Below, in pieces: positions 1-64,000 of a stretch of DNA of 64,000 nucleotides. The stretch covers positions 1,116,001-1,180,000 of the forward strand of contig NZ_CP079800.1 in the NCBI RefSeq assembly GCF_028869115.1, read 5' to 3'. Within the stretch, counting starts at the first letter, position 1. Each line of letters starts with the position of its first letter. The notes beneath the pieces were generated by a model. The model worked only from the letters and a program-made list of their open reading frames with translations, was not told the origin of the DNA and did not search any database. The position numbers were made by a program, and so were the translations under genes. The DNA comes from Pseudemcibacter aquimaris. Its GTDB lineage: Bacteria; Pseudomonadota; Alphaproteobacteria; Sphingomonadales; Emcibacteraceae.

Positions 1-188
1 GCACTTTCACAGCTGGCTGTTGACGTAAAGCCAGGGTCAAAAGTAAACATGCCTGTGTTGCCGTAAAGCGCGCGGATATCAAGTACATCTGGACCTACAG
101 AACCACCATAGATTGGTAATTCATAGCTTTCGCCTCTAATTGTTAATGTTGCCGTATCATCGGCGACTGTTTTTTCATATTTTGCCAT
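1..188 (-). CDS. gltA: Citrate synthase, N-terminal part (cut by window edge)
   Basis: The gene runs off the left edge, so only the first 62 or so residues are present. They match the N-terminal beta-sandwich of type II (hexameric) citrate synthases, including GPDVLDIR and the block GMFTFDPGFTSTASCES. The enzyme condenses acetyl-CoA and oxaloacetate to citrate in the TCA cycle. The ATG at 188-186 is chosen because a purine-rich GGAGAC lies just upstream. It is on the same strand as gltX, 113 bp downstream of it, and has its own promoter candidate in the gap, so it is probably transcribed separately. The identification is secure. Nothing can be said about the active site, which lies outside the window. 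Confidence 0.93.
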   Translation of the reverse strand, partial: MAKYEKTVADDTATLTIRGESYELPIYGGSVGPDVLDIRALYGNTGMFTFDPGFTSTASCES

Positions 189-259
189 ATGTCTCCATCC
201 TTCCTTATCGATGCCTGGCGATTATTGCCATGCTTAATCTTGAGTGTGTATATACATTA

Positions 260-289
260 ATTATAAACAAATTGTTTAATTTATGTGAA
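260..289 (-). promoter_or_regulatory. Candidate sigma70-type promoter of gltA
   Basis: On the minus strand TTCACA (289-284, 5 of 6 to TTGACA) and TATAAT (265-260, perfect) are separated by 18 bp. This would give a leader of about 65 nt before the gltA ATG. The assignment rests on consensus match only. Confidence 0.5.
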
Positions 290-301
290 ATTAGCAAATT
301 C

Positions 302-1717
302 TTACAACTGATCCTTGATCCTGGTTAAACTTTCATCTTTCCCAAGCCAATCAAGAACCTCTGAAATACCTGGTGAAACATTACTTCCGGTCAGTGCTGC
401 TCTTAATGGTTGTGCGACTTTGCCAAATCCAATTTCTTCGCGTTCAACGAAATCTTCAATCAATTTTTGCAATGAATCCCTGTTCCAGTCCGAAACGGCT
501 GTTAAATCAGCGTGGATTTTTGCTAGAACCTCTTTGCCATTCTCATTGAGTGCTTTGGCCGCTTTCGGTACAATTTCAAGCGGACAGCTTGCAAACAGGA
601 ATTTTGCACTTTCCGCTAGATCGATCAAATTTTTCGCGCGGTTTTTAAGTTCTGATATTGCGTTTTCTAGTGTCGCAATTTCATCATCATTTAATTCACG
701 TTCCAGTTTTTCTTGTAAAAACGGCAGGCACGCTGTTGCTAGTGTAGCATTGCTTGCAAATTCGCGCATGTAAATACCGTTCATATTTTCAAGCTTTGTG
801 AAATCAAAACGGGATGGTGATTTACCAACGCCATCAAGATCAAACCATTCAATAGCTTGTTTTTCAGATATTACTTCTTCGTCGCCATGTGCCCAACCAA
901 GTCTAAGCAGATAATTCTTAACCGCATCCGGCAGATACCCCATATCACGGTAAGCGTCCACACCAAGTGCACCATGGCGTTTGGATAGTTTTGCACCATC
1001 CGGCCCATGAATTAACGGAATATGGGCATATTCAGGTAATGGCCAGCCAATGGCATTGATTAACTGTGCTTGTCGCGCTGCATTGGTAAGGTGATCATCA
1101 CCACGAATGACGTGGGTCACACCCATATCATAATCATCAACGACAACGGATAACATATAAGTTGGTGTGCCATCAGCACGTAACAGGATCATATCATCCA
1201 GTTCTTTGTTTTGTACAACCACGTCGCCTTGTACGTGGTCCTTGATGACAATTTCGCCTTCGCGTGGGGCTTTAAATCTGATAACCGGATCGACACCTTC
1301 TGGTGCCTCGGACGGATCGCGGTCTCGCCAGCGACCATCATAACCAAGTGGGCGACCTTCAGCCTTAGCGGTTTCACGCATTTCTGCAAGTTCTTCTTTT
1401 GATGCATAACATTTATATGCTTTACCATCTTCAAGAAGTTTTAGTGCCACTTCAGCATGACGTTCACGGTTTGCATACTGAAAAACAATATCGTTGTCTG
1501 CTATTAACCCGAGCCAGTCAAGGCCTTCGAAAATCGCATCAACGGCTTCTGGTGTTGAACGTTTGCGATCCGTATCTTCAACGCGGATACGGAATTCACC
1601 GCCATGATGGCGCGTAAATAGCCAATTGAATAATGCCGTACGGGCACCGCCAATATGTAAAAAACCCGTTGGTGAAGGGGCAAATCGTGTTACAACTTTC
1701 TTCATTTCAGCGTCCAT
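302..1717 (-). CDS. gltX: Glutamate--tRNA ligase
   Basis: Class I aminoacyl-tRNA synthetase that charges tRNA-Glu in the cytoplasm; in many alphaproteobacteria a GltX copy also makes Glu-tRNA-Gln. The HIGH-type motif is FLHIGG close to the N-terminus (FAPSPTGFLHIGGARTA), and the KMSKS-type motif is KLSKRHG in mid-protein. The C-terminal anticodon-binding half is complete. Length is 471 aa, as usual. Two in-frame ATGs exist: the first (1717), preceded by GGAG 4 bp away, and a second at 1705 (MKKVVTRFAPSP) that matches the usual family N-terminus; the choice is unresolved. It is divergent from comEC. Neighbouring gltA and comEC is a common alphaproteobacterial arrangement. Confidence 0.95.
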   Translation of the reverse strand: MDAEMKKVVTRFAPSPTGFLHIGGARTALFNWLFTRHHGGEFRIRVEDTDRKRSTPEAVDAIFEGLDWLGLIADNDIVFQYANRERHAEVALKLLEDGKAYKCYASKEELAEMRETAKAEGRPLGYDGRWRDRDPSEAPEGVDPVIRFKAPREGEIVIKDHVQGDVVVQNKELDDMILLRADGTPTYMLSVVVDDYDMGVTHVIRGDDHLTNAARQAQLINAIGWPLPEYAHIPLIHGPDGAKLSKRHGALGVDAYRDMGYLPDAVKNYLLRLGWAHGDEEVISEKQAIEWFDLDGVGKSPSRFDFTKLENMNGIYMREFASNATLATACLPFLQEKLERELNDDEIATLENAISELKNRAKNLIDLAESAKFLFASCPLEIVPKAAKALNENGKEVLAKIHADLTAVSDWNRDSLQKLIEDFVEREEIGFGKVAQPLRAALTGSNVSPGISEVLDWLGKDESLTRIKDQL

Positions 1718-1837
1718 GAAGCTCCGGTTTGGATTAAATATTGATTTTTTGCAGCAAACGTATTGAAATGCATAAGAAATACATCAATGATATAAATGCC
1801 ATCACTGCTTGATTTTGTTGGCTTTTAGTATCAATAA

Positions 1838-3979
1838 ATGACAGAAAATGGAAGCTTTTTATTCAAAAAAGATTGCTTTTTTAGGGGGAGAAGAGAAATT
1901 CAAGCAATTCTTACGCAAATACGGTCAAATCTGTTTTTAGAACATGAGCAATATATACTCATGGTGCCCGTATTAATGGCACTTGGTATTGGTGCTTATT
2001 TTTCAAATTTCCTAAAACTTCCTCTAATAAACATATCCATCATTACTACTTCTTTGCTGGTCATTTCATTGATGATCAGAAAACATTTTGCGCTAATAAA
2101 TTTATGTACTCTTGCTTCGTTTTTTATCGCGCTTGGAAATTTATCTGCAAGTTATCGTGTTAACACTCTTGGCACAGTTACGCTTCAAAAAGAAATCAGA
2201 CCAACCAACATTTCGGGTACCGTTGAAAAAGTGCACCTTTATGAAGATGGCAAAATCCGTCTAACGCTAAAAGATACTGAAATTTATGACACGCCGCCGC
2301 TTACATTGGTGAATGTCAGGGTGAATAAATTTGATGAAATGCCGTATCCGGGGGACAAGATTAAAATTCGCGCAGGGCTAATGCCACCACCAGGGCCGAG
2401 TATGCCGGGTGATTATGATTACGGCAGGCAAGTCTGGTTTCAGGGCTTAAGTGCCGTGGGGTATTCCGTATCGGCACTTGAAATTACCGAAAAAGGAACA
2501 GGCGTCAGCCGCAGCTTCAATCAAATTCGTCAACGCATGGCTGAACGGATTAGAGGGCATTTGCCCGGCGAAACGGGAACATTGGCAGCCGCGCTTATTA
2601 CCGGCATTCGTGGCGGTATGCCGGAAAGCCTTGCGGAGGCGATGAGGGATGCAGGACTAGCCCATCTTTTGGCCATTTCCGGTCTTCATATGGGTCTATT
2701 ATGCGGTGTAGTGTTTTTCACGGCCAGATTTATATTATCGTTCTCTCCGAGATTAGCACTTGGATATCCCATTAAGAAATGGTCGGCGGTTATCGCCGGA
2801 CTGGCGGGGCTTGGGTATTTATTTATCAGTGGTGCATCAATTCCTACGGTGCGTGCCTTTATTATGGTGATCATTGTATTCCTTGGTATTCTTGCTGACC
2901 GTAAAGCCATTTCATTAAGGCTTGTGGCGATTGCGGCGATATATTTGCTTGTATCATCCCCTGAATCATTAATTGGTGTCAGTTTCCAAATGTCCTTTGC
3001 AGCTGTGGTCGCGCTCGTTGTCGTATTTGAACGGTTCGGTAATGATTTCATGAATAAATTCCGTGGCGACAGCGGTTTAAGGCAAAAATTGGTTTACTTC
3101 GTAGTGGGCAGTTTATTTACGTCATTGATTGCAGAACTCGCCATTGCGCCATTTGCGCTTTACCATTTTAATAAAGTGGTTCTATATGGTTTGCTCGCTA
3201 ATTTAATCGCAATGCCGGTGATGGGGTCGTGGGTGATGCCATGGATTGTGGTGACGCTCGTGTTGATGCCGTTTGGTCTTGAATGGCTCGCGCTTGAGCC
3301 GATGTCATGGGGGCTTGAAGTTATAATGGCTGTTGCCTATTGGGTTTCGGGACTGCCCGGATCAACATTGGAAATACCAGCTATTGATATAAAGGCGCTT
3401 GTGTTTTTGGTGCTTGGCGCGCTTTGGTTAGGGATATGGAAATTGCGTTGGCGATTTTTGGGTATACCCATAATGTTACTGGGATTGGTGTTTGCGGTTA
3501 CTTATAAACAACCGGATATCTTGATTGATAATGCTGGTAAAACCATTGCCATTCGTGGGGATGATAATTCACTTTCCTTATCCCGTATGAATGGCAGCCG
3601 TATTGTTAAGGATCGCTGGCGTCAACGGTATGGTCTATCCGAACTTGAAAGGTGGGAATATGATAGCTTTACACCGGATCAGGCTGCGGGCAGGGAACTT
3701 TCCTGCGATACCATGAGCTGTCTTTACCGTCCCAATCGATCTGACTTGATAGTATCATTGGTGCAAGATGAACAAGCATTGCCTGAGGATTGTGCAAATT
3801 CAGACGTCATTATCAGTTTGGTTCCCGTTGAGATAAATTGTTCAGCAAAAGTGGTGCTGGATAGATGGGATTTTTATAACAATGGCGGATATGCACTTTG
3901 GCTTCCCGAAAATGGAAATGATGACGTGGAAATGCAAAATGTTAAATCATCCCGCGGTGATTTCCCTTGGGTTAATTAA
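1838..3979 (+). CDS. comEC: ComEC/Rec2-family inner-membrane DNA-transport channel protein
   Basis: Polytopic inner-membrane protein of the DNA-uptake channel family, which passes single-stranded DNA into the cytoplasm during transformation. The first part (residues about 45-220) has membrane segments and the soluble DUF4131/OB-like region. The competence domain (about 250-520) carries the hallmark HLLAISGLHMGLL and many further membrane helices. The C-terminal region (about 550-713) is soluble and shows no HxHxDH metallo-beta-lactamase motif, unlike longer ComEC proteins. The stop codon abuts the stop of the convergent TPP-enzyme gene with no gap. No other competence genes are in the window, so actual DNA uptake is not demonstrated. 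The start codon may be further downstream. Confidence 0.85.
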   Translation: MTENGSFLFKKDCFFRGRREIQAILTQIRSNLFLEHEQYILMVPVLMALGIGAYFSNFLKLPLINISIITTSLLVISLMIRKHFALINLCTLASFFIALGNLSASYRVNTLGTVTLQKEIRPTNISGTVEKVHLYEDGKIRLTLKDTEIYDTPPLTLVNVRVNKFDEMPYPGDKIKIRAGLMPPPGPSMPGDYDYGRQVWFQGLSAVGYSVSALEITEKGTGVSRSFNQIRQRMAERIRGHLPGETGTLAAALITGIRGGMPESLAEAMRDAGLAHLLAISGLHMGLLCGVVFFTARFILSFSPRLALGYPIKKWSAVIAGLAGLGYLFISGASIPTVRAFIMVIIVFLGILADRKAISLRLVAIAAIYLLVSSPESLIGVSFQMSFAAVVALVVVFERFGNDFMNKFRGDSGLRQKLVYFVVGSLFTSLIAELAIAPFALYHFNKVVLYGLLANLIAMPVMGSWVMPWIVVTLVLMPFGLEWLALEPMSWGLEVIMAVAYWVSGLPGSTLEIPAIDIKALVFLVLGALWLGIWKLRWRFLGIPIMLLGLVFAVTYKQPDILIDNAGKTIAIRGDDNSLSLSRMNGSRIVKDRWRQRYGLSELERWEYDSFTPDQAAGRELSCDTMSCLYRPNRSDLIVSLVQDEQALPEDCANSDVIISLVPVEINCSAKVVLDRWDFYNNGGYALWLPENGNDDVEMQNVKSSRGDFPWVN

Positions 3980-5878
3980 TTATCCCTGATCAGCAACAGA
4001 GAAATAATCGTAATATTCGCTATCCATCCCTTTATCAAATCGTTCAATCCGTACGTCAAGAACGTAAGGTCGACCGCGTCCCATTTCTGCACGACACCTT
4101 GCAATAGCATCTTTTAAATCATCGGGGTTTTCAACACGTTCACCATTTATGCCGTAACTTTCTGCCATCGTGGCATATTGAATATCAGGGTGTTTAAGGT
4201 TAACGCCAATGTAATTTCCGGTTTCGCTTGAACGGCCACGGTAGAAATTTTGAGCTTTACGGTTGGCAGCATATTCGCCATTGTTAAAGATAACAATACC
4301 AATTGGCACGTCGTATCTGGATGCGCTCCAAAGGGCTTGTGAGCCAAAATTGAAAGCGCCATCACCAGTTAAACACCAAACTTCTTTATCCGGTTTTCCC
4401 ATCTTGATACCGATACTGGCCGCAATACCCCATCCAAGAACACCGGAATTTGTTGCATGATTATAACGGCGTTCTTCAAATGGTTTTTCATGATCGATCT
4501 TGAAATAATCCCATAAATGATATTTGGATAGGATTAGTTCAGTTGTCACGAGCGCATCATCCGCTACTTGGGTATCCAATTCTTTCATTAAGCGTGATGT
4601 TGAAATTGGTGCCCAGTCATGTTCGCGTGTAGCTTTTTCATCCAGTCTTGAACGGCGGGATTTCGTGTAATCGGTAACCCATTTTGCGTCTTTCGGGGAA
4701 AGATCCCTCGATTTTAATTCTTTAAGCACGGCTTTTGCTGTTGCCTTTACACTGGCGACAACGCCTACATCGACTGGGTAATTGCGACCAATTTCTGTTG
4801 CGGCTAAGCTTGTGTGAATGGTGGTTGCATCACGTCTGACCCATGGTACGGGTGATTTATTGACAACTTTAAACATATGGCCGCCAAGCGCCCAGAAACA
4901 ATCAATTGTTTGTGCAAGTTCTTTATCAATACCGTAATTACCGCAAAAATGGGGGTGAGTGTTTGGGAAGACACAGGGCATGCGGGCACCGAGACTTACG
5001 CCTGCGCCAATCAATTCTGCAATTTCCTGAACTTCACTGCTTATTTCGTGACGAACACAATCATCATCCATAAACAGCATTGGTTTATCTGCTGCTATTA
5101 ACAAATCGGCAATGCGCTTTATATCGCTTTCTTTTGCGGCGACCTCTGTATCAACCATTGATCTTGAACGCGGGATAATTTCTGCCTTTTCAACGTTGGT
5201 TTCCCAATGGTCTTTTGAAAAAGTCAGAAATGTCGGTCCACCCGGTGGTGCTTCAGAAAGCATAAATGCGCGACGTAACGTTTCTGTAATTGTGTTCGCA
5301 CTTGTCACATCCCATGTCCACTGCGCATATTCGGAAGGGAGTTTATGAAGATTTGGTGCTTCAAGAAAACCGTTGCTACCACGGTATTCGGTTGTTTGGC
5401 GTCCCGCAGTAACCACAACAGGCGTTCTGTCCCGGTAACAACTTACCATTTGGCCAAGGGCATACGCAGCCCCAGCTACTGAATGAAGGTTAACGATTGA
5501 AGTTTTGCCCGATGCACGACTAAAGCCATCGGCCATGGCCATGGCAGCATTTTCATGAATGCAAGTGACATAGTTCAATTTATCACGGTCGACCAGAGCA
5601 TCCAGAAAACCCACTTCTTCTGATCCGGCAAGGCCAAATACATAGGGCACATCCCATTCAATCAGAAACTCTGCCATCAATTCACCGCCTGTCAGGTTTT
5701 CACGGAATGTACTTTGTTCCGGTTTCTCACCTGAGCGTGCAGCATTTGCAGTTGGAATTGATAGGGAGCTTGCAATTGTTCCTGCACCGACTGAAGAAAC
5801 ACCAACATCGCGAAGTTTGGCCATAAAAGTACGACGATCAATTTTGTTATCAATGAATTCTTTTGCGTGCCTGAACAT
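3980..5878 (-). CDS. Tat-exported thiamine-diphosphate enzyme (acetolactate-synthase/benzoylformate-decarboxylase-like)
   Basis: Thiamine-diphosphate-dependent enzyme of the acetolactate synthase/benzoylformate decarboxylase fold; substrate unknown. The N-terminal pyrimidine-binding domain has the activating Glu at residue 109 (IHENAAMAMADGFSRASG). A central domain follows. The C-terminal pyrophosphate-binding domain has the GDG...NN metal motif, with GDG at 505-507 and NN at 532-533. The N-terminus carries a twin-arginine signal: DRRTFMAKL around R15-R16, an uncharged Ala/Ser/Gly-rich stretch, and an AxA-type site ending at A46. Export to the periplasm is therefore likely, which is unusual for this cofactor family. 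The ATG is preceded by AGGGAG 7 bp upstream. It stands alone and is convergent with comEC. The fold is secure; substrate and export are inferred. Confidence 0.8.
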   Translation of the reverse strand: MFRHAKEFIDNKIDRRTFMAKLRDVGVSSVGAGTIASSLSIPTANAARSGEKPEQSTFRENLTGGELMAEFLIEWDVPYVFGLAGSEEVGFLDALVDRDKLNYVTCIHENAAMAMADGFSRASGKTSIVNLHSVAGAAYALGQMVSCYRDRTPVVVTAGRQTTEYRGSNGFLEAPNLHKLPSEYAQWTWDVTSANTITETLRRAFMLSEAPPGGPTFLTFSKDHWETNVEKAEIIPRSRSMVDTEVAAKESDIKRIADLLIAADKPMLFMDDDCVRHEISSEVQEIAELIGAGVSLGARMPCVFPNTHPHFCGNYGIDKELAQTIDCFWALGGHMFKVVNKSPVPWVRRDATTIHTSLAATEIGRNYPVDVGVVASVKATAKAVLKELKSRDLSPKDAKWVTDYTKSRRSRLDEKATREHDWAPISTSRLMKELDTQVADDALVTTELILSKYHLWDYFKIDHEKPFEERRYNHATNSGVLGWGIAASIGIKMGKPDKEVWCLTGDGAFNFGSQALWSASRYDVPIGIVIFNNGEYAANRKAQNFYRGRSSETGNYIGVNLKHPDIQYATMAESYGINGERVENPDDLKDAIARCRAEMGRGRPYVLDVRIERFDKGMDSEYYDYFSVADQG

Positions 5879-5946
5879 TGTGATCTCCCTTTAAAAGTAT
5901 GGTAATCACAATCATTCAATGGTCAAGGAAAAGTAAACTTGGTGCT

Positions 5947-8142
5947 TTAAAACTTTCTTGGGGTCGCTTTGTTGCTTTTCTTTCTATACTGGCGGGTACC
6001 GGGTTTGCCGGATGTTGATCTGCCTTTATCGCGGGCTGGGCTTGCGCCTATGTTTCTTGCCATTGGATCAAAATCAAGACCGAGCTCTTTTTCCTCTAGT
6101 CGTTTGATTTCATCGCGCAGTCGCGCTGCTTCTTCAAATTCAAGGTTCGCGGCAGCATCCAGCATTGTTTTTTCAAGGTCTTCGATATAACTGCGCAGAT
6201 TATGACCGACCATATTGTTGGTGTCTGTGGTGTCTAGCTCTACGGTGACGTGGTCGCCCTCTGCGGTGTCGCCGATGATATCGTCAATTGATTTCTTGAT
6301 GCTTGCCGGTGTAATGCCGTGTTCTTCGTTATAGGCTTCTTGAATGGCGCGGCGGCGATCGGTTTCCGCCATCGCGGCTTTAATGCTGTTGGTTTCTTTA
6401 TCGGCGTAAAGAATAACATGGCTATCGACATTACGGGCGGCGCGGCCGATGGTCTGGATTAATGATGTGGTTGAACGCAGGAAGCCCTCTTTATCGGCAT
6501 CAAGAATTGCAACAAGGCCGGTTTCCGGGATATCCAAACCTTCACGCAACAGGTTAATTCCCACAAGTACATCAAATACACCAAGGCGTAAATCACGAAT
6601 GATTTCAATACGTTCCAAGGTGTCGATATCAGAATGCATGTACCTGACTTTAAGGCCGCTATCATGCATATATTCGGTAAGGTCTTCAGCCATGCGTTTG
6701 GTTAGTGTGGTGACAAGCACGCGGTGGCCCTTTGCAATTGCATCTCTTGCTTCATGCATTACATCGTCAACCTGGCTTTCAACGGGTCTGATTTCAACGG
6801 GTGGATCGGTAAGGCCGGTTGGACGGATCACCTGTTCAACAAATTCGCCATCGGTTTGTTCCAGTTCCCATGTGCCGGGCGTTGCGGATACGTAAATTGA
6901 TTGGGGTCTAAAATATTGCCATTCTTCAAACTTAAGTGGGCGATTATCAAGACAGCTTGGAAGACGGAAACCGTATTGAGCCAGTGTGCTTTTACGGGCA
7001 TAGTCACCACGGGACATGCCACCGATTTGCGGAACGCTTACGTGGCTTTCGTCCATAAACAAAAGCATATTTTCCGGTAAATATTCAAATAGTGTCGGCG
7101 GAGCTTCGCCGGACAGTCGCCCAGTTAAGTGGCGGCTATAATTTTCAATACCGGCACAAAGGCCCGTTGCGGTCAGCATTTCAAGATCAAATTTGGTGCG
7201 TTGTTCAAGACGGGCTGCTTCAAGCACCATGCCGCGGGCTTGATATTCTTTTAACGTTTGTTCCAGTTCCGCCTTAATGGTTTTGATGGCTTGGTCCATA
7301 CTTGGGCCGGGTGTGACATAGTGGCTATTGGCATATAGCTTCACACTTTGTAGGTCCTCTACCTTTTCACCAGTGAGCGGGTCAAACTGGGTGATTTTTT
7401 CAAGCTCATCTCCAAAGAAATCAAGCCGCCAGGCGCGGTCTTCGAAATGGCTTGGGAATATTTCAATTACATCACCGCGAACACGGAAACTGCCGCGGGT
7501 AAAGGCCATGTCATTGCGTTTATATTGAAGTTCCACTAAATCACGTAGCAACTGGCGCTGATCATATAACATGCCTTGTTCAAACAGGATCGACATTTGA
7601 AGATATGTTTCCGCCGCGCCCATACCGTAAATGCAGGATACACTGGCGACAATGATCACGTCATCGCGTTCAAAGATCGCACGGGTCGCCGCATGGCGCA
7701 TACGGTCGATGCTTTCGTTGATGCTTGCGTCTTTTTCAATAAAAGTATCTGAACGCGGTACGTAGGCCTCTGGTTGATAATAATCATAATAGGATACGAA
7801 ATATTCCACCGAATTATTTGGAAAAAAGCTTTTCATTTCCCCGTAAAGCTGGGCGGCCAGTGTTTTGTTATGAGCCATAATCAGGGCAGGGCGCTGTGTG
7901 CGTTCAATAATCTGCGCCATGGTGTATGTTTTACCGGATCCGGTAACACCAAGCAGTACTTGATCGGTAAGGCCACTATCCAAGCCATCTACCAATGCTT
8001 CGATGGCTTTCGGTTGATCACCTGATGGCTTAAATTCGCTTTCAATTTTGAATTTAATGCCGCCTTCGGTCTTTGCCGGGCGGTCATAATATTCACGGGG
8101 TCTTTGGACCGTGGGGGATGTTTCGTCATATTCTCTGATCAT
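5947..8142 (-). CDS. uvrB: UvrABC nucleotide-excision-repair helicase subunit B
   Basis: Damage-verification subunit of the UvrABC excinuclease. It is loaded by UvrA, inserts a beta-hairpin between the strands and recruits UvrC. Visible motifs are Walker A GVTGSGKT near the N-terminus, the [12 protein letters not shown] beta-hairpin, the DEAD-type box MDESH, helicase motifs V/VI ([23 protein letters not shown]) and the C-terminal UVR coiled coil ([18 protein letters not shown]) that contacts UvrC. The frame extends upstream to a TTG at 8178, but the ATG at 8142 (MIREYDE) is preferred; this gives 731 aa. A basic tail of about 40 residues follows the UVR motif. The gene is monocistronic and divergent from the aminotransferase gene. 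No LexA box was identified. Confidence 0.95.
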
Positions 8143-8234
8143 GTGATGTAATATGTGATGAATGCACCGATTCTGCAAACATTAGATTGCAAAAAAATGC
8201 CCCATAACTTAATTTTCAATGATTGTTTAATTGA

Positions 8235-9458
<1,224 letters not shown>

Positions 9459-9461
9459 CAA

Positions 9462-10106
9462 ATGCAATTTGATCTTGTAATATTTGATTGTGACGGTGTG
9501 TTGGTTGATAGTGAGCCGATCGCCAATGTACTGCTTCGTGATGCGCTTGCGGAACATGGGCTTGATATGACGGTTGAACGGGTCATTGATACCTATGTGG
9601 GGCGTTCAATGGCGGCAGTTGTTAGTATTTCAGAAGAAATGCTGGGATCAAAATTACCGGATGATTTTCTGGACGTATTGCAAGAAAAAACATTCGCCGC
9701 TTTTGAGCGTGAATTAAAAGCGGTGGATGGCATCGAAGATGTGCTTCTAGAACTTAAAAGGCGTGATGTTCAATTTTGTGTGGCGTCCAGCGGCAGTTTT
9801 GAAAAAATGGATAAAACACTTGGGATTACGGGGCTAAAGCAATATTTCGGTGATCGCATTTATAATTCATCACAAGTAAAACGCGGAAAGCCATATCCTG
9901 ATTTATTCCTTTATGCAGCGAACCAAATGAGTGTTGAGCCCGCACGGTGCCTGCTTATTGAAGATAGCATACCTGGCGTTCAAGGTGGTGTTGCGGCCGG
10001 GATGGAGGTCATGGCCTATAGCACGCGAAATAAATGTGAAGACCTTAAAAAAGCAGGCGGCCTAGTGATCAATGATATGCGCGCCATTCTAAATCATATT
10101 TCATAA
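9462..10106 (+). CDS. HAD-superfamily phosphatase, beta-phosphoglucomutase-like
   Basis: Small-molecule phosphatase or phosphomutase of HAD subfamily IA. Catalytic motifs are all present: DCDGVLVDSE (nucleophile and acid Asp at residues 9 and 11), the Ser in motif II (ASSGSF), the Lys in KRGKPYPDLF, and the acidic pair in IEDSIPGVQGG. A helical cap domain lies between motifs I and II. Length is 214 aa. The substrate cannot be named from sequence. It starts 3 bp after the aminotransferase stop and is probably translationally coupled to it. Its stop codon overlaps the U-tract of the minus-strand terminator of the small RNA that follows, so the two transcription units converge tightly here. Confidence 0.82.
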   Translation: MQFDLVIFDCDGVLVDSEPIANVLLRDALAEHGLDMTVERVIDTYVGRSMAAVVSISEEMLGSKLPDDFLDVLQEKTFAAFERELKAVDGIEDVLLELKRRDVQFCVASSGSFEKMDKTLGITGLKQYFGDRIYNSSQVKRGKPYPDLFLYAANQMSVEPARCLLIEDSIPGVQGGVAAGMEVMAYSTRNKCEDLKKAGGLVINDMRAILNHIS

Positions 10107-10134
10107 AAAAATGCCGGGTAACAAGTACCCGGCA
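10105..10134 (-). terminator. Rho-independent terminator of small RNA copy 1
   Basis: Stem of 8 bp (TGCCGGGT at 10112-10119, ACCCGGCA at 10127-10134), loop of 7 nt, then seven U on the minus strand (10111-10105). It overlaps the stop codon of the convergent HAD gene. There is no U-tract on the plus strand, so it is directional. Confidence 0.9.
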
Positions 10135-10226
10135 AGTTCACAAAATATAGGGAGGTTTCATATCTTGGGGGAGAATATGAAACAAGCGGTGGACGATAAA
10201 GGGGGAGGAAACGCCCGCCGCGAACT
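10105..10226 (-). ncRNA. Small RNA with two C-rich hairpin loops, copy 1 (cuckoo/ar14/CcsR-like)
   Basis: Predicted transcript of about 120 nt on the minus strand. From 5' to 3' it has hairpin B (stem 221-212/195-186, one mismatch) with loop UUUCCUCCCCCUUUAU, hairpin A (9-bp perfect stem GTTTCATAT/ATATGAAAC at 10183-10175/10163-10155) with loop UCUCCCCCAAG, a short linker, then a terminator stem TGCCGGGT/ACCCGGCA and seven U. Two hairpins showing CCUCC-type anti-Shine-Dalgarno loops followed by a terminator are the architecture of the alphaproteobacterial ar14/CcsR 'cuckoo' RNAs, known to pair with ribosome-binding sites. A sigma70-like promoter ends 6 bp before the predicted 5' end. Class membership is inferred by eye, not by covariance search. 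Confidence 0.72.
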
Positions 10227-10231
10227 GAATA

Positions 10232-10260
10232 ATTAAAGAACCATTCAGGATGTCTATCAA
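10232..10260 (-). promoter_or_regulatory. Promoter of small RNA copy 1
   Basis: Minus-strand TTGATA (10260-10255) and TTTAAT (10237-10232) with a 17-bp spacer. The predicted transcript start near 10226 fits an RNA of about 120 nt. The element is conserved in the second copy, and a dyad GATGT-N6-ACATC overlaps the -35 box. Confidence 0.65.
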
Positions 10261-10324
10261 CATCTGATTACCGTTATAGCCAAATCCTTGATGCATGAGT
10301 AGTGCATAAAATGTCGTTGCAGCT

Positions 10325-10339
10325 ATGCAAGAAATGCAT
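10325..10339. promoter_or_regulatory. Palindrome ATGCA-N5-TGCAT upstream of small RNA copy 1
   Basis: Perfect 5+5 dyad whose edge lies 64 bp beyond the -35 box of copy 1. The same dyad occurs at the same distance in copy 2. It is a candidate binding site for an unidentified activator. Confidence 0.45.
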
Positions 10340-10365
10340 GCATTGTTACAAAAATGTGAAACGCC

Positions 10366-10397
10366 AAAAAAAAATGCCGGGTAACAAGTACCCGGCA
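10366..10397 (-). terminator. Rho-independent terminator of small RNA copy 2
   Basis: Same 8-bp stem and 7-nt loop as the copy 1 terminator (10375-10382 with 10390-10397), followed on the minus strand by nine U (10374-10366). It separates copy 2 from the promoter of copy 1. Confidence 0.9.
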
Positions 10398-10491
10398 AGT
10401 TCACAAAATATAGGGAGGTTTCATATCTTGGGGGAGAATATGAAACAGGCGGTGGACGAAAAGGGGGAGGATACGTCCCACCGCAGAGCTG
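10366..10491 (-). ncRNA. Small RNA with two C-rich hairpin loops, copy 2 (tandem paralogue)
   Basis: Tandem paralogue 263-266 bp upstream (in minus-strand sense) of copy 1, with the same order: hairpin B (GCGGTGGGACG pairing with CGTCCACCGC, one bulged G) with loop UAUCCUCCCCCUUUU, hairpin A with loop UCUCCCCCAAG, and terminator stem TGCCGGGT/ACCCGGCA followed by nine U. Between the copies the 3' 90 nt are almost identical, while hairpin B differs in sequence but keeps pairing and loop motif, which supports a selected RNA structure. It has its own promoter and terminator. A plus-strand ORF through it (51 codons, from ATG 10440) is interrupted in copy 1 and is considered fortuitous. Confidence 0.72.
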
Positions 10492-10496
10492 AAATA

Positions 10497-10526
10497 ATTA
10501 AAGAATTACTCAGCGATGTTTCTCAA
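10497..10526 (-). promoter_or_regulatory. Promoter of small RNA copy 2
   Basis: Minus-strand TTGAGA (10526-10521) and TTTAAT (10502-10497) with an 18-bp spacer, aligned with the promoter of copy 1. A perfect dyad GATGTT-N4-AACATC overlaps the -35 box. Confidence 0.62.
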
Positions 10527-10590
10527 CATCTGATTATGGTTATAGATGATTGTTTCAGGAATGAGTACTGGGTAAAATGTTGTTGCAGGC

Positions 10591-10605
10591 ATGCAAAAAA
10601 TGCAT
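10591..10605. promoter_or_regulatory. Palindrome ATGCA-N5-TGCAT upstream of small RNA copy 2
   Basis: Same dyad as at 10325-10339, with five A as spacer, again 64 bp beyond the -35 box. Retention in both copies suggests function, though recent duplication could also explain it. Confidence 0.45.
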
Positions 10606-10643
10606 AGCTAGTGTCTTAATTTAACCATATTGTTCTAAAATGA

Positions 10644-11528
10644 TTAGAAGATCGACTTCTTGAATTCTCTCACAATGAAATCTTTAAAAGCAGCAATACG
10701 TTTAGAATTCCTAAGTTCCTGAGTATAAACGAAATATGCAGGGAATTCGTGGCTTTCATATTCTTCGAGAACAGGTGTGATGTTCATTGATCCTTGCACC
10801 AGATAATCCGGTAAAGAACCAATGCCAATGCCTGATTTCACCGCTTGCAGCATGCCATAAATACTGTTTATTTCTAAAACAGGTTTACGTTTTTTATTTG
10901 TGCCATAATCAAGAATCCAGTCAATGTCTTCGATGGGGCTGGTTGATTTACTGCCATATGTAATCAAGTCATGATCATCCAGGTCTTCCGGTCTTTGGGG
11001 TCTGCCGTATTTATTAAGATAGCTGGGCGATGCAAACAAATGATAATGAAATGTTGCGACCTGTTTCTGAATAAGATCTAAATGTTCGGTCGGGTGAAAG
11101 CGAATTGCAACATCGGCTTCGCGTGTTAAAAGATCATAATCCTGGTCACCAACCAGCATTTGAACATCAATATCGGGGTATTTATCAATGAATTTTTTGA
11201 TGTTATGCATCATCCATGTGGAACCGAAACTGGATGTGGTTGTGATTTTTAATTTACCACGTGGTGATTCTGTTCCTTCAAGGATTTTTTGTTCCGTTAC
11301 ATGAATCTTAGAAACCACATCTTTGGTGGTTTCAAACAGGGTTTCCCCTTCATCAGTAAGGATCAATCCCCGCGCATGGCGATTAAACAGTGATGTTTGA
11401 AGACTGTCTTCAAGTGTTCTGATTTGGCGGCTGACGGCGGATTGGCTAAGGCCCAGTGTTTCACCCGCGTGGGTGAAGCTTCCAGCAGAAGCAACTGTGT
11501 GAAAAATCCTTAGCTTATCCCAGTCCAT
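10644..11528 (-). CDS. LysR-family transcriptional regulator
   Basis: DNA-binding regulator of 294 aa. The N-terminal winged helix-turn-helix (residues about 3-62) reads DKLRIFHTVASAGSFTHAG followed by LGLSQSAVSRQIRTLE, the usual LysR pattern. The C-terminal periplasmic-binding-like effector domain (about 90-290) starts at PRGKLKITTTSSFG. The effector and targets are unknown. The gene lies 31 bp downstream of trxB on the same strand and probably shares its transcript, an association common in alphaproteobacteria. Unlike many LysR genes it is not divergent from an obvious target. The small RNA pair lies immediately downstream. Confidence 0.88.
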   Translation of the reverse strand: MDWDKLRIFHTVASAGSFTHAGETLGLSQSAVSRQIRTLEDSLQTSLFNRHARGLILTDEGETLFETTKDVVSKIHVTEQKILEGTESPRGKLKITTTSSFGSTWMMHNIKKFIDKYPDIDVQMLVGDQDYDLLTREADVAIRFHPTEHLDLIQKQVATFHYHLFASPSYLNKYGRPQRPEDLDDHDLITYGSKSTSPIEDIDWILDYGTNKKRKPVLEINSIYGMLQAVKSGIGIGSLPDYLVQGSMNITPVLEEYESHEFPAYFVYTQELRNSKRIAAFKDFIVREFKKSIF

Positions 11529-11559
11529 TCATAATCTTTCTTAATTTTGGTTATGGTTG

Positions 11560-12507
11560 TTATTCGTTTTCAGCAATAAAACGTTCTGCTTCAAGTGCAG
11601 CCATACAACCCATACCCGCTGCCGTAACGGCCTGACGGTATTTTTCATCGGTTACGTCACCCGCTGCGTATACGCCGGGAACATTTGTTTCCGTGCTATC
11701 TGGTGCAGTGTTAATGTAACCACGTTCATTTATATCAACTTTTCCAGCAAAAAGCGATGTTGCAGGTGCATGACCAATGGCAATAAAGACACCGTGCGCA
11801 GAAATTTCACTAATTTCATCTGTTTTTACGTTTTTAACGCGAACACCGGTGACGCCACCCATAGGTCCTTCTTCGCCCACGATTTCTTCTAGCTGGCTAT
11901 CCCAAACACATTCGATTTTGTCGTTGGCGAAAAGACGGTCTTGCAGAATTTTTTCTGATCTTAACTCATCACGGCGGTGAATGAGGGTCACTTTTGACGC
12001 AAAATTGGTAAGGAAGATTGCTTCTTCCACAGCAGTATTACCGCCGCCAACAACAATAACTTCTTTACCACGGTAAAAGAAACCGTCGCATGTGGCACAC
12101 GCTGATACACCACGGCCTTGGAATTCTTCTTCTGATGGAAGCCCGAGCCATTTTGCCTGTGCCCCAGTGGCAATAACGACTGTATCACCAATATATGTAT
12201 CACCACTGTCACCCTTACAGACAAATGGGCGTTTTGAAAAATCGACGTCTGTGATGAAATCTGTAATGATTGTTGTGTTTACATTTTCTGCTTGTGCCTT
12301 CATTTGTTCCATAAGCCATGGCCCTTGGATGGCCTCGGCAAAACCAGGATAGTTTTCCACATCTGTCGTGATTGTCAGTTGCCCGCCAGGTTCCATACCC
12401 TGCACGATAATAGGTTCAAGGTTTGCGCGTGCTGCGTAAATTGCGGCTGTATAGCCTGCTGGTCCTGATCCGATAATAAGAACTTTGGTTTTATGTTCAG
12501 TGGCCAT
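11560..12507 (-). CDS. trxB: Thioredoxin reductase (NADPH)
   Basis: Homodimeric cytoplasmic flavoprotein that reduces thioredoxin with NADPH. The FAD-binding GSGPAGYTAAIYAAR is at residues 13-27. The redox-active CATC is at 137-140, inside the NADPH domain that begins near GKEVIVVGGGNTAVEEA. The C-terminal FAD motif is GVYAAGDVTDEKYRQAVTAAG. Length 315 aa is typical of the low-molecular-weight type. The ATG follows GGAG at 10 bp. It is followed by the LysR gene in the same orientation; upstream a terminator separates it from the DsbA-M48 unit. Confidence 0.96.
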   Translation of the reverse strand: MATEHKTKVLIIGSGPAGYTAAIYAARANLEPIIVQGMEPGGQLTITTDVENYPGFAEAIQGPWLMEQMKAQAENVNTTIITDFITDVDFSKRPFVCKGDSGDTYIGDTVVIATGAQAKWLGLPSEEEFQGRGVSACATCDGFFYRGKEVIVVGGGNTAVEEAIFLTNFASKVTLIHRRDELRSEKILQDRLFANDKIECVWDSQLEEIVGEEGPMGGVTGVRVKNVKTDEISEISAHGVFIAIGHAPATSLFAGKVDINERGYINTAPDSTETNVPGVYAAGDVTDEKYRQAVTAAGMGCMAALEAERFIAENE

Positions 12508-12563
12508 GGAAAATTAGCTCCAGAAAATTAAGTATTAAAAATATTAGTAGCGTTTATGACACG

Positions 12564-12590
12564 AAAAAACCGGACTGTGAAGTCCGGTTT
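12564..12590 (-). terminator. Rho-independent terminator after the M48-DsbA operon
   Basis: Stem AAACCGGACT/AGTCCGGTTT (12567-12576 with 12581-12590), GTGA loop on the plus strand, and three further U on the minus strand beyond the stem's own U run. It lies just downstream of the DsbA-like gene and just upstream of trxB. Confidence 0.8.
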
Positions 12591-12617
12591 TGGAATAATT
12601 TGAAATGATTTTCAGAA

Positions 12618-13361
12618 TTACATCTGCTGTGTTTGTCTTTCTTCAGCAACAATGTCTTTTAACCTATCGAAAGGGATATATCCCGGTATGACCTGGGTAC
12701 CAATGATAAAGCCTGGTGTACCGGAAATGCCAAGGTTTTGAACAAGGTATTTGTTCTTCATGATATTCGCTTCAATTTCAGGATCTGCCATATCTTGTAA
12801 AAGCTGTTCTTCGTCAATACCGCTGTCACGGGCAATCTCAAGAATTAATTCTTCCGTAAGCTGACGTCTGTTTTGCATTAAGGCATTGTGAAAATCCATG
12901 AATTTGCCTTGCTTCTGCGCGGCCATTGCAGCGATGGATGCATATTCTGATGATTCTGCAAGTATGGGAAGTTCTTTAAAAATGACACGGATGTTTCCAT
13001 CTTCTTCCAGAAGTCGGGCGAGATCCTCTGGAACCTGCTTACAGTATCCACAGTTATAATCATAAAATTCAACAATGGTGATATCACCATCAGGATTGCC
13101 TTCAATATGGCTATAGCCATCGTTATATAAAAGCTCTTCTGATTCCAACAGCGCATTAGCATTTTGACGGGCACGCAACACTTCGATCGCATCAGGAATG
13201 ATTTCCGGATTTGTCAGAATATAATCACGGATCATTGCGTTCACTTGTTCTTTATCAAGTGAATTGCCACTTTTGCTGCTATATTGATAGCCAGTAATAA
13301 AAAATACCCCTGCGGATATTAATGATAACAACGCAATAACTGCTACTCGATTACCCTTCAT
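12618..13361 (-). CDS. Membrane-anchored or secreted DsbA-family thiol oxidoreductase (ScsC/Com1-like)
   Basis: Periplasmic disulfide oxidoreductase or isomerase of 247 aa. An N-terminal hydrophobic segment (residues about 5-25) acts as signal or anchor. A helical stretch (about 36-75, EQVNAMIRDYILTNPEIIPDAIE) resembles the N-terminal oligomerisation region of ScsC/Com1-type proteins. The thioredoxin fold carries CGYC at 104-107 and the cis-Pro loop in GISGTPGFIIG. It shares a 4-bp start/stop overlap with the upstream M48 protease gene, so the two are translationally coupled, suggesting joint work on outer-membrane or periplasmic protein folding. Whether it oxidises or isomerises cannot be told from sequence. 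Confidence 0.85.
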   Translation of the reverse strand: MKGNRVAVIALLSLISAGVFFITGYQYSSKSGNSLDKEQVNAMIRDYILTNPEIIPDAIEVLRARQNANALLESEELLYNDGYSHIEGNPDGDITIVEFYDYNCGYCKQVPEDLARLLEEDGNIRVIFKELPILAESSEYASIAAMAAQKQGKFMDFHNALMQNRRQLTEELILEIARDSGIDEEQLLQDMADPEIEANIMKNKYLVQNLGISGTPGFIIGTQVIPGYIPFDRLKDIVAEERQTQQM

Positions 13362-14800
13362 TGAATACTCCTGTGTCGTTCTTTTCTACGTTGTTCACGT
13401 TCTTGGTCTTTTCGTTTTTCATTTGCTTTTCTAGCACGGTCAGACATGTTGGCTTCTGTTGTCATCAAGATATCTTGTGCTTTAACCCATTTTGGCGAAT
13501 CTTTTGGTAACATATCTACCGCTTTTTTCGCGTTAATCATAGCGCCGCGTACATCACCCGTTAACAGAAAATGTTGGGCAGTCGCATAATGTGTCATGGC
13601 CTGATTATCCAGGCGGTGATAGGCAATTGAGGCTTGCTGCCAGCCAAAGCTACTGTTGGGATCATCTTCTAGTGCATATTCAAGATTTTCAATCGCATTT
13701 TCCAGATATTTATCTTGTTCAGAACTAATCTGTGATCTGGCAAGTGATAATCGTAATAGACCAGATTCTGGCAAATAATTAACGGCCTTGTCATAGGCGA
13801 TAATAGCTTCATCAATTCTGCCGTCCTCGAATAAAATTTGTCCTAATGTTTCATGGAAAAAGGGGTTTTCTGGATAATCTTCAATTAACTCTTCAATTTC
13901 GACCAGCGCTTCATCAATTTTTTTTGCTTGTTGATAACCAAATGTGCGGGCGTATCTTGCGTGTAACCCTTTGTCTTCTTTCGGGTATCTGACGAGTGTG
14001 GCGTGTAATGGTTTTAAATAACCAAATAGTTTTGCTTGTAATAATTGAAATTTGGCTTCGAGTTCAGGATCAGTTTCAGCATCATAAAAGGGTGATTCTT
14101 GAACGCGGTCACGTACGCGGTCAATACGTTGTGATGTAAGTGGATGGGTGCTTGCGTATGGATCACGGTATTTTTCCGGCACCAAATCCTGTTCGCCAAG
14201 GATTTCGAAAAACTCTATAAGTCCTCTACCGGATTGCCCTGTTTTATCAAGTAAAGTAATAGCGGCTTGGTCCGCGGAAGATTCCTGATTACGTGTAAAT
14301 CTAAGCAAAGTTCTATAACCAACCTGTTGTCCGCCCATCATTAAAGCCATGCCTGCGTCAGCAGAGCCAGCAGCCATGGCCGCAACACCAAGAAGCATAC
14401 CCATTAGACTATATGACGCCATTTGGCTCATACCTTCGCTAAGACGCGAAAGGTGGCCACCGGTAATATGACCCGTTTCATGGGCAACGACGCCAATTAC
14501 TTGATTAACATTTTCCGCTTTTAGTAATAGCCCAGAATTAATGAAAACATTTTGCCCGCCCATAACAAAAGCATTGATGGTATTATCATTTAGTAAGTAG
14601 GTATCTACTGCATTTACATCCAGTTCACCGGCAATGAAAATTGGCTCTGTTATATCACGGATAATTTGTTCAATTTCGGCATCGCGTAAAATGGATATAC
14701 CCCGGCCTTGCGCGACGGCCAGATTGGCGTGCGTAAAACAGGTCATAATAACCAAAATGAAGGCTTTGTAGCCATATTGCCGAAATTTATTGATCAACAT
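13358..14800 (-). CDS. Periplasmic M48-family metalloprotease with TPR repeats (BepA/YfgC-like)
   Basis: Zinc metalloprotease of 480 aa resembling BepA (YfgC), which in E. coli assists assembly and quality control of the outer-membrane protein LptD. A signal peptide (residues about 1-30, ending AVA) precedes the protease domain. The zinc-binding HETGH is at 107-111 and the third ligand lies in NQESSADQAA downstream. The C-terminal half consists of tetratricopeptide-like repeats (about 290-450; e.g. NPFFHETLGQILFEDGRIDE). The tail is very basic and rich in Arg, Glu and Lys. The neighbouring DsbA-like oxidoreductase is apt, since LptD assembly needs disulfides, but that link is inferred. Confidence 0.87.
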   Translation of the reverse strand: MLINKFRQYGYKAFILVIMTCFTHANLAVAQGRGISILRDAEIEQIIRDITEPIFIAGELDVNAVDTYLLNDNTINAFVMGGQNVFINSGLLLKAENVNQVIGVVAHETGHITGGHLSRLSEGMSQMASYSLMGMLLGVAAMAAGSADAGMALMMGGQQVGYRTLLRFTRNQESSADQAAITLLDKTGQSGRGLIEFFEILGEQDLVPEKYRDPYASTHPLTSQRIDRVRDRVQESPFYDAETDPELEAKFQLLQAKLFGYLKPLHATLVRYPKEDKGLHARYARTFGYQQAKKIDEALVEIEELIEDYPENPFFHETLGQILFEDGRIDEAIIAYDKAVNYLPESGLLRLSLARSQISSEQDKYLENAIENLEYALEDDPNSSFGWQQASIAYHRLDNQAMTHYATAQHFLLTGDVRGAMINAKKAVDMLPKDSPKWVKAQDILMTTEANMSDRARKANEKRKDQEREQRRKERHRSIQ

Positions 14801-14902
14801 ATATCCAATCTAATTGTTCAGTGAAGGTACGTCAATTTAAACACTATTTAATGTGAAATTGTCTGAACCTAATCTGAATGTGTAATAATGCATAAATGTG
14901 AC

Positions 14903-14931
14903 AAAAATAAAGCCCGGATAAACCGGGCTTT
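14903..14931 (-). terminator. Rho-independent terminator of rne
   Basis: Stem AAAGCCCGG/CCGGGCTTT (14909-14917 with 14923-14931), 5-nt loop, followed on the minus strand by an interrupted U tract (TTTATTTTTG). It begins 11 bp after the rne stop codon. Confidence 0.88.
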
Positions 14932-14941
14932 AAAATTGAAT

Positions 14942-17785
14942 TTAGCTAAGAGCTCTTGACCACCAGCCTTTTTTCTTAGGCTTGTCATCGGCGGGTTTCT
15001 CTTCTTTAGGTTTTTCCGCCTTTGGTGCTTCTGTCTCTTTTTTGTTTTCTGAAGCTGGTTTTTCTTCCTTTTCTTCAGTTTTCTTCACAGCACGCTTACG
15101 CGGAGCACGTTTTGGTTTTTCTGCCTTTTCTTCTGTTTTGCCTTCTTCAGGTTTTTCAGAAGTTTCAGCATCTTCTTTTTTCTTTCGTGTGCGTCTCGCG
15201 CGTTTTGGCTTCTCTTCCTTTACATCATCAGATTTTTCAGCATTTGCTTCTTCTGATTTATCAGTGTCTGCCTTTTTGCGTGTGCGGCGTGGTTTTCTTT
15301 TTGGTTTTTCTTCGTCAGATTTTACTTCATCAGTTTTCGCATCTTCTGTTTTTACTTCTGATGGCGAAGCGTCTTGTTCAGTAACTTCTTCAGTTGATTT
15401 TTCCGCATTATCTTTATCGCGTCCACGTCCACGACGAGGGCGGCGGCGACGGCGACCTTTTTCAGAATTTTCTTGGTTTTCAGCGTCTGTTTCTTCTGCG
15501 CTTACTTCATTCTCTTCTGTGTTTTCGCTTTGGTTTTCTTGATTTTCGCGTCTTTTGTTATTGCGGTTACGTCTTCTTCTGCGGCGACGTTTCGGTTTAT
15601 CCTGCTTTTCATCATCTGCAGAAACATCTTCTTCCGTAACATCGATTAACTTATTGACATCTTTGCCAAGTTTTAAAGCATCATGACGCTTTTTGGATTT
15701 TCTGGATGGTTTTCCAGAACGGTCCATGCGGTATGCTGATGCAGTTAATTCATCATCAATCGCAATCTCAACTGAGAAATCATAACGTTCTTCAAGGTCT
15801 CTTAAGCTTCTACGTTTGTTATTAAGTAAATAAATTGCAACACGTGAAGGCAGGAATACTTTGAATTTTGAATTTCTTGCACGGATGCCTTCTTCTTCGA
15901 TGATGCGAAGAATATGAAGACTTTGTGATTCAACAGTTCTAAGAAGGCCACTACCATCACAATGTGGACATTGTATTGTACTGCTTTCCAATACACCTGT
16001 GCGCAAGCGCTGGCGTGACATTTCCATTAGGCCGAATGAACTGATACGGCCAACTTGAATGCGAGCACGGTCTGATTTTAGGCATGCCTTCATTTTACGC
16101 TCAACCGCACGGTTGTTGCGCTGTTCTTCCATATCAATGAAATCAATAACCACAAGGCCGGACATATCGCGAAGCTTTAACTGTCTTGCGATTTCTTCTG
16201 CGGCCTCAAGGTTTGTATTGAGCGCTGTTTCTTCAATATTATGTTCTTTGGTCGCACGGCCCGAGTTCACATCAATCGAAACAAGGGCTTCGGTTGGATT
16301 GATAACAATATATCCGCCGGACTTTAATTGCGCCGTTGGGCCATACATTGAATCCAGATGGTTTTCCACCTGATAGCGCTGGAACAGTGGAATCTGGTCA
16401 CTGTAATACTTTATTTTTCTTGCGTGGCTCGGCATTAACATCTGCATAAAGCTTTTTGCCGTTTTATAGCCACGTTCACCTTCCACCAGAATTTCGCTGA
16501 TGTCCCGGGTGTATAAATCGCGGATACTGCGTTTTATAAGATTACCCTCTTCATAAATCAGGGTAGGGGCAATGGATTTCAGGGTATGTTCCCGGATCGC
16601 TTCCCACATCCGTTTAAGATAATCATAATCGCGTTTAATTTCTGCCTTGGTTCTATCGCTGCCAGCTGTGCGGATGATGCAAGCATGGCCTTTTGGCAGG
16701 TTCAGGCTTGATAAAACATTCTTTAACTTCTTGCGGTCTTTAACATTTGCAATTTTACGGCTAACGCCGCCACCATGCAAAGTGTTTGGCATAAGAACAC
16801 AGTAACGACCAGGTAGTGAAAGGTAAGTTGTAAGCGCAGCACCTTTATTGCCGCGTTCTTCTTTCACCACTTGGATCAGAATGATTTGACCTTTTTTGAT
16901 CACTTCCTGAATTTTATATTTATAACGAAGTCTTTTTGCCATACGAATACGAAGACGTTCCTCTTCGTCTTCTTCGCTTTGAGCGTTATTTGTTTCTTCT
17001 TCATCAGTTGCTTCATCTGATGCATCTTCGTCAGGTTTATTTTCTTCAGCTTCTTCAGTAACTTCGGCTGCAACATCATCTGAAGAATTTTCTTCATCTG
17101 ACGTTTTCTCTGCTTCAACATCAGAAACATCTTCGTTTGCGTCATCCGCTTCAGAAGCATCTTCTTTGGCTTCTTCTTCGCTTGATGTAATTACATCTTC
17201 TTTTGTTGATTCAGCTTTGGTTTCTGTTTTTTTCTTGCGAGGGCGGCCACGGCGACGCTTTGGTTTCTCTTCCTCTTCCTGAACCTCTTCTGTCGCTTCA
17301 GCAGTTTCATCTGCTTTTACGTCATCAGATGTTTCTTCAGGAACCGCCGCTTCTTCAGATGATGATTCATCCACTGTTTTTTCTTCGGCTTCAGTGTTTT
17401 CTTCTGCTATTACTTCATCATTTTCATCAGAAGGCTCATCTTTTTCTGATTTAACAGCCGCTTTGTTATTTTCTTCATCTTCAAGAAGATCAGCGTTTCT
17501 TGCTTTTTCTTCTTCGATAAGCGCTTCACGGTCCGCTACAGGAATTTGATAGTAATCAGGGTGAATTTCACTAAAAGCTAAGAATCCATGACGGTTGCCG
17601 CCGTAATCAACGAACGCTGCTTGAAGCGATGGTTCTACGCGGGTTACCTTTGCTAGATAGATGCTGCCTTTGAGTTGTTTTTTTGCAGAACTCTCATAAT
17701 CGAAGTCCTCTACACGGTTTCCGTCGACGATGGCCACACGGGTCTCTTCCCGGTGGGAGGCGTCGATCAACATACGAATTGACAT
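14942..17785 (-). CDS. rne: Ribonuclease E, alphaproteobacterial type with S1-domain insert
   Basis: Endoribonuclease and degradosome scaffold, 947 aa. The S1 RNA-binding domain starts near residue 38 (GSIYLAKVTRVEPSLQAAFV) but is split by an acidic, Lys/Glu-rich insert of roughly 190 residues (about 91-285) before it resumes with YKIQEVIKKGQIILIQVVKEE. The catalytic DNase-I-like domain shows the Asp motifs IDVNSGR and IDFIDM. The zinc-link cysteines are CPHCDGSG near residue 605. The C-terminal 250 residues are disordered, alternating Arg-rich and Glu-rich tracts, and end in KKKGWWSRAL; a GWW at this place is the PNPase-binding motif described for Caulobacter RNase E. A 494-bp gap upstream is divergent to the amidase gene. 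Confidence 0.96.
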   Translation of the reverse strand: MSIRMLIDASHREETRVAIVDGNRVEDFDYESSAKKQLKGSIYLAKVTRVEPSLQAAFVDYGGNRHGFLAFSEIHPDYYQIPVADREALIEEEKARNADLLEDEENNKAAVKSEKDEPSDENDEVIAEENTEAEEKTVDESSSEEAAVPEETSDDVKADETAEATEEVQEEEEKPKRRRGRPRKKKTETKAESTKEDVITSSEEEAKEDASEADDANEDVSDVEAEKTSDEENSSDDVAAEVTEEAEENKPDEDASDEATDEEETNNAQSEEDEEERLRIRMAKRLRYKYKIQEVIKKGQIILIQVVKEERGNKGAALTTYLSLPGRYCVLMPNTLHGGGVSRKIANVKDRKKLKNVLSSLNLPKGHACIIRTAGSDRTKAEIKRDYDYLKRMWEAIREHTLKSIAPTLIYEEGNLIKRSIRDLYTRDISEILVEGERGYKTAKSFMQMLMPSHARKIKYYSDQIPLFQRYQVENHLDSMYGPTAQLKSGGYIVINPTEALVSIDVNSGRATKEHNIEETALNTNLEAAEEIARQLKLRDMSGLVVIDFIDMEEQRNNRAVERKMKACLKSDRARIQVGRISSFGLMEMSRQRLRTGVLESSTIQCPHCDGSGLLRTVESQSLHILRIIEEEGIRARNSKFKVFLPSRVAIYLLNNKRRSLRDLEERYDFSVEIAIDDELTASAYRMDRSGKPSRKSKKRHDALKLGKDVNKLIDVTEEDVSADDEKQDKPKRRRRRRRNRNNKRRENQENQSENTEENEVSAEETDAENQENSEKGRRRRRPRRGRGRDKDNAEKSTEEVTEQDASPSEVKTEDAKTDEVKSDEEKPKRKPRRTRKKADTDKSEEANAEKSDDVKEEKPKRARRTRKKKEDAETSEKPEEGKTEEKAEKPKRAPRKRAVKKTEEKEEKPASENKKETEAPKAEKPKEEKPADDKPKKKGWWSRALS

Positions 17786-18208
17786 TTAGTGTATCTCCAT
17801 AACAAAAACCGCTCGAGCTCTGGTGATCATTTGCAGCCACCAAGCGTGCAGGTTCCTGTGTTGTTGTTTCAAATTTGGTTGGGTTTGTGGCATTTAGAGG
17901 CTTATGAAAGAGAACAAACACATCACCATAGGCAATAGAAAAATCTCTTGCTTCTATGGGATTACTCTTTTGGCTCGAAATGCTTAAATTCATAATTTTT
18001 TCTGCCTGTATAAGGCTTTAATATTCTTCTTCTTTTTAAAAATCGCTGGTGCATACATTCAATGAAATTGCACTCAGCATCATATTTTGGGCATTTTTTG
18101 CATCCATATATGATGAAGTTAACATAGTGAACCTTGCAGCACTAAACAATAGAAAAGAGTCTAATTTATAAAAAATCTTTTTGGAAACATCATTTTATAT
18201 TAGAAAAA

Positions 18209-18223
18209 TTAACCATTATTAAC
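18209..18223 (+). promoter_or_regulatory. CtrA-like half-site pair upstream of the amidase gene
   Basis: TTAACCATTATTAAC contains TTAACCAT, a known CtrA half-site form, and a second TTAAC. The spacing between TTAA cores is 6 bp rather than the canonical 7. It lies about 30 bp upstream of the candidate -35. Suggestive only. Confidence 0.3.
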
Positions 18224-18255
18224 TAATAATTGTTACTGTATTACAAATTCTAGGG

Positions 18256-18261
18256 TATAAT
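18256..18261 (+). promoter_or_regulatory. Candidate -10 element (TATAAT) of the amidase gene
   Basis: Perfect TATAAT 21 bp before the ATG at 18283. A matching -35 17 bp upstream is poor (TTACTG). The implied leader would be about 15 nt and includes the GGAA ribosome-binding site. Confidence 0.45.
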
Positions 18262-18282
18262 GAGCGAAAAAGCTGGAAATTG

Positions 18283-19503
18283 ATGGCACATAATAAACAA
18301 CAATTGTTGCGACATTTATCAATCAAACTTATTTTTTCTGCACTGATTATTATGTTTTTTGCAGCGGGTAACGCTTTCGCTGCTGGTCCTGTTGTGACTG
18401 ATGTGCGCTTTGGCGGTGATCAGCAAAAAACAAGGTTTGTTATTGAAATGACAGGCAATAGCGCGTTTCGCACCTTTACTCTTGCCAACCCGAACAGAAT
18501 TGTTATCGACCTTGATGAAGTTGAATGGAAAATTGGCCCTGGTGGTGCAACAGGTAAGGGGTTAATTAATAACTACCGGTATGGCCTTTATATGCCGGGG
18601 ACATCACGTGTGGTGCTTGATCTTAAAAATCCGGTAAAAATTTCAAATTCATTTATCATTAGTGGCAAAAACGGCAAACCAAACAGGCTTGTTTTCGATT
18701 TTGAACGCGTTTCACAATCGGCTTTTACAGCAAGTGTTGCAAAACCATCGGTACAGGCACAAAGAGTTGCGACGACAAGGAAACCGTCAAATGTACCATC
18801 CAATGGCAAAAAGATAATTGTACTTGATCCCGGTCACGGGGGGCATGATCCTGGCAATCTTGGCGGTGTAAAGGTGAACGGCATTTCCGAGAAAAACGTC
18901 ACGATCTCAGCGTCACGCAACATTAAAAAAATATTAGAAGCATCCGGTCGTTATAAAGTTATAATGACACGGAACCGCGATGTATTCTTGAAATTACGTG
19001 ACCGAAGTCGTGTTGCGCATGTGAATAATGCGGACCTTTTTATATCTATTCATGCTGATGCGTTTAGAAGCCCGGATGTCAGGGGGGCGACAATTTATAC
19101 CCTTACTGAAAAAGCATCCGACCGTGAAGCAGCCAAGCTCGCCGCGCGTGAGAATAAATCTGATGTGATTGCCGGTGTTGATCTTCAGGATGAAACTGAT
19201 GTCGTTCAAAATATTCTTATCGACTTGGTGAAACAAGAAACAATGAATCTCTCGAACAGATACGCTCAGGAACTTTCAAAAGAGCTTAAAAAATCAATTC
19301 GTGTTAGAAAAAGAAGTCATCGTTCAGCGGGGTTTGCTGTTCTTAAAGGGATTGATGTGCCATCTGTTTTAATTGAAATGGGATACTTAACCAACCCAAC
19401 GGATGCGAAACTATTAATGCAAAAAGAAACCCATGAAAAAATCGGAAATGCGATCCTCAAAGCGACGGATAAGTATTTCCAACAAAATTTCGCGTATAAT
19501 TAG
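18283..19503 (+). CDS. amiC: N-acetylmuramoyl-L-alanine amidase, periplasmic, AMIN plus Amidase_3
   Basis: Zinc amidase that cleaves the bond between MurNAc and the peptide stem to split septal peptidoglycan. A signal peptide (residues about 12-34, ending AFAA) is followed by an AMIN targeting domain (about 36-140) and, after a linker, the Amidase_3 domain from IIVLDPGHGGHDPG to the end. Zinc ligands are seen in DPGHGG and in LFISIHADAF; the catalytic Glu is in VLIEMGYLTN. The frame begins at TTG 18280, but ATG 18283 is taken as the start. In alphaproteobacteria the amidase gene is typically next to PBP1A, as here. AmiC is used as the family name; orthology to a particular E. coli paralogue is not implied. 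Confidence 0.9.
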   Translation: MAHNKQQLLRHLSIKLIFSALIIMFFAAGNAFAAGPVVTDVRFGGDQQKTRFVIEMTGNSAFRTFTLANPNRIVIDLDEVEWKIGPGGATGKGLINNYRYGLYMPGTSRVVLDLKNPVKISNSFIISGKNGKPNRLVFDFERVSQSAFTASVAKPSVQAQRVATTRKPSNVPSNGKKIIVLDPGHGGHDPGNLGGVKVNGISEKNVTISASRNIKKILEASGRYKVIMTRNRDVFLKLRDRSRVAHVNNADLFISIHADAFRSPDVRGATIYTLTEKASDREAAKLAARENKSDVIAGVDLQDETDVVQNILIDLVKQETMNLSNRYAQELSKELKKSIRVRKRSHRSAGFAVLKGIDVPSVLIEMGYLTNPTDAKLLMQKETHEKIGNAILKATDKYFQQNFAYN

Positions 19504-19542
19504 TTGAATATATACGCGAATTCACTTGATTGTGCCTTAAGG

Positions 19543-19572
19543 TTGTCATAATTTGCGCCTAAATTCTATACT
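19543..19572 (+). promoter_or_regulatory. Candidate promoter of the PBP1A gene
   Basis: TTGTCA (19543-19548) and TATACT (19567-19572), each 5 of 6 to consensus, with an 18-bp spacer. The predicted transcript start near 19579 would leave a leader of only about 15 nt before the GTG start. Confidence 0.55.
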
Positions 19573-19593
19573 GTTAATAAACATGACGAAGCG

Positions 19594-22074
19594 GTGGATA
19601 GCGAATTGTCGAGGAAATGGAAAAATATATTAGGCGGCCTTGCCGTCTTTACGCTACTGAGCGGCATTATCGCAGTGGTTGGTGGATTATATATTTTATA
19701 CTCATTTGGACGTGATCTTCCTGATTATAAACAGCTCGCGGATTATGAACCGCCGGTGGTAAGCCGTGTTTATGCTGGTGACGGTAGCTTGATTAAAGAA
19801 TATGCCCGTGAAAAGCGCTTATTTGTTCCGATTAATGCCATTCCGCCAAAAGTAATTCAGGCTTTTCTTTCTGCCGAAGATCAAAACTTTTACACACATA
19901 TTGGTATCGATTTTAAGGGATTACTGCGTGCGGTTCTTGTTAATGTAAAAAATGTCATAACAAACCGTAGGCCGGTTGGCGCATCAACGATCACACAACA
20001 GGTTGCGAAAAACTTTCTTCTTACCAATGAAGTCAGGTTTGAACGTAAAATTAAAGAAGCGATCCTTTCTTACAGGATTGAACAAACATTTTCCAAAGAT
20101 CAGATTTTAGAGCTTTATTTAAATGAAATTTATCTTGGTCAAAACTCATATGGTGTTGCTGCCGCAGCACTTAACTATTTTGGTAAATCACTTGATGAAT
20201 TAGAAGTCCAGGAAATTGCTTATCTCGCAGCGCTTCCGAAAGCACCAAGTAATTATCATCCCGTTAGACGCTATAACAATGCTGTTGGTCGTCGTGATTG
20301 GGTGTTGGGCCGCATGGAAATTGAAGGCTTCATCACCGAGGAAGAAAAACTAGCAGCGCAAAACTTACCACTAGGAACAGTGGAAAGTGGCCGTGCCCGT
20401 ACATTCCAAGCCAATTATTTCGCGGAAGATGTAAGACGCGAGCTTAAAAAAACATATGGTGATGATGAATTATATGGTGGTGGTCTTGCCGTAAGGTCAT
20501 CTCTTTCACCAAGACTTCAGGCAATTGCTGAAAGAGAAATGAAAAATGGTCTTGTGACGTATGACCGTCGTCATGGTTGGCGTGGCCCACTAGGGAATAT
20601 GGATATATTTGCGGCCCCATACCCAACATGGAAAGAAGAATTTATAAAGAAACGCACACCACTTGGTGTTGACAGCTGGCAAGAAGCTGTGGTCGTTGAC
20701 GTTAATGATGAAGTGGCAATCATTGCCACGAAAGAAGCCCTAAAGAATAGTGAAACATTTGAAGCATTACCAAAACAAAGTATTTCCCTTGCTGAAGTAA
20801 AATGGGCGCGTAAATGGCTTCCGGGTGAACGCCGTGGGCCACAGGTTGAATCTGTTACAGAAGTTCTGGCACAAGGTGATATTATTGCCGTTGAGGCTAT
20901 CGAGACGGAAGAACCATCAATTGGTTCTCCTTTCGGGCTTCGTCAAATTCCGGAAATTAATGGTGCGCTTGTGGCGCTTGACCCGCATACGGGTCGTGTA
21001 CTTGCCATGGTTGGTGGGTATGATTTTACCCGCAGCGAATATAACCGTGCAACACAGGCGAAGCGTCAGCCAGGCAGCGCCTTTAAACCATTTGTTTATA
21101 GTGTGGCGCTTGAGCAGGGCTTTACGCCATCAAGTCTAGTGCTTGATGCACCATTCGTGATTGATCAGGGTTACGGTATGGGCAAATGGAAACCGCGCAA
21201 TTCCAGTAATAAATTTTATGGTCCAAGCACATTACGCCTTGGTATTGAAAAATCTCGAAACTTGATGACAGTACGCATTGCACAAAATGTCAAAATGGAA
21301 AATGTAGTTGAGGTCGCTGAACGTTTCGGTATCACAGAAGATATGCCGGATTTGCTTTCCATGTCGCTTGGTGCGGGTGAAACTACGTTACTTGATCTAA
21401 CGGCGGCGTACGGGATGATCGTTAATGGTGGTAAAAAAATTGAACCATCCCTGATTGACCGCATTCAGGACCGGTATGGTAATACAATTTACCGTCATGA
21501 TGACCGTGCATGTGTTGGCTGTGTATCCGAAGAATGGCAATATCAAAATTCGCCGGAATTACCGGACGAACGTGATGATGTTCTTGATCCTGTAACATCT
21601 TACCAGTTGGTTTCTATGATGGAAGGGGTTGTGCAGCGTGGTACGGGCGTTCGTATTCGTGCGCTTCGTCGTCCGCTTGCGGGAAAAACTGGTACAACCG
21701 ATGACAGCTTTGATACATGGTTTGTTGGCTTCTCCCCTGACATGGTGGTCGGTGTGTTTGTCGGTTTTGATGCGCCGCGTTCCCTTGGTCGTGGGGAAGA
21801 GGGCTCATCAGTAGCCGTTCCGATTTTCCGTGATTTTATGCGCGATGCGCTTAAGGACGAGGCACCAACGCCATTCCGTATTCCAGAAGGCGTGCGTCTC
21901 GTGCGTGTTGATGCAACAACAGGGCAATTGGCCGGGGCAGGCGCGAAAAACACAATCCTTGAAGCATTCCGTCAGGGATCATTCCCGACGAAAAATGCAC
22001 AAGTACTTGACGGATTTAATTCATTGGTGCAAACAAAGACCAAACTTAACACCGGAACCGGTGGTATTTATTAA
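19594..22074 (+). CDS. mrcA: Penicillin-binding protein 1A (bifunctional transglycosylase/transpeptidase)
   Basis: Class A PBP of 826 aa that polymerises glycan strands and cross-links peptides. An N-terminal membrane anchor spans residues about 14-37. The glycosyltransferase domain has the catalytic Glu at residue 95 (LSAEDQNFYTHIGID), then STITQQVAKN. An OB-like insert (about 310-450) separates it from the transpeptidase domain, where SxxK is S495-K498, SxN is S554-R-N556 and KTG is 698-700. The start is a GTG; the only nearby ATG (19583) is out of frame. It follows the amidase gene by 90 bp and precedes prfB, an order common in alphaproteobacteria. Confidence 0.95.
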   Translation: MDSELSRKWKNILGGLAVFTLLSGIIAVVGGLYILYSFGRDLPDYKQLADYEPPVVSRVYAGDGSLIKEYAREKRLFVPINAIPPKVIQAFLSAEDQNFYTHIGIDFKGLLRAVLVNVKNVITNRRPVGASTITQQVAKNFLLTNEVRFERKIKEAILSYRIEQTFSKDQILELYLNEIYLGQNSYGVAAAALNYFGKSLDELEVQEIAYLAALPKAPSNYHPVRRYNNAVGRRDWVLGRMEIEGFITEEEKLAAQNLPLGTVESGRARTFQANYFAEDVRRELKKTYGDDELYGGGLAVRSSLSPRLQAIAEREMKNGLVTYDRRHGWRGPLGNMDIFAAPYPTWKEEFIKKRTPLGVDSWQEAVVVDVNDEVAIIATKEALKNSETFEALPKQSISLAEVKWARKWLPGERRGPQVESVTEVLAQGDIIAVEAIETEEPSIGSPFGLRQIPEINGALVALDPHTGRVLAMVGGYDFTRSEYNRATQAKRQPGSAFKPFVYSVALEQGFTPSSLVLDAPFVIDQGYGMGKWKPRNSSNKFYGPSTLRLGIEKSRNLMTVRIAQNVKMENVVEVAERFGITEDMPDLLSMSLGAGETTLLDLTAAYGMIVNGGKKIEPSLIDRIQDRYGNTIYRHDDRACVGCVSEEWQYQNSPELPDERDDVLDPVTSYQLVSMMEGVVQRGTGVRIRALRRPLAGKTGTTDDSFDTWFVGFSPDMVVGVFVGFDAPRSLGRGEEGSSVAVPIFRDFMRDALKDEAPTPFRIPEGVRLVRVDATTGQLAGAGAKNTILEAFRQGSFPTKNAQVLDGFNSLVQTKTKLNTGTGGIY

Positions 22075-22103
22075 TCATAAAAATAAATTTAGGTCTTTAT
22101 TTC

Positions 22104-23232
22104 ATGAAAGCTGAAATTCAAAATTCTGTTGATAAAATCAAGCAGTCCTTGGAGCTGCTGAGGAGGCATCTTTGACTGGGACATCGCACTTGACAGATAC
22201 GATGAATTAACCGCCCTTTCTGAAGATCCAACCCTTTGGGATAACCCATCAAACGCCCAGAAATTAATGCAGGAACGCACAAAGCTTGAGCAGGCAATCA
22301 ACCTTTGCCGCGAGGTTGAAGGCGAGCTTAATGATAATATTGAGCTAATAGAGCTTGGTGAGATGGAAGAAGATGATGAAATCATCGCAGAAGCCGAAGG
22401 AGCAATTCATAAACTTACTGAAAAGGCAGAAGAGTTAGAACTGCAAACACTGTTAAGTGGTGAAGCGGATGGCAATGATACCTATCTTGAAATCAATAGT
22501 GGTGCAGGGGGTACAGAAAGCCAAGACTGGGCCAATATGCTGCTTAGGATGTATCAGCGTTGGGCTAACGCACATGGGTGTAAAGTGGAACTAATGGAAA
22601 TGCATAACGGCGAAGAAGCAGGCATTAAATCAGCAACCATTCAAATTAAAGGCGATAATGCATACGGTTGGTTAAAAACCGAAAGCGGCGTTCACCGCTT
22701 GGTACGAATTTCACCGTATGACAGTAACGCACGAAGACATACAAGTTTTGCCAGTGTATGGGTCTATCCGGTGATTGACGATAATTTTGAGGTAGAGGTC
22801 AACGAAGGTGACCTAAGGATTGATACTTACCGTGCGTCCGGCGCAGGCGGGCAGCACGTGAACACAACCGATAGTGCCGTTCGTATTACCCATATCCCAA
22901 CCAATATTGTGGTACAGTGCCAAAATGACCGTTCACAACATAAGAACCGTGCAACAGCGATGAATATGTTAAAAGCGCGCCTTTATGAAGCCGAGCTTCA
23001 ACGCCGTGAGGAAGAGGCCAACGCAGAACACGCCGGAAAAACAGAAATCGGCTGGGGTCATCAAATCAGGTCATACGTGCTACAACCATACCAAATGGTG
23101 AAAGATTTACGCACAGGCGTCGAAAGTGGCCAACCAGATAAAGTGCTTGATGGTGATCTTGATCCATTCTTAAATGCTGCTCTCGCCGCAAGAGTGCACG
23201 GCACGACCGAAGAGGTCGAGGATATAGAATAG
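22104..23232 (+). CDS. prfB: Peptide chain release factor 2, with programmed +1 frameshift
   Basis: Release factor 2 recognises UGA and UAA and triggers peptide release. Codons 1-23 run from ATG 22104 to CTT 22170-22172, followed by in-frame TGA at 22173-22175. Ribosomes must slip +1 so that GAC (22174-22176) is read next. The slip site CTT TGA C, with AGGAGG at 22161-22166 one codon upstream of CTT, matches the classical autoregulatory RF2 site. The joined product is about 375 aa. GGQ lies at 248-250 ([11 protein letters not shown]), and the stop-recognition tripeptide is SPY rather than E. coli SPF, as is usual in this class. Annotating only the downstream frame would truncate the protein. 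Confidence 0.96.
22161..22176 (+). promoter_or_regulatory. Programmed +1 frameshift site of prfB
   Basis: AGGAGG (22161-22166) serves as internal Shine-Dalgarno, CAT is the spacer codon, and CTT TGA C (22170-22176) is the slip site. Low RF2 delays termination at UGA and favours the shift, giving feedback control of RF2 level. Confidence 0.93.
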
Positions 23233-23256
23233 ATTTTTAAATTGGGGAAAACGGTC

Positions 23257-23313
23257 ATGAATATTCAAATAGGTATTTCTTTCATATTTAGAACGGAACG
23301 CCCTTATTCATGA
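23257..23313 (+). CDS. Short leader ORF overlapping the next start codon
   Basis: An 18-codon frame with ATG preceded by GGGGAA at a good distance, ending in TGA that overlaps the ATG of the 272-aa gene (ATGA at 23310-23313). The downstream gene has no clear ribosome-binding site of its own, so translational coupling through this leader is plausible. It may also be chance; no homologue is recognised. Confidence 0.35.
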   Translation: MNIQIGISFIFRTERPYS

Positions 23314-24128
23314 GTGTAGGAAAAGAAACTAATCTATTAAAAAAGAATAATAATTTTTCCTTTGAAAAATATTATTTAGATATGGTGACATCAGAAGGTC
23401 AGTATATCATAGGATATGCCGCGAAATTAAAATATGGTTCATTTACACTTGGATATGCTTCAACAATTCACCATGCGGATATTGATGGGATCAATCAAGG
23501 TCCGGTATTATATTCATCCGAAATGCCAATAATTCAAGATGATAGTATTTACTGGAAAAATTGCAAGTTGGGTATTGATGGAAAATGGAATCAAAAATCT
23601 GAATCTTTTCAGCATACACTATTAGATAATTCATCAGGTTCTGTTCAATGGGAATGTTTGCAAAACAAAGCTGAAGTCACAATAAAAACAAATTCAGGAA
23701 AAAGTTATGAAGGATTAGGTTATTCTGAATTTTTGAAGATGACATTAAAACCATGGGAAATTGGCCTTAAAATACTCTATTGGGGAAGATATGTATCTGA
23801 AACTAATTCTATTGTCTGGATTGAATGGCAGGGTAAAAAACCTCTTATTCTTTTGAATTTTAATGGTCAGATAATGACAGGGGCCAAAATATCAGATCAA
23901 TTAATTGAATGTGATGAATTTTCACTTGCTTTAAAACAAAAAGAGATAATTCGTAGTGGCAATTTGGGAAATACAGTTCTCTCTAAAATACCACCTGTAT
24001 TAAGAGTTGCACCATTGGAAATGTTAAATGTAATTGAAGAAAAATATCTGAGCCAAGGTACCTTAGATTTAAATGGTAATTATCAAGATATAGGATGGGT
24101 AATACATGAAAAAGTCACCTGGCCATAA
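23310..24128 (+). CDS. Uncharacterised beta-rich protein, possibly CrtC/AttH lipocalin-like
   Basis: The 272-aa product is not firmly recognised. It has no signal peptide or membrane segment, is rich in aromatic residues and predicted strands, and contains the central segment GYSEFLKMTLKPWEIGLKI followed by LYWGRYVSETNSIVWIEWQG. That pattern (Gly-Tyr, Pro-Trp, Trp-Gly-Arg-Tyr/Phe, then a Trp-rich strand) recalls the second half of CrtC/AttH-type double-lipocalin proteins, which include carotenoid 1,2-hydratases; the resemblance is weak. The gene overlaps the next by 23 bp, so the two are co-transcribed and probably act together, perhaps on a lipid. It is visibly more A+T-rich than its neighbours, with many ATA and TTA codons. 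Confidence 0.5.
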   Translation: MSVGKETNLLKKNNNFSFEKYYLDMVTSEGQYIIGYAAKLKYGSFTLGYASTIHHADIDGINQGPVLYSSEMPIIQDDSIYWKNCKLGIDGKWNQKSESFQHTLLDNSSGSVQWECLQNKAEVTIKTNSGKSYEGLGYSEFLKMTLKPWEIGLKILYWGRYVSETNSIVWIEWQGKKPLILLNFNGQIMTGAKISDQLIECDEFSLALKQKEIIRSGNLGNTVLSKIPPVLRVAPLEMLNVIEEKYLSQGTLDLNGNYQDIGWVIHEKVTWP

Positions 24129-26061
24129 TTTTTATAATTATATTGGAAAATTCTTATATGGGGCGATATTTGTTGTTGTTTTACCTGCATATCTAATTTT
24201 TTGGGAAAAGAACCTAGGGCACCTGAATTTACCTACTGTTCCTAATATTCCTTACTTAGGAGAGATGTTAGTATTTATTGGTTTTATAATATCAGCATTA
24301 GGCATTCGGGAAATTATGGTCAAAGGTGAAGGACTTCCGATGAATGCATATCCGCCAAAACGGTATGTTACGAGTGGTGCGTTTAAATGGCTTTCTCATC
24401 CAATATATTTTGGATTTTGTTTATTGTGTCTTGGTATTTCATTAAGCTTCGGATGTAGAGGGGGAATTTGGATTATTACTCCAATAGTAATATTAAGTTG
24501 CATGGCACTTGTTTTTGGATATGAGCGACCGTTTTTAATAAAAATTTTTGGCAACATATATTTTGAACATAAACTTACCATTCCTACGGATAGTAATGAA
24601 CAACCAAATATCAAAGATTATTATTCAGTATTACTGTTTGTGTTTCTTCCTTGGCTTGTTTTATATGAAGGCGTAGTGAGTTATATAGGGGTAATTGAAC
24701 CTGTCTTAATATCTTCATTTACCTTTGATGATCGAATGCCTGTGATAGAATTTCTGGGATTGCCTTATGTTCTAACCTATCCGTTAGTTGTTTTTTCTCC
24801 TTTATTGGCAAAATCAAAAAGAAGCTTGAGGCAATTTTCTGTTGCGGGAATTTTTGCAACGATACTAGTGATAATTTTTTATTTAACAGTACCCATTATT
24901 GCAGATTTTCGTGAATTCGAACCTAAAACGATTTGGGGAGAATTAATAGAATTTCAGCAGTCAATTGATAATCCGGCAACTGCTTTTCCGGCTTTTCATG
25001 TGATTTGGGCATTCTTATCCGCAAAACTTCTGAGTGATAGATTTCCAAATGCCCGAATTTTTATATGGATGATCGCTTGGTTAATTGCGTTGAGTTCGTG
25101 GCTTACAGGAATGCACGCATTATTGGATATAATTTCTGGCGTATTAGTATATGGATTTGTTTCATCGTATCAGCAAGTTTGGGCTGCGATTAGAATAATA
25201 AGTGAAAATCTTGCAAATTCATGGAAAGAATGGCGGGTAGGGCCAATAAGAGTTATTAATCACGCTTTTTATACAGGTTTAGGTGGCGCTGTTTGTATTT
25301 TTTTAAACACGTACATTTTGGGTGAAGAATACTTATTGCCAATATTTATTCTATGCTTTTTTGGAATAGTTATGGCGGGGCTTTGGGGGCAGTATGTTGA
25401 AGGTTCAGAAAAATTAAAACGACCATTTGGTTATTTCGGGAGTATGGTTGGTGCAATAATTGGCGGGATGTTTTTGGATTATTTTTCAGGTTTATCGTGG
25501 TTAACTATAATTGCTGCAATTTGTATTTCGGCACCTTGGGTCCAATCTATAGGAAGAGTTCGTTGTCTTATTCACGGATGTTGTCACGGTAGAAAAACAA
25601 ATGATTTCATCGGGATTAAGATTGATCAAGAAAAATCACGTGTATGTAGTGTTTCCAGCTTAAAAGGTATGCCAATTCATCCAACGCCGATTTATTCGAT
25701 TATCGGTAATTTAATCATTGGATTGATCTTGTTTCGTTTAATGGTAATTGAAACTCAAACATCTATAATAATAGGAATATATTTAATGTTGCTCAGTATA
25801 TTCAGATTTGTAGAAGAAAGTTTCCGGGGAGAGGCCCAAACGTTGATAGTTAATAACCTGACAATTTATCAATGGATTAGTATTGGGCTACTGGTAATAG
25901 GAAGTATATTTACAATGATACCAAGTCAAGTATTGTTAGCGCAGCAATCACTTTTATCTTTTCCCAATAGCTTCGTTGCGATTTCATTTGGTGTAATTGT
26001 AGCGATATTTATGAGTATTGATTTTCCTAACTCGAAGTTTCGTTTTTCAAGACTTACATAA
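24106..26061 (+). CDS. Polytopic membrane fusion: ICMT-like methyltransferase, PAP2-like and Lgt-like domains
   Basis: A 651-aa membrane protein built of three modules. Residues about 15-165 resemble isoprenylcysteine-carboxyl-methyltransferase/PEMT-like enzymes (VTSGAFKWLSHPIYFGF at 88-104, and the GYERP and FGNIYFEHKLTIP tail). Residues about 180-360 resemble a PAP2-type phosphatase/phosphotransferase: FPAFH with His298, and SSWLTGMHALLD with His337 and Asp341. Residues about 385-610 resemble prolipoprotein diacylglyceryl transferase: SIGRVRCLIHGCCHGR at 481-496, HPTPIY at 525-530, RFVEESFRG at 567-575. Each domain names a membrane-lipid reaction, so a lipid-modifying role is likely; the substrate is unknown. 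It shares its A+T-rich composition with the upstream partner. Confidence 0.68.
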   Translation: MKKSPGHNFYNYIGKFLYGAIFVVVLPAYLIFWEKNLGHLNLPTVPNIPYLGEMLVFIGFIISALGIREIMVKGEGLPMNAYPPKRYVTSGAFKWLSHPIYFGFCLLCLGISLSFGCRGGIWIITPIVILSCMALVFGYERPFLIKIFGNIYFEHKLTIPTDSNEQPNIKDYYSVLLFVFLPWLVLYEGVVSYIGVIEPVLISSFTFDDRMPVIEFLGLPYVLTYPLVVFSPLLAKSKRSLRQFSVAGIFATILVIIFYLTVPIIADFREFEPKTIWGELIEFQQSIDNPATAFPAFHVIWAFLSAKLLSDRFPNARIFIWMIAWLIALSSWLTGMHALLDIISGVLVYGFVSSYQQVWAAIRIISENLANSWKEWRVGPIRVINHAFYTGLGGAVCIFLNTYILGEEYLLPIFILCFFGIVMAGLWGQYVEGSEKLKRPFGYFGSMVGAIIGGMFLDYFSGLSWLTIIAAICISAPWVQSIGRVRCLIHGCCHGRKTNDFIGIKIDQEKSRVCSVSSLKGMPIHPTPIYSIIGNLIIGLILFRLMVIETQTSIIIGIYLMLLSIFRFVEESFRGEAQTLIVNNLTIYQWISIGLLVIGSIFTMIPSQVLLAQQSLLSFPNSFVAISFGVIVAIFMSIDFPNSKFRFSRLT

Positions 26062-26074
26062 TATTTTTGGACAT

Positions 26075-26098
26075 AAAAAACGGGCCAAGAGGCCCGTT
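26075..26098 (-). terminator. Rho-independent terminator of the M23-bactofilin operon
   Basis: Stem AACGGGCC/GGCCCGTT (26079-26086 with 26091-26098), 4-nt loop, and a run of U on the minus strand (TTTTTTATG counting the stem end). It lies between the convergent fusion gene and bactofilin gene and has no U tract on the plus strand. Confidence 0.88.
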
Positions 26099-26124
26099 CG
26101 TAAAATCGTATGATTTAAGATAAA

Positions 26125-26628
26125 TTAAATCAGATCAACAAGGTCTTTCTTGTCTTCTTTAGGTTCTTCTTTTTTCGGCTCTTTATTTGCTGACATTACT
26201 TTTTGTGCATTGCTTGCGGCTGGTTGTGCGCTTTGATGGGATAGGTTCCCTTCGATGTAGGCGCCAGCCTCGATGCTTAGTGTCTGATGGCAAATGTCAC
26301 CGGTTAGTTTTGCTGTTTTTTCAAGACGGACACTGCGGCCAGTGATGCTGCCTTTTACGGTGCCTTTAACGACCACATCGTCGGCATTTACCTTGCCATT
26401 TACGCTACCGTTTTCACCAACAGTCAGGTTTTTACTTTTAACGTCACCCTCGATAGTGCCGTCGATTTGGATTTCGCCTGCTGTGCTGACGTTACCTTTA
26501 ATAATTACGTCTGAACTGATGATGGATGGAATTGAATTTGTAGGTGGTCTCATTGATCTTGTGTCCCTTGACTGTGATGGTGTTGGGCTATTATGCGTCG
26601 TATTTGTGTTCTTTGATTTTTTGAACAT
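26125..26628 (-). CDS. Bactofilin (polymer-forming cytoskeletal protein)
   Basis: Self-assembling, nucleotide-independent cytoskeletal protein of 167 aa. The central bactofilin domain (residues about 35-130) is a right-handed beta-helix with a period visible as repeated short hydrophobic strands (SDVIIKGNVSTAGEIQIDG, NLTVGENGSVNGKVNADD). It is flanked by disordered ends: a polar Ser/Thr/Pro-rich N-terminus and a Lys/Glu-rich C-terminus. It overlaps the 3' end of the M23 peptidase gene by 38 bp. In several alphaproteobacteria bactofilin recruits just such a membrane-anchored M23 peptidase (LmdC) to shape the cell or a stalk, so this pair is a morphogenetic module. The pairing is known; its role here is inferred. 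Confidence 0.92.
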   Translation of the reverse strand: MFKKSKNTNTTHNSPTPSQSRDTRSMRPPTNSIPSIISSDVIIKGNVSTAGEIQIDGTIEGDVKSKNLTVGENGSVNGKVNADDVVVKGTVKGSITGRSVRLEKTAKLTGDICHQTLSIEAGAYIEGNLSHQSAQPAASNAQKVMSANKEPKKEEPKEDKKDLVDLI

Positions 26629-27805
26629 CTTTCGCGGCCTTTAAAACTTTCAGTGGGTCAATAGCTTCGCCATTAAACCAGATTTCGTAATGAAGATGGG
26701 TGCTTGTGCTACGACCCGTACTTCCCATGTTTCCGATAAGCTGTCCTGCGTCAACTTTATCGCCTCGTTTCACTTGTAGTTTTGAAAGATGGCCATATTT
26801 TGTCTTAAATCCATTTCCATGGTCGATTTCAATAAATAATCCAAATGCACCATTTCGGCCAGCCATAGTGACGACACCAGCACCCGGAGCATTTATTGGA
26901 GTACCACGCCATGCTGCCATATCAAGGCCGCGGTGATTGGCCCATTTTTTTGTAAATGGGTCACGGCGCATTCCGAAGTTGCTGGAAACATAATGTTTTT
27001 CCGGCGGCGTTAAAATCGGAAGATGTTCAAGTGCCAGAATAAGATCTTGATGATTAGCACGCTTTTGAAAAAGAGTGTCAAAAGACGTATTATTAAGATC
27101 AGTTTCAATAATTTCAGAGGCTTCGATGAACGGCCCGCCTGTACCAATTGCACTTTGCGGCACATTGGCAAGTTCCATCATTTTATCTTGAGAAATACCT
27201 GCTTTCGTCAGTGTGTCCGAAAGAAACGCAAGCTTATTGTCCATAGAATTGGATAGTTTGGCAACTTGTTGATTTTGTGCCATTTCAATTTTCTTAAGAT
27301 CAATGAATAGCTGCTCTATAGTGTTATCACGTCTATTGTTTCTTGCTTCTTGATCGTTGTTTTCATCTACATCGACAAATTCACCGGCCGGTAAGATGCT
27401 GCTATCATCAAAACTTTCGGCTGGGATGAGCGTCTCGCCATCTTCTTCCATCACTTGCTGGATGTAAGCCTGACGTTGTTCAAGTGCAGCCGCCGTTTTT
27501 TGAATTTCTTGCTGAAGTTCAGTGAATTGTGCCTCGATTTTAGCATAGTTGCGGTTTGCTTCTGCAACTTCGCCATTTTTGGCGGTCAAAATTTCATCAA
27601 GGTAAATATACTTATATGAAATAAAGGCACACCAGATGGAAAAACATATCAGTGCAGAAACGATCATCAACTGAACATTTTTGGAGACGGTGACAAAACG
27701 CACATCACCATTGGCCCTGAAATAGAGCTGCCTGTCAGGGAAGTAACGATTTATATTATCGTTTAAGTCTTTGATAAAACTATTAATTTTAAAATTCCTA
27801 CCCAC
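26591..27805 (-). CDS. Membrane-anchored M23 peptidase with coiled coil (LmdC-like)
   Basis: LytM-type endopeptidase that cleaves peptidoglycan cross-links, of about 404 aa. A cytoplasmic N-terminal stretch (about 40-45 residues) precedes one membrane helix (about 47-65, LMIVSALICFSIWCAFISY), then a periplasmic coiled coil (about 75-120) and the C-terminal M23 domain (about 270-390). Metal ligands are in NHRGLDMA and HLHYE, with the family signature GNGFKTKYGHLSKLQVKRGD. No ATG is available: GTG at 27805 or TTG at 27808 is the likely start. The downstream bactofilin gene overlaps its 3' end. The cytoplasmic tail is the part expected to bind bactofilin. Confidence 0.88.
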   Translation of the reverse strand: MGRNFKINSFIKDLNDNINRYFPDRQLYFRANGDVRFVTVSKNVQLMIVSALICFSIWCAFISYKYIYLDEILTAKNGEVAEANRNYAKIEAQFTELQQEIQKTAAALEQRQAYIQQVMEEDGETLIPAESFDDSSILPAGEFVDVDENNDQEARNNRRDNTIEQLFIDLKKIEMAQNQQVAKLSNSMDNKLAFLSDTLTKAGISQDKMMELANVPQSAIGTGGPFIEASEIIETDLNNTSFDTLFQKRANHQDLILALEHLPILTPPEKHYVSSNFGMRRDPFTKKWANHRGLDMAAWRGTPINAPGAGVVTMAGRNGAFGLFIEIDHGNGFKTKYGHLSKLQVKRGDKVDAGQLIGNMGSTGRSTSTHLHYEIWFNGEAIDPLKVLKAAKDVQKIKEHKYDA

Positions 27806-27918
27806 CAAAATATATTTATATTGTTTGATCGAATTAACCGATATAGATACGAATCAAACTTATTAAAGGGGAATTTGATATCAAATCCGTTAAGAATGCA
27901 AACAATTTTAACGGCTTA

Positions 27919-28716
27919 TCAGCCTTTTTTTGCTAGTGGTAAATAGAAGCTTTCATCAAATCCAGCAGTGTCTCTGGCTGCTTTATTAAAGGGTGGCTTT
28001 ACGTTTCCGGCGAAATATGTGATCACAAGGTGTTGGTATTTTTCCTGTGGATTTAACCCTTGATTTTCACATAAAAAATTAAACCAGCGCTGTCCGGCAC
28101 GTACATGTTCGATTTCTTCTTCGTAAATGATTTCTAGCGCATCAACGCTTTTTTGATCGCCGGCCGATTGGAACTTCTTAATTAGCGATGGTGTCACATC
28201 AAGGCCACGCGCTTCGAGGACCAGTGGAACGATCGCAAGGCGCGCCATAATGTCATGGGCTGTATTTTCAGCAGATTGCCATAATCCGTCATGGGCGGGA
28301 AGGGCACCATAAAAACTATCCATTTCTTTGAGACGCGCATCAAGCATTTCGAAATGACGGGCTTCGTCATCTGCGACTTTAACCCAGTCATTAATAAATT
28401 CTTTTGGCATCTGTTCACCGAAACGAATAACGATATCCCAAGCAAGATCAATGGCGTTAAGCTCGATATGTGCAATTGCATGTAGCATAGCAATGCGCGC
28501 TGCATCGGACCCTGCATTGCGGCGTTTTGGCATATCTTTGGGGGCAAGTAGTTCTGGTTTCGCTGGGCGACCTGGTCTATCTGGTGCCTGCTGATTAAAT
28601 TCTGATGCAAGCTCGCCATCAAACCACGCTTTTGATCCGCGGAATGTATGGTCAATTTTTTCTTGAACTGTTTTGGCACTTAACGCATTAAAAGCTGCAT
28701 CTGCTATTGTTTTCAT
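27919..28716 (-). CDS. DUF455 ferritin-like di-iron protein
   Basis: Protein of 265 aa with the ferritin-like four-helix fold of the DUF455 family; function in the family is not established. Carboxylate and His residues typical of a di-iron site are seen in order: AHIELNAIDLAWD, DDEARHFEMLD, LVLEARGLD and YEEEIEHVRAG. There is no signal peptide. The gene overlaps bcp by 4 bp (ATGA) and is read from the same transcript, and the companion peroxiredoxin hints at peroxide or oxidative-stress metabolism, but that is only contextual. Some relatives are associated with tRNA hydroxylation-type ferritin enzymes; nothing here decides this. Confidence 0.8.
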   Translation of the reverse strand: MKTIADAAFNALSAKTVQEKIDHTFRGSKAWFDGELASEFNQQAPDRPGRPAKPELLAPKDMPKRRNAGSDAARIAMLHAIAHIELNAIDLAWDIVIRFGEQMPKEFINDWVKVADDEARHFEMLDARLKEMDSFYGALPAHDGLWQSAENTAHDIMARLAIVPLVLEARGLDVTPSLIKKFQSAGDQKSVDALEIIYEEEIEHVRAGQRWFNFLCENQGLNPQEKYQHLVITYFAGNVKPPFNKAARDTAGFDESFYLPLAKKG

Positions 28717-29174
28717 AATGCTTTTACAGCTTCCAGAACTTCTTCAGCGTGGCCAGCAACTTTTACCTTGCGCCAGATGTTTTTTATGGTGCGGTCCTTG
28801 CCGATTAGGAATGTTGCGCGTTCAATACCCATATATTCACGGCCATAAAGTTTTTTAAGTACCCATACGGTATAATCTTCACAAAGTGTACCTTCTTCAT
28901 CGACTAATAGCTTAACCGTCAGGTTTTGTTTTTTAATGAAATTCTGGTGTTTTTTCACGCTGTCTTTTGATGCACCAAGAATAACCGTATCATGGCTTTC
29001 AAATTCGCCTTTAAGTTCACTGAATGCAATGGATTCTTTCGTGCATCCTGGTGTGTTGTCTTTTGGATAGAAATAAAGAACAATATTTTTACCGTCAAAA
29101 TCTGCAAGGCTCACATTTTCACCGGTTTCATCAGGTAAATTAAAATCGGGGGCTTTTTGTCCTGTTTCTAACAT
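28713..29174 (-). CDS. bcp: Thiol peroxidase, Bcp/PrxQ-type peroxiredoxin
   Basis: Thioredoxin-dependent peroxiredoxin of 153 aa that reduces hydrogen and organic peroxides in the cytoplasm. The peroxidatic Cys is in DNTPGCTKES near residue 44. The resolving Cys five residues later, present in E. coli Bcp, is replaced by Ile/Ala in this sequence, so this is an atypical or 1-Cys form; another Cys occurs in EGTLCEDYTVW. The fold is otherwise complete (FNLPDETGENVSL to the C-terminus). It starts 2 bp after the glnE stop and overlaps the DUF455 gene by 4 bp, giving a glnE-bcp-DUF455 operon. trxB elsewhere in the window could supply its reduction pathway. Confidence 0.93.
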   Translation of the reverse strand: MLETGQKAPDFNLPDETGENVSLADFDGKNIVLYFYPKDNTPGCTKESIAFSELKGEFESHDTVILGASKDSVKKHQNFIKKQNLTVKLLVDEEGTLCEDYTVWVLKKLYGREYMGIERATFLIGKDRTIKNIWRKVKVAGHAEEVLEAVKAL

Positions 29175-29176
29175 GG

Positions 29177-32100
29177 TTATTCCTTATTTGTATCAATTGG
29201 ATTGGTTGGTTCATGCGGTTTTAAATTACTCGCAGGAATTTCTATTATTTCCTTATATAAATCAAGAACCGATTTTTGAAATGCAAGAATTTGTGGCTCA
29301 AGATCATCAATATCACATTCAAGTCTTTCAGCAAGCGCACTTAACAGTGGTTTTGGTCTGTCGTCGTCTCTGGATGTTGTGCCCATGCATAATCTTAATA
29401 ATGCTTGTATGGTTTGCATTGTATAACAGGCCTGATAAAGATATTTGCCTTTTTCTTGATTGATATAGCCCTCATCGGTAAGGGTTTTGATTTGTTTCAA
29501 TGTATTGCGTTTAAGAATATTTTGATTTTCTGATGCATATTCAAGGATCAGATACTGGCATATAAATTCAATATCAATAATGCCGCCACGCACTTGTTTC
29601 ATAGCCCAAATATTTTCTGTACCAAGATTTTCTTCCATGCGAATTCGCATTTTAGCAACTTCATGCAGCAAGTTTTCTTGATCACGTCCTTTATGGGTTA
29701 GGATATTGAATGTACATTTTTCAATTTTCTCTTTTAAATTCTCTGGCCCGGCAATAACCCGTGATCTTGTTAGGGCCATATGTTCCCATGTCCATGCCTG
29801 ACCATGTTGATAATCATTGAAACTGTCAAAGGAAACAGCAAGCGGCCCTGCGGTTCCAGATGGGCGCAGTCGCATATCAACTTCGTACAATTTTCCTTCA
29901 CCGGTCAGGGCAGTGATACTGTTAATGAAGTTTTGTGAAAGCCTTGCATAATAGTGATTGACTGTAAGCGGTTTGGGGCCATCGGACATAACATCCATTT
30001 CATCCGCATCATATATTAGAACGATATCTGCATCAGAGGTGGTCGTGAAATCAAAACCGCCCAGTTTACCCATACCCAAAATACAAAGTGATGAATTCTC
30101 AATCGTGCCATGCTTTTTTGAAAATTCGTTTTTCACATGGAAAAGCATGGTGCTTAAAATAACTTCTGCAATGTCGGTCAGTGTTCTGCCGGATTGGATG
30201 ATATCTGTTGATCCGCGAAGGATTTGTAGGCCAACCTGGAATTTTGCTTCGTTGGCCCATTTTCGGGATAAATCAAGAATGTCCTGGAAATCACGTGCGG
30301 TCATCAATAATTCATCAAGGCTGTTTTGAAGGTCGGGTAAAGAAGAATTCTTTTTAAAATTTTCCGCATTAAGGACGGCATCAAGCATCAATGGATTGCG
30401 TGATAGTTGACTTGATAGGAACGGCGCAACCCCTAAAATCTGGGCCAATAAATCCAAGAGCCAAGGTTGAGCTTTGATAAATGAGAATAGCTGTACACCA
30501 GAAGGAAGACGGGATAGAAAGTCATCAAATTTGACCAATACATTATCCGGATCACTGTGTTTCCCAAATGCTTTGAGTATTTCTGGGGTTAATACCTTTA
30601 AAATATCACGTGCCCGATCTGTGCGACACGCACGGTAGCGACCAACTAGCCACCCTTGAATAATTTCATATGCTTTTTTTGCATCATGAAATCCCGCGGT
30701 TTCAATGGCTTCCAATGTTGCTGGATGATATTGATCAAGGGGGAATGACAGTGTTTTATCGTCTTCGTCGTGTGTTTGATTTGTATCTTCCAATAGTGCA
30801 TTGAAAAGCTTGTGAACCGCGTTAAACCGTTTAATAACCGCGACTTCAAAATCGGCGAAAAATTCAAAACCCATAAATTTACTGATGCGATGAAGGTTTT
30901 CTTCACCGAACGGAATTTCGTGGGTTTGATCATCATTGATCATTTGAAGCCTGTGTTCCAGTGTTCTTAAGAAGACATAAGCTTCTTGCAAGGTGTCATT
31001 TTCTTCTTTGCTTAATTTTCCATTCAAGGCCAAAGCATCTAGCGCAAGACAGGTTGGCGCAATGCGTAACATCGGCTCACGACCACCTGAAATAAGTTGA
31101 TGAATTTGGGCATAAAATTCGATTTCACGTATGCCGCCACGTCCAAGTTTTACATCATGTCCTTCTAACATTATGTCACGATGGCTATGATGTTCATGGA
31201 TTAATTTTTTGATTGCATGGATATCTTCAATGGCCGCGTAATCAAGATGCCTACGCCATACGAAACCCCTGATACGTTCCAGAAAACCAAGTCCCGCTTC
31301 TATGTCACCAGCAATTGGGCGTGCCTTAATCATGGCTGCACGTTCCCAGTTTAGACCGACGCTTTGATAATAAACCTCTGCCCCCTCCATCGACAGGGCG
31401 ACGGGTGTTGCGCCTGGATCGGGCCTTAAACGCAAATCAGTTCTGAATACATATCCATCTGCTGTGCGGTCAGACATGATCTTGACCAACTTTTGCGTCA
31501 TTTTGATGAAAAAATCCTGCGGGGATCTTCTGCCTGAATATTTTACAATATCCATATCAAACAGAACAATCAGGTCAATATCACTTGAATAATTTAGCTC
31601 ATATCCCCCAAGTTTACCCATTGCCATAATGACATAACCCGAATTGGTGGAGAAATCATCGGATGAATAATCATGGTCAAGATTACCGGAATTGATACCG
31701 TCTTTGATTAAGAAATTTACTGACAACCTTAATGCAAGTTCAGCAAAATCACTTAATGCCCTTGTGATTTTGGGTAATTTCCATTTCTCGCTAAGATCAG
31801 CAAAACCGATGATTAAGGCAATATGTGCCTTGGCAATGCGAAGCTTAACCATCAAATCTGAAATGTTATTTATATCTTCAAGCGCATTATCAAGAAATTT
31901 AAGTTCTTCATTTAAAAGATCGTTATGATCTTCATTAAATAAACGAAGGGCAAATTCAGAATGAACGAATAATAATCGCGTCAAATAGGGGCTATTAGAA
32001 AATATCGCCAGTATTAGATTTTTATGATCCTTATTTCCAAGAATATTTTTGATCACATCAGCGGAACTATCATTGTAAAGTGATTGAAAATCATCTAACT

Positions 32101-32254
32101 TCTGCGTGGCGAAAGTTTCGTCCGATATAAGAGGGAAGTGGAAGGTTATATCTGATGTTTCTATTGACACCTTGGGCATTGAAAAATCCAAAATCATAAA
32201 ATTGACAAGTTTTGTCATAATGATGACCAAAGAGTGTTCATGCAAGTGAAACAT
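29177..32254 (-). CDS. glnE: Bifunctional glutamine synthetase adenylyltransferase/deadenylase
   Basis: Adenylylates and deadenylylates glutamine synthetase in response to PII state, so it adjusts nitrogen assimilation. The roughly 1000-aa protein has two nucleotidyltransferase domains, each with its GSD/TSD metal motif: the N-terminal YSSDIDLIVLFD (deadenylase) and the C-terminal TTSDADIVLIYD (adenylylase), each followed by helical PII-responsive segments. Several in-frame ATGs lie at the start (residues 1, 13, 20 and 26); none has a clear ribosome-binding site, and MPKVSIE at residue 26 may be the true beginning. It is the first gene of an operon with bcp and the DUF455 gene and is divergent from the AsmA-like gene by only 21 bp. 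Confidence 0.94.
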   Translation of the reverse strand: MFHLHEHSLVIIMTKLVNFMILDFSMPKVSIETSDITFHFPLISDETFATQKLDDFQSLYNDSSADVIKNILGNKDHKNLILAIFSNSPYLTRLLFVHSEFALRLFNEDHNDLLNEELKFLDNALEDINNISDLMVKLRIAKAHIALIIGFADLSEKWKLPKITRALSDFAELALRLSVNFLIKDGINSGNLDHDYSSDDFSTNSGYVIMAMGKLGGYELNYSSDIDLIVLFDMDIVKYSGRRSPQDFFIKMTQKLVKIMSDRTADGYVFRTDLRLRPDPGATPVALSMEGAEVYYQSVGLNWERAAMIKARPIAGDIEAGLGFLERIRGFVWRRHLDYAAIEDIHAIKKLIHEHHSHRDIMLEGHDVKLGRGGIREIEFYAQIHQLISGGREPMLRIAPTCLALDALALNGKLSKEENDTLQEAYVFLRTLEHRLQMINDDQTHEIPFGEENLHRISKFMGFEFFADFEVAVIKRFNAVHKLFNALLEDTNQTHDEDDKTLSFPLDQYHPATLEAIETAGFHDAKKAYEIIQGWLVGRYRACRTDRARDILKVLTPEILKAFGKHSDPDNVLVKFDDFLSRLPSGVQLFSFIKAQPWLLDLLAQILGVAPFLSSQLSRNPLMLDAVLNAENFKKNSSLPDLQNSLDELLMTARDFQDILDLSRKWANEAKFQVGLQILRGSTDIIQSGRTLTDIAEVILSTMLFHVKNEFSKKHGTIENSSLCILGMGKLGGFDFTTTSDADIVLIYDADEMDVMSDGPKPLTVNHYYARLSQNFINSITALTGEGKLYEVDMRLRPSGTAGPLAVSFDSFNDYQHGQAWTWEHMALTRSRVIAGPENLKEKIEKCTFNILTHKGRDQENLLHEVAKMRIRMEENLGTENIWAMKQVRGGIIDIEFICQYLILEYASENQNILKRNTLKQIKTLTDEGYINQEKGKYLYQACYTMQTIQALLRLCMGTTSRDDDRPKPLLSALAERLECDIDDLEPQILAFQKSVLDLYKEIIEIPASNLKPHEPTNPIDTNKE

Positions 32255-32275
32255 AGATAATTTTAAGAGAAATAA

Positions 32276-35200
32276 ATGGTAATTAAGCCGTTACGATATA
32301 TTGTGAAAACATTCCTTGTGGTGTTTGCGCTCATAACGATCGCTATGATTCTGTTTTTCTGGCGGGTTAGTAACGGCCCCGTTGAATTAGACGGCAGATC
32401 ACCCTTTCTATCAAATTTATTGATCAGCCAAAATATCGGCACAAATGTTTCATTTGAAAGCAGTATTCTTACGTGGCGTGGATCGGATGATAACCCGACT
32501 GGAAGTGGCAGTTTTGAAATACGTTTCTTAAACATCAATGTTGAAGACGAAAGCACATCAACTGTTGTCACGATCCCGCGGGCGGGAATGCAGTTTAGTA
32601 TGGCTGCGATCTTTAGAGGGGTTATCGCCCCAATGTTCGTGGAATTTAGTGGTATTGAACTAAATTTATTACTCCCTAAAGAAGCATGGTCGGGTGAACC
32701 ATTTGATCAGGATGAATTCATTGAAACTATGCGTGCTTTTCTGGATGAATTTAATAATTCACCGGATTTAATTCCGCAATTAACCAGACAGATATTACTG
32801 CCGCCAGATCCGCTAAATTCAACCGGGTATTTACAACAAGTATATCTCGCGAATACCACCATTAATTTACAAGATGAATTGTCAGGCGATATCTGGCATA
32901 TCCCAGATGCTGCACTTGATATTAAACGTATCGAAGATGGGTTTAGTTTAATGCTGGATGGCACGATTGATTTTGAAGCTGATAATGATATCCCGCTTCA
33001 TATGTCGGTGCAATATAGCATCCCTTATGAAAAAGCGACCAGCCAATTACGTTTTTCCAATTTTATTCCGACTAATATCGCTGGCGAAGTTGAAGGATTA
33101 GCTGACCTCGCCACACTTGATATTCCAATAAGCGGTATTGTAGATCTTTCTATTGATAAAGATTTTGATCTTCCGGTCATTGATTTCGAATTTGACGTCG
33201 GTGAAGGGATGATTAACCCGCTGGATCTTTATGATGAACCGATCAAAATCGATGAGGCATATTTAATTGGGCAATTCATAACGCTTGATGATGAATTATC
33301 CATTGAAGACTTGTTTTTAAAATTTGATGGTGCGGAATTAAACGCAGAAGGGACTATCGGACAAATCAGCAATGACCCTGATGTGATGATTGTTGCTGAT
33401 GTGGCGAGTATGCCACTTATTAATTTGAAAACATACTGGCCGCCGGGGCTTCTAATCGGAGCCAGAACTTGGATTGAAAATAACATTACAGGTGGCATCG
33501 TTCCAGAAGGGCAAATTGATGTGAATATTCGCCCTGAAATGTGGGCCATGGATCAAATGCCAGATGATGCATTTATTTTTGACTTTAAAGTGCTTGGCGG
33601 GGTGTCACATTTTTTAAAACCGATGCCGCAACTTACCGATATGATTGGTACAGCCAGATTGCAGCTAAATCATTTTCAATTGAACATACAAAGTGGCGTC
33701 GTTGAGAATGCGATGATCCGTGATGCTGTGCTTCATTTTAATGATATCGCGAAAAAGGGTGAATCTTTTGCTCATTTCGAAATTCCGGTAAATGGTCGCG
33801 TTGAGGATATTCTTCACGTGATTGATTATGACCCGCTTGGTTACCCAAGTTTATATGGCATAAGACAAGGCAGTATACTAGGTCGTGCAGAAGCATTCCT
33901 GACATTAGATTTTCCACTTATTAAAGGTTTGAAACTGAAAGACGTGGAGTTTGATGTAAAGGCTGATATTGAAGATCTACATATTCCTGAACTTTCTGAA
34001 GGGTTAGAGTTATCAGATGGAACTATGACTTTATCAGTTAACAGGGACGGTATATCATCAAACGGTAGCATCTTACTTAACGGTATTGATTTTAATGCCA
34101 TCTGGAATGAGGATTTTACAAAGTCGTCCGAATATCCCACCACATATATTGTTGATGGCGAGATTGCGAATGATGAATGGGAAACACTCCATTTGCCGTT
34201 TGAGCCATATGTAAATGGTCCTGCGATGGCCAATCTTATCTTGCTTGGTCAAGGTGCAGGATTAAAAGTTGGCGAAGGTAAAATCAACCTAACCGGCACT
34301 CAAATTGAATTTGAGCCTATTGGCTGGGTTAAGGAAGACGGGGATGACGCTGAAACATTATTTGCGCTTAATTTTGAAGATGAAAAAATTCATGTGAATG
34401 ATGTTGTGTTTCATTCTGAAAATTTAAATTCTGAATTGCAGCTTACCTATGATGGGGAACGTGCATCGCGATTATATATTGATGACTTAACGATGGAAGG
34501 GCATGATTTTTCCGCATTATTTGATTGGGATTACGAAAATGAGCTCTATCAGGTTTCCGTAAAGGGCAATGAATTTAATGCTGTTCCGATCATGGATATT
34601 ATTTTAAGTCCAATCGATGAAAATGAGGAAGAAACGGATCTACCTGATTTTAATCTATCCGGCGCTATTGGAAAAGTAGGGATGTACAATGATATCGTTG
34701 TGGAAAGAGCGACTGTGTTAACTGGTTATGTGAATAACGAAGTGATCGATTTCGCTTATGATAGTCATTGGGGCGAAGATAAGGACATGTCCATCATTAT
34801 CACCAGCGGTGAAGAAATTGATGACCTTGATCAGAAGCTAACACTTTCTACGAATGATGCCGGTAATGCTTTACGTGCGCTTGATTTCTTTACCAGCGGT
34901 GATCAAGGAAATCTGATGATTGCAGCGGATATGATCAAAATGGAAAAAGGGTATACCCTAAAAGGAACAATTGAAGCCAGTGATTTCACAGTTGCAGATT
35001 CAGCAGCCTTTAGCGAGCTTTTAAAAGAAAAAGAGTTCGCCAGAGCTCAGGAAGAGTTAGAAGAAAACGGTTTGTCATTTGCAACTTTTGAAGGAAATTT
35101 TGAGCAATATGATGAAATATTCCGTGTTTCTGATGGTACAGCAAAAGGACCGACACTTGGTGTAACATTGGATGGTTATGTGGATCAGAAATATGATGAA

Positions 35201-35620
35201 ATATCATTAAAAGGAACGATTATTCCGGCTTATGGGTTGAATTCGCTATTAAGCAATATTCCGCTTCTTGGAACCATTTTAACAGGGGGTAAAGATGAGG
35301 GGATATTCGCGGCGACATATAATATGCGTGGAACAATCGATGATCCGGAAGTAAATATTAACCCCTTAATGGCATTGGCTCCAGGAATATTCAGGAAGAT
35401 TTTCGGCGCATTAGGCGGGAGCGATAATGAACCAACAGCCCGAGAAGAGGCAGAAGAAGAGCTTTTAACAAGGGAAAGAATTGAACAACAAGAAGCGACT
35501 GACGCCGCTGAAGGTGAAGTAATATTACCTGAAGAAAATGTTGTCGAAGAAAAAGAGGCGACCCAGTCAGAGCCGCCAGCTATAGATAACATGGGTGAAA
35601 CGCCACCGATATTAAATTAA
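32276..35620 (+). CDS. Large AsmA/YhdP-like envelope protein
   Basis: Protein of 1114 aa with a single N-terminal membrane helix (residues about 8-28, FLVVFALITIAMILFFW) and a very long periplasmic, beta-rich region built of repeats, then an AsmA-like C-terminal domain (about 950-1060, with GTIIPAYGLNSLLSNIPLLG). This is the architecture of YhdP/TamB/AsmA proteins, which form hydrophobic grooves bridging inner and outer membranes and carry phospholipid outward. The last 60 residues are acidic and probably disordered. It ends in a 4-bp overlap with the convergent LD-carboxypeptidase gene. Membership in the AsmA-like group is confident; identity with YhdP itself is less so. Confidence 0.82.
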   Translation: MVIKPLRYIVKTFLVVFALITIAMILFFWRVSNGPVELDGRSPFLSNLLISQNIGTNVSFESSILTWRGSDDNPTGSGSFEIRFLNINVEDESTSTVVTIPRAGMQFSMAAIFRGVIAPMFVEFSGIELNLLLPKEAWSGEPFDQDEFIETMRAFLDEFNNSPDLIPQLTRQILLPPDPLNSTGYLQQVYLANTTINLQDELSGDIWHIPDAALDIKRIEDGFSLMLDGTIDFEADNDIPLHMSVQYSIPYEKATSQLRFSNFIPTNIAGEVEGLADLATLDIPISGIVDLSIDKDFDLPVIDFEFDVGEGMINPLDLYDEPIKIDEAYLIGQFITLDDELSIEDLFLKFDGAELNAEGTIGQISNDPDVMIVADVASMPLINLKTYWPPGLLIGARTWIENNITGGIVPEGQIDVNIRPEMWAMDQMPDDAFIFDFKVLGGVSHFLKPMPQLTDMIGTARLQLNHFQLNIQSGVVENAMIRDAVLHFNDIAKKGESFAHFEIPVNGRVEDILHVIDYDPLGYPSLYGIRQGSILGRAEAFLTLDFPLIKGLKLKDVEFDVKADIEDLHIPELSEGLELSDGTMTLSVNRDGISSNGSILLNGIDFNAIWNEDFTKSSEYPTTYIVDGEIANDEWETLHLPFEPYVNGPAMANLILLGQGAGLKVGEGKINLTGTQIEFEPIGWVKEDGDDAETLFALNFEDEKIHVNDVVFHSENLNSELQLTYDGERASRLYIDDLTMEGHDFSALFDWDYENELYQVSVKGNEFNAVPIMDIILSPIDENEEETDLPDFNLSGAIGKVGMYNDIVVERATVLTGYVNNEVIDFAYDSHWGEDKDMSIIITSGEEIDDLDQKLTLSTNDAGNALRALDFFTSGDQGNLMIAADMIKMEKGYTLKGTIEASDFTVADSAAFSELLKEKEFARAQEELEENGLSFATFEGNFEQYDEIFRVSDGTAKGPTLGVTLDGYVDQKYDEISLKGTIIPAYGLNSLLSNIPLLGTILTGGKDEGIFAATYNMRGTIDDPEVNINPLMALAPGIFRKIFGALGGSDNEPTAREEAEEELLTRERIEQQEATDAAEGEVILPEENVVEEKEATQSEPPAIDNMGETPPILN

Positions 35621-36663
35621 GAAACAGCGCTTTCCTGCATAGTTACTGAACCCGCATCCGCATCGATTTTTACATTACAGCCAATTGGCATGGTGCGATT
35701 GTCCGCAATATGGCCAAACAATGCGCCAGTAAACACAGGTTTGTCACGTGATGCAAAATGATGTTCAAAAATATCCATCAGTGCGAAATCGCCATAACCG
35801 CCATCTGTGCCAACATCGGTCCATCCGCCCATAACAACGCCAGCACATTCATCAAGATGACCGCCAAGCGCAAGTTGTGTTAACATGCGATCAACGCGGT
35901 ATATATTTTCACCCACGTCTTCGAGGATCAGTATGTTATCCTTGATTGTCGGAAAATAAGGCGTTCCCTGAAGGGCAGTTAGAACAGTTAAGTTTCCACC
36001 AACCATGCGACCTTCTGCAGTTCCTGAAACAACAGTTTGAATGCGGTTATTGCGGACGGTCAAATATTCGCCTTTTTCCTGCGGGTTGACCATATGTTGT
36101 GCTTTTCCTTCGAATAGGATTTCACGAACGCTATCTTGTGTGAATTTATTCCATGCGCCACCTGCGATTGGACCGTGGAAAGTAATAAGACCTGTTTTTT
36201 CATAGATAGGATTTAATAATGCCGTAACATCGCTATAACCCATTAAAATTTTTGGATTATTTTTAATAAGATCAAAATCAAGATAAGGAAGTGTGCGTGC
36301 AGCACCCCATCCACCTTTTAGCGCGATGATCGCTTTTACGTCTTTATCAGCAAAAGCTTGATTGATCTCGTCGGCTCTTACTTTGTCTTCTGCTGGGAAA
36401 TATCCCCAACGTCCAAGTGTGTTTTCTGCGACCTTTACTTTAAGGCCAAGGGCTTCAAGTGATTCAACAGACAGCTGAAGACGTAATTTGTTATATTCTA
36501 CGCCGGACGGTGCAATGATCATTACGGTGTCGCCAGCTTTTATTTTTTCAGGTTTGATAATTGGCATAGAATTTTGTGCATTTGCGCTTGATGTAGCAGC
36601 GCTTGATATCGCCAGTGCTGCACCACCAGCAACGCTCGCTTTAAAAAAATCTCTTCTATCCAA
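35617..36663 (-). CDS. LD-carboxypeptidase (peptidase S66) with Tat signal
   Basis: Serine carboxypeptidase of 348 aa that removes the terminal D-Ala from the L,D-bond of murein tetrapeptides. The nucleophile Ser is in GYSDVTALLNPIY. The catalytic Glu is in LEDVGENIYRVDRML, and the His lies near the C-terminus in FGHIADN. The N-terminus MDRRDFFKAS is a twin-arginine signal, with a hydrophobic Ala-rich core and an AxA cleavage site at about residue 29 (SANAQN). E. coli LdcA is cytosolic and serves peptidoglycan recycling, so an exported form implies action on periplasmic muropeptides or the sacculus. It follows tyrS on the same strand and ends by overlapping the AsmA-like gene. Confidence 0.87.
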   Translation of the reverse strand: MDRRDFFKASVAGGAALAISSAATSSANAQNSMPIIKPEKIKAGDTVMIIAPSGVEYNKLRLQLSVESLEALGLKVKVAENTLGRWGYFPAEDKVRADEINQAFADKDVKAIIALKGGWGAARTLPYLDFDLIKNNPKILMGYSDVTALLNPIYEKTGLITFHGPIAGGAWNKFTQDSVREILFEGKAQHMVNPQEKGEYLTVRNNRIQTVVSGTAEGRMVGGNLTVLTALQGTPYFPTIKDNILILEDVGENIYRVDRMLTQLALGGHLDECAGVVMGGWTDVGTDGGYGDFALMDIFEHHFASRDKPVFTGALFGHIADNRTMPIGCNVKIDADAGSVTMQESAVS

Positions 36664-36682
36664 TATATCTCTCCTTAATTTA

Positions 36683-37954
36683 TTATTTAGGCATAATCAA
36701 AATATGACGTTTTTTACCAGCAGATAATTTGATGCTGCCTTGATCGTTGAGGTTATCAAGGGTGACTTTCATTTCTCCGTCAGTGATTTTCTCATCATTG
36801 ATTTTAGCGCCGCCCTGTTTAATCAGGCGTCTAACTTCGCCTTTTGATTTACCAAGGCCCGCAGTTACATAAAGATCGGAAATGAATACGCCTGCTTCTA
36901 GTTCTGATTTTGCGACCTCAACGGTCGGCAGGTCGGCGCCTAATGATCTTTCTTCAAATGCTTTCTTTGCGGTTGATTCCGCCTTTTCGGCTGCTTCACG
37001 GCCATGGCACATGGCAGTTACTTCGTTAGCGAGTACTTTTTTCGCTTCGTTGATTTCTGCACCCTCAAGTGCTTCTAATTTTGCGATTTCATCAAGCGGT
37101 AGTTCAGTAAATAATTTTAGAAAACGACCAACATCCGCGTCATCAGTATTGCGCCAGAATTGCCAAAAATCATACGGGCTAAGCATGTCATCATTTAACC
37201 AAATGGCGCCATTTGCTGATTTACCCATTTTTGCGCCACTTGCCGTGGTAATAAGTGGGGTCGTCAGGCCGAATACTTCTTTTTGATCTTTACGGCGGTT
37301 CAGTTCCACGCCGTTAATGATGTTACCCCACTGATCTGATCCGCCCATTTGAAGCCCACAATCAACACGGCGTTGTAGTTCAAGAAAATCATACGCTTGC
37401 AGGATCATATAGTTAAACTCTAGAAACGTTAGCGGGTTTTCACGGTCAAGACGTAGTTTCACGCTTTCGAAAGTCATCATGCGGTTGATGGTGAAGTGTG
37501 GGCCCACATCGCGTAGAAGTTCTACATAACCAAGCTTATCAAGCCAGTCGGCATTGTTCGGCATGATGGCATCTGTGTCGCCGTCACCGAAATCAAGGTA
37601 TTTTTCAAAAACCTTTTTAATGCCTTGCATGTTTTCGTTGATTTTTTCGACCGTTAACATCTGACGGCTTTCGTCTTTACCGCTTGGGTCGCCAATTTTC
37701 GTGGTTCCACCACCCATAAGCACAACAGGTTTATGACCAGATTTTTGAAGATGGCGTAACATCATAATCTGTACTAGTGAACCAACATGCAAACTTGACG
37801 CGGTTAAGTCAAAACCGATATAGGCCGGAACGACGCCAGCAAGTAGCTTTTTATCCAATGCTTCGGGATCAGTGCATTGATGAATAAAGCCTCGTTCCAT
37901 CATTACTTTTAAAAATTCTGATTTAGGTGTGTAATTATCGATCGTTTCGGTCAT
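36683..37954 (-). CDS. tyrS: Tyrosine--tRNA ligase
   Basis: Class I synthetase charging tRNA-Tyr, 423 aa. The HIGH-type motif is HVGSL in [18 protein letters not shown], Tyr-binding residues appear in [15 protein letters not shown], and the KMSKS-type motif is KMGKS. The C-terminal S4 RNA-binding domain is [20 protein letters not shown]. The open frame extends 73 codons further upstream without family similarity, so ATG 37954 (MTETIDNY) is taken as the start. It is divergent from anmK, the usual alphaproteobacterial arrangement, and precedes the LD-carboxypeptidase gene by 19 bp. Confidence 0.95.
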
Positions 37955-38050
37955 AATATCGTCATCTGTGTTTTTTAGAAAAATATGAAGGTTCATGTAG
38001 CACAAGTTTGCAGATGACCAAAAGGGAAAATTAAAGGAAATTGAACCGTA

Positions 38051-39166
38051 ATGGGGAAAAATAAAGAATATTTGGCCATTGGGCTTATGAGCGGCACATC
38101 TGTGGACGGTGTTGATGCCGCGATCATTAAAACGGATGGCTATTCCGTAAAGCGTTACGGCAAGTGTCACCATCTTGCTTATTCAAAAGAACAACAGAAA
38201 ATAATCCTTGAAGCAATCGACCAAGCGAGAGACGCTGGAAACCCGGATATCAGAAGTAATTCAATTTCGATGGCAGAAGGGTTTATAAATGAAATCCATA
38301 CTAAAGCCGTTCAGGAAATTATTAAAATTAATGATCTTAATAGGGATGACATTGATGTCGTCGGTTTCCATGGTCAAACCTTGCTTCATAATCCCGATAA
38401 AGGATGGTCTTGGCAGATTGGTGACGGCCGTGAAATTGCAAGTGAGCTTGGTATAACCGTCATTAATGATTTTCGCCGCGATGATGTTGAAAATGGTGGA
38501 CAGGGGGCGCCACTGGTGCCGATTTTTCACCGTGCTTTATTACCTGAAAAAAATGATTATCCAATAGCACTATTAAATATTGGTGGTGTTGCAAACATCA
38601 CCTGGATTGGTGGCGATGACCCAAGTGATATGCTTGGGTTTGATACGGGGCCGGGTAATGCATTGCTTGATGATTGGGTAAGAGAACATAGCGATTTGCC
38701 ATATGATAAAGATGGTGAATTATCCGCAAGTGGTTCAGTACAGGAAATATTTGTGAATGATTTAATGAACCATGAATATTTTACTGAAAAACCGCCAAAA
38801 TCATTAGACCGTAATGAATTTGGTATTGGGCAGGTTTCAATGTTATCGCCTGCTGATGGTGCCGCGACATTAATCGCATTTACAGTTGCCGCTGTTAAAA
38901 TGGCGGAAGTGATGTGTCCTGATTATGTTAAGAAATGGTATGTTTGTGGTGGCGGGGCCCATAACCCAACGATGATGAAAATGTTATCTGACACGCTTTA
39001 TGGTGACGTTGAGGATATATCGGCACTTGGATTTGATGGTGATTATGTCGAGGCAGAGGCGTTTGCCTATTTCGCAGTAAGGAAACTGCTCAATCTTCCA
39101 ATAACATTTCCGGGGACGACAGGGGTAAGTGAGCCGTCCACCGGCGGTAAAATTAATAAGCCTTAG
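38051..39166 (+). CDS. anmK: Anhydro-N-acetylmuramic acid kinase
   Basis: Cytoplasmic kinase of 371 aa that opens and phosphorylates 1,6-anhydro-MurNAc from recycled peptidoglycan to MurNAc-6-phosphate. ASKHA-fold motifs are [14 protein letters not shown] at the start, [23 protein letters not shown] and the adenosine motif VCGGGAHNP. It stands divergent from tyrS and ends in a 4-bp overlap with the convergent hydrolase gene. The exported LD-carboxypeptidase encoded beyond tyrS and the amidase and PBP1A elsewhere in the window make peptidoglycan turnover a recurring theme. Confidence 0.95.
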
Positions 39167-39804
39167 TAACCAAGGCGCATCGTTAGATATTTATCGACAG
39201 ATTTAACAAGCGGAACATGATGATCTTCATAAAAATGGCTGGCTCCTTCGATTTTATCATAATCAATGGTGATGCCTTTTTGGGCTTGTAATTTATCAAC
39301 AAGTCGCTGCACGGAATGTTCCGTCACAACTGTATCATCGGTACCTTGCGTGATTAGACCTGATGACGGACATGGCGCAAGGAACGAGAAATCATATAGA
39401 TTGGCAGGTGGTGAAACTGACAGGAAGCCACTGATTTCAGGGCGGCGCATTAATAACTGCATTCCAATCCAGGCACCAAAAGAAAATCCGGCAATCCATA
39501 CTTGCGGGCTGTCACGATTTACTGTGTGAAGCCAATCAAGTGCTGCTGCTGCATCGCTAAGTTCGCCAATGCCGCTGTCATATACACCTTCGCTGCGGCC
39601 CACGCCACGGAAATTAAACCGAAGCACAGAAAAGCCACGACGAACAAAAGAGTGATACAGGTAATAGCAAATTTTACTGTTCATGTTGCCGTTGAATTGC
39701 GGGTCTGCGTGCAGGATTAATGCGATTGGTGCGTTTTCCTGCTTGCTTGGATGATAACGGCCTTCAAGACGACCTTCTGGGCCGTTGATAATGACTTCTG
39801 GCAT
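39163..39804 (-). CDS. Alpha/beta hydrolase of the YqhF/dienelactone-hydrolase-like type
   Basis: Small cytosolic hydrolase of 213 aa. The catalytic triad can be placed: nucleophile Ser in GFSFGAWIG, Asp in GTDDTVV, His in GASHFYEDH. The oxyanion region is HADPQFNGNM, and FNFRGVGRSEG precedes the Ser elbow. In many alphaproteobacteria a gene of this type stands just before the cysteine desulfurase genes of the iron-sulfur cluster region, here divergent from them by 118 bp. The substrate is unknown. Confidence 0.82.
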   Translation of the reverse strand: MPEVIINGPEGRLEGRYHPSKQENAPIALILHADPQFNGNMNSKICYYLYHSFVRRGFSVLRFNFRGVGRSEGVYDSGIGELSDAAAALDWLHTVNRDSPQVWIAGFSFGAWIGMQLLMRRPEISGFLSVSPPANLYDFSFLAPCPSSGLITQGTDDTVVTEHSVQRLVDKLQAQKGITIDYDKIEGASHFYEDHHVPLVKSVDKYLTMRLGY

Positions 39805-39940
39805 ATTGGTTTAACCTTAAATGTCTAAAAATATTATTCGTAAAATTTAATAGAATAAAATACCTTATTGATGATTCCGTTCTGTTATAGCATAAAACTA
39901 CGGTGAAATTTCAACCAAGAAATTGGATTTTAGTAAAAAT

Positions 39941-41062
39941 ATGACCTCAGCGAACCTTATATACCTTGATTATAACGCCACGGCACCCATCCGGCCCGAG
40001 GTGATTTCATTGATGTCAGAGGTCATGATCGAGGGCGGAAACCCATCATCGGTACATGCGCTCGGTCGTAAAGCAAAATCTAGAATGGAAACGGCAAGGT
40101 CGCAAATTGCGAATGTAGTCGGTTGCCGTTCACAAATGGTGATTTTTACATCCGGCGGTACCGAAGCCAATAATATGGCCATATTAAATTCCGGAAGATC
40201 ACGGTTGATTACAACGAATGCCGAACATGATTCAGTCAATTCATCAAAAGACAGGTTTAATGGGAAAGTCGACATATTAAACGTAGATCAAAATGGTCAG
40301 ATAAACCCACAAGACTTGGAAAGGTTATTGGGTGAAGATGCGTCAGATACTGTTGTGTCAATATTATATGCGAATAACGAAACTGGCGTTATCCAGAATA
40401 TCGGCCCAATTGCGAAAATAACTAAAGCGGCCGGCGCACTTTTACATTTAGACGCAATTCAGGTATTCGGAAAAATCGATATTGATTTTATGAAAATGAA
40501 TGTGGATATGATGAGCATATCATCCCATAAAATTGGTGGGCCACAAGGGGTGGGGGCGTTAATTGCGCTTGAGAAATTACCTGTGAAATCATCAATTCTT
40601 GGCGGTGGCCAGGAAGTCGGTCGCCGCGGCGGCACAGAAAATATTGCGGGTATTGCCGGATTTGGATTGGCGGCTAGCATGGTTTCAGAAAACCTTGAAA
40701 AAATGGATGTTCTTGAAGAATGGAGAAATGCCTTAGAGCAACGATTATCAGAACATACAGATAAAGTTCGTTTTATGGGAAAAGATGCAAATAGACTTCC
40801 GAATGTTTCGGCCATTTATATGCCGGATGTTTTAAGCGAAACTCAAGTGATGAATTTTGATCTTGAAAAAATATGCATCAGTGCCGGTTCGGCCTGTTCA
40901 TCGGGTAAGGTAAAATCATCCCACGTTATTATGGCAATGACGGGGGATGAGGGTATCGCTAGTTCAACAATCCGAATGAGCATGGGGTGGAACACAACAA
41001 AAGATGATGTGGATGCTTTTGTTAAGACATGGATAAAACTTTATGACCGCAAACACGCCTAA
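39941..41062 (+). CDS. Cysteine desulfurase family protein 1 (NifS/IscS-like)
   Basis: PLP enzyme of about 373 aa that mobilises sulfur from cysteine for iron-sulfur clusters or thio-modifications. It has LDYNATAPIRPEV at the N-terminus, the cofactor-stacking His in NAEHDSV, the Schiff-base Lys in SSHKIGGPQG, and the active-site Cys in ISAGSACSSGKVKSSH, as in IscS-type (group I) proteins. The start is either ATG 39941 (chosen) or TTG 39923; neither has a strong ribosome-binding site. It overlaps the second desulfurase gene by 20 bp. It keeps all catalytic residues but is more divergent than the second copy (DAIQVFGKI for the usual DAAQ). Confidence 0.87.
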   Translation: MTSANLIYLDYNATAPIRPEVISLMSEVMIEGGNPSSVHALGRKAKSRMETARSQIANVVGCRSQMVIFTSGGTEANNMAILNSGRSRLITTNAEHDSVNSSKDRFNGKVDILNVDQNGQINPQDLERLLGEDASDTVVSILYANNETGVIQNIGPIAKITKAAGALLHLDAIQVFGKIDIDFMKMNVDMMSISSHKIGGPQGVGALIALEKLPVKSSILGGGQEVGRRGGTENIAGIAGFGLAASMVSENLEKMDVLEEWRNALEQRLSEHTDKVRFMGKDANRLPNVSAIYMPDVLSETQVMNFDLEKICISAGSACSSGKVKSSHVIMAMTGDEGIASSTIRMSMGWNTTKDDVDAFVKTWIKLYDRKHA

Positions 41063-42188
41063 GTTACCCATCTATCTTGATTATCAGGCAACAACGCCGC
41101 TGGATAGTCGTGTGCTTGATAAAATGATGCCGTTTTTTACGGAACATTTTGGTAATCCGCATTCTGCAGAACATCGTTTCGGCTGGCAAACGGAAGCCGC
41201 TGTTAACGTCGCGCGGGGGCAGGCTGCAAATGTTATTGGTGCGGATGATGATGAGATAATCTTTACTTCAGGCGCAACAGAAAGCAATAATATCGCCATT
41301 AAAGGTGGGGCTTTCGCTCTTGCCGGTAAAAAGAAGCACGTTATTACTGTAAAAACAGAACATGAATGCGTGCTCGCATCATTTAACTCTCTTGAACGGC
41401 TTGGATTTACGGTTACATATCTTGATGTTGATAATGAAGGTTTGATTCATTTATCTGAACTTGAAAATGCGATAACGGAAAATACATCGCTCGTTTCCGT
41501 AATGGCTGTGAATAATGAAATTGGCGTTATTCAGGATTTAAAAGCCATTGGCGACATTTGTAAAAAGCATGAAGTTTTATTCCATACCGATGCAGCGCAA
41601 GGGTTCGGTAAAATTCCACTTGATGTGAATGAAATGAATATCGATTTGGTGAGCATTTCCGGCCATAAAATATATGGCCCTAAAGGGATTGGCGCGCTTT
41701 ATATCCGAAAAGGTGTGCAGGTTATACCGCTGTTTGATGGCGGTGGTCAGGAGCAGGGGATTAGATCCGGTACACTTGCGCCCGCACTTTGTGTTGGACT
41801 TGGTGCGGCCTCGCAAATTGCCAAAGAAGAAATGGAAAAAGATGCAGATTATTTAGCAATACTTTCCAAATCACTCTTAGAAAATATCAAATTGAATAAC
41901 ATCCGTTTGAATGGCTCAGTAGATCATCGCATTCCGGGTAATTTAAACCTGACTTTCGAGGGCGTAAAAAGCGACCTTTTGATTGCGGAACTCAAAAATA
42001 TCGCCATTTCAAGTGGTTCTGCGTGCTCATCAGCAAAACAAAAATCATCATATGTGTTAGAGGCAATCGGTCTTTCAAAAGAAGAGGTCGATGCATCCAT
42101 TCGTATTGGATTTGGCCGAATGACAACTGAAGCCGAAATAGAATATACTGCTGAATATATTACCGAAACGGTCAGGAAGTTATCTTAA
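41043..42188 (+). CDS. Cysteine desulfurase family protein 2 (IscS-like)
   Basis: Second PLP-dependent desulfurase of 381 aa, directly coupled to the first. It carries LDYQATTPLDSRV, the His in KTEHECV, the DAAQGFGKI motif, the Schiff-base Lys in SGHKIYGPKG, and the active Cys in ISSGSACSSAKQKSS. In relatives with sufBCDS nearby, one of two such proteins serves the SUF system; here no suf gene is within the window, and the next gene is an unrelated esterase on the opposite strand with a 9-bp overlap. Division of labour between the two enzymes is unknown; one could feed tRNA thiolation. Confidence 0.89.
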   Translation: MTANTPKLPIYLDYQATTPLDSRVLDKMMPFFTEHFGNPHSAEHRFGWQTEAAVNVARGQAANVIGADDDEIIFTSGATESNNIAIKGGAFALAGKKKHVITVKTEHECVLASFNSLERLGFTVTYLDVDNEGLIHLSELENAITENTSLVSVMAVNNEIGVIQDLKAIGDICKKHEVLFHTDAAQGFGKIPLDVNEMNIDLVSISGHKIYGPKGIGALYIRKGVQVIPLFDGGGQEQGIRSGTLAPALCVGLGAASQIAKEEMEKDADYLAILSKSLLENIKLNNIRLNGSVDHRIPGNLNLTFEGVKSDLLIAELKNIAISSGSACSSAKQKSSYVLEAIGLSKEEVDASIRIGFGRMTTEAEIEYTAEYITETVRKLS

Positions 42189-42950
42189 GAAATTAAGAAG
42201 GATTTCTGAAAATTCTTTTGGCTTTTCTGAATGAAGCCAATGACCGCAGTCATCAATCGTTTCGATTTTGGCATTTGTGAAAATTTCTAATGTTTCCGGT
42301 ACATATTCGTCTGCGATATAATCTGAATTTGCACCACGAATGAATAATGTTTCCCCGTCATAATTATGGCCTTCTGGAGCTGCTTGAATATGTTTATATT
42401 CACCGATTAATGCGGGAAGGTTAATACGCCATTTAAAACCATCACCGTTTTCCGCACGAACCAGGTTCGTTAATAAAAACAATCTGACGCCTGCTTCTGG
42501 AACGTAATTTTTTAAAACTTGTTCTGCTTCACCGCGTCGTTCTATGTTTGCAACTGGAACCGCAAGTAATCCTTCGAAGATTGATTCATGGTGATGTGGA
42601 TATTCAACCGGCGCAATATCACCAATCACGAGTTTATCAACACGTTCCGGATGATTAAGTGCCAACTGCATTGCCGTTTTGCCCCCCATCGAATGACCAA
42701 GAATATGAGCTTTTTTGATGCCTTGATCATCCATAAATTCAATGACGTCTTCAGCCATTAATGAATATGTAATTTCATCGGAATGGGGCGAATTGCCATG
42801 ATTTCTTAGATCAATACAAAACACAATAAAGTCTTCGGCATAAATTTTAGCCAGTCCGCGAAAATTTGCCGCGGACCCATAAAGTCCATGGATAATGATC
42901 AGTGGTTTCTTATTGGCATCGGTGCCATATTGGTCAAAATTTAATTTCAT
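42180..42950 (-). CDS. Alpha/beta hydrolase, YbfF-like esterase
   Basis: Hydrolase of 256 aa resembling E. coli YbfF, an esterase active on short and medium acyl thioesters or esters. It has the oxyanion loop HGLYGSAANFRGL, RNHGNSPH, the nucleophile elbow GHSMGGKT, and DIAPVEYPHHH downstream, with the catalytic His in DCGHWLHSEKP near the C-terminus. Its stop overlaps the 3' end of the second desulfurase gene by 9 bp on the opposite strand. A strong terminator lies upstream of it, so it has its own promoter in the 43 bp between, none of which is obvious. Confidence 0.86.
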   Translation of the reverse strand: MKLNFDQYGTDANKKPLIIIHGLYGSAANFRGLAKIYAEDFIVFCIDLRNHGNSPHSDEITYSLMAEDVIEFMDDQGIKKAHILGHSMGGKTAMQLALNHPERVDKLVIGDIAPVEYPHHHESIFEGLLAVPVANIERRGEAEQVLKNYVPEAGVRLFLLTNLVRAENGDGFKWRINLPALIGEYKHIQAAPEGHNYDGETLFIRGANSDYIADEYVPETLEIFTNAKIETIDDCGHWLHSEKPKEFSEILLNFLR

Positions 42951-42993
42951 AGCGCTCTATGTATAGATATTTTGAAAAAATACAAGGTTTGCA

Positions 42994-43031
42994 TAAAAAA
43001 ACCGGCCCCCTTTCTTTAAGGGGACCGGTTT
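42994..43031 (-). terminator. Rho-independent terminator downstream of the histidine kinase/ncRNA
   Basis: Thirteen-pair stem with one mismatch (42999-43012 with 43018-43031), 5-nt loop, then U6 on the minus strand. It ends whatever transcript covers the 43-kb structured region. Confidence 0.92.
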
Positions 43032-43175
43032 AATAAACAGGGTTGAAGGGGGAGTAGGGAAATTACTGTTAATAGTAAAAAAGCCCCTGTTTATATCTAG
43101 TTTTGCTCTATGGAGGAGCTGTTCGGGAGCAAGGTAGCTATAGGGTTTAACGTCACTTGCAATTCTAGATATAAA
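42994..43175 (-). ncRNA. Candidate structured RNA with C-rich loops (or processed 3' UTR of the histidine kinase)
   Basis: On the minus strand this stretch holds a hairpin TTGCTC/GAGCAA (43132-43127 with 43108-43103) whose 18-nt loop shows CUCCUCC, then an alternative pairing of TTTATATCTAG with CTAGATATAAA (43090-43100/43165-43175, 11 bp perfect), then a 9-bp stem TAAACAGGG/CCCTGTTTA enclosing a region with CUACUCCCCCUUC, and finally a strong terminator. C-rich single-stranded motifs beside hairpins resemble the tandem RNAs at 10.1-10.6 kb. The 5' end is not established: no convincing promoter was found, and the RNA could be cut from the 3' UTR of the kinase mRNA, whose stop is 75 nt upstream. 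Confidence 0.5.
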
Positions 43176-43200
43176 CCAGATTTTCAATTCTTAAAGTCGA

Positions 43201-43231
43201 TTGCGATGAAATGCATCTCTTTTGCGATGAA
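43201..43231. repeat. Direct repeat TTGCGATGAA x2, 21-bp period
   Basis: TTGCGATGAA occurs at 43201-43210 and 43222-43231, two helical turns apart, just downstream of the histidine kinase stop and upstream of the candidate RNA. It could be a regulator site for the RNA or part of its precursor; no family is recognised. Confidence 0.4.
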
Positions 43232-43249
43232 TGGTAAAAACAGATGAAA

Positions 43250-45646
43250 TTAAAGGTTTTTTTGTAGAGGTAAGATGATTTGCACTGTTGTTCCAATGCC
43301 AAATTCACTTTCCATTCTAATTTCGCCACCGATCAGTGTTGCAAGCTCATTTACGATAGCGAGGCCAAGGCCGGTTCCTTCTTCGTTAAGGTTATGACTT
43401 TCATGGCCTTGTTCAAATGGATGAAGAACTTGCTCAATACGTTCTTCAGGAATGCCAATACCGTTATCTTTAATTTCAATGAAGATTTTCTCTTCATCTT
43501 TTACGAAACAATTGCATTCAATGTTTCCGCCTTCGTTGGTAAATTTAATAGCATTTGATAAAAGGTTGATTATTATTCTTTTGATGACGTGAATATCACT
43601 TTGGATTTGCGAATATTCGTTTGAAATTTGGTATTCATACTTAAGATTAATATCTTTACTATTAGCAAGTGGCATGATCATTTTGATCGATTGCGTTATA
43701 CAGTCATCAAGATTAAATTCTGTTATATCAAGTCGCCATTTCCCGGCTTCGATTTTGGATAAATCCAGTATTTCATTAATAACAGTCGCCAAATGTTCGC
43801 CGCTGTTTTTAATGTCAGCTAAATATTCTTTTTGCTTTTGAGATTTAATTTCCCCTGCCATACCGGAAAGTATGACATCAGAAAAACCGATGATCGCATT
43901 TAATGGCGTTCTAAGTTCATGTGACATATTGGCAAGGAACCGTGTTTTGGCAATACTTGCATTTTCCGCGGCTAATTCGGCGGCTTTACGCTGTCTTATT
44001 TCCTTTTGTAGGCTGTAATTCCATATAAGAATAAGGCCGATAATTACTATGGCAATAATGGATGAACGAATAAGTAATTCGTAATTTTCTTGTTGTTCAA
44101 ACTCTATACCTAGCCAAGCTCTCGAAATTTCTGTTCTTTCAAGCGGTGAAATTGATGCCATTGCTTTTCTTAAGGCACTGGCAAGATGGGGAAGGTCAAT
44201 TCTTGCAGCCATACTATTGCGGCTTCTGTAACTGGTTTCGCCGACGGCCGAAATTTGGGTTAGTCCTTCAAGTGCAATATGATGCGCAGTAATGGGAACA
44301 CTACCGACATATGCATCAGCTTGTCCGGTTGCCACTAGGCTTAATGCTTCAGTGACATCATCCGTTTGAATAATATTTATATTAGGATAATCTCTACTAA
44401 TAATTTCTGTAATGGAAAAATCTTTGATTTGTGCAAGTGTTCGTCCATTCAATGCATCCAAATTACCAAAAAGTTGTCCACCCTCACGGGCAAAAATCAT
44501 ATAACTTGCTTCAAGTATTGGATCTGTAAAATCAAGAAATTCACGTCTTTCAATGGTGTTATTGACCACAGAAACCATATGAGCTTGTTTGCTGTGAATA
44601 TGTTCTAGGGATTCTGTCCAGTTATTGCTGCCGGACCATTCAAATGTAATGCCGAGTTTTTCTTCGAATAGGGATAAATACGAACCTGCAAGACCACTAA
44701 TATTTCCATTTTGGTCAATAAATTCTAGCGGGGCGTTATTAGGATCAGTGGCGACTTTAATAATTTTGTTTTTTGATAGCCAATTTATTTCTTCTTCCGT
44801 AAGATCAAGGCCAATGGCGTATTCTGCAATAACTTCGTCTTTCACATTGGTTTGCCATTTTTCGGTTAGTGCATTGAATTCTGAAACCGTTACCGCATCC
44901 ATTCCTTTTTCCAGGATTGTTTTAAGTATCGGCCAATCATCCCTGACAGCAAAACTTATGCTATCTGAATCGCCATCATGTAAAAAGAAACTATCGCCAA
45001 CGATACTAATATTGGTCAGCATATTTTGGTTTAACATATGATTTGTAACAGGATATATGTCGACAAATAAATCTATCTTGCCAATCGCGATATCCTTAAG
45101 GGCACTTACCGTGTCATTATATTCAGCAATCTTTATTTCCGGATATTCATTTACCAGAATTTCATGGGAAAGATCACCTATGACAGTGCCAACAATCTTA
45201 TTTTTTAAATCATCAATTGTTTCAATTCTGGTGCTGCCGGTTCTTCCGAAAAAGACCATCGGCATATCAAGATAAGGTCTAGTGAATATAAGGTATTTAC
45301 TGCGATCAGGCGTTTGAATGATACTTTGCGCCATGTCGATTTCTTTATTTTCGAGCATAGTAAGCAAATCTTGCCAGAGATATCCGCCAATATAATCTAT
45401 TTTTAGACCGACCTTTTCGGCCACCAAATTTAGGTAATCAATGGAAAAACCCTCTGCTTCACCATTTTGGATGAAATCAAGCGGTGCCCAGTCAAGCTCA
45501 TTAGTTGCTGTGATGACGGGGTGTTCAGCGATGAATTTCTTTTCTTCATCGCTTAGTTCAATTCCCTGAGCATTAGCGGCCATATTATTTATGACGACTA
45601 ACAAGAACAACACTAACGATTTCAATAAGAAAGAAATCCTATTCAT
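43250..45646 (-). CDS. Hybrid-sensing histidine kinase with two periplasmic solute-binding domains
   Basis: Membrane sensor kinase of 798 aa. After a signal peptide (residues about 1-26, ending ANAQ) come two tandem SBP_bac_3/HisJ-like domains (about 35-265 and 285-515), one transmembrane helix (about 527-547, SIIAIVIIGLILIWNYSL), a short coiled coil, then HisKA with the phospho-acceptor His in ANMSHELRTPLNAIIGF and an HATPase_c domain (NLLSNAIKFTNEGG, DNGIGIPEER, GTGLGLAIV). The layout is EvgS/BvgS-like but without PAS, receiver or Hpt domains. No response-regulator gene adjoins it, so its partner is unknown. It is transcribed alone and followed by the candidate RNA. Confidence 0.9.
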   Translation of the reverse strand: MNRISFLLKSLVLFLLVVINNMAANAQGIELSDEEKKFIAEHPVITATNELDWAPLDFIQNGEAEGFSIDYLNLVAEKVGLKIDYIGGYLWQDLLTMLENKEIDMAQSIIQTPDRSKYLIFTRPYLDMPMVFFGRTGSTRIETIDDLKNKIVGTVIGDLSHEILVNEYPEIKIAEYNDTVSALKDIAIGKIDLFVDIYPVTNHMLNQNMLTNISIVGDSFFLHDGDSDSISFAVRDDWPILKTILEKGMDAVTVSEFNALTEKWQTNVKDEVIAEYAIGLDLTEEEINWLSKNKIIKVATDPNNAPLEFIDQNGNISGLAGSYLSLFEEKLGITFEWSGSNNWTESLEHIHSKQAHMVSVVNNTIERREFLDFTDPILEASYMIFAREGGQLFGNLDALNGRTLAQIKDFSITEIISRDYPNINIIQTDDVTEALSLVATGQADAYVGSVPITAHHIALEGLTQISAVGETSYRSRNSMAARIDLPHLASALRKAMASISPLERTEISRAWLGIEFEQQENYELLIRSSIIAIVIIGLILIWNYSLQKEIRQRKAAELAAENASIAKTRFLANMSHELRTPLNAIIGFSDVILSGMAGEIKSQKQKEYLADIKNSGEHLATVINEILDLSKIEAGKWRLDITEFNLDDCITQSIKMIMPLANSKDINLKYEYQISNEYSQIQSDIHVIKRIIINLLSNAIKFTNEGGNIECNCFVKDEEKIFIEIKDNGIGIPEERIEQVLHPFEQGHESHNLNEEGTGLGLAIVNELATLIGGEIRMESEFGIGTTVQIILPLQKNL

Positions 45647-45723
45647 ATATTACTACCTACTTATTAACCCCAATTGGATAGTAAGTATGAATGGTTAACA
45701 TTTCTTTTATAAATAGAACACTT

Positions 45724-46422
45724 CTAGTTTAGAGCGTTAATGATGCTTGGTGCCATTTTCGTCGTAATGATTTTTACGCCCTTAATATTTGGGTGAATTC
45801 GGTCATTTTGGTTTAGTTCGATGAAACCTGCAACGCCATCAAGAAAAAATGGATAAAGTGGTACTTCGTATTTTTTTGCTGTATCAGGATAAATAGTATT
45901 AAATTTTTCCCCGTATACAGGGCCAAGATTTGGTGGTGCGATCATGCCGGCTATAAGTACAGGGATTTCCTTATTTTTTAAAATCGATACCATTTCGTCT
46001 ATGTTTTTGCGGGTAATTTCCGGCTGAATGCCGCGAAGTGCGTCATTGGCGCCAAGCGCAAGAATTACAAGATCTACATCTGGCGTACTTGCCAGTACCC
46101 ATTCAAGACGGGAAAGTCCGCCTGATGAAGTGTCACCGGAAACTCCGGCATTGGCCACTTCGACATTTGTTCCTAAATCAATAAGCGTGCGTTGAAGCTG
46201 GTCTGTGAACCCTTCGCCGGGGCCAAGACCGTATCCTGCGGTCAGGCTGTCACCAAAGGCCAGAATTTTTTTTATTTCCTGCGCATGAGATGGCAAGGTC
46301 GCTGCGTATAATGATCCGAACAGTGTAAATATCGTAAAAATAAGACGCTTTAGCGCAATATGTTTGATTATCGCTATTGGAGTGGTAATAACATTATTGT
46401 ATAACATATGTATTTTAGACAC
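45724..46422 (-). CDS. Secreted GDSL esterase/lysophospholipase (TesA-like)
   Basis: SGNH-fold hydrolase of about 230 aa, in the TesA/arylesterase group. A signal peptide ends near SHAQE. Block I is FGDSLTAGYG with the nucleophile Ser, block II Gly in ANAGVSGDTSSGG, block III LALGANDALRG, and block V has Asp and His in NDRIHPN. The start is either the GTG at 46422 or the ATG at 46407; no ribosome-binding site settles it. It is divergent from the ABC-transporter ATPase gene, the same tesA-ybbA-ybbP neighbourhood seen in E. coli, where the function of the transporter is unsettled. TesA-like enzymes cleave acyl-thioesters and lysophospholipids. Confidence 0.86.
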   Translation of the reverse strand: MSKIHMLYNNVITTPIAIIKHIALKRLIFTIFTLFGSLYAATLPSHAQEIKKILAFGDSLTAGYGLGPGEGFTDQLQRTLIDLGTNVEVANAGVSGDTSSGGLSRLEWVLASTPDVDLVILALGANDALRGIQPEITRKNIDEMVSILKNKEIPVLIAGMIAPPNLGPVYGEKFNTIYPDTAKKYEVPLYPFFLDGVAGFIELNQNDRIHPNIKGVKIITTKMAPSIINALN

Positions 46423-46457
46423 TTTTAAATAACCTTATCGTTTAACGAGTATAATTA

Positions 46458-47174
46458 ATGACCAACAACTGCATTCTTGAACTAAAGAATATTCATCTTC
46501 GCCTTAAAAGCAATGATTTTGAAGTTAAAATCCTTAATGGTATAGACTTTAAAGTTGACGAAGGTAAGGCAGTTGCCATTTTGGGCGCGTCCGGTTCAGG
46601 TAAATCAAGCATGATGTCGGTGATGAACGGGCTTGAGCGTCAGACGGAAGGTAGCGTTATGGTCGCTGGCCATATTCTTGATAAAATGAACGAAGATGAA
46701 CTGGCAATGTTCCGCCGTGATAACATCGGTATCATTTTACAAGCGTTCCATCTTATTCCAACAATGACAGCGATTGAAAATGTGGCTGTACCAATGGAAC
46801 TGGCGGGTATACGCGGTGCTGAAGAAAAGGCAAAAAAGATGCTTGTTGACGTGGGGTTAGAGCACCGTATGGATCATTATCCGACGCAGCTTTCCGGCGG
46901 TGAGCAACAGCGTGTTGCCATCGCCCGTGCTATGGCGCCACAGCCGAAAATATTATTCGCCGATGAACCAACAGGTAATCTGGACGGTAAAACAGGCCAT
47001 AATATTATTGAACTTATTTTTGATCTTAAGGCCAAAAATGACGCGACACTTATTCTTATTACCCATGATCAGGAACTGGCGGAAAAATGTGATGAAATCA
47101 TTCATATCCAGGATGGTCTAATTACTGACAATCGTCATGTCCATGATAACGAAGGTAAAAAGGTGGCTGAATAA
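46458..47174 (+). CDS. ybbA: ABC transporter ATP-binding protein, YbbA/LolD-like
   Basis: ATPase of 238 aa of the MacB/LolD/YbbA group, which drives FtsX-fold permeases. Walker A is GASGSGKSS, the signature [15 protein letters not shown] and Walker [13 protein letters not shown], all within a standard-length ATPase. It couples to the downstream permease through a TAATG overlap at 47172-47176 and is divergent from the tesA-like gene by 35 bp. The product is probably not involved in bulk nutrient uptake; such complexes extract or move lipids and lipoproteins. Symbol given by context with the tesA-like gene. Confidence 0.86.
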
Positions 47175-49690
47175 TGGTTGCCACACGCTTTGCCCTTCGT
47201 GAAATTAGATTTGCTTTCAAGCAGTTCAGAATTTTCATCGCATGTCTTTTTCTTGGGACGGCGATTATTGCTGCGGTTGGATCCGTAACGCAAAATATCG
47301 CAGAAAGCCTTGCCCGTGATGCACGTGTCTTCCTTGGTGGTGATATCGAAATTGAAACCAATCAACGTGAACTGAGTGAAGAGGAAATGGCATATGTCGC
47401 CGAAACGGCTGCATATGTTTCCACCGTAAGCGAACTTCGCGCCATGGCGCATACAGAGGATTTTTCGGAAAGTAGCCTAATCGAAGTAAAGGCCGTCGAT
47501 GATTATTATCCGATTTACGGCGAACTTGAAACCAATAGCGGTTTGCCACGTTCGGAACTTTTATCCTATAAAGACGGGCATTGGGGCGCAGTACCATTAG
47601 AAGCGATTGCAACGAGACTTGGTGTGGGTATTGGTGACAAGATCAATATCGGAAACTTGCAATATGAAGTACGCGGCATTACTGCGAAAGAGCCAGATAG
47701 TTCCAATGCTGGTTTTCAGCTAGCGCCAAGTATTTTGGTTGATCGCGCCAGTATGGATGATACAGGACTGATTACTTTCGGTAGCCTTGTTGAATATAAT
47801 TACAGATTAAAGCTTGTGGATGGGGCAGACGCGAAACTTTATGAAACCGCAATCGAGGAAGCCTTTCCGGAATCCGATTGGCGGGTAAGAAATTACAGCA
47901 GTGGCGGCGGTAGCACCCAACGTTTCATTGATCGCATGGGTCAGTTCATGACCCTTGTTGGATTAACGGCGCTTCTTGTTGGTGGTGTGGGTGTTAGTAA
48001 CGCCGTGCATGGATATTTAAATTCAAAAACAAATACCATTGCCACTTTTAAAATTCTGGGGGCACAGTCAGATACAATTTTCCAGATTTACTTGCAACAA
48101 ATTCTGATTATGGCTGCAATTTCCATTGTTATGGGATTGATTGCGGGCGGCGCGTTACCGTTTTTATTCGCGGATTTCCTCGAAAGTAAAATGCCGATCC
48201 AGATTACGCGGGAATTCTTCTTTGCACCATTATTGATCGCGGCATATTACAGCATTCTCATCAGTTTAATTTTTACTCTATGGCCTCTTGCGAAAGCGAA
48301 GAATATTTCCGCACGTCAATTATTCCGCATTAGTATTGCAGAACCGGGCGAAAATAACATCCCAAGAAATTATATTTATGCAATTGCCGTCATGGTCGTG
48401 ATGATGTTGGCGATGGTTTTCTACACGGCGGAATATCGTGAACTAACAGGATACTTTATTGGTGGCATGATTGGGTCATTTGTATTGCTCTTTATCACTG
48501 GTAACTTGGTAAAGGTGGCGGTTGGTTATTTGCCAAGACGCTTTAGTCCTGCATTACGGATTGCGTTATCAAATATTACCCGTCCTGGAAACTCAACGCT
48601 TTCGATTATTCTGTCACTTGGGTTGGGGCTTATTTTGCTGACGTCAATCTCGCTTGTTGAATTTAGTTTGGATAGTGAAATTGAAAGACGGGTAGATACC
48701 GACGCACCAAGTTATTTCTTCCTTGATATTCAAAAAGCGGATCACGACAGCTTTAAAGATCATATGTTATCACAAGAAGGAACGAGCCTTTATAGAACTG
48801 TACCGAACCTTCGTGGTCGTATCACGCATGTGAAAGGTGTTCCGTCTGATGAGGTTGAAATTGATCCGGAAGTGAGATGGGTTCTTCGTGGTGACCGTGG
48901 TATGACCTTTACGGATGAAGTGCCAGAGGACAACAAACTTGTTCATGGTGACTGGTGGCCAAAAGGATATCAGGGTGAACCTGAAGTATCCTTAAGCGAA
49001 GATGTGTATAATGGGCTTAATCTTGAGCTAGGTGATAAAATCACTATCAATGTACTTGGTCGCAGTTTTGATGTGGCGGTAAGGTCCGTTCGATCTGTTG
49101 ATTGGGGCACATTCGGCATCAACTATGCAATGATGTTTGACCCATATATGCTAAGCAATGCCCCATATACATATGTTGGTACGTTAAAATCAACAGAGGC
49201 ACGTGAAACTGCAAACTATCAGGAAATTACCAGAAATTACCCGAACGTGACGACCGTGCGCTTAAAAGAGGTTCTTGAAAATGTGCAAGTGTTACTATTG
49301 CAGATTAAAGGGGCAATTGACGTAATGGCATCCATTACCATCGTTGCCGGTATCCTTGTGCTTAGTGGTGCTATCGCGGCGGGACATAAGGGTCGCATTT
49401 ATGATAGTGCGGTTCTAAAAGTCGTGGGTGCAACAAGGAAGGATATTTTAAGAGCATATATCTTTGAATTTATCATCCTTGGTGTGGCGACAGGTGTTGT
49501 TGCGATCTTACTTGGTTCCATTGCTGCTTACGGTATTGTTGTCGGTATTATGGAACTTGAATGGACATTCTCATTATCCATACCTGTTATCACGGTATCG
49601 GCCGCGATTATCATGACCATGACCATAGGAATGTTCAGCATTTACAAGGCCATGTCCGTAAGACCGGCACAAGTTTTGCGCGGAATTTAA
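47174..49690 (+). CDS. ybbP: ABC transporter permease, YbbP/FtsX-like
   Basis: Permease of 838 aa with two FtsX domains. An N-terminal membrane helix (residues about 15-35) is followed by a large periplasmic MacB-type domain, three helices (about 260-390), a further helix pair in the middle, a second extracytoplasmic domain (about 500-690) and three C-terminal helices ending ...SVRPAQVLRGI. This doubled architecture is that of YbbP rather than LolC/E. It is translationally coupled to the ATPase. Its stop overlaps the pncC stop by 4 bp on the opposite strand. Substrate unknown. Confidence 0.86.
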   Translation: MVATRFALREIRFAFKQFRIFIACLFLGTAIIAAVGSVTQNIAESLARDARVFLGGDIEIETNQRELSEEEMAYVAETAAYVSTVSELRAMAHTEDFSESSLIEVKAVDDYYPIYGELETNSGLPRSELLSYKDGHWGAVPLEAIATRLGVGIGDKINIGNLQYEVRGITAKEPDSSNAGFQLAPSILVDRASMDDTGLITFGSLVEYNYRLKLVDGADAKLYETAIEEAFPESDWRVRNYSSGGGSTQRFIDRMGQFMTLVGLTALLVGGVGVSNAVHGYLNSKTNTIATFKILGAQSDTIFQIYLQQILIMAAISIVMGLIAGGALPFLFADFLESKMPIQITREFFFAPLLIAAYYSILISLIFTLWPLAKAKNISARQLFRISIAEPGENNIPRNYIYAIAVMVVMMLAMVFYTAEYRELTGYFIGGMIGSFVLLFITGNLVKVAVGYLPRRFSPALRIALSNITRPGNSTLSIILSLGLGLILLTSISLVEFSLDSEIERRVDTDAPSYFFLDIQKADHDSFKDHMLSQEGTSLYRTVPNLRGRITHVKGVPSDEVEIDPEVRWVLRGDRGMTFTDEVPEDNKLVHGDWWPKGYQGEPEVSLSEDVYNGLNLELGDKITINVLGRSFDVAVRSVRSVDWGTFGINYAMMFDPYMLSNAPYTYVGTLKSTEARETANYQEITRNYPNVTTVRLKEVLENVQVLLLQIKGAIDVMASITIVAGILVLSGAIAAGHKGRIYDSAVLKVVGATRKDILRAYIFEFIILGVATGVVAILLGSIAAYGIVVGIMELEWTFSLSIPVITVSAAIIMTMTIGMFSIYKAMSVRPAQVLRGI

Positions 49691-50175
49691 ATTGTTTTAT
49701 TAAGCAATTCTAAGGCAGCAATGACAGTTGCTTCACGGACTTTGTCACGACCGATGTCACCGAATAAACACTTTTTATGGATGGGTGGTTTCTCTTTTTT
49801 TTGTACGGCAATATGCACCAGACCAACAGGTTTGGTGTCTGTGCCACCACCTGGTCCCGCAATGCCGGTAACGGCGACAGCGATATCGCACCCTGAATTA
49901 TTTAAGGCGCCACTTACCATTTCAAGGGCGGTTTCTTCGCTTACGGCACCGTGGTTTTCAAGTGTTTCTGGGTTAACGCCAAGCTCTTGTTGTTTGGCTA
50001 GGTTTGAATAGGTGATATAACCACGATCAACAACATCAGATGATCCTGCAATTTCCGTTAAAACACCAATGATTAATCCGCCAGTACAGGACTCTGCGGT
50101 GACAACTTGAAGGTTGTTTTTGCGTGCGTGTTCAAGAACGTCTTCGCTAAGTTTTATTATTTCATCAGAGAACAT
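49687..50175 (-). CDS. pncC: Nicotinamide-nucleotide amidase, CinA C-terminal domain
   Basis: Stand-alone CinA C-terminal domain of 162 aa that deamidates nicotinamide mononucleotide to nicotinate mononucleotide in NAD salvage. Family motifs are TAESCTGGLI with the catalytic Ser, GYITYSNLAKQ, and GIAGPGGGTDTKPVGLVHIA. The start overlaps the end of pgpA by 11 bp, giving an ispDF-pgpA-pncC operon, an order common in alphaproteobacteria. Its own 3' end overlaps that of the convergent permease gene. Confidence 0.92.
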   Translation of the reverse strand: MFSDEIIKLSEDVLEHARKNNLQVVTAESCTGGLIIGVLTEIAGSSDVVDRGYITYSNLAKQQELGVNPETLENHGAVSEETALEMVSGALNNSGCDIAVAVTGIAGPGGGTDTKPVGLVHIAVQKKEKPPIHKKCLFGDIGRDKVREATVIAALELLNKTI

Positions 50176-50650
50176 AAATATTCACCGCGTATAAAGTCAT
50201 TGCACCTAAAATGCCCGCAACAACATCATCCATCATCACACCAAAAGAATCATGTCGTTTGTCAAAAAATGATACCGGCCATGGTTTCATAATATCAAAT
50301 ACTCTGAACGCCAGCAGTGCGAGCACATATTGTCCCATATGGTTGTTGTCGGCAATCATCATGCAAACAAGCCATTGGCCGACGACCTCATCAATCACGA
50401 CTTCGCCGGGGTCTGTTTTTCCGGTTTTTTCCATGTAGACACGTGATGACCATAATCCAAGCACGAAAACAATAAGCGTCGCATTAGCAAGCCCGAATAG
50501 ACCGGCATTTTCAATAATGAGCCATGCAAAGGGCAGGGCGGCAATGCTGCCCATGGTGCCAGGTGCAATGGGAATGGAACCTGAATAAAACCATGTGGAA
50601 ATAATAAAGGCCGGATCAAATGATGATATTTTTTTTGTTTCTTCTGACAT
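50165..50650 (-). CDS. pgpA: Phosphatidylglycerophosphatase A
   Basis: Inner-membrane phosphatase of 161 aa that converts phosphatidylglycerophosphate to phosphatidylglycerol. It shows the PgpA signature PGTMGSIAALP, membrane helices about residues 10-25, 45-70 and 90-115, and acidic motifs VVIDEVVGQW and FRVFDIMKPWP, followed by MMDDVVAG. It lies 3 bp downstream of the ispDF stop and overlaps pncC, so all three are one transcript. PG is also the donor for Lgt reactions. Confidence 0.92.
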   Translation of the reverse strand: MSEETKKISSFDPAFIISTWFYSGSIPIAPGTMGSIAALPFAWLIIENAGLFGLANATLIVFVLGLWSSRVYMEKTGKTDPGEVVIDEVVGQWLVCMMIADNNHMGQYVLALLAFRVFDIMKPWPVSFFDKRHDSFGVMMDDVVAGILGAMTLYAVNIYVL

Positions 50651-50653
50651 TTT

Positions 50654-51811
50654 TTATTCCGGTAATCTGATGGTTGCAACGGCCTGTGCCATAATGCCTT
50701 CGCGTTTTCCGGTAAAGCCCAGTTTTTCCGTCGTTGTGGCCTTAACACTTACACGGGCGACATCAAGATCAATAATTTCAGAAATGCGGTCGCGGATTTT
50801 ATCACGGTGCGGTCCTATTTTTGGTGCTTCGCAGATAATGGTCAGGTCAACATGGGCGATAACGCCATCCTGTTCATAAACCTTTTCTGCGGCGTGTTTT
50901 AAGAAAATATTGGAACTTGCCCCTTTCCATTGGTCGTCCGATGGTGGGAAATGATCGCCGATATCACCAAGTGCCATGGCACCCAGTATCGCATCAGTTA
51001 ATGCGTGTAAGGCGACATCGGCGTCAGAGTGTCCTTTTAATTTATGGGTATGCGGGATTTCAACACCGCCAAGTATTACTTGGTCACCATCTTCAAATGC
51101 ATGGACGTCAATGCCATATCCTGTTCTTACATCCGTGTATGTTTTTCCAATCATCATTTCTGCTTTCGTCAGGTCTTCAGATGTTGTGATTTTAAAATTT
51201 CTTTCCGAACCATCAATGATACGAACTTTTAAGCCGCTTTTTTCTGCAATCGCGCTATCATCGGTCATATTTTCATTTTCAAATCTGCGATGAGCCATGA
51301 AAATGGCTTTATAACGGAATGCCTGCGGTGTTTGTGCGCGGTAAAGATAATTACGGTCAAGCGTGCTGTCGATTTTATCCTGCCCCATATATTTGATGGT
51401 ATCAGTGACTTTAAGTGCTGGAATGACGGCGCCTTCTTTTTCAACAACCAGAATAAGATCGTTTAATATTTCTTGGTCAAGAAAAGGTCTAGCTGCGTCG
51501 TGAATGAACACATATTCCGGTTCCAGTTCACTGATGGCCTCTAATCCGTTAAGAACGGATTGTTGGCGTGTTTCACCGCCATGAACAGGCGCAGGGATTT
51601 CTAACCCGTTTATTGCATTTTCGTATAGTTTGGTGTCATCTGGATGGATGATAACCTGTATATGATCAATAGAAGGGTTTTTAAGAAATACTTCGATTGT
51701 GTGTCTAAGCACTGGTATTCCGCCAATATCAAGATATTGTTTCGGAATTTCCCCGCCCACCCGGTGGCCGCGCCCGGCGGCGACAATGATTGCTGCATTC
51801 TTTATTGTCAT
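50654..51811 (-). CDS. ispDF: Bifunctional IspD/IspF enzyme of the MEP isoprenoid pathway
   Basis: Fusion of 385 aa that carries out two non-consecutive steps of isoprenoid synthesis. The N-terminal IspD (residues about 1-220; 2-C-methylerythritol-4-phosphate cytidylyltransferase) has IVAAGRGHRVGGEIPKQYL and IHDAARPF. The C-terminal IspF (about 225-385; 2,4-cyclodiphosphate synthase) has GYGIDVHAFEDGD and the zinc and substrate residues in GHSDADVALHALTDAILGA. The frame begins at TTG 51835, but ATG 51811 (MTIKNAA) fits the family. The fusion is typical of alphaproteobacteria. It heads the pgpA-pncC operon and is divergent from dusB. Confidence 0.95.
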   Translation of the reverse strand: MTIKNAAIIVAAGRGHRVGGEIPKQYLDIGGIPVLRHTIEVFLKNPSIDHIQVIIHPDDTKLYENAINGLEIPAPVHGGETRQQSVLNGLEAISELEPEYVFIHDAARPFLDQEILNDLILVVEKEGAVIPALKVTDTIKYMGQDKIDSTLDRNYLYRAQTPQAFRYKAIFMAHRRFENENMTDDSAIAEKSGLKVRIIDGSERNFKITTSEDLTKAEMMIGKTYTDVRTGYGIDVHAFEDGDQVILGGVEIPHTHKLKGHSDADVALHALTDAILGAMALGDIGDHFPPSDDQWKGASSNIFLKHAAEKVYEQDGVIAHVDLTIICEAPKIGPHRDKIRDRISEIIDLDVARVSVKATTTEKLGFTGKREGIMAQAVATIRLPE

Positions 51812-51871
51812 GCGGCAGACGCTATCATTTTTCAAATATTTTGTCGCTACATTTCTTGTTATTTTTCCGCT

Positions 51872-51900
51872 TTGACCTTTTGGCAGTTTTCCGCTATATT
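51872..51900 (+). promoter_or_regulatory. Promoter of the dusB-ntrBC operon
   Basis: TTGACC (51872-51877) and TATATT (51895-51900) with exactly 17 bp between. It is the best sigma70-like match in the window, 55 bp upstream of the dusB ATG. Confidence 0.7.
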
Positions 51901-51955
51901 GCCGCGCTTAGTGACTAATTTTTAGACAGATGTATGTATTGCACATTTTTTAATC

Positions 51956-52957
51956 ATGACTAACGCTTTAAAACCTATAAATATTGGATCAATTACAATT
52001 GATAATCCGGTGCTTTTATGTCCGATGGCCGGAGTGACCGATTTGCCATTCAGAAGGCTTGTGAAGCGCTTTGGCGCGGGGCTTGTGACATCAGAAATGA
52101 TTGCCAGTCAAGCCATGATCCGCGATCATAAACGCACACATAAAATGGCCCATGCTGAAAGTGATGAATATGTTATGTCTGTTCAGTTAGCTGGCTGCGA
52201 TCCTGAAATGATGGCGGATGCGGCACGTATGAACGAGGAAAAAGGCGCGCCAATCATTGATATTAATATGGGGTGTCCTGCGAAAAAAATCGTTAATGGT
52301 TATGCTGGATCCGCATTGATGCAGGATCTTGATATCGCTGGTAAGATTATTGAGGCTACCGTCAATGCGGTATCAATTCCAGTAACGCTTAAGATGCGTA
52401 CGGGTTGGGATAGTGAGCATCGCAATGCACCGGAACTTGCAAACATCGCAGAGGACCTTGGCATTAAAATGGTAACCGTTCACGGACGAACCAGAAATCA
52501 AATGTACCGTGGTTCAGCAGACTGGTCATTCATTCGAAATGTAAAGGATGCTGTGTCAATCCCAGTGATCGCCAATGGCGATATTGTAACCTGCGCAGAT
52601 GCGAAAGAGGCGTTAAAGCAATCAGGTGCGGACGGTGTAATGATTGGTAGAGGATGCTACGGCAAGCCGTGGTTTATTTCTCAAGTTATACATTATTTAA
52701 AAACTGGTGAAGAATTGCCGTCCCCTGAACTTGCAACAATCAAAGATATTATGATCGAGCATTATTTATCAATGCTAGAACATTATGGTGAAGAAGCAGG
52801 CAAGAAAATCGCCCGTAAGCACATCAGTTGGTATACTAAAGGCCTGCGCGATAGTGCTGAATTCAGGCAGAAGGTCAATAAAATGACGGATACGAAAGAA
52901 GTTCTGCAAACGATTGAGGATTTCTTTGAGCCACTCTTATTAGAAGACGCCGCATAG
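51956..52957 (+). CDS. dusB: tRNA-dihydrouridine synthase B
   Basis: FMN-dependent enzyme of 333 aa that reduces uridine to dihydrouridine in tRNA. Motifs are [34 protein letters not shown] with the catalytic Cys, [20 protein letters not shown] and VIANGDIV. It is the first gene of the ntrBC operon, as in many proteobacteria, with ntrB starting one base after its stop. Confidence 0.94.
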
Positions 52958-52958
52958 T

Positions 52959-54071
52959 ATGGAGCAGGCTGATCTAGGAAATATCACGGATCAACAGTCA
53001 GGTTCAGATTATGAGGCCATATTAAACAGTTTACCTGATGCGATTTTAACCCTTTCTAGTGAGGGAGAGATCGTATATGCGAATGCGGCGGCAGAAATAT
53101 TGCTAGGCAGCAGTTTGCGTATTTTAACGCGTAAAAAAATTTCTGATATAGTACCAGATGATAGTCCGGTTTTGACGCTTGTCAGTCAATCATTTGAAAA
53201 ACATGCTGTTGTTTCCGAATATGATGTCAATATTGGCAATCCATTAAGTGGTGAAGTTAAGGTGGATGTTCATGTTGCGCCACAGTTAAATGACATCGGC
53301 ACACAAGTGAATAACGTTATATTGCAGTTTCAGCAAAGAACAATTGCACAAAAAATAAGTCAGCAAAAACAACATAGAAATGCAGCAAGGTCAGTGTCGG
53401 GCATGGCTGCGATGCTTGCTCATGAAATTAAAAACCCGCTTTCTGGGATTAAGGGGTCTGCACAAATCTTATCACATGAGGTGAGCGAAGAAGATAAAGC
53501 ATTAACTGATCTTATCGTTGATGAAGTCGACCGAATTTGCGCCCTTGTTGACCGGATGGAAATTTTTACAGACAGCAGGCAGATTGATAGGGAAGAAATA
53601 AATATCCATAGCATACTCGAACATGTCAGGCGGCTAGCAGAGAATGGATTTGGAAAACATGTAAAGTTTATGGAACATTATGATCCATCATTGCCAGCGA
53701 CGATGGGGGATCGGGGAAGGCTTATCCAAGTTTTTCTTAATATTGTGAAAAATGCATGTGAAGCCGTAACACATGATGATGGACAAGTTACATTTACGAC
53801 GGCCTATAAACAGGGGATGCGTGTTGCAACAGGCACAGATGAATATCTAAATCTGCCACTTGAAATATGCATTATTGATAATGGCGGGGGTATCGCGAAT
53901 GAGATTAAAGAAGATATTTTTGATCCATTCGTAACGACAAAAACAGGTGGTACCGGTTTAGGGCTTGCAATGGTTGCAAAAATTATTGCGGACCATGGCG
54001 GGATAATTGAATGCGATACCAGTGAAGGTAAAACCATTTTTAGAATCCTGTTGCCAGCGGGAAGGGGATAA
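52959..54071 (+). CDS. ntrB: Nitrogen regulation sensor histidine kinase NtrB
   Basis: Soluble histidine kinase of 370 aa that phosphorylates NtrC under nitrogen limitation and is reversed under PII control. A PAS domain (residues about 20-120) is followed by HisKA with the phospho-acceptor His in [15 protein letters not shown] and an HATPase_c domain with N-box [19 protein letters not shown] and GTGLGLAMV. There is no transmembrane segment. It is one base after dusB and 7 bp before ntrC. Confidence 0.94.
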
Positions 54072-54078
54072 AGAAAAA

Positions 54079-55539
54079 ATGACCAATAAAACAATCCTTA
54101 TAGCAGATGATGACGCGGCCATTAGAACTGTTCTTTCGCGAGCGTTGGGGCGCGAAGGGTATGATGTCAGGCTTTCCAGTAATGCGTCAACACTTTGGAA
54201 GTGGGTTTCAAATGGCGAAGGGGATTTGGTAATTTCCGATGTCATGATGCCGGATGATAACGGACTTGATATGCTTGTGCGTATTAAGAAAATCAGACCG
54301 GAACTTCCGGTGATTATCATGAGTGCACAAAACACACTAATGACTGCTGTAAAGGCGGCGGAAAGCGGTGCATATGAATATTTGCCAAAACCGTTTGATC
54401 TTGAAGAAATAATGCTTGCGGTGAGAAAAGGAATTAGCCCTAAAAACAAGCAGGATCGGTTAGCGTTGATCAATGATCAGGAAGATATACCGCTTATCGG
54501 TCGATCACCTGCGATGCAGGATGTTTACCGTGTCATGGCGCGTCTGATGAATAATGACCTTACTGTTATGATAACTGGTGAAACCGGTACAGGTAAAGAG
54601 CTCGTCGCAAGGGCGCTTCATGATTTTGGGGCAAGAAGAAATGCGCCGTTTGTGGCTGTGAATATGGCGGCGATCCCGAAAGATTTAATTGAGAGTGAAC
54701 TTTTTGGCCATGAAAAGGGTTCCTTTACGGGGGCCGTTTCTAAAAATGTTGGCCGTTTTGAACAGGCCAAGGGTGGAACACTATTTCTTGATGAGATTGG
54801 CGATATGCCGATGGAAGCACAAACAAGACTTCTTCGTGTCTTGCAAGAAGGTGAGTTCGTTTCTGTTGGTGGTGGCACGCCAACAAAAATCGATGTGCGT
54901 ATCATTGCGGCAACCCATAGAAATTTAAAAACGCTTATTGCGCAAGGGTTGTTCAGGGAAGATCTTTATTACCGGTTAAATGTTGTTCCAATTAATTTGC
55001 CACCGCTACGCGACCGTAAAGGGGATATTGATGATTTGGTAAGGCATTTTTTATCCAAATTCGCGGAAGACCATAACCAAACACCAAAGTTGATGAATAA
55101 AGATGCTGTTGATCATTTGGAACAATATGACTGGCCTGGGAATATCCGGGAGCTTGAAAATCTGGTTAATCGCTTGGCTGCATTATATAGCGAAGATGAA
55201 ATAAGTCTGGAAAATGTGATTGCAGAATTAAGGACTGCTGGGAGTGATAGCGTAAGAGAAACTGGCAAAAATAATGATCAAATTAATGATGAAACCCTTC
55301 AGCAATCCATTCACCGTCATTTAAAAAAGTATTTCGACGCGCATCCTCACGGAGAACTTCCGCCAAGGGGGCTTTATGGCAGGGTATTAAGCGAACTGGA
55401 AAGGCCACTCATTGAACTTTCGTTAAGAGCAACGAGAGGTAATCAAATTAAAGCAGCTGAGATGCTGGGCTTAAACAGAAATACGTTGCGTAAAAAAATA
55501 AAAGAACTTGAAATTCAGATTGTTAAAGACCGTTTTTAA
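54079..55539 (+). CDS. ntrC: Nitrogen regulation response regulator NtrC
   Basis: Sigma54-dependent activator of 486 aa. The receiver (residues 1-120) has the phospho-acceptor Asp in [12 protein letters not shown]. The AAA+ domain (about 140-380) has Walker [11 protein letters not shown], the sigma54-contacting loop GSFTGA (Ser for Ala at position 2 of GAFTGA) and Walker [12 protein letters not shown]. The C-terminal Fis-type helix-turn-helix is in [21 protein letters not shown]. The frame extends upstream to 54007, but ATG 54079 ([12 protein letters not shown]) is the family start. A candidate promoter and palindrome lie in the 77-bp gap downstream, before ntrY. Confidence 0.95.
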
Positions 55540-55549
55540 AGTTTTTTAT

Positions 55550-55595
55550 TTAATCAATTGTTATTTCCGTGCTAAAATGTTGCATTATTGCAACA
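55550..55595 (+). promoter_or_regulatory. Promoter-like region and perfect palindrome upstream of ntrY
   Basis: A weak promoter TTAATC-N17-TAAAAT (55550-55578) is immediately followed by TGTTGCA-TTAT-TGCAACA (55578-55595), a perfect 7+4+7 palindrome lying at the expected transcript start 22 bp before the ntrY ATG. It is a candidate repressor or autoregulatory site. Confidence 0.45.
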
Positions 55596-55616
55596 AACTG
55601 ATAATCTCTGACCATT

Positions 55617-57893
55617 ATGAGCGACCAAGCTGCAAAAAAAAGATCACGATTTTGGGGGCGTGTAAGGATCTGGGCCAGGAAAGCCGATCTGGAAAATAAG
55701 ACACTGTTTCTTCTTTTTCTAGGGGTGCTTATCGTGGGTAGTGCCGCTTATTCTGTTTTTTCCAGTACGGACCCGTTATCATCAACACCGGATAATCTTT
55801 ATATATTTGTGCTTGGTATGACGGTACTGTTGCTGCTCTTGGTGACGTTGGTCGTAAGACAGATTATTAAAATTCGTGTTGCAATGGATCAGGGGATATC
55901 TGCGACCAGGCTTCACCGCAGAATTGTGACATTGTTCAGTGTTGTTGCGATTACACCGACAATTATTGTTGCGATCTTTTCCGTAATGTTTTTTGAATTT
56001 GGTATTCGTGCCTGGTTTAGTGATAAGGTTCAAACAGTGCTTGATAGTACTGAATCTGTTGCTGAAACATATATTCTTGAACATTATAATATTATTCGTG
56101 CAGATGCACTGGGTATGGCAAACGAATTAGATCGCCGTTCATTTGCATTGGTTCAGGAACCTGCATTGTTTGAACAGGTGCTAAATATCCAGGCTGATGC
56201 ACTTGGTTTGTCGGATGCAATCATCCTTAACCGTGAAGGTGTAATTACTGCACGTGCCACCTCGACCTTTAGCGTGTTTGACGGACGCATCAATAAACAA
56301 TTCATCGAAGAGGCCGCCGAAGGTGGTGTTAAGATTTTTTCACGCAATGAAAATGATGGTCAGATCAGAGCTATTGTGAAGCTGGACGCTTTTATTGATC
56401 AATATTTATATATCAGCCGTCTTATTGATGCGCAGGCGTTGGCGCTTGTTAAGCGTGCGGATGATGCGAAAAATGATTTTGAAACATCACAATCCCAGCT
56501 TTCAGAATACCGATTATTTTTTAATCTGACGTTTCTTGTGCTTGCGCTTTTAGTGCTGTTCTTATCCGTATGGCTAGGGTTTAGGTTTGCAGGAAATCTT
56601 ATGAAACCAATCAGAGTTTTGGTTGGTGCAACCGATAAAGTTGGTAAAGGGGATTTTACAGCACGAGCCCCGATTAAAGAGGGGTTCGATGATCTTGGTG
56701 GTCTTACCAAGGCGTTTAACACCATGACGTGGCAGCTGCAAAAACAGCAGGAAGAGTTGTTATCAGCAAACGTCAAGTTGGATGAAAGGCGCAGGTTCAC
56801 TGAAACTGTTCTTTCGGGTGTGTCGCCTGGTATTATGGGGCTAGATGCAGAGGGCGTGATAACCTTGCCTAACAGATCGGCAACGGCCATGCTTGCTATG
56901 AATGAAGAAGAGCTTAAAGACAAAAATATTGCCGAAGTTATGCCGGAAGTGGCCGATCTTTTTGAAAAGATATTAAAATCAAAACAAAAGGGGGTTGAAG
57001 ACCAAATCGTCTTAACCCGTGATGATGTGTCACTTAATCTGCTGGTTAGAATTACAGCGGAGCTTAAAGGAAAGCATGCCAAAGGTTTCGTGATTAGCTT
57101 TGATGATATTACAGAACAGGTTGCGGCACAACGTACCGCGGCATGGGCGGATGTGGCACGCCGAATTGCCCATGAAATTAAAAATCCGCTGACACCAATT
57201 CAATTGTCAGCAGAAAGATTAAAAAGAAAATATTTGAAAGAAGTCACAAGCGATCCAGAAATATTTACCCAATGTACGGATACGATCGTAAGGCAGGTTC
57301 GCGACCTGCGTCAGATGGTGGATGAATTTTCATCATTCGCCAGAATGCCTAGCCCTGTTATGCATAACGAAAATCTGGTTGATATTGCCAAGCAGGCCAC
57401 ATTTATGATGGATTTGGGATCTAATAATATTGAAATCACAACCGATTTTCCAAGTGTGCCAGTTAAACTGGATTGTGATGCAAGGCAAATTGGTCAGGCA
57501 CTGACAAATATTATTAAAAATGCGTCCGAAGCCATAATTGACCAAGATAAAGGTGAAATTAATGTTTCACTAACTGAAAATGATAGCGAAGTCATCATCA
57601 AAGTTTCTGATAACGGTAAAGGGATGCCGGAAGGGATGATCGATAGATTGACAGAGCCATATGTGACAACCAGAACAAAAGGAACCGGATTGGGGCTCGC
57701 GATTGTGAAAAAAATTATGAAAGATCATGGTGGTGATCTGATTTTGGAAAATAATCCTGGGGCAGGTGCGTCATCCGTTTTGATTTTCAATAAAGCGGTT
57801 GAAGTAAATGCCATAGATAACGATGAAGATAATGTTGAGCCCGATAATAATACAAGGGCGGAAGAAGAAGTAAGGGTTGCCCATGGCGCTTGA
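55617..57893 (+). CDS. ntrY: Nitrogen regulation/redox sensor histidine kinase NtrY
   Basis: Membrane-bound sensor kinase of 758 aa. Two or three transmembrane helices at the N-terminus (about 28-50, 60-85, 103-125) and another after the periplasmic sensor (about 300-322) enclose a periplasmic domain. HAMP (about 325-380), PAS (about 390-500), HisKA with the His in [16 protein letters not shown], and HATPase_c ([28 protein letters not shown]) follow. It phosphorylates NtrX and is linked to nitrogen and redox control in this class. The ntrX start overlaps its last codons by 11 bp. Confidence 0.94.
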   Translation: MSDQAAKKRSRFWGRVRIWARKADLENKTLFLLFLGVLIVGSAAYSVFSSTDPLSSTPDNLYIFVLGMTVLLLLLVTLVVRQIIKIRVAMDQGISATRLHRRIVTLFSVVAITPTIIVAIFSVMFFEFGIRAWFSDKVQTVLDSTESVAETYILEHYNIIRADALGMANELDRRSFALVQEPALFEQVLNIQADALGLSDAIILNREGVITARATSTFSVFDGRINKQFIEEAAEGGVKIFSRNENDGQIRAIVKLDAFIDQYLYISRLIDAQALALVKRADDAKNDFETSQSQLSEYRLFFNLTFLVLALLVLFLSVWLGFRFAGNLMKPIRVLVGATDKVGKGDFTARAPIKEGFDDLGGLTKAFNTMTWQLQKQQEELLSANVKLDERRRFTETVLSGVSPGIMGLDAEGVITLPNRSATAMLAMNEEELKDKNIAEVMPEVADLFEKILKSKQKGVEDQIVLTRDDVSLNLLVRITAELKGKHAKGFVISFDDITEQVAAQRTAAWADVARRIAHEIKNPLTPIQLSAERLKRKYLKEVTSDPEIFTQCTDTIVRQVRDLRQMVDEFSSFARMPSPVMHNENLVDIAKQATFMMDLGSNNIEITTDFPSVPVKLDCDARQIGQALTNIIKNASEAIIDQDKGEINVSLTENDSEVIIKVSDNGKGMPEGMIDRLTEPYVTTRTKGTGLGLAIVKKIMKDHGGDLILENNPGAGASSVLIFNKAVEVNAIDNDEDNVEPDNNTRAEEEVRVAHGA

Positions 57894-59253
57894 TATACTT
57901 GTAGTTGATGATGAAGCTGATATTCGGGATCTGATTTCTGGTATCTTAAATGATGAAGGATATGATACCCGTACAGCGGGCAACAGTGATGATGCCTTGC
58001 GTGAAATTGACGCGCGTAGACCGTCTTTGCTCATTTTGGATATTTGGCTTCAGGGTAGTAAACTTGATGGTATTGAAATACTGCAGGAAGTAAAAGCGAA
58101 ACACCCAGAACTTCCGGTGATTATCATTAGTGGTCATGGTAATATTGAAACAGCTGTTACGGCCATTAAATATGGTGCTTATGACTTTATCAGCAAGCCA
58201 TTTGAAACGGAAAAACTTCTTATTCTTGTGGAAAGAGCGACAGAAGTAGACAGGCTTCGCCGCGAAAACCTGGAACTTAAAGAAAAAGCTGGTTATGAAA
58301 ATCAATTAACTGGTACTTCGTCAGCGATTACACTTGTCAGAAATACCATCGAAAAAGTTGCCCCTAGTGGAAGCCGTGTTCTTATCACTGGCGCATCGGG
58401 AACTGGTAAAGAGCTTGTCGCGCGACTAATTCATGGTCAATCTAAACGTTCTAATGGTGCATTTATTGTTGTGAATGCCGCTAGTATGTCACCGGAAAAT
58501 ATGGAACGTGAACTCTTTGGCGTTGAAGAAGCCGGTATTGTCACCAAAACCGGCGTTTTTGAGAAAGCCCATGGCGGGACGCTCTTTTTTGATGAAGTGG
58601 CTGATATGCCACAAACCACACAAGCCAAAATTTTAAGAATTCTAACTGATCAAACTTTTGAACGTGTTGGCGGCGATCAGCGTGTGCAGGTAAACGTGCG
58701 TGTCGTAAGTGCAACAAGCAGAAACCTACGTGAAGAAATCGAAGCGCAGCGTTTCCGTGAGGATTTATATCACCGTCTTAATGTTGTTCCAATTCAGGTG
58801 CCATCATTAACCCAGCGGCGCGAAGATATTCCGTTGCTTGTTAAACAGATGATGATCGGTTTTACAAGCGCAACAGGCAGGCCAAACAGGAACATTGATG
58901 AAGAGGCATTATCTGCACTTCAAGCGCATGATTGGCCGGGAAATGTGCGTCAGCTTAAAAATACAGTTGAAAGAATGCTAATCCTTTCAAGTGATGATGA
59001 AATAATTTCGGTCGCGATGTTGCCGCCAGATGTGATGGCGGATAGTGAGATAATAAGACCAAATTCAAGCACAGAAATAATGACATTGCCATTACGCGAA
59101 GCGCGAGAAACGTTTGAAAGAGAATATCTGAATGTTCAAATTCAACGTTTTCAAGGAAATATTTCAAAAACGGCCGAATTCGTTGGAATGGAAAGATCAG
59201 CATTACATAGAAAATTAAAAGGTCTGGGTATTGGCAGCCTGGATAAGAAGTAA
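57883..59253 (+). CDS. ntrX: Response regulator NtrX (lacks a GAFTGA loop)
   Basis: NtrC-family regulator of 456 aa partnered with NtrY. The receiver (residues 1-120) has its phospho-acceptor Asp in LLILDIWLQGSK, and the AAA+ domain has Walker A GASGTGKELV and Walker B TLFFDEVADMP. In the loop that contacts sigma54, GAFTGA is absent; this region reads LFGVEEAGIVTKTG instead, as is known for some alphaproteobacterial NtrX. Activation of sigma54 is therefore doubtful, and it may act on sigma70 promoters. The C-terminal helix-turn-helix is in FQGNISKTAEFVGMERSAL. ATG 57883 is preferred over a TTG at 57877. It precedes trkA by 28 bp. Confidence 0.94.
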   Translation: MALDILVVDDEADIRDLISGILNDEGYDTRTAGNSDDALREIDARRPSLLILDIWLQGSKLDGIEILQEVKAKHPELPVIIISGHGNIETAVTAIKYGAYDFISKPFETEKLLILVERATEVDRLRRENLELKEKAGYENQLTGTSSAITLVRNTIEKVAPSGSRVLITGASGTGKELVARLIHGQSKRSNGAFIVVNAASMSPENMERELFGVEEAGIVTKTGVFEKAHGGTLFFDEVADMPQTTQAKILRILTDQTFERVGGDQRVQVNVRVVSATSRNLREEIEAQRFREDLYHRLNVVPIQVPSLTQRREDIPLLVKQMMIGFTSATGRPNRNIDEEALSALQAHDWPGNVRQLKNTVERMLILSSDDEIISVAMLPPDVMADSEIIRPNSSTEIMTLPLREARETFEREYLNVQIQRFQGNISKTAEFVGMERSALHRKLKGLGIGSLDKK

Positions 59254-59281
59254 AAATGCGTAGTCACGAGGGGACTTGAAA

Positions 59282-60658
59282 ATGAAAGTAATCGTTTGTG
59301 GGGCCGGACAGGTTGGATATAACATTGCCAGACATTTGGCCCATGAGCAAAATGATGTAACGGTTATTGACCGTTCAGAAGAGCTTATCAATAAAGTTCG
59401 AAATTCCTTGGATGTGCATGCACTTGTTGGTTATGCGTCCTATCCTGATTTGCTTGAAAGCGCGGGGGCGGAAGATGCGGATATGATTATTGCGGTTACA
59501 CTCTTTGATGAGGTCAACATGGTTGCCTGTCAGGTGGCGCATTCGCTTTTCAATGTACCAACAAAAATTGCACGTATTCGTGCACAAAATTATCTTGATC
59601 CGCAGTGGCAATTATTATTCAGCCGCGAACATATGCCGATCGATGTGATAATTTCCCCTGAAATTGAGGTCGCCAAAGCGGCCATCAATAGGCTTGAAGT
59701 TCCAGGTGCTACCGACATGATCCGATTTGCGGATGACCGCATCCGTGTGGTTGGTGTAAAACTTGAGGATGACTGTCCGGTGGTGGATACGCCGCTTCGT
59801 CAGTTAACGGAATTATTCCCGGATTTGAATATTGTTGTATGCGGTATTCTTCGTAATGGAAAACTCATTGTACCAAGTGGGGATGATCATTTGCTGGTTG
59901 GTGATAATATCTATATCGCATCAGAAAAATCACATGTTCCAAGGGCGTTGAGTGTATTTGGACATGAGGAAGAAGAAGCAAGAAACCTGATCATTGTCGG
60001 TGGCGGCAATGTAGGTACATTCTTGAGCGAACAGCTATTAGAATCCGATAACAAGTTCCAAATTAAAATTATTGAACGTGATGAAAAACGTGCCTTTAAT
60101 GTTGCGGAAAAATTATCAAAAGCCGTTGTTTTGCATGGTGATGCGCTTGATATGGAAATCTTAAAAGAAGCAAATATTTACGGTACGGAATCCATTGTAT
60201 CTGTAACCAATGATGATAAGGTTAATATTCTTTCGGCACTGCTTGCAAAACAGATGGGATGTAAAAGCGCAATTACGCTTATTAATGATCATTCCTTTGG
60301 TGATCTTACAGGCTCTGTCGGGATTGATGCATTCGTTGACCCGAGACAAACCACAGTATCAAGTATTCTAAAACATATGCGCCGCGGGCGTATCAGTTCA
60401 TTACAAAGCCTTGCTGGTGGTGAGGCGGAAGTCATGGAGGCTGTTGCCGTTGAGGGATCCTCCCTTGTTGGTAAGCCGCTTCGTGATGTAAAGCTTCCAA
60501 CAGGTATTATTATTGGTTCAATCATACATGATGGTGATATTATTGTTCCAAAAGGAAAGACCATCATTAATGCCGGTGATACAGTGATTGTATTTACCTG
60601 TGCTGATATGATTAAAAAGGTCGAAGAACTATTTTCCGTCAGGCTTGAGTATTTTTAA
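59282..60658 (+). CDS. trkA: Trk potassium-uptake system, peripheral NAD-binding protein TrkA
   Basis: Cytoplasmic regulatory subunit of the Trk potassium transporter, 458 aa. It has two RCK_N nucleotide-binding domains, beginning VIVCGAGQVGYNIARHL and LIIVGGGNVGTFLSEQL, each followed by an RCK_C domain. The ATG at 59282 (after GAGGGG) is preferred to a TTG at 59276. It directly precedes trkH, so both Trk subunits are encoded together. Linkage to ntrYX is standard in this class. Confidence 0.95.
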   Translation: MKVIVCGAGQVGYNIARHLAHEQNDVTVIDRSEELINKVRNSLDVHALVGYASYPDLLESAGAEDADMIIAVTLFDEVNMVACQVAHSLFNVPTKIARIRAQNYLDPQWQLLFSREHMPIDVIISPEIEVAKAAINRLEVPGATDMIRFADDRIRVVGVKLEDDCPVVDTPLRQLTELFPDLNIVVCGILRNGKLIVPSGDDHLLVGDNIYIASEKSHVPRALSVFGHEEEEARNLIIVGGGNVGTFLSEQLLESDNKFQIKIIERDEKRAFNVAEKLSKAVVLHGDALDMEILKEANIYGTESIVSVTNDDKVNILSALLAKQMGCKSAITLINDHSFGDLTGSVGIDAFVDPRQTTVSSILKHMRRGRISSLQSLAGGEAEVMEAVAVEGSSLVGKPLRDVKLPTGIIIGSIIHDGDIIVPKGKTIINAGDTVIVFTCADMIKKVEELFSVRLEYF

Positions 60659-60661
60659 ATC

Positions 60662-62122
60662 ATGATAGCAAGAGTGGGTCATATATTAGGCTGTTTGCTG
60701 ATCTGCCTTGGCATTAGTGAACTTGTCCCGATTGTTGCTGCTTTTACATTTGATGAAATGGATATGGTATTGCCATTTTTCGTTTGTTCGATGTTTACTC
60801 TTTTTGTCGGTTTTGGAATACGGATGGCTTTTCGTGATGATCCCGCAAAGCCTGACAGATATGTCGTTATCTCATTCTTGGTATTTACCTGGCTTATCAT
60901 TCCTTTATTTGCGTCTCTTCCGTTTATGGTTTCTGGTGTGCTCACAAAATTGGTTGATGCATATTTTGAAGCAACATCTGCCTTTACGACCTCTGGTGCG
61001 ACGATGCTTGCGAATACTGCGCTCGCGCCAAAAACAGTTTTATTCTGGCGGTCATTTTTGCAATGGCAAGGTGGCATATATATATTTATTGTTGCTGCAT
61101 CAATTATTCCAATAAGTGCAATTGGGGGTTCTGAATTATTTCGTAATGCGCTTCCGCATGGTGAGGGAGAAGGGTTGCTTGGCCGGTTTAAGGCGTCATT
61201 TAAGCCACTCGCGCAGATATATATTTTATTTACTTTCGGGTGCATGATTTTATTAAGCTTAAGCGGTATGTCATCATTTGATGCATTATCGACGGCAATG
61301 GCAACGCTTTCAAGTGGTGGCTTTACCACCCAAGCATCATCGGGTGTAAATCAGTTTAATACAATGAGCGAATTAATTCTTATTCCGTTTATGTTATTTG
61401 CAGCCACGAACCTTACGTATCATTGGTCGTTTTTTATGAACGGCAGATATAAAGTTTATAATAATGATCGGGAAATTAAATTTTTCCTTGGGTTGTTCCT
61501 GTTTGCTGTTGTTATTATCTTTTTTGCAATTTTGGGTATGGATGATGCCTATTATGCGAATGTCTTTAGAAAATTTGAAGTCGCTATGTTCACCGCCGCT
61601 TCAGCAATCAGTACAACGGGTTTTGTCCCGGATGCGGCCAAAGCGCTTCCGTTAAGTGTAACGATTTTATGTATGCTTTTGATGTTTGTTGGTGGTACGG
61701 CCTGTTCAAGTGCGGGCGGGTTTAAAGTGTTACGGTTTAGGGTGCTGTTCAGGCAAGCGGATAGTGAAATCAGCAGGCTTGCTCACCCGCACGGAATTGT
61801 CGCTATGCGTATGAATGATATGAACATTAATAGCTCTATTTTAATGAGTGTCTGGACATTACTGTTTCTGTATCTTTCAACGATTGCATTCTTTGCATGT
61901 TTTTATGGTTATTTTGGGCGTGATATTGATACGGCCATTGGTTTAACAATAGCCAATTTATTTAGTGCAGGATCAATGACAAATGTTGTCGCGCCTGATT
62001 TTATCGGGTATTTGGGAATGGGGTACGCTGAAAAATGGATGACAAGCATACTCATGCTTATTGGAAGATTGGAAATTATTGCATTTCTAATATTTTTAAC
62101 GCCGTCATTTAGAAAAAATTAA
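60662..62122 (+). CDS. trkH: Trk potassium-uptake channel subunit TrkH
   Basis: Integral membrane subunit of the Trk K+ transporter, 486 aa with about ten membrane segments. The four pore-loop repeats are seen as TTSGATM, TLSSGGFTT, AISTTGFVP and FSAGSMTN. It begins 3 bp after trkA and is followed by 136 bp before hfq. Confidence 0.94.
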   Translation: MIARVGHILGCLLICLGISELVPIVAAFTFDEMDMVLPFFVCSMFTLFVGFGIRMAFRDDPAKPDRYVVISFLVFTWLIIPLFASLPFMVSGVLTKLVDAYFEATSAFTTSGATMLANTALAPKTVLFWRSFLQWQGGIYIFIVAASIIPISAIGGSELFRNALPHGEGEGLLGRFKASFKPLAQIYILFTFGCMILLSLSGMSSFDALSTAMATLSSGGFTTQASSGVNQFNTMSELILIPFMLFAATNLTYHWSFFMNGRYKVYNNDREIKFFLGLFLFAVVIIFFAILGMDDAYYANVFRKFEVAMFTAASAISTTGFVPDAAKALPLSVTILCMLLMFVGGTACSSAGGFKVLRFRVLFRQADSEISRLAHPHGIVAMRMNDMNINSSILMSVWTLLFLYLSTIAFFACFYGYFGRDIDTAIGLTIANLFSAGSMTNVVAPDFIGYLGMGYAEKWMTSILMLIGRLEIIAFLIFLTPSFRKN

Positions 62123-62258
62123 CCACTAGTTTTCAATATGTTATCTTATTAGTTTAATTAAAATGAATCCTGTGATATACTCCGCAAGCAACACTATGCA
62201 GCATAATCAGGTTATACTGTTTTAAGGCTAGAATAATAATAAAAGTGGAATAAAAATA
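62123..62258 (+). promoter_or_regulatory. Intergenic region upstream of hfq with weak promoter candidates
   Basis: Two TATACT-like -10 elements are present (in TGATATACTCC and GGTTATACTG), neither with a good -35 box. hfq is probably expressed both from read-through and from a promoter here, but no single site can be defended. Confidence 0.3.
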
Positions 62259-62513
62259 ATGTCAGAAAAAATGCACAACTTACAAGATGCCTTTCTAAAC
62301 CATGTCCGTAAAAACAAAACGCCAATTACCGTTTTCCTTGTTAATGGGGTTAAGCTTCAGGGAATTATTACGTGGTTTGACAATTTCTGTATTTTGCTTC
62401 GCCGTGATTCAAATGTTCAATTGGTTTATAAGCATGCGATTTCAACAATCATGCCTGGGGGTCCAATTAATCTATTTGACGGTGATGAAGAGGGGACACT
62501 TGATGGGGAGTAA
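62259..62513 (+). CDS. hfq: RNA chaperone Hfq
   Basis: Sm-like hexameric chaperone of 84 aa that pairs small RNAs with mRNAs. Sm1 is [24 protein letters not shown], and Sm2 is the family-diagnostic [10 protein letters not shown]. The N-terminal [16 protein letters not shown] carries the rim Arg. The C-terminal tail is short and acidic (about 15 residues), as in alphaproteobacteria. It begins a unit with hflX, 12 bp downstream. It is the probable partner for the candidate small RNAs at 10 and 43 kb, although ar14/CcsR-type dependence on Hfq varies. Confidence 0.97.
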
Positions 62514-62525
62514 TTTCTTCATCTA

Positions 62526-63914
62526 ATGACCAATCAAGACTTTAAAGAAACATTAGAGTTTCGAAAGAAGAAAATTTCATCCGTATGGGATGGTCAGGAA
62601 CAGAATGATGATATGCCGCATCACTCTTCGGGTGCGCGCACATTTGTATTCCATCCAAACATCAACAGTAAAGATGCACCATTAAGTTTAAGAGGCGCAG
62701 AAGATCGCTTGGCTGAGGCCGTGTCACTTTCTGCCGCGCTTGAGCTGGACATTATTATGGCTGAAGTCGTTCAGCTTAATAAAGTGCGTCCTGCGACTTT
62801 CCTCGGTAAAGGTAAGCTTGATGAATTGGCTGTACTCATTCGTGCCAATGAAATTGAACTTGTTGTGGCCGATTGCGAACTCTCGCCAGGACAGCAACGA
62901 AACCTTGAAAAGGAATTAAAAACCAAGGTCATTGACCGAACAGGGCTGATTTTGGAAATCTTTGGTGAGCGCGCCCAAACCAAAGAAGGTGTGCTTCAAG
63001 TTGAACTGGCGCATCTTAGTTATCAAAAAAGCCGTCTTGTCAGATCATGGACCCACTTGGAACGCCAGCGCGGTGGTTTCGGATTTATGGGTGGACCCGG
63101 TGAAAGCCAAATTGAATCAGATAGACGTCTTATCGATGAACGTATTGGTAAAATTAAAAAACAACTAGAAACCGTTGTTAAAACCCGTGAACTTCACCGC
63201 AATAGCCGCAGGAAAGTGCCATTCCCAATTATCGCTTTGGTGGGATACACCAATGCGGGGAAATCGACGCTGTTCAATTATTTGACCAAAGCAGAGGTCA
63301 TGGCGGAGGATTTATTGTTCGCCACACTTGACCCGACCATGCGTAATGTGGATTTGCCGGGCGGGAAAAAGGCGATTTTTTCAGATACGGTAGGATTTAT
63401 TTCCGATTTGCCGACCCATTTGGTGGCTGCGTTCCGCGCGACGTTAGAGGAAGTCACCGAAGCAAACATAATCCTTCATGTACGTGATATTTCCCATCCT
63501 GAAACAGAAGCGCAAAAGCAAGATGTGATGGAAATTCTTAAATCGCTTGGTGTGCTTGATGATGACAGCAAAAGCATATTTGAGGTTTGGAATAAAATGG
63601 ACTTGCTTGATGATGAACATCGGTCAGTTGTTCAAAATATGGCTGAACGCAAAGATGATGCCATCATGCTTTCTGCCATTTCGGGTGAAGGATGTGATGA
63701 ATTACTGCTTCAGATGGAACAGGAACTTGCCAAGGGCAAGGAAGTCATTGAATTTACCTATAAACACCATGAAGGGGCGGATATCGCGCTTCTTTATCAG
63801 TATGGTGAAGTGCTTGACCGTGTTGATACAGAAGAGCATTCAACACTGACGGTAAGGCTGGATCAAGCGGCCATAGGACAATTGGTTAAACAGGGAAAAC
63901 TAGATGCGCGTTGA
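62526..63914 (+). CDS. hflX: Ribosome-associated GTPase HflX
   Basis: TRAFAC GTPase of 462 aa that splits stalled 70S ribosomes, notably under heat stress. The N-terminal HflX domain (residues about 40-190) includes FLGKGKLDELA, HLSYQKSRLVRSW and RGGFGFMGGPGESQIESDRR. The G domain has GYTNAGKST (G1), TLDPTMR (G2), DTVGFISDLP (G3) and NKMDL (G4). The next gene begins within its last codons (ATG 63904). Confidence 0.95.
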   Translation: MTNQDFKETLEFRKKKISSVWDGQEQNDDMPHHSSGARTFVFHPNINSKDAPLSLRGAEDRLAEAVSLSAALELDIIMAEVVQLNKVRPATFLGKGKLDELAVLIRANEIELVVADCELSPGQQRNLEKELKTKVIDRTGLILEIFGERAQTKEGVLQVELAHLSYQKSRLVRSWTHLERQRGGFGFMGGPGESQIESDRRLIDERIGKIKKQLETVVKTRELHRNSRRKVPFPIIALVGYTNAGKSTLFNYLTKAEVMAEDLLFATLDPTMRNVDLPGGKKAIFSDTVGFISDLPTHLVAAFRATLEEVTEANIILHVRDISHPETEAQKQDVMEILKSLGVLDDDSKSIFEVWNKMDLLDDEHRSVVQNMAERKDDAIMLSAISGEGCDELLLQMEQELAKGKEVIEFTYKHHEGADIALLYQYGEVLDRVDTEEHSTLTVRLDQAAIGQLVKQGKLDAR

Positions 63915-64000
63915 TGATATTTGCGCCATTATGAAAAAAGTAGCCAAAGTCGAAATCATGCCACGGTTTCGAAATCTTAAAGAAACAGAAGTTCAGTTTA
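63904..64000 (+). CDS. Inositol monophosphatase family protein, N-terminus (cut by window edge)
   Basis: The first 32 codons overlap the end of hflX by 11 bp and reach the right edge. The sequence AIMKKVAKVEIMPRFRNLK resembles the beginning of the inositol-monophosphatase/histidinol-phosphatase/CysQ group, in which a similar helix followed by MPRFRNL is common. Catalytic residues lie outside the window, so the substrate cannot be judged. The overlap implies translational coupling with hflX. Confidence 0.6.
   Translation, partial: MRVDDICAIMKKVAKVEIMPRFRNLKETEVQF

Follow-up and report, generated by a model that had tools for sequence, protein, structure and literature searches.

The window, by which we mean the whole 64-kb stretch of DNA analysed here, carries on its minus strand a thioredoxin reductase gene (trxB, 11560..12507; 418 bits against TIGR01292, cut-off 343), followed by the gene of a LysR-type regulator (10644..11528), of which trxB is the 5' partner, and by two colinear units with a spacing of 263–266 bp, the second of which meets a convergent HAD gene (9462-10106). 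The initial annotation had taken these units, at about 265 bp each, for alphaproteobacterial small RNAs whose CUCC loops are of the anti-Shine-Dalgarno type, from a lineage that may lack described examples. This much stands. The copies are 96% identical over 117 nt and 100% identical over 73 alignment columns running from the fourth hairpin to the terminator, both have loops with CCUCCCCC and CUCCCCC, and we found no described examples of such sRNAs in this lineage in the literature. The order trxB-lysR-sRNA-sRNA corresponds to the trxB-lsrB-abcR1-abcR2 order of rhizobia, as given in the available text of PMC7486931. The class-wide conservation of this gene order has already been published, in two papers.

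Judged from their sequence, the two units are predicted RNA genes, with an anatomy other than the one first described: instead of 120–125 nt and three hairpins, the model gives RNAs of 162–167 nt and five hairpins (SL1 to SL5). Copy B, which adjoins lysR, would run from 10532 to 10366 (~166 nt) and copy A from 10266 to 10105 (~162 nt), both on the minus strand. In 5' to 3' order, copy B comprises SL1 (10515..10530), SL2 (10488..10514), SL3 (10449..10484, loop with CCUCCCCC at 10463-10470), SL4 (10418..10446, with CUCCCCC at 10430-10436 on the loop side), the mostly single-stranded CCUCCCUAUAUUUUGUGAACU (10398..10418), which holds the third CUCC motif and an A/U-rich stretch 5' of the terminator, and the intrinsic terminator SL5 with its T9 tract (10366..10397). 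The same elements of copy A are SL1 (10249..10264), SL2 (10225..10248), SL3 (10186..10221, CCUCCCCC at 10201-10208), SL4 (10155..10183, CUCCCCC at 10167-10173 on the loop side), the likewise mostly single-stranded CCUCCCUAUAUUUUGUGAACU (10135..10155), and SL5 with T7 (10105..10134), which overlaps the stop codon of the HAD gene. The terminator hairpin is the same in both units, as initially described with its U tract, except that the stem has 9 bp rather than 8, with a 5-nt loop followed by 7 or 9 T.

The change in length comes from the promoter. The hexamers of the TTGAnA-N17/18-TTTAAT promoter put forward by the initial annotation are present (TTGAGA at 10521-10526 and TTTAAT at 10497-10502 in copy B, with N18; TTGATA at 10255-10260 and TTTAAT at 10232-10237 in copy A, with N17), but they lie within SL1 and SL2, and other genera replace them while the pairing stays. 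What is invariant is the TATA of a TATAAC −10 element (10539..10544 in copy B, 10273..10278 in copy A), found in 13 of 13 rows of the genus alignment and 16 of 16 rows of the family alignment, the latter excluding locus L048, whose RNA lies ~1.2 kb downstream of lysR. This location puts the starts 40–42 nt upstream of those first proposed, hence the predicted RNAs of 162–167 nt with five hairpins. Counted from each predicted start, a box of the form ATGC-N7-GCAT occupies about −73 to −59 (10591..10605 in copy B, 10325..10339 in copy A). We regard TATAAC with this box at −73 as a likelier promoter than TTGAnA/TTTAAT, and the promoters and lengths given initially are probably wrong. The −10 is good and the −35, by eye, poor; a general promoter scan listed neither the TATAAC promoters nor the earlier ones, and its count (3 versus 2.5 ± 1.8 in shuffles) was not above chance. 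Both copies keep the same box and −10, so the divergent control that had been considered for them is not suggested.

The predicted structure is conserved. The folds have z-scores of −7.6 (copy B) and −6.8 (copy A), and none of 200 shuffles was equally good. We counted covariation on 13 and 14 of 35 family RNAs, leaving out the 8 most divergent because a plain alignment misplaces their SL2/SL3. The 13 genus sequences have 92.1% of cells paired and 10 pairs changed on both sides (shuffle mean 4.3, with 0 of 500 shuffles reaching 10; slid controls 1–5), and the 14 family sequences have 96.2% and 11 (shuffle 5.8). Among 86 class-level sequences, in an alignment fitted to the model, 87.8% of cells are paired and 27 of 27 pairs are doubly changed (slid controls 14–16). 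SL3, whose sequence differs between the copies, retains its pairing and loop, as the initial annotation had noticed, and both the folds and the genus covariation bear this out. The SL1 loop is GAGA or GAUA in the window and the whole hairpin reads, for example, GAUGUUGC-GAC-GCAGCAUC outside the genus. We rejected a universal SL1: among the 86 class hits, 15 have the strict form GAUGYUGC-N3-GCRRCAUC and 38 show a simple hairpin at the 5' end. SL1 can thus be relied upon in this family and some others, but not throughout the class. The SL2 loop, CUUU in copy B, holds CUCCC in 19 of 22 RNAs from other genera (counted by eye). In minimum free energy folds, only 39% of the CUCC in the class hits and 60% of that in the 35 family RNAs is unpaired, and 44 of the 86 class hits have none in a hairpin loop; such motif counts among model hits are biased, since the models were trained on RNAs of this kind. 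RNAalifold on the 35 family RNAs retained only SL3–SL5. These RNAs (alignment A3) were picked by a pattern demanding the CCUCCCUAUAU stretch and the terminator, and the invariance of CCUCCCUAUAU in alignments A3–A5 is thus partly selection. The genus and family alignments of the regions downstream of lysR (13 and 16 rows) had no such selection for CCUCCCUAUAU; nor were they selected for CCUCCCUAUAUUUUGUGAACU, which is nearly invariant in them and whose A/U-rich stretch may, by analogy with AbcR, be an Hfq site.

The regulator next door is, by its sequence matches, an ortholog of LsrB/VtlR. Its best PDB match is 9HH1, the LsrB of A. tumefaciens (1.2e-79, next 1.5e-31), and the reverse search confirms the two as reciprocal best matches (1.2e-80, next 5.3e-26). 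The gene directly upstream of lysR is trxB in 141 of 164 class-level loci. Work on LsrB in rhizobia has dealt with symbiosis, virulence and redox sensing, and a recent paper, in its available part, terms it unique to Rhizobiales (PMC11975290). The window's protein has no cysteine at all, and the redox-active C144 and C273 of A. tumefaciens LsrB align with its V140 and V267, so that a thiol switch as in rhizobia cannot be its signal.

The ATGC-N7-GCAT box is of the type bound by LsrB/VtlR in rhizobia, according to the portions of that literature available to us. Published sites include one at −61 to −49 of PabcR1, whose RNA has anti-Shine-Dalgarno motifs (excerpt of PMC8844928), and a TGCA-N6-GCAT motif in PnfeR1 (excerpt of PMC10746234). 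The exact box occurs in 22 of 28 family loci, 19 of 40 other loci of the order and 83 of 157 distinct class-level loci, versus 0.3, 0.5 and 1.0 in shuffles and at most 3 with other spacers; within 300 nt it is missing from 21 of the 40 order loci and 74 of the 157 class-level loci. The class-level set (L103–L266) includes repeats of the same locus, leaving 153–157 distinct ones, as well as a few loci from the window's own family and order (e.g. L107, L109, L133, L134). Where hits of our covariance model R1 have a box nearby, it is at −70 to −75 in 37 of 71; for 19 of 90 distinct hits no exact box is close by. Of 10 additional or paralogous copies in the family, nine carry the box between −70 and −72, and the second tandem copy of one relative (L023) is without it. 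The published short form GCAT-N3-TG is found in 45 of 153 loci (13.0 in shuffles), and in 27 (3.2 in shuffles) when the −N3-T is included. The palindrome is a sharper form than GCAT-N3-TG. The GCAT-N3-TG-N3 part of the copy B box extends to 10582, and both copies have −N3-C instead of the −N3-T of the published rule. The AbcR2 of S. meliloti is driven by RpoH1, and adjacency alone is therefore no proof of control by LsrB. With box, spacing and orthology taken together, the regulator encoded next door probably switches both sRNA genes on.

The RNA family adjoins a LysR regulator in many Alphaproteobacteria, well beyond rhizobia, as far as covariance searches can tell. Model R2, built with the window's genus left out, matches copy B from end to end (10367-10532, E = 4.4e-27) and copy A over 10104-10266 (E = 1e-27), with no further match in the 64-kb window. 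At E ≤ 0.01 it gave 59 hits in 56 of 80 class-level lysR loci, chosen by hand among those listed, mostly one per family and with some loci at contig ends skipped; the RNA was undetected in the other 24. All 59 hits are on the lysR strand, none on the opposite one, and 57 lie within 450 nt downstream. A search of 190 whole class genomes with stricter filters found the RNA in 65 (72 hits, including the two in the window) and not in the remaining 125; among 57 hits in genomes with a known lysR position, 44 (again with the window's two) are at most 1 kb downstream on the lysR strand. R1 at E ≤ 0.01 hit 39/83, 43/80 and 12/42 in three source sets. One match list used in the analysis comprised the best 80 of 586 matches.

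No Rfam model reached its gathering cut-off in the 64-kb window or in 16 named lysR loci, Oricola included. The ar15, ar14 (RF02344) and CcsR (RF02791) models had no match in 9601-11200 even at E ≤ 10, which speaks against the ar14/CcsR membership initially proposed. The best sub-threshold match is SorX (RF02784), with 27.0 and 24.2 bits here and up to 42.6 bits in other lysR loci (cut-off 46.6); those to ylbH, Hrs12, Esr41, suhB and others were judged to be chance or a shared terminator. Across 190 class genomes ar15 had no match, yet no control matched either, and in 11 chosen genomes it matched 6 at E ≤ 1 (best 4.7e-4), none above cut-off, as did 8 of 14 controls. The ar14 model matched 25 of 385 class genomes at E ≤ 0.01, none above cut-off, and had no match in the window's own genome. 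The one indirect support for the ar14 idea is the lysR-linked RNA of Oricola (L176), at the same place, with 49.4 bits against ar14 (E = 1.2e-7, cut-off 58.8) and 33.4 against CcsR1; that R1 and R2 both fail to find this RNA counts against it.

It is location and promoter that place the window's sRNAs: the arrangement trxB-lsrB-box-sRNA is that of AbcR1, and the box is found with NfeR1 too. Like AbcR1/AbcR2 (ar15, RF02345; Sinorhizobium, Agrobacterium, Brucella), they are tandem and directly 3' of trxB-lsrB/vtlR, as in S. meliloti and A. tumefaciens; they have CUCC anti-Shine-Dalgarno stretches, an A/U-rich site and a U-tailed terminator, and an LsrB box whose position (about −62 to −50) is close to that in the AbcR1 promoter as available. 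AbcR differs in having three hairpins, 114–121 nt and CUCCUCCC in its 5' loop, a cognate model (ar15) that does not match the window's RNAs, arsR rather than a HAD gene as neighbour, and in S. meliloti an RpoH1-driven AbcR2, whereas both window copies keep the LsrB box. NfeR1, which we take to be ar14, is activated by LsrB from a similar box and shares the several redundant anti-Shine-Dalgarno motifs; its hairpins differ in number and order. The CcsR1-4 (cuckoo) RNAs are alphaproteobacterial and have CCUCC loops and several tandem copies, but are cut from one DUF1127-linked transcript with an RpoHI/II promoter, whereas in the window each copy comes with a box, a −10 and a terminator of its own, and no DUF1127 gene is among the four neighbouring genes or the two ORFs that cover the units. 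SorX has a similar 3' module, CCUCCCU followed by the GCCGGG terminator, and derives from the 3' UTR of an ompR-like gene instead of from an LsrB-box promoter.

The SorX likeness suggests one other origin, in which copy B (and A) would be cut by RNase E from lysR read-through, in the way that SorX arises from the RSP_0847 transcript. The lysR stop lies 38 nt from the copy B box and a terminator scan found nothing in between, so read-through could also yield copy B. We nevertheless think this improbable as the main source: box and −10 at near-fixed spacing argue for an own promoter, and the spacing holds for family copies without a LysR match within 1.5 kb, although the two sources may coexist. 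More doubtful still are two ar14/CcsR RNAs of ~120-125 nt with TTGAnA-TTTAAT sigma-70 promoters. The existing hexamers, the CUCC loops, the ar14-like RNA of Oricola and the good folds of the short RNAs on their own (z −6.7 and −6.2) all fit them; the hexamers' lack of conservation outside the genus, the conserved TATA and box further upstream, and the lack of any ar14 or CcsR match at E ≤ 10 do not.

The plus strand could also be the functional one, carrying either a small protein gene or a GGA-rich RNA that titrates a protein like CsrA, given that the complement has GGGAGG in loops and that a 101-aa ORF crosses copy B. The T tract of the terminator, the −10 and the box are nonetheless all on the minus strand, all 59 class-level R2 hits are on that of lysR, and the 101-aa ORF has no Pfam family above cut-off. 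The initial annotation had named a conserved plus-strand protein as what would tell against its RNAs; among 11 relatives in the genus, the 340 nt that follow lysR hold a plus-strand ORF of at least 50 aa in two (L037 and L041, with 52 and 62 aa) and none in the other nine. We consider a plus-strand function very unlikely indeed.

The best reading is that the units are a distinct and widespread variety of the LsrB-activated, AbcR/NfeR1-type CUCC sRNAs, and we are fairly confident that they are tandem copies of one such trans-acting, anti-Shine-Dalgarno sRNA gene of the rhizobial kind (AbcR1, NfeR1). The LsrB/VtlR-type protein would bind ATGC-N7-GCAT and recruit RNA polymerase to the sigma-70 promoter. 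The folded transcript would offer three CUCC stretches; in the family's other genera, most RNAs have one more in the SL2 loop. Hfq, encoded far away in the window (62280..62468, plus strand; PF17209, 109.9 bits), is a candidate partner that would bind the A/U-rich site 5' of the U-tailed terminator. The CUCC stretches may then base-pair with mRNAs at the ribosome binding site and keep them from being translated, the targets probably being transport and metabolic genes; AbcR represses ABC-transporter mRNAs through such pairing. CUCC fits any strong Shine-Dalgarno sequence, and particular targets thus cannot be named. Two copies may provide more RNA per regulator or, through the diverged SL1–SL3, modestly different targets.

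This extends the RNA and its switch beyond rhizobia and adds a box-driven family with its own covariance model, which sits behind lysR in many families where we saw no Rfam model reach its cut-off. The family often adjoins a cysteine-free LsrB, which raises the testable question of whether the core job of LsrB is to drive one conserved base-pairing RNA. Somewhat short of an even chance, in our estimate, LsrB and a box-fired CUCC sRNA form an ancestral alphaproteobacterial unit, with AbcR, NfeR1/ar14 and perhaps CcsR/SorX as later offshoots; the thiol redox switch that LsrB is known for would be a later addition in some lineages because many members in the class, the window's included, lack any cysteine. 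Loci with one, two or three copies provide a natural series for the study of sRNA duplication.

Two small RNA units, copy A (10105-10266) and copy B (10366-10532), occupy the minus strand, with a HAD phosphatase gene (9462-10106, plus strand) converging on them from one side and a LysR-type regulator gene (10644-11528, minus strand) on the other; upstream of the latter, in the same orientation, is trxB (11560-12507, minus). The same 64-kb window encodes hfq (62280-62468, plus). Used as a DNA query against its own genome (3.37 Mb, one contig) at E≤1, copy A matched both units and nothing else. We aligned the stretch 3' of lysR from 11 genus relatives and, separately, from 15 of 16 loci of the family's other genera. 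In both alignments, conservation begins farther upstream than the units of ~120-125 nt proposed by the initial annotation, which captured the 3' two thirds of the RNA and missed the upstream part. The conserved order is an ATGCRN5YGCAT-type palindrome, ~45 nt, TATA, CAGATG, and a first hairpin, with the TATA invariant in 13/13 rows of the genus alignment and 16/16 of the other. The TTGAnA and TTTAAT hexamers previously taken for promoters fall inside SL1 and SL2, respectively, and in other genera they are replaced while the pairing is kept. For this reason, the window RNAs are likely 162-167 nt each, and may be trimmed by processing to a shorter form. A promoter scan of the window supported neither the hexamers nor the upstream TATA promoter.

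In copy B, SL1 folds as GAUGUU-GAGA-AACAUC (one example from other genera is GAUGUUGC-GAC-GCAGCAUC). SL2 of the window RNAs folds as GCUGAGUAAUU-CUUU-AAUUAUUUCAGC, and 19 of the 22 RNAs of other genera, counted by eye, have CUCCC within its loop. The SL3 loop of the window RNAs contains CCUCCCCC, and SL4 carries CUCCCCC and is followed by CCUCCCUAUAUUUUGUGAACU, mostly single-stranded, and then by the terminator. We scored predetermined structures on plain MAFFT alignments of a genus set (13 of 35 RNAs) and a family set (14 of 35); neither count includes the 8 RNAs that diverge most. The genus set had 92.1% of cells paired and 10 doubly changed pairs, which none of 500 shuffles equalled; shifting partners by 1-3 columns left 33-48% paired and 1-5 doubly changed. 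The family set gave 96.2% and 11 (slid partners: 33-45% and 1-5). By the measure of further pair types, neither set stood out from shuffles (145/500 as high for the genus, 370/500 for the family). A covariance model trained on nothing but the family set (R2), to which the window and its genus contribute no sequence, matched the window only at 10104-10266 (E 1e-27) and 10367-10532 (E 4e-27), both full length. An alignment of 86 hits showed double changes in 27/27 pairs (463 cells, versus 126 in shuffles and 67-141 with slid partners), the alignment itself being fitted to the covariance model.

The regulator is an ortholog of LsrB. Its best PDB match is 9HH1 (1.2e-79; next structure 1.5e-31), the LsrB of A. 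tumefaciens (PMC11975290), and the reverse search with the 9HH1 chain returned the window gene at 1.2e-80 (runner-up 5.3e-26). LsrB has been called unique to Rhizobiales (PMC11975290), which disagrees with our searches: 224 of 385 class genomes encode this LysR at E≤1e-60. Conservation in many Alphaproteobacteria was already stated (PMC7486931). We assembled 164 class-level loci, some repeated (80 from the best 80 of 586 matches, 84 from class genomes); trxB is directly upstream on the same strand in 141. LsrB is a known thiol redox sensor, whereas the window ortholog has no cysteine at all, with valines aligned to C144 and C273. The aligned region is cysteine-free in 26/28 family, 9/40 rest-of-order, and 106/164 class-level proteins. 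A cysteine occupies the C144 place in 13/164 class-level proteins and the C273 place in 2/164. Given these counts together, the LsrB redox switch, as described, cannot be general.

LsrB is reported to bind and activate PabcR1 through a box GCAT-N3-TG-N3-T at -61 to -49 (PMC8844928) and PnfeR1 through TGCA-N6-GCAT (PMC10746234), and VtlR to activate abcR1 in A. tumefaciens, where the order is trxB-vtlR-abcR1-abcR2 (PMC7486931). The corresponding box, ATGC-N7-GCAT, occurs within 300 nt past the lysR stop in 22/28 family loci, 19/40 loci of the order's other families, and 83/157 distinct class-level loci (dinucleotide shuffles: 0.3, 0.5, and 1.0). With the spacer changed to 3-6 or 8-12, the count never exceeded 3 in either the order or the class set. 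The window's own GCAT half begins at about -62, counted from the start inferred from the -10. Five family copies lacking a LysR gene within 1.5 kb (L015, L016, L017, L022, L024), each a second sRNA copy of its genome, have the box at -71 or -72, and it precedes 9 of the 10 extra or paralogous family copies checked. The box-less one, a second tandem copy (L023:1418-1574), resembles in that respect AbcR2 of S. meliloti, reported as RpoH1-dependent (PMC8844928), and might have a promoter of another sigma type.

RNA structure, box, -10, spacing, synteny, LysR orthology, and the hfq gene are established here. In the mechanism we propose, LysR would bind the box and activate the sRNA, Hfq would bind the latter at its A/U-rich stretch and U tail, and the CUCC stretches would base-pair with ribosome binding sites. 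A third extended box (GCTATGCATTTTTTGCATGCCTG) is found at G000:C1:2793530-2793545 (minus strand; locus L297), with a TATA spacing of 62 versus 61 nt. It precedes an ORF of 86 or 98 aa without Pfam match, whose leader has, by eye, an SL1-like hairpin. This ORF is reminiscent of the small protein genes activated by VtlR in rhizobia and may be a further target of the window LysR.

The model built from all 35 family RNAs (R1) had matches at E≤0.01 in 39/83, 43/80, and 12/42 of the sources searched, including Thalassospira, Azospirillum, Kiloniella, Pelagibius, Nisaea, and Iodidimonas records. Of its 98 matches, 90 are distinct, and every one of these is on the lysR strand. The distance from the lysR match to the start is at most 450 nt for 83, and for 71 the box falls between -200 and +40, in 37 cases at -70 to -75. 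R2 at E≤0.01 matched 56 of 80 chosen class-level lysR loci (59 matches, none on the opposite strand). Across 190 whole class genomes, with no lysR restriction, it gave 72 matches in 65 genomes, the window's two counted, and none in the other 125, the filters of this search being stricter. Among the 57 matches with lysR placed, 44 are within 1 kb downstream on its strand, 5 at 1.8-5.5 kb downstream, and 8 elsewhere; the remaining 15 are in genomes with no listed lysR position.

The kinship with ar14/CcsR in the initial annotation did not emerge from Rfam, which had no match in the window at its cut-offs and, in 9601-11200, none to ar14, ar15, or CcsR at E≤10. The best match there was SorX (27.0 and 24.2 bits; cut-off 46.6), again the top sub-threshold family in 20 class-level loci scanned with cmscan (up to 42.6 bits). 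In position and promoter, the window RNAs correspond to AbcR1; judged by sequence model, they are not ar15. In Oricola nitratireducens, an RNA resembling ar14 and CcsR1 (L176:4992-5125), in which a CCTCCTCCC-type motif occurs three times, lies directly behind lsrB and its box; it scores 49.4 bits for ar14 and 33.4 for CcsR1, both below cut-off, and neither R1 nor R2 detects it. It may connect the AbcR lineage with that of ar14, and it is tempting to see the window RNAs, SorX, ar14, CcsR, and AbcR1 as one lineage. General synteny statements aside, the matches listed in a mainly open-access literature search contained no description of this lysR-box-sRNA arrangement outside rhizobia, nor did the accessible part of an Azospirillum sRNA survey (PMC7685610).

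Identity between copies A and B is 75% in the box-to-start stretch, 74% over SL1-SL3, and complete in the 73 columns spanning SL4 through the terminator. The copy B promoter is up to 88% like the single copies of some sister species and 75% like copy A. Among the 11 genus relatives with matches, only G011 has a second one, a 26-nt stretch; a twelfth (G012) has none. This suggests a pair that predates some of the species splits or, alternatively, faster change in copy A. Because both copies keep box and -10, we expect shared control and a higher dose rather than separate inputs. Elsewhere, one Thalassospira locus (L113) has two copies, and the second copy of L116 is weak (E 0.06). Tandem sRNA triplets, apparently without a box before every copy, are found behind lysR at L166:4973-5639 and L257:2105-2790.
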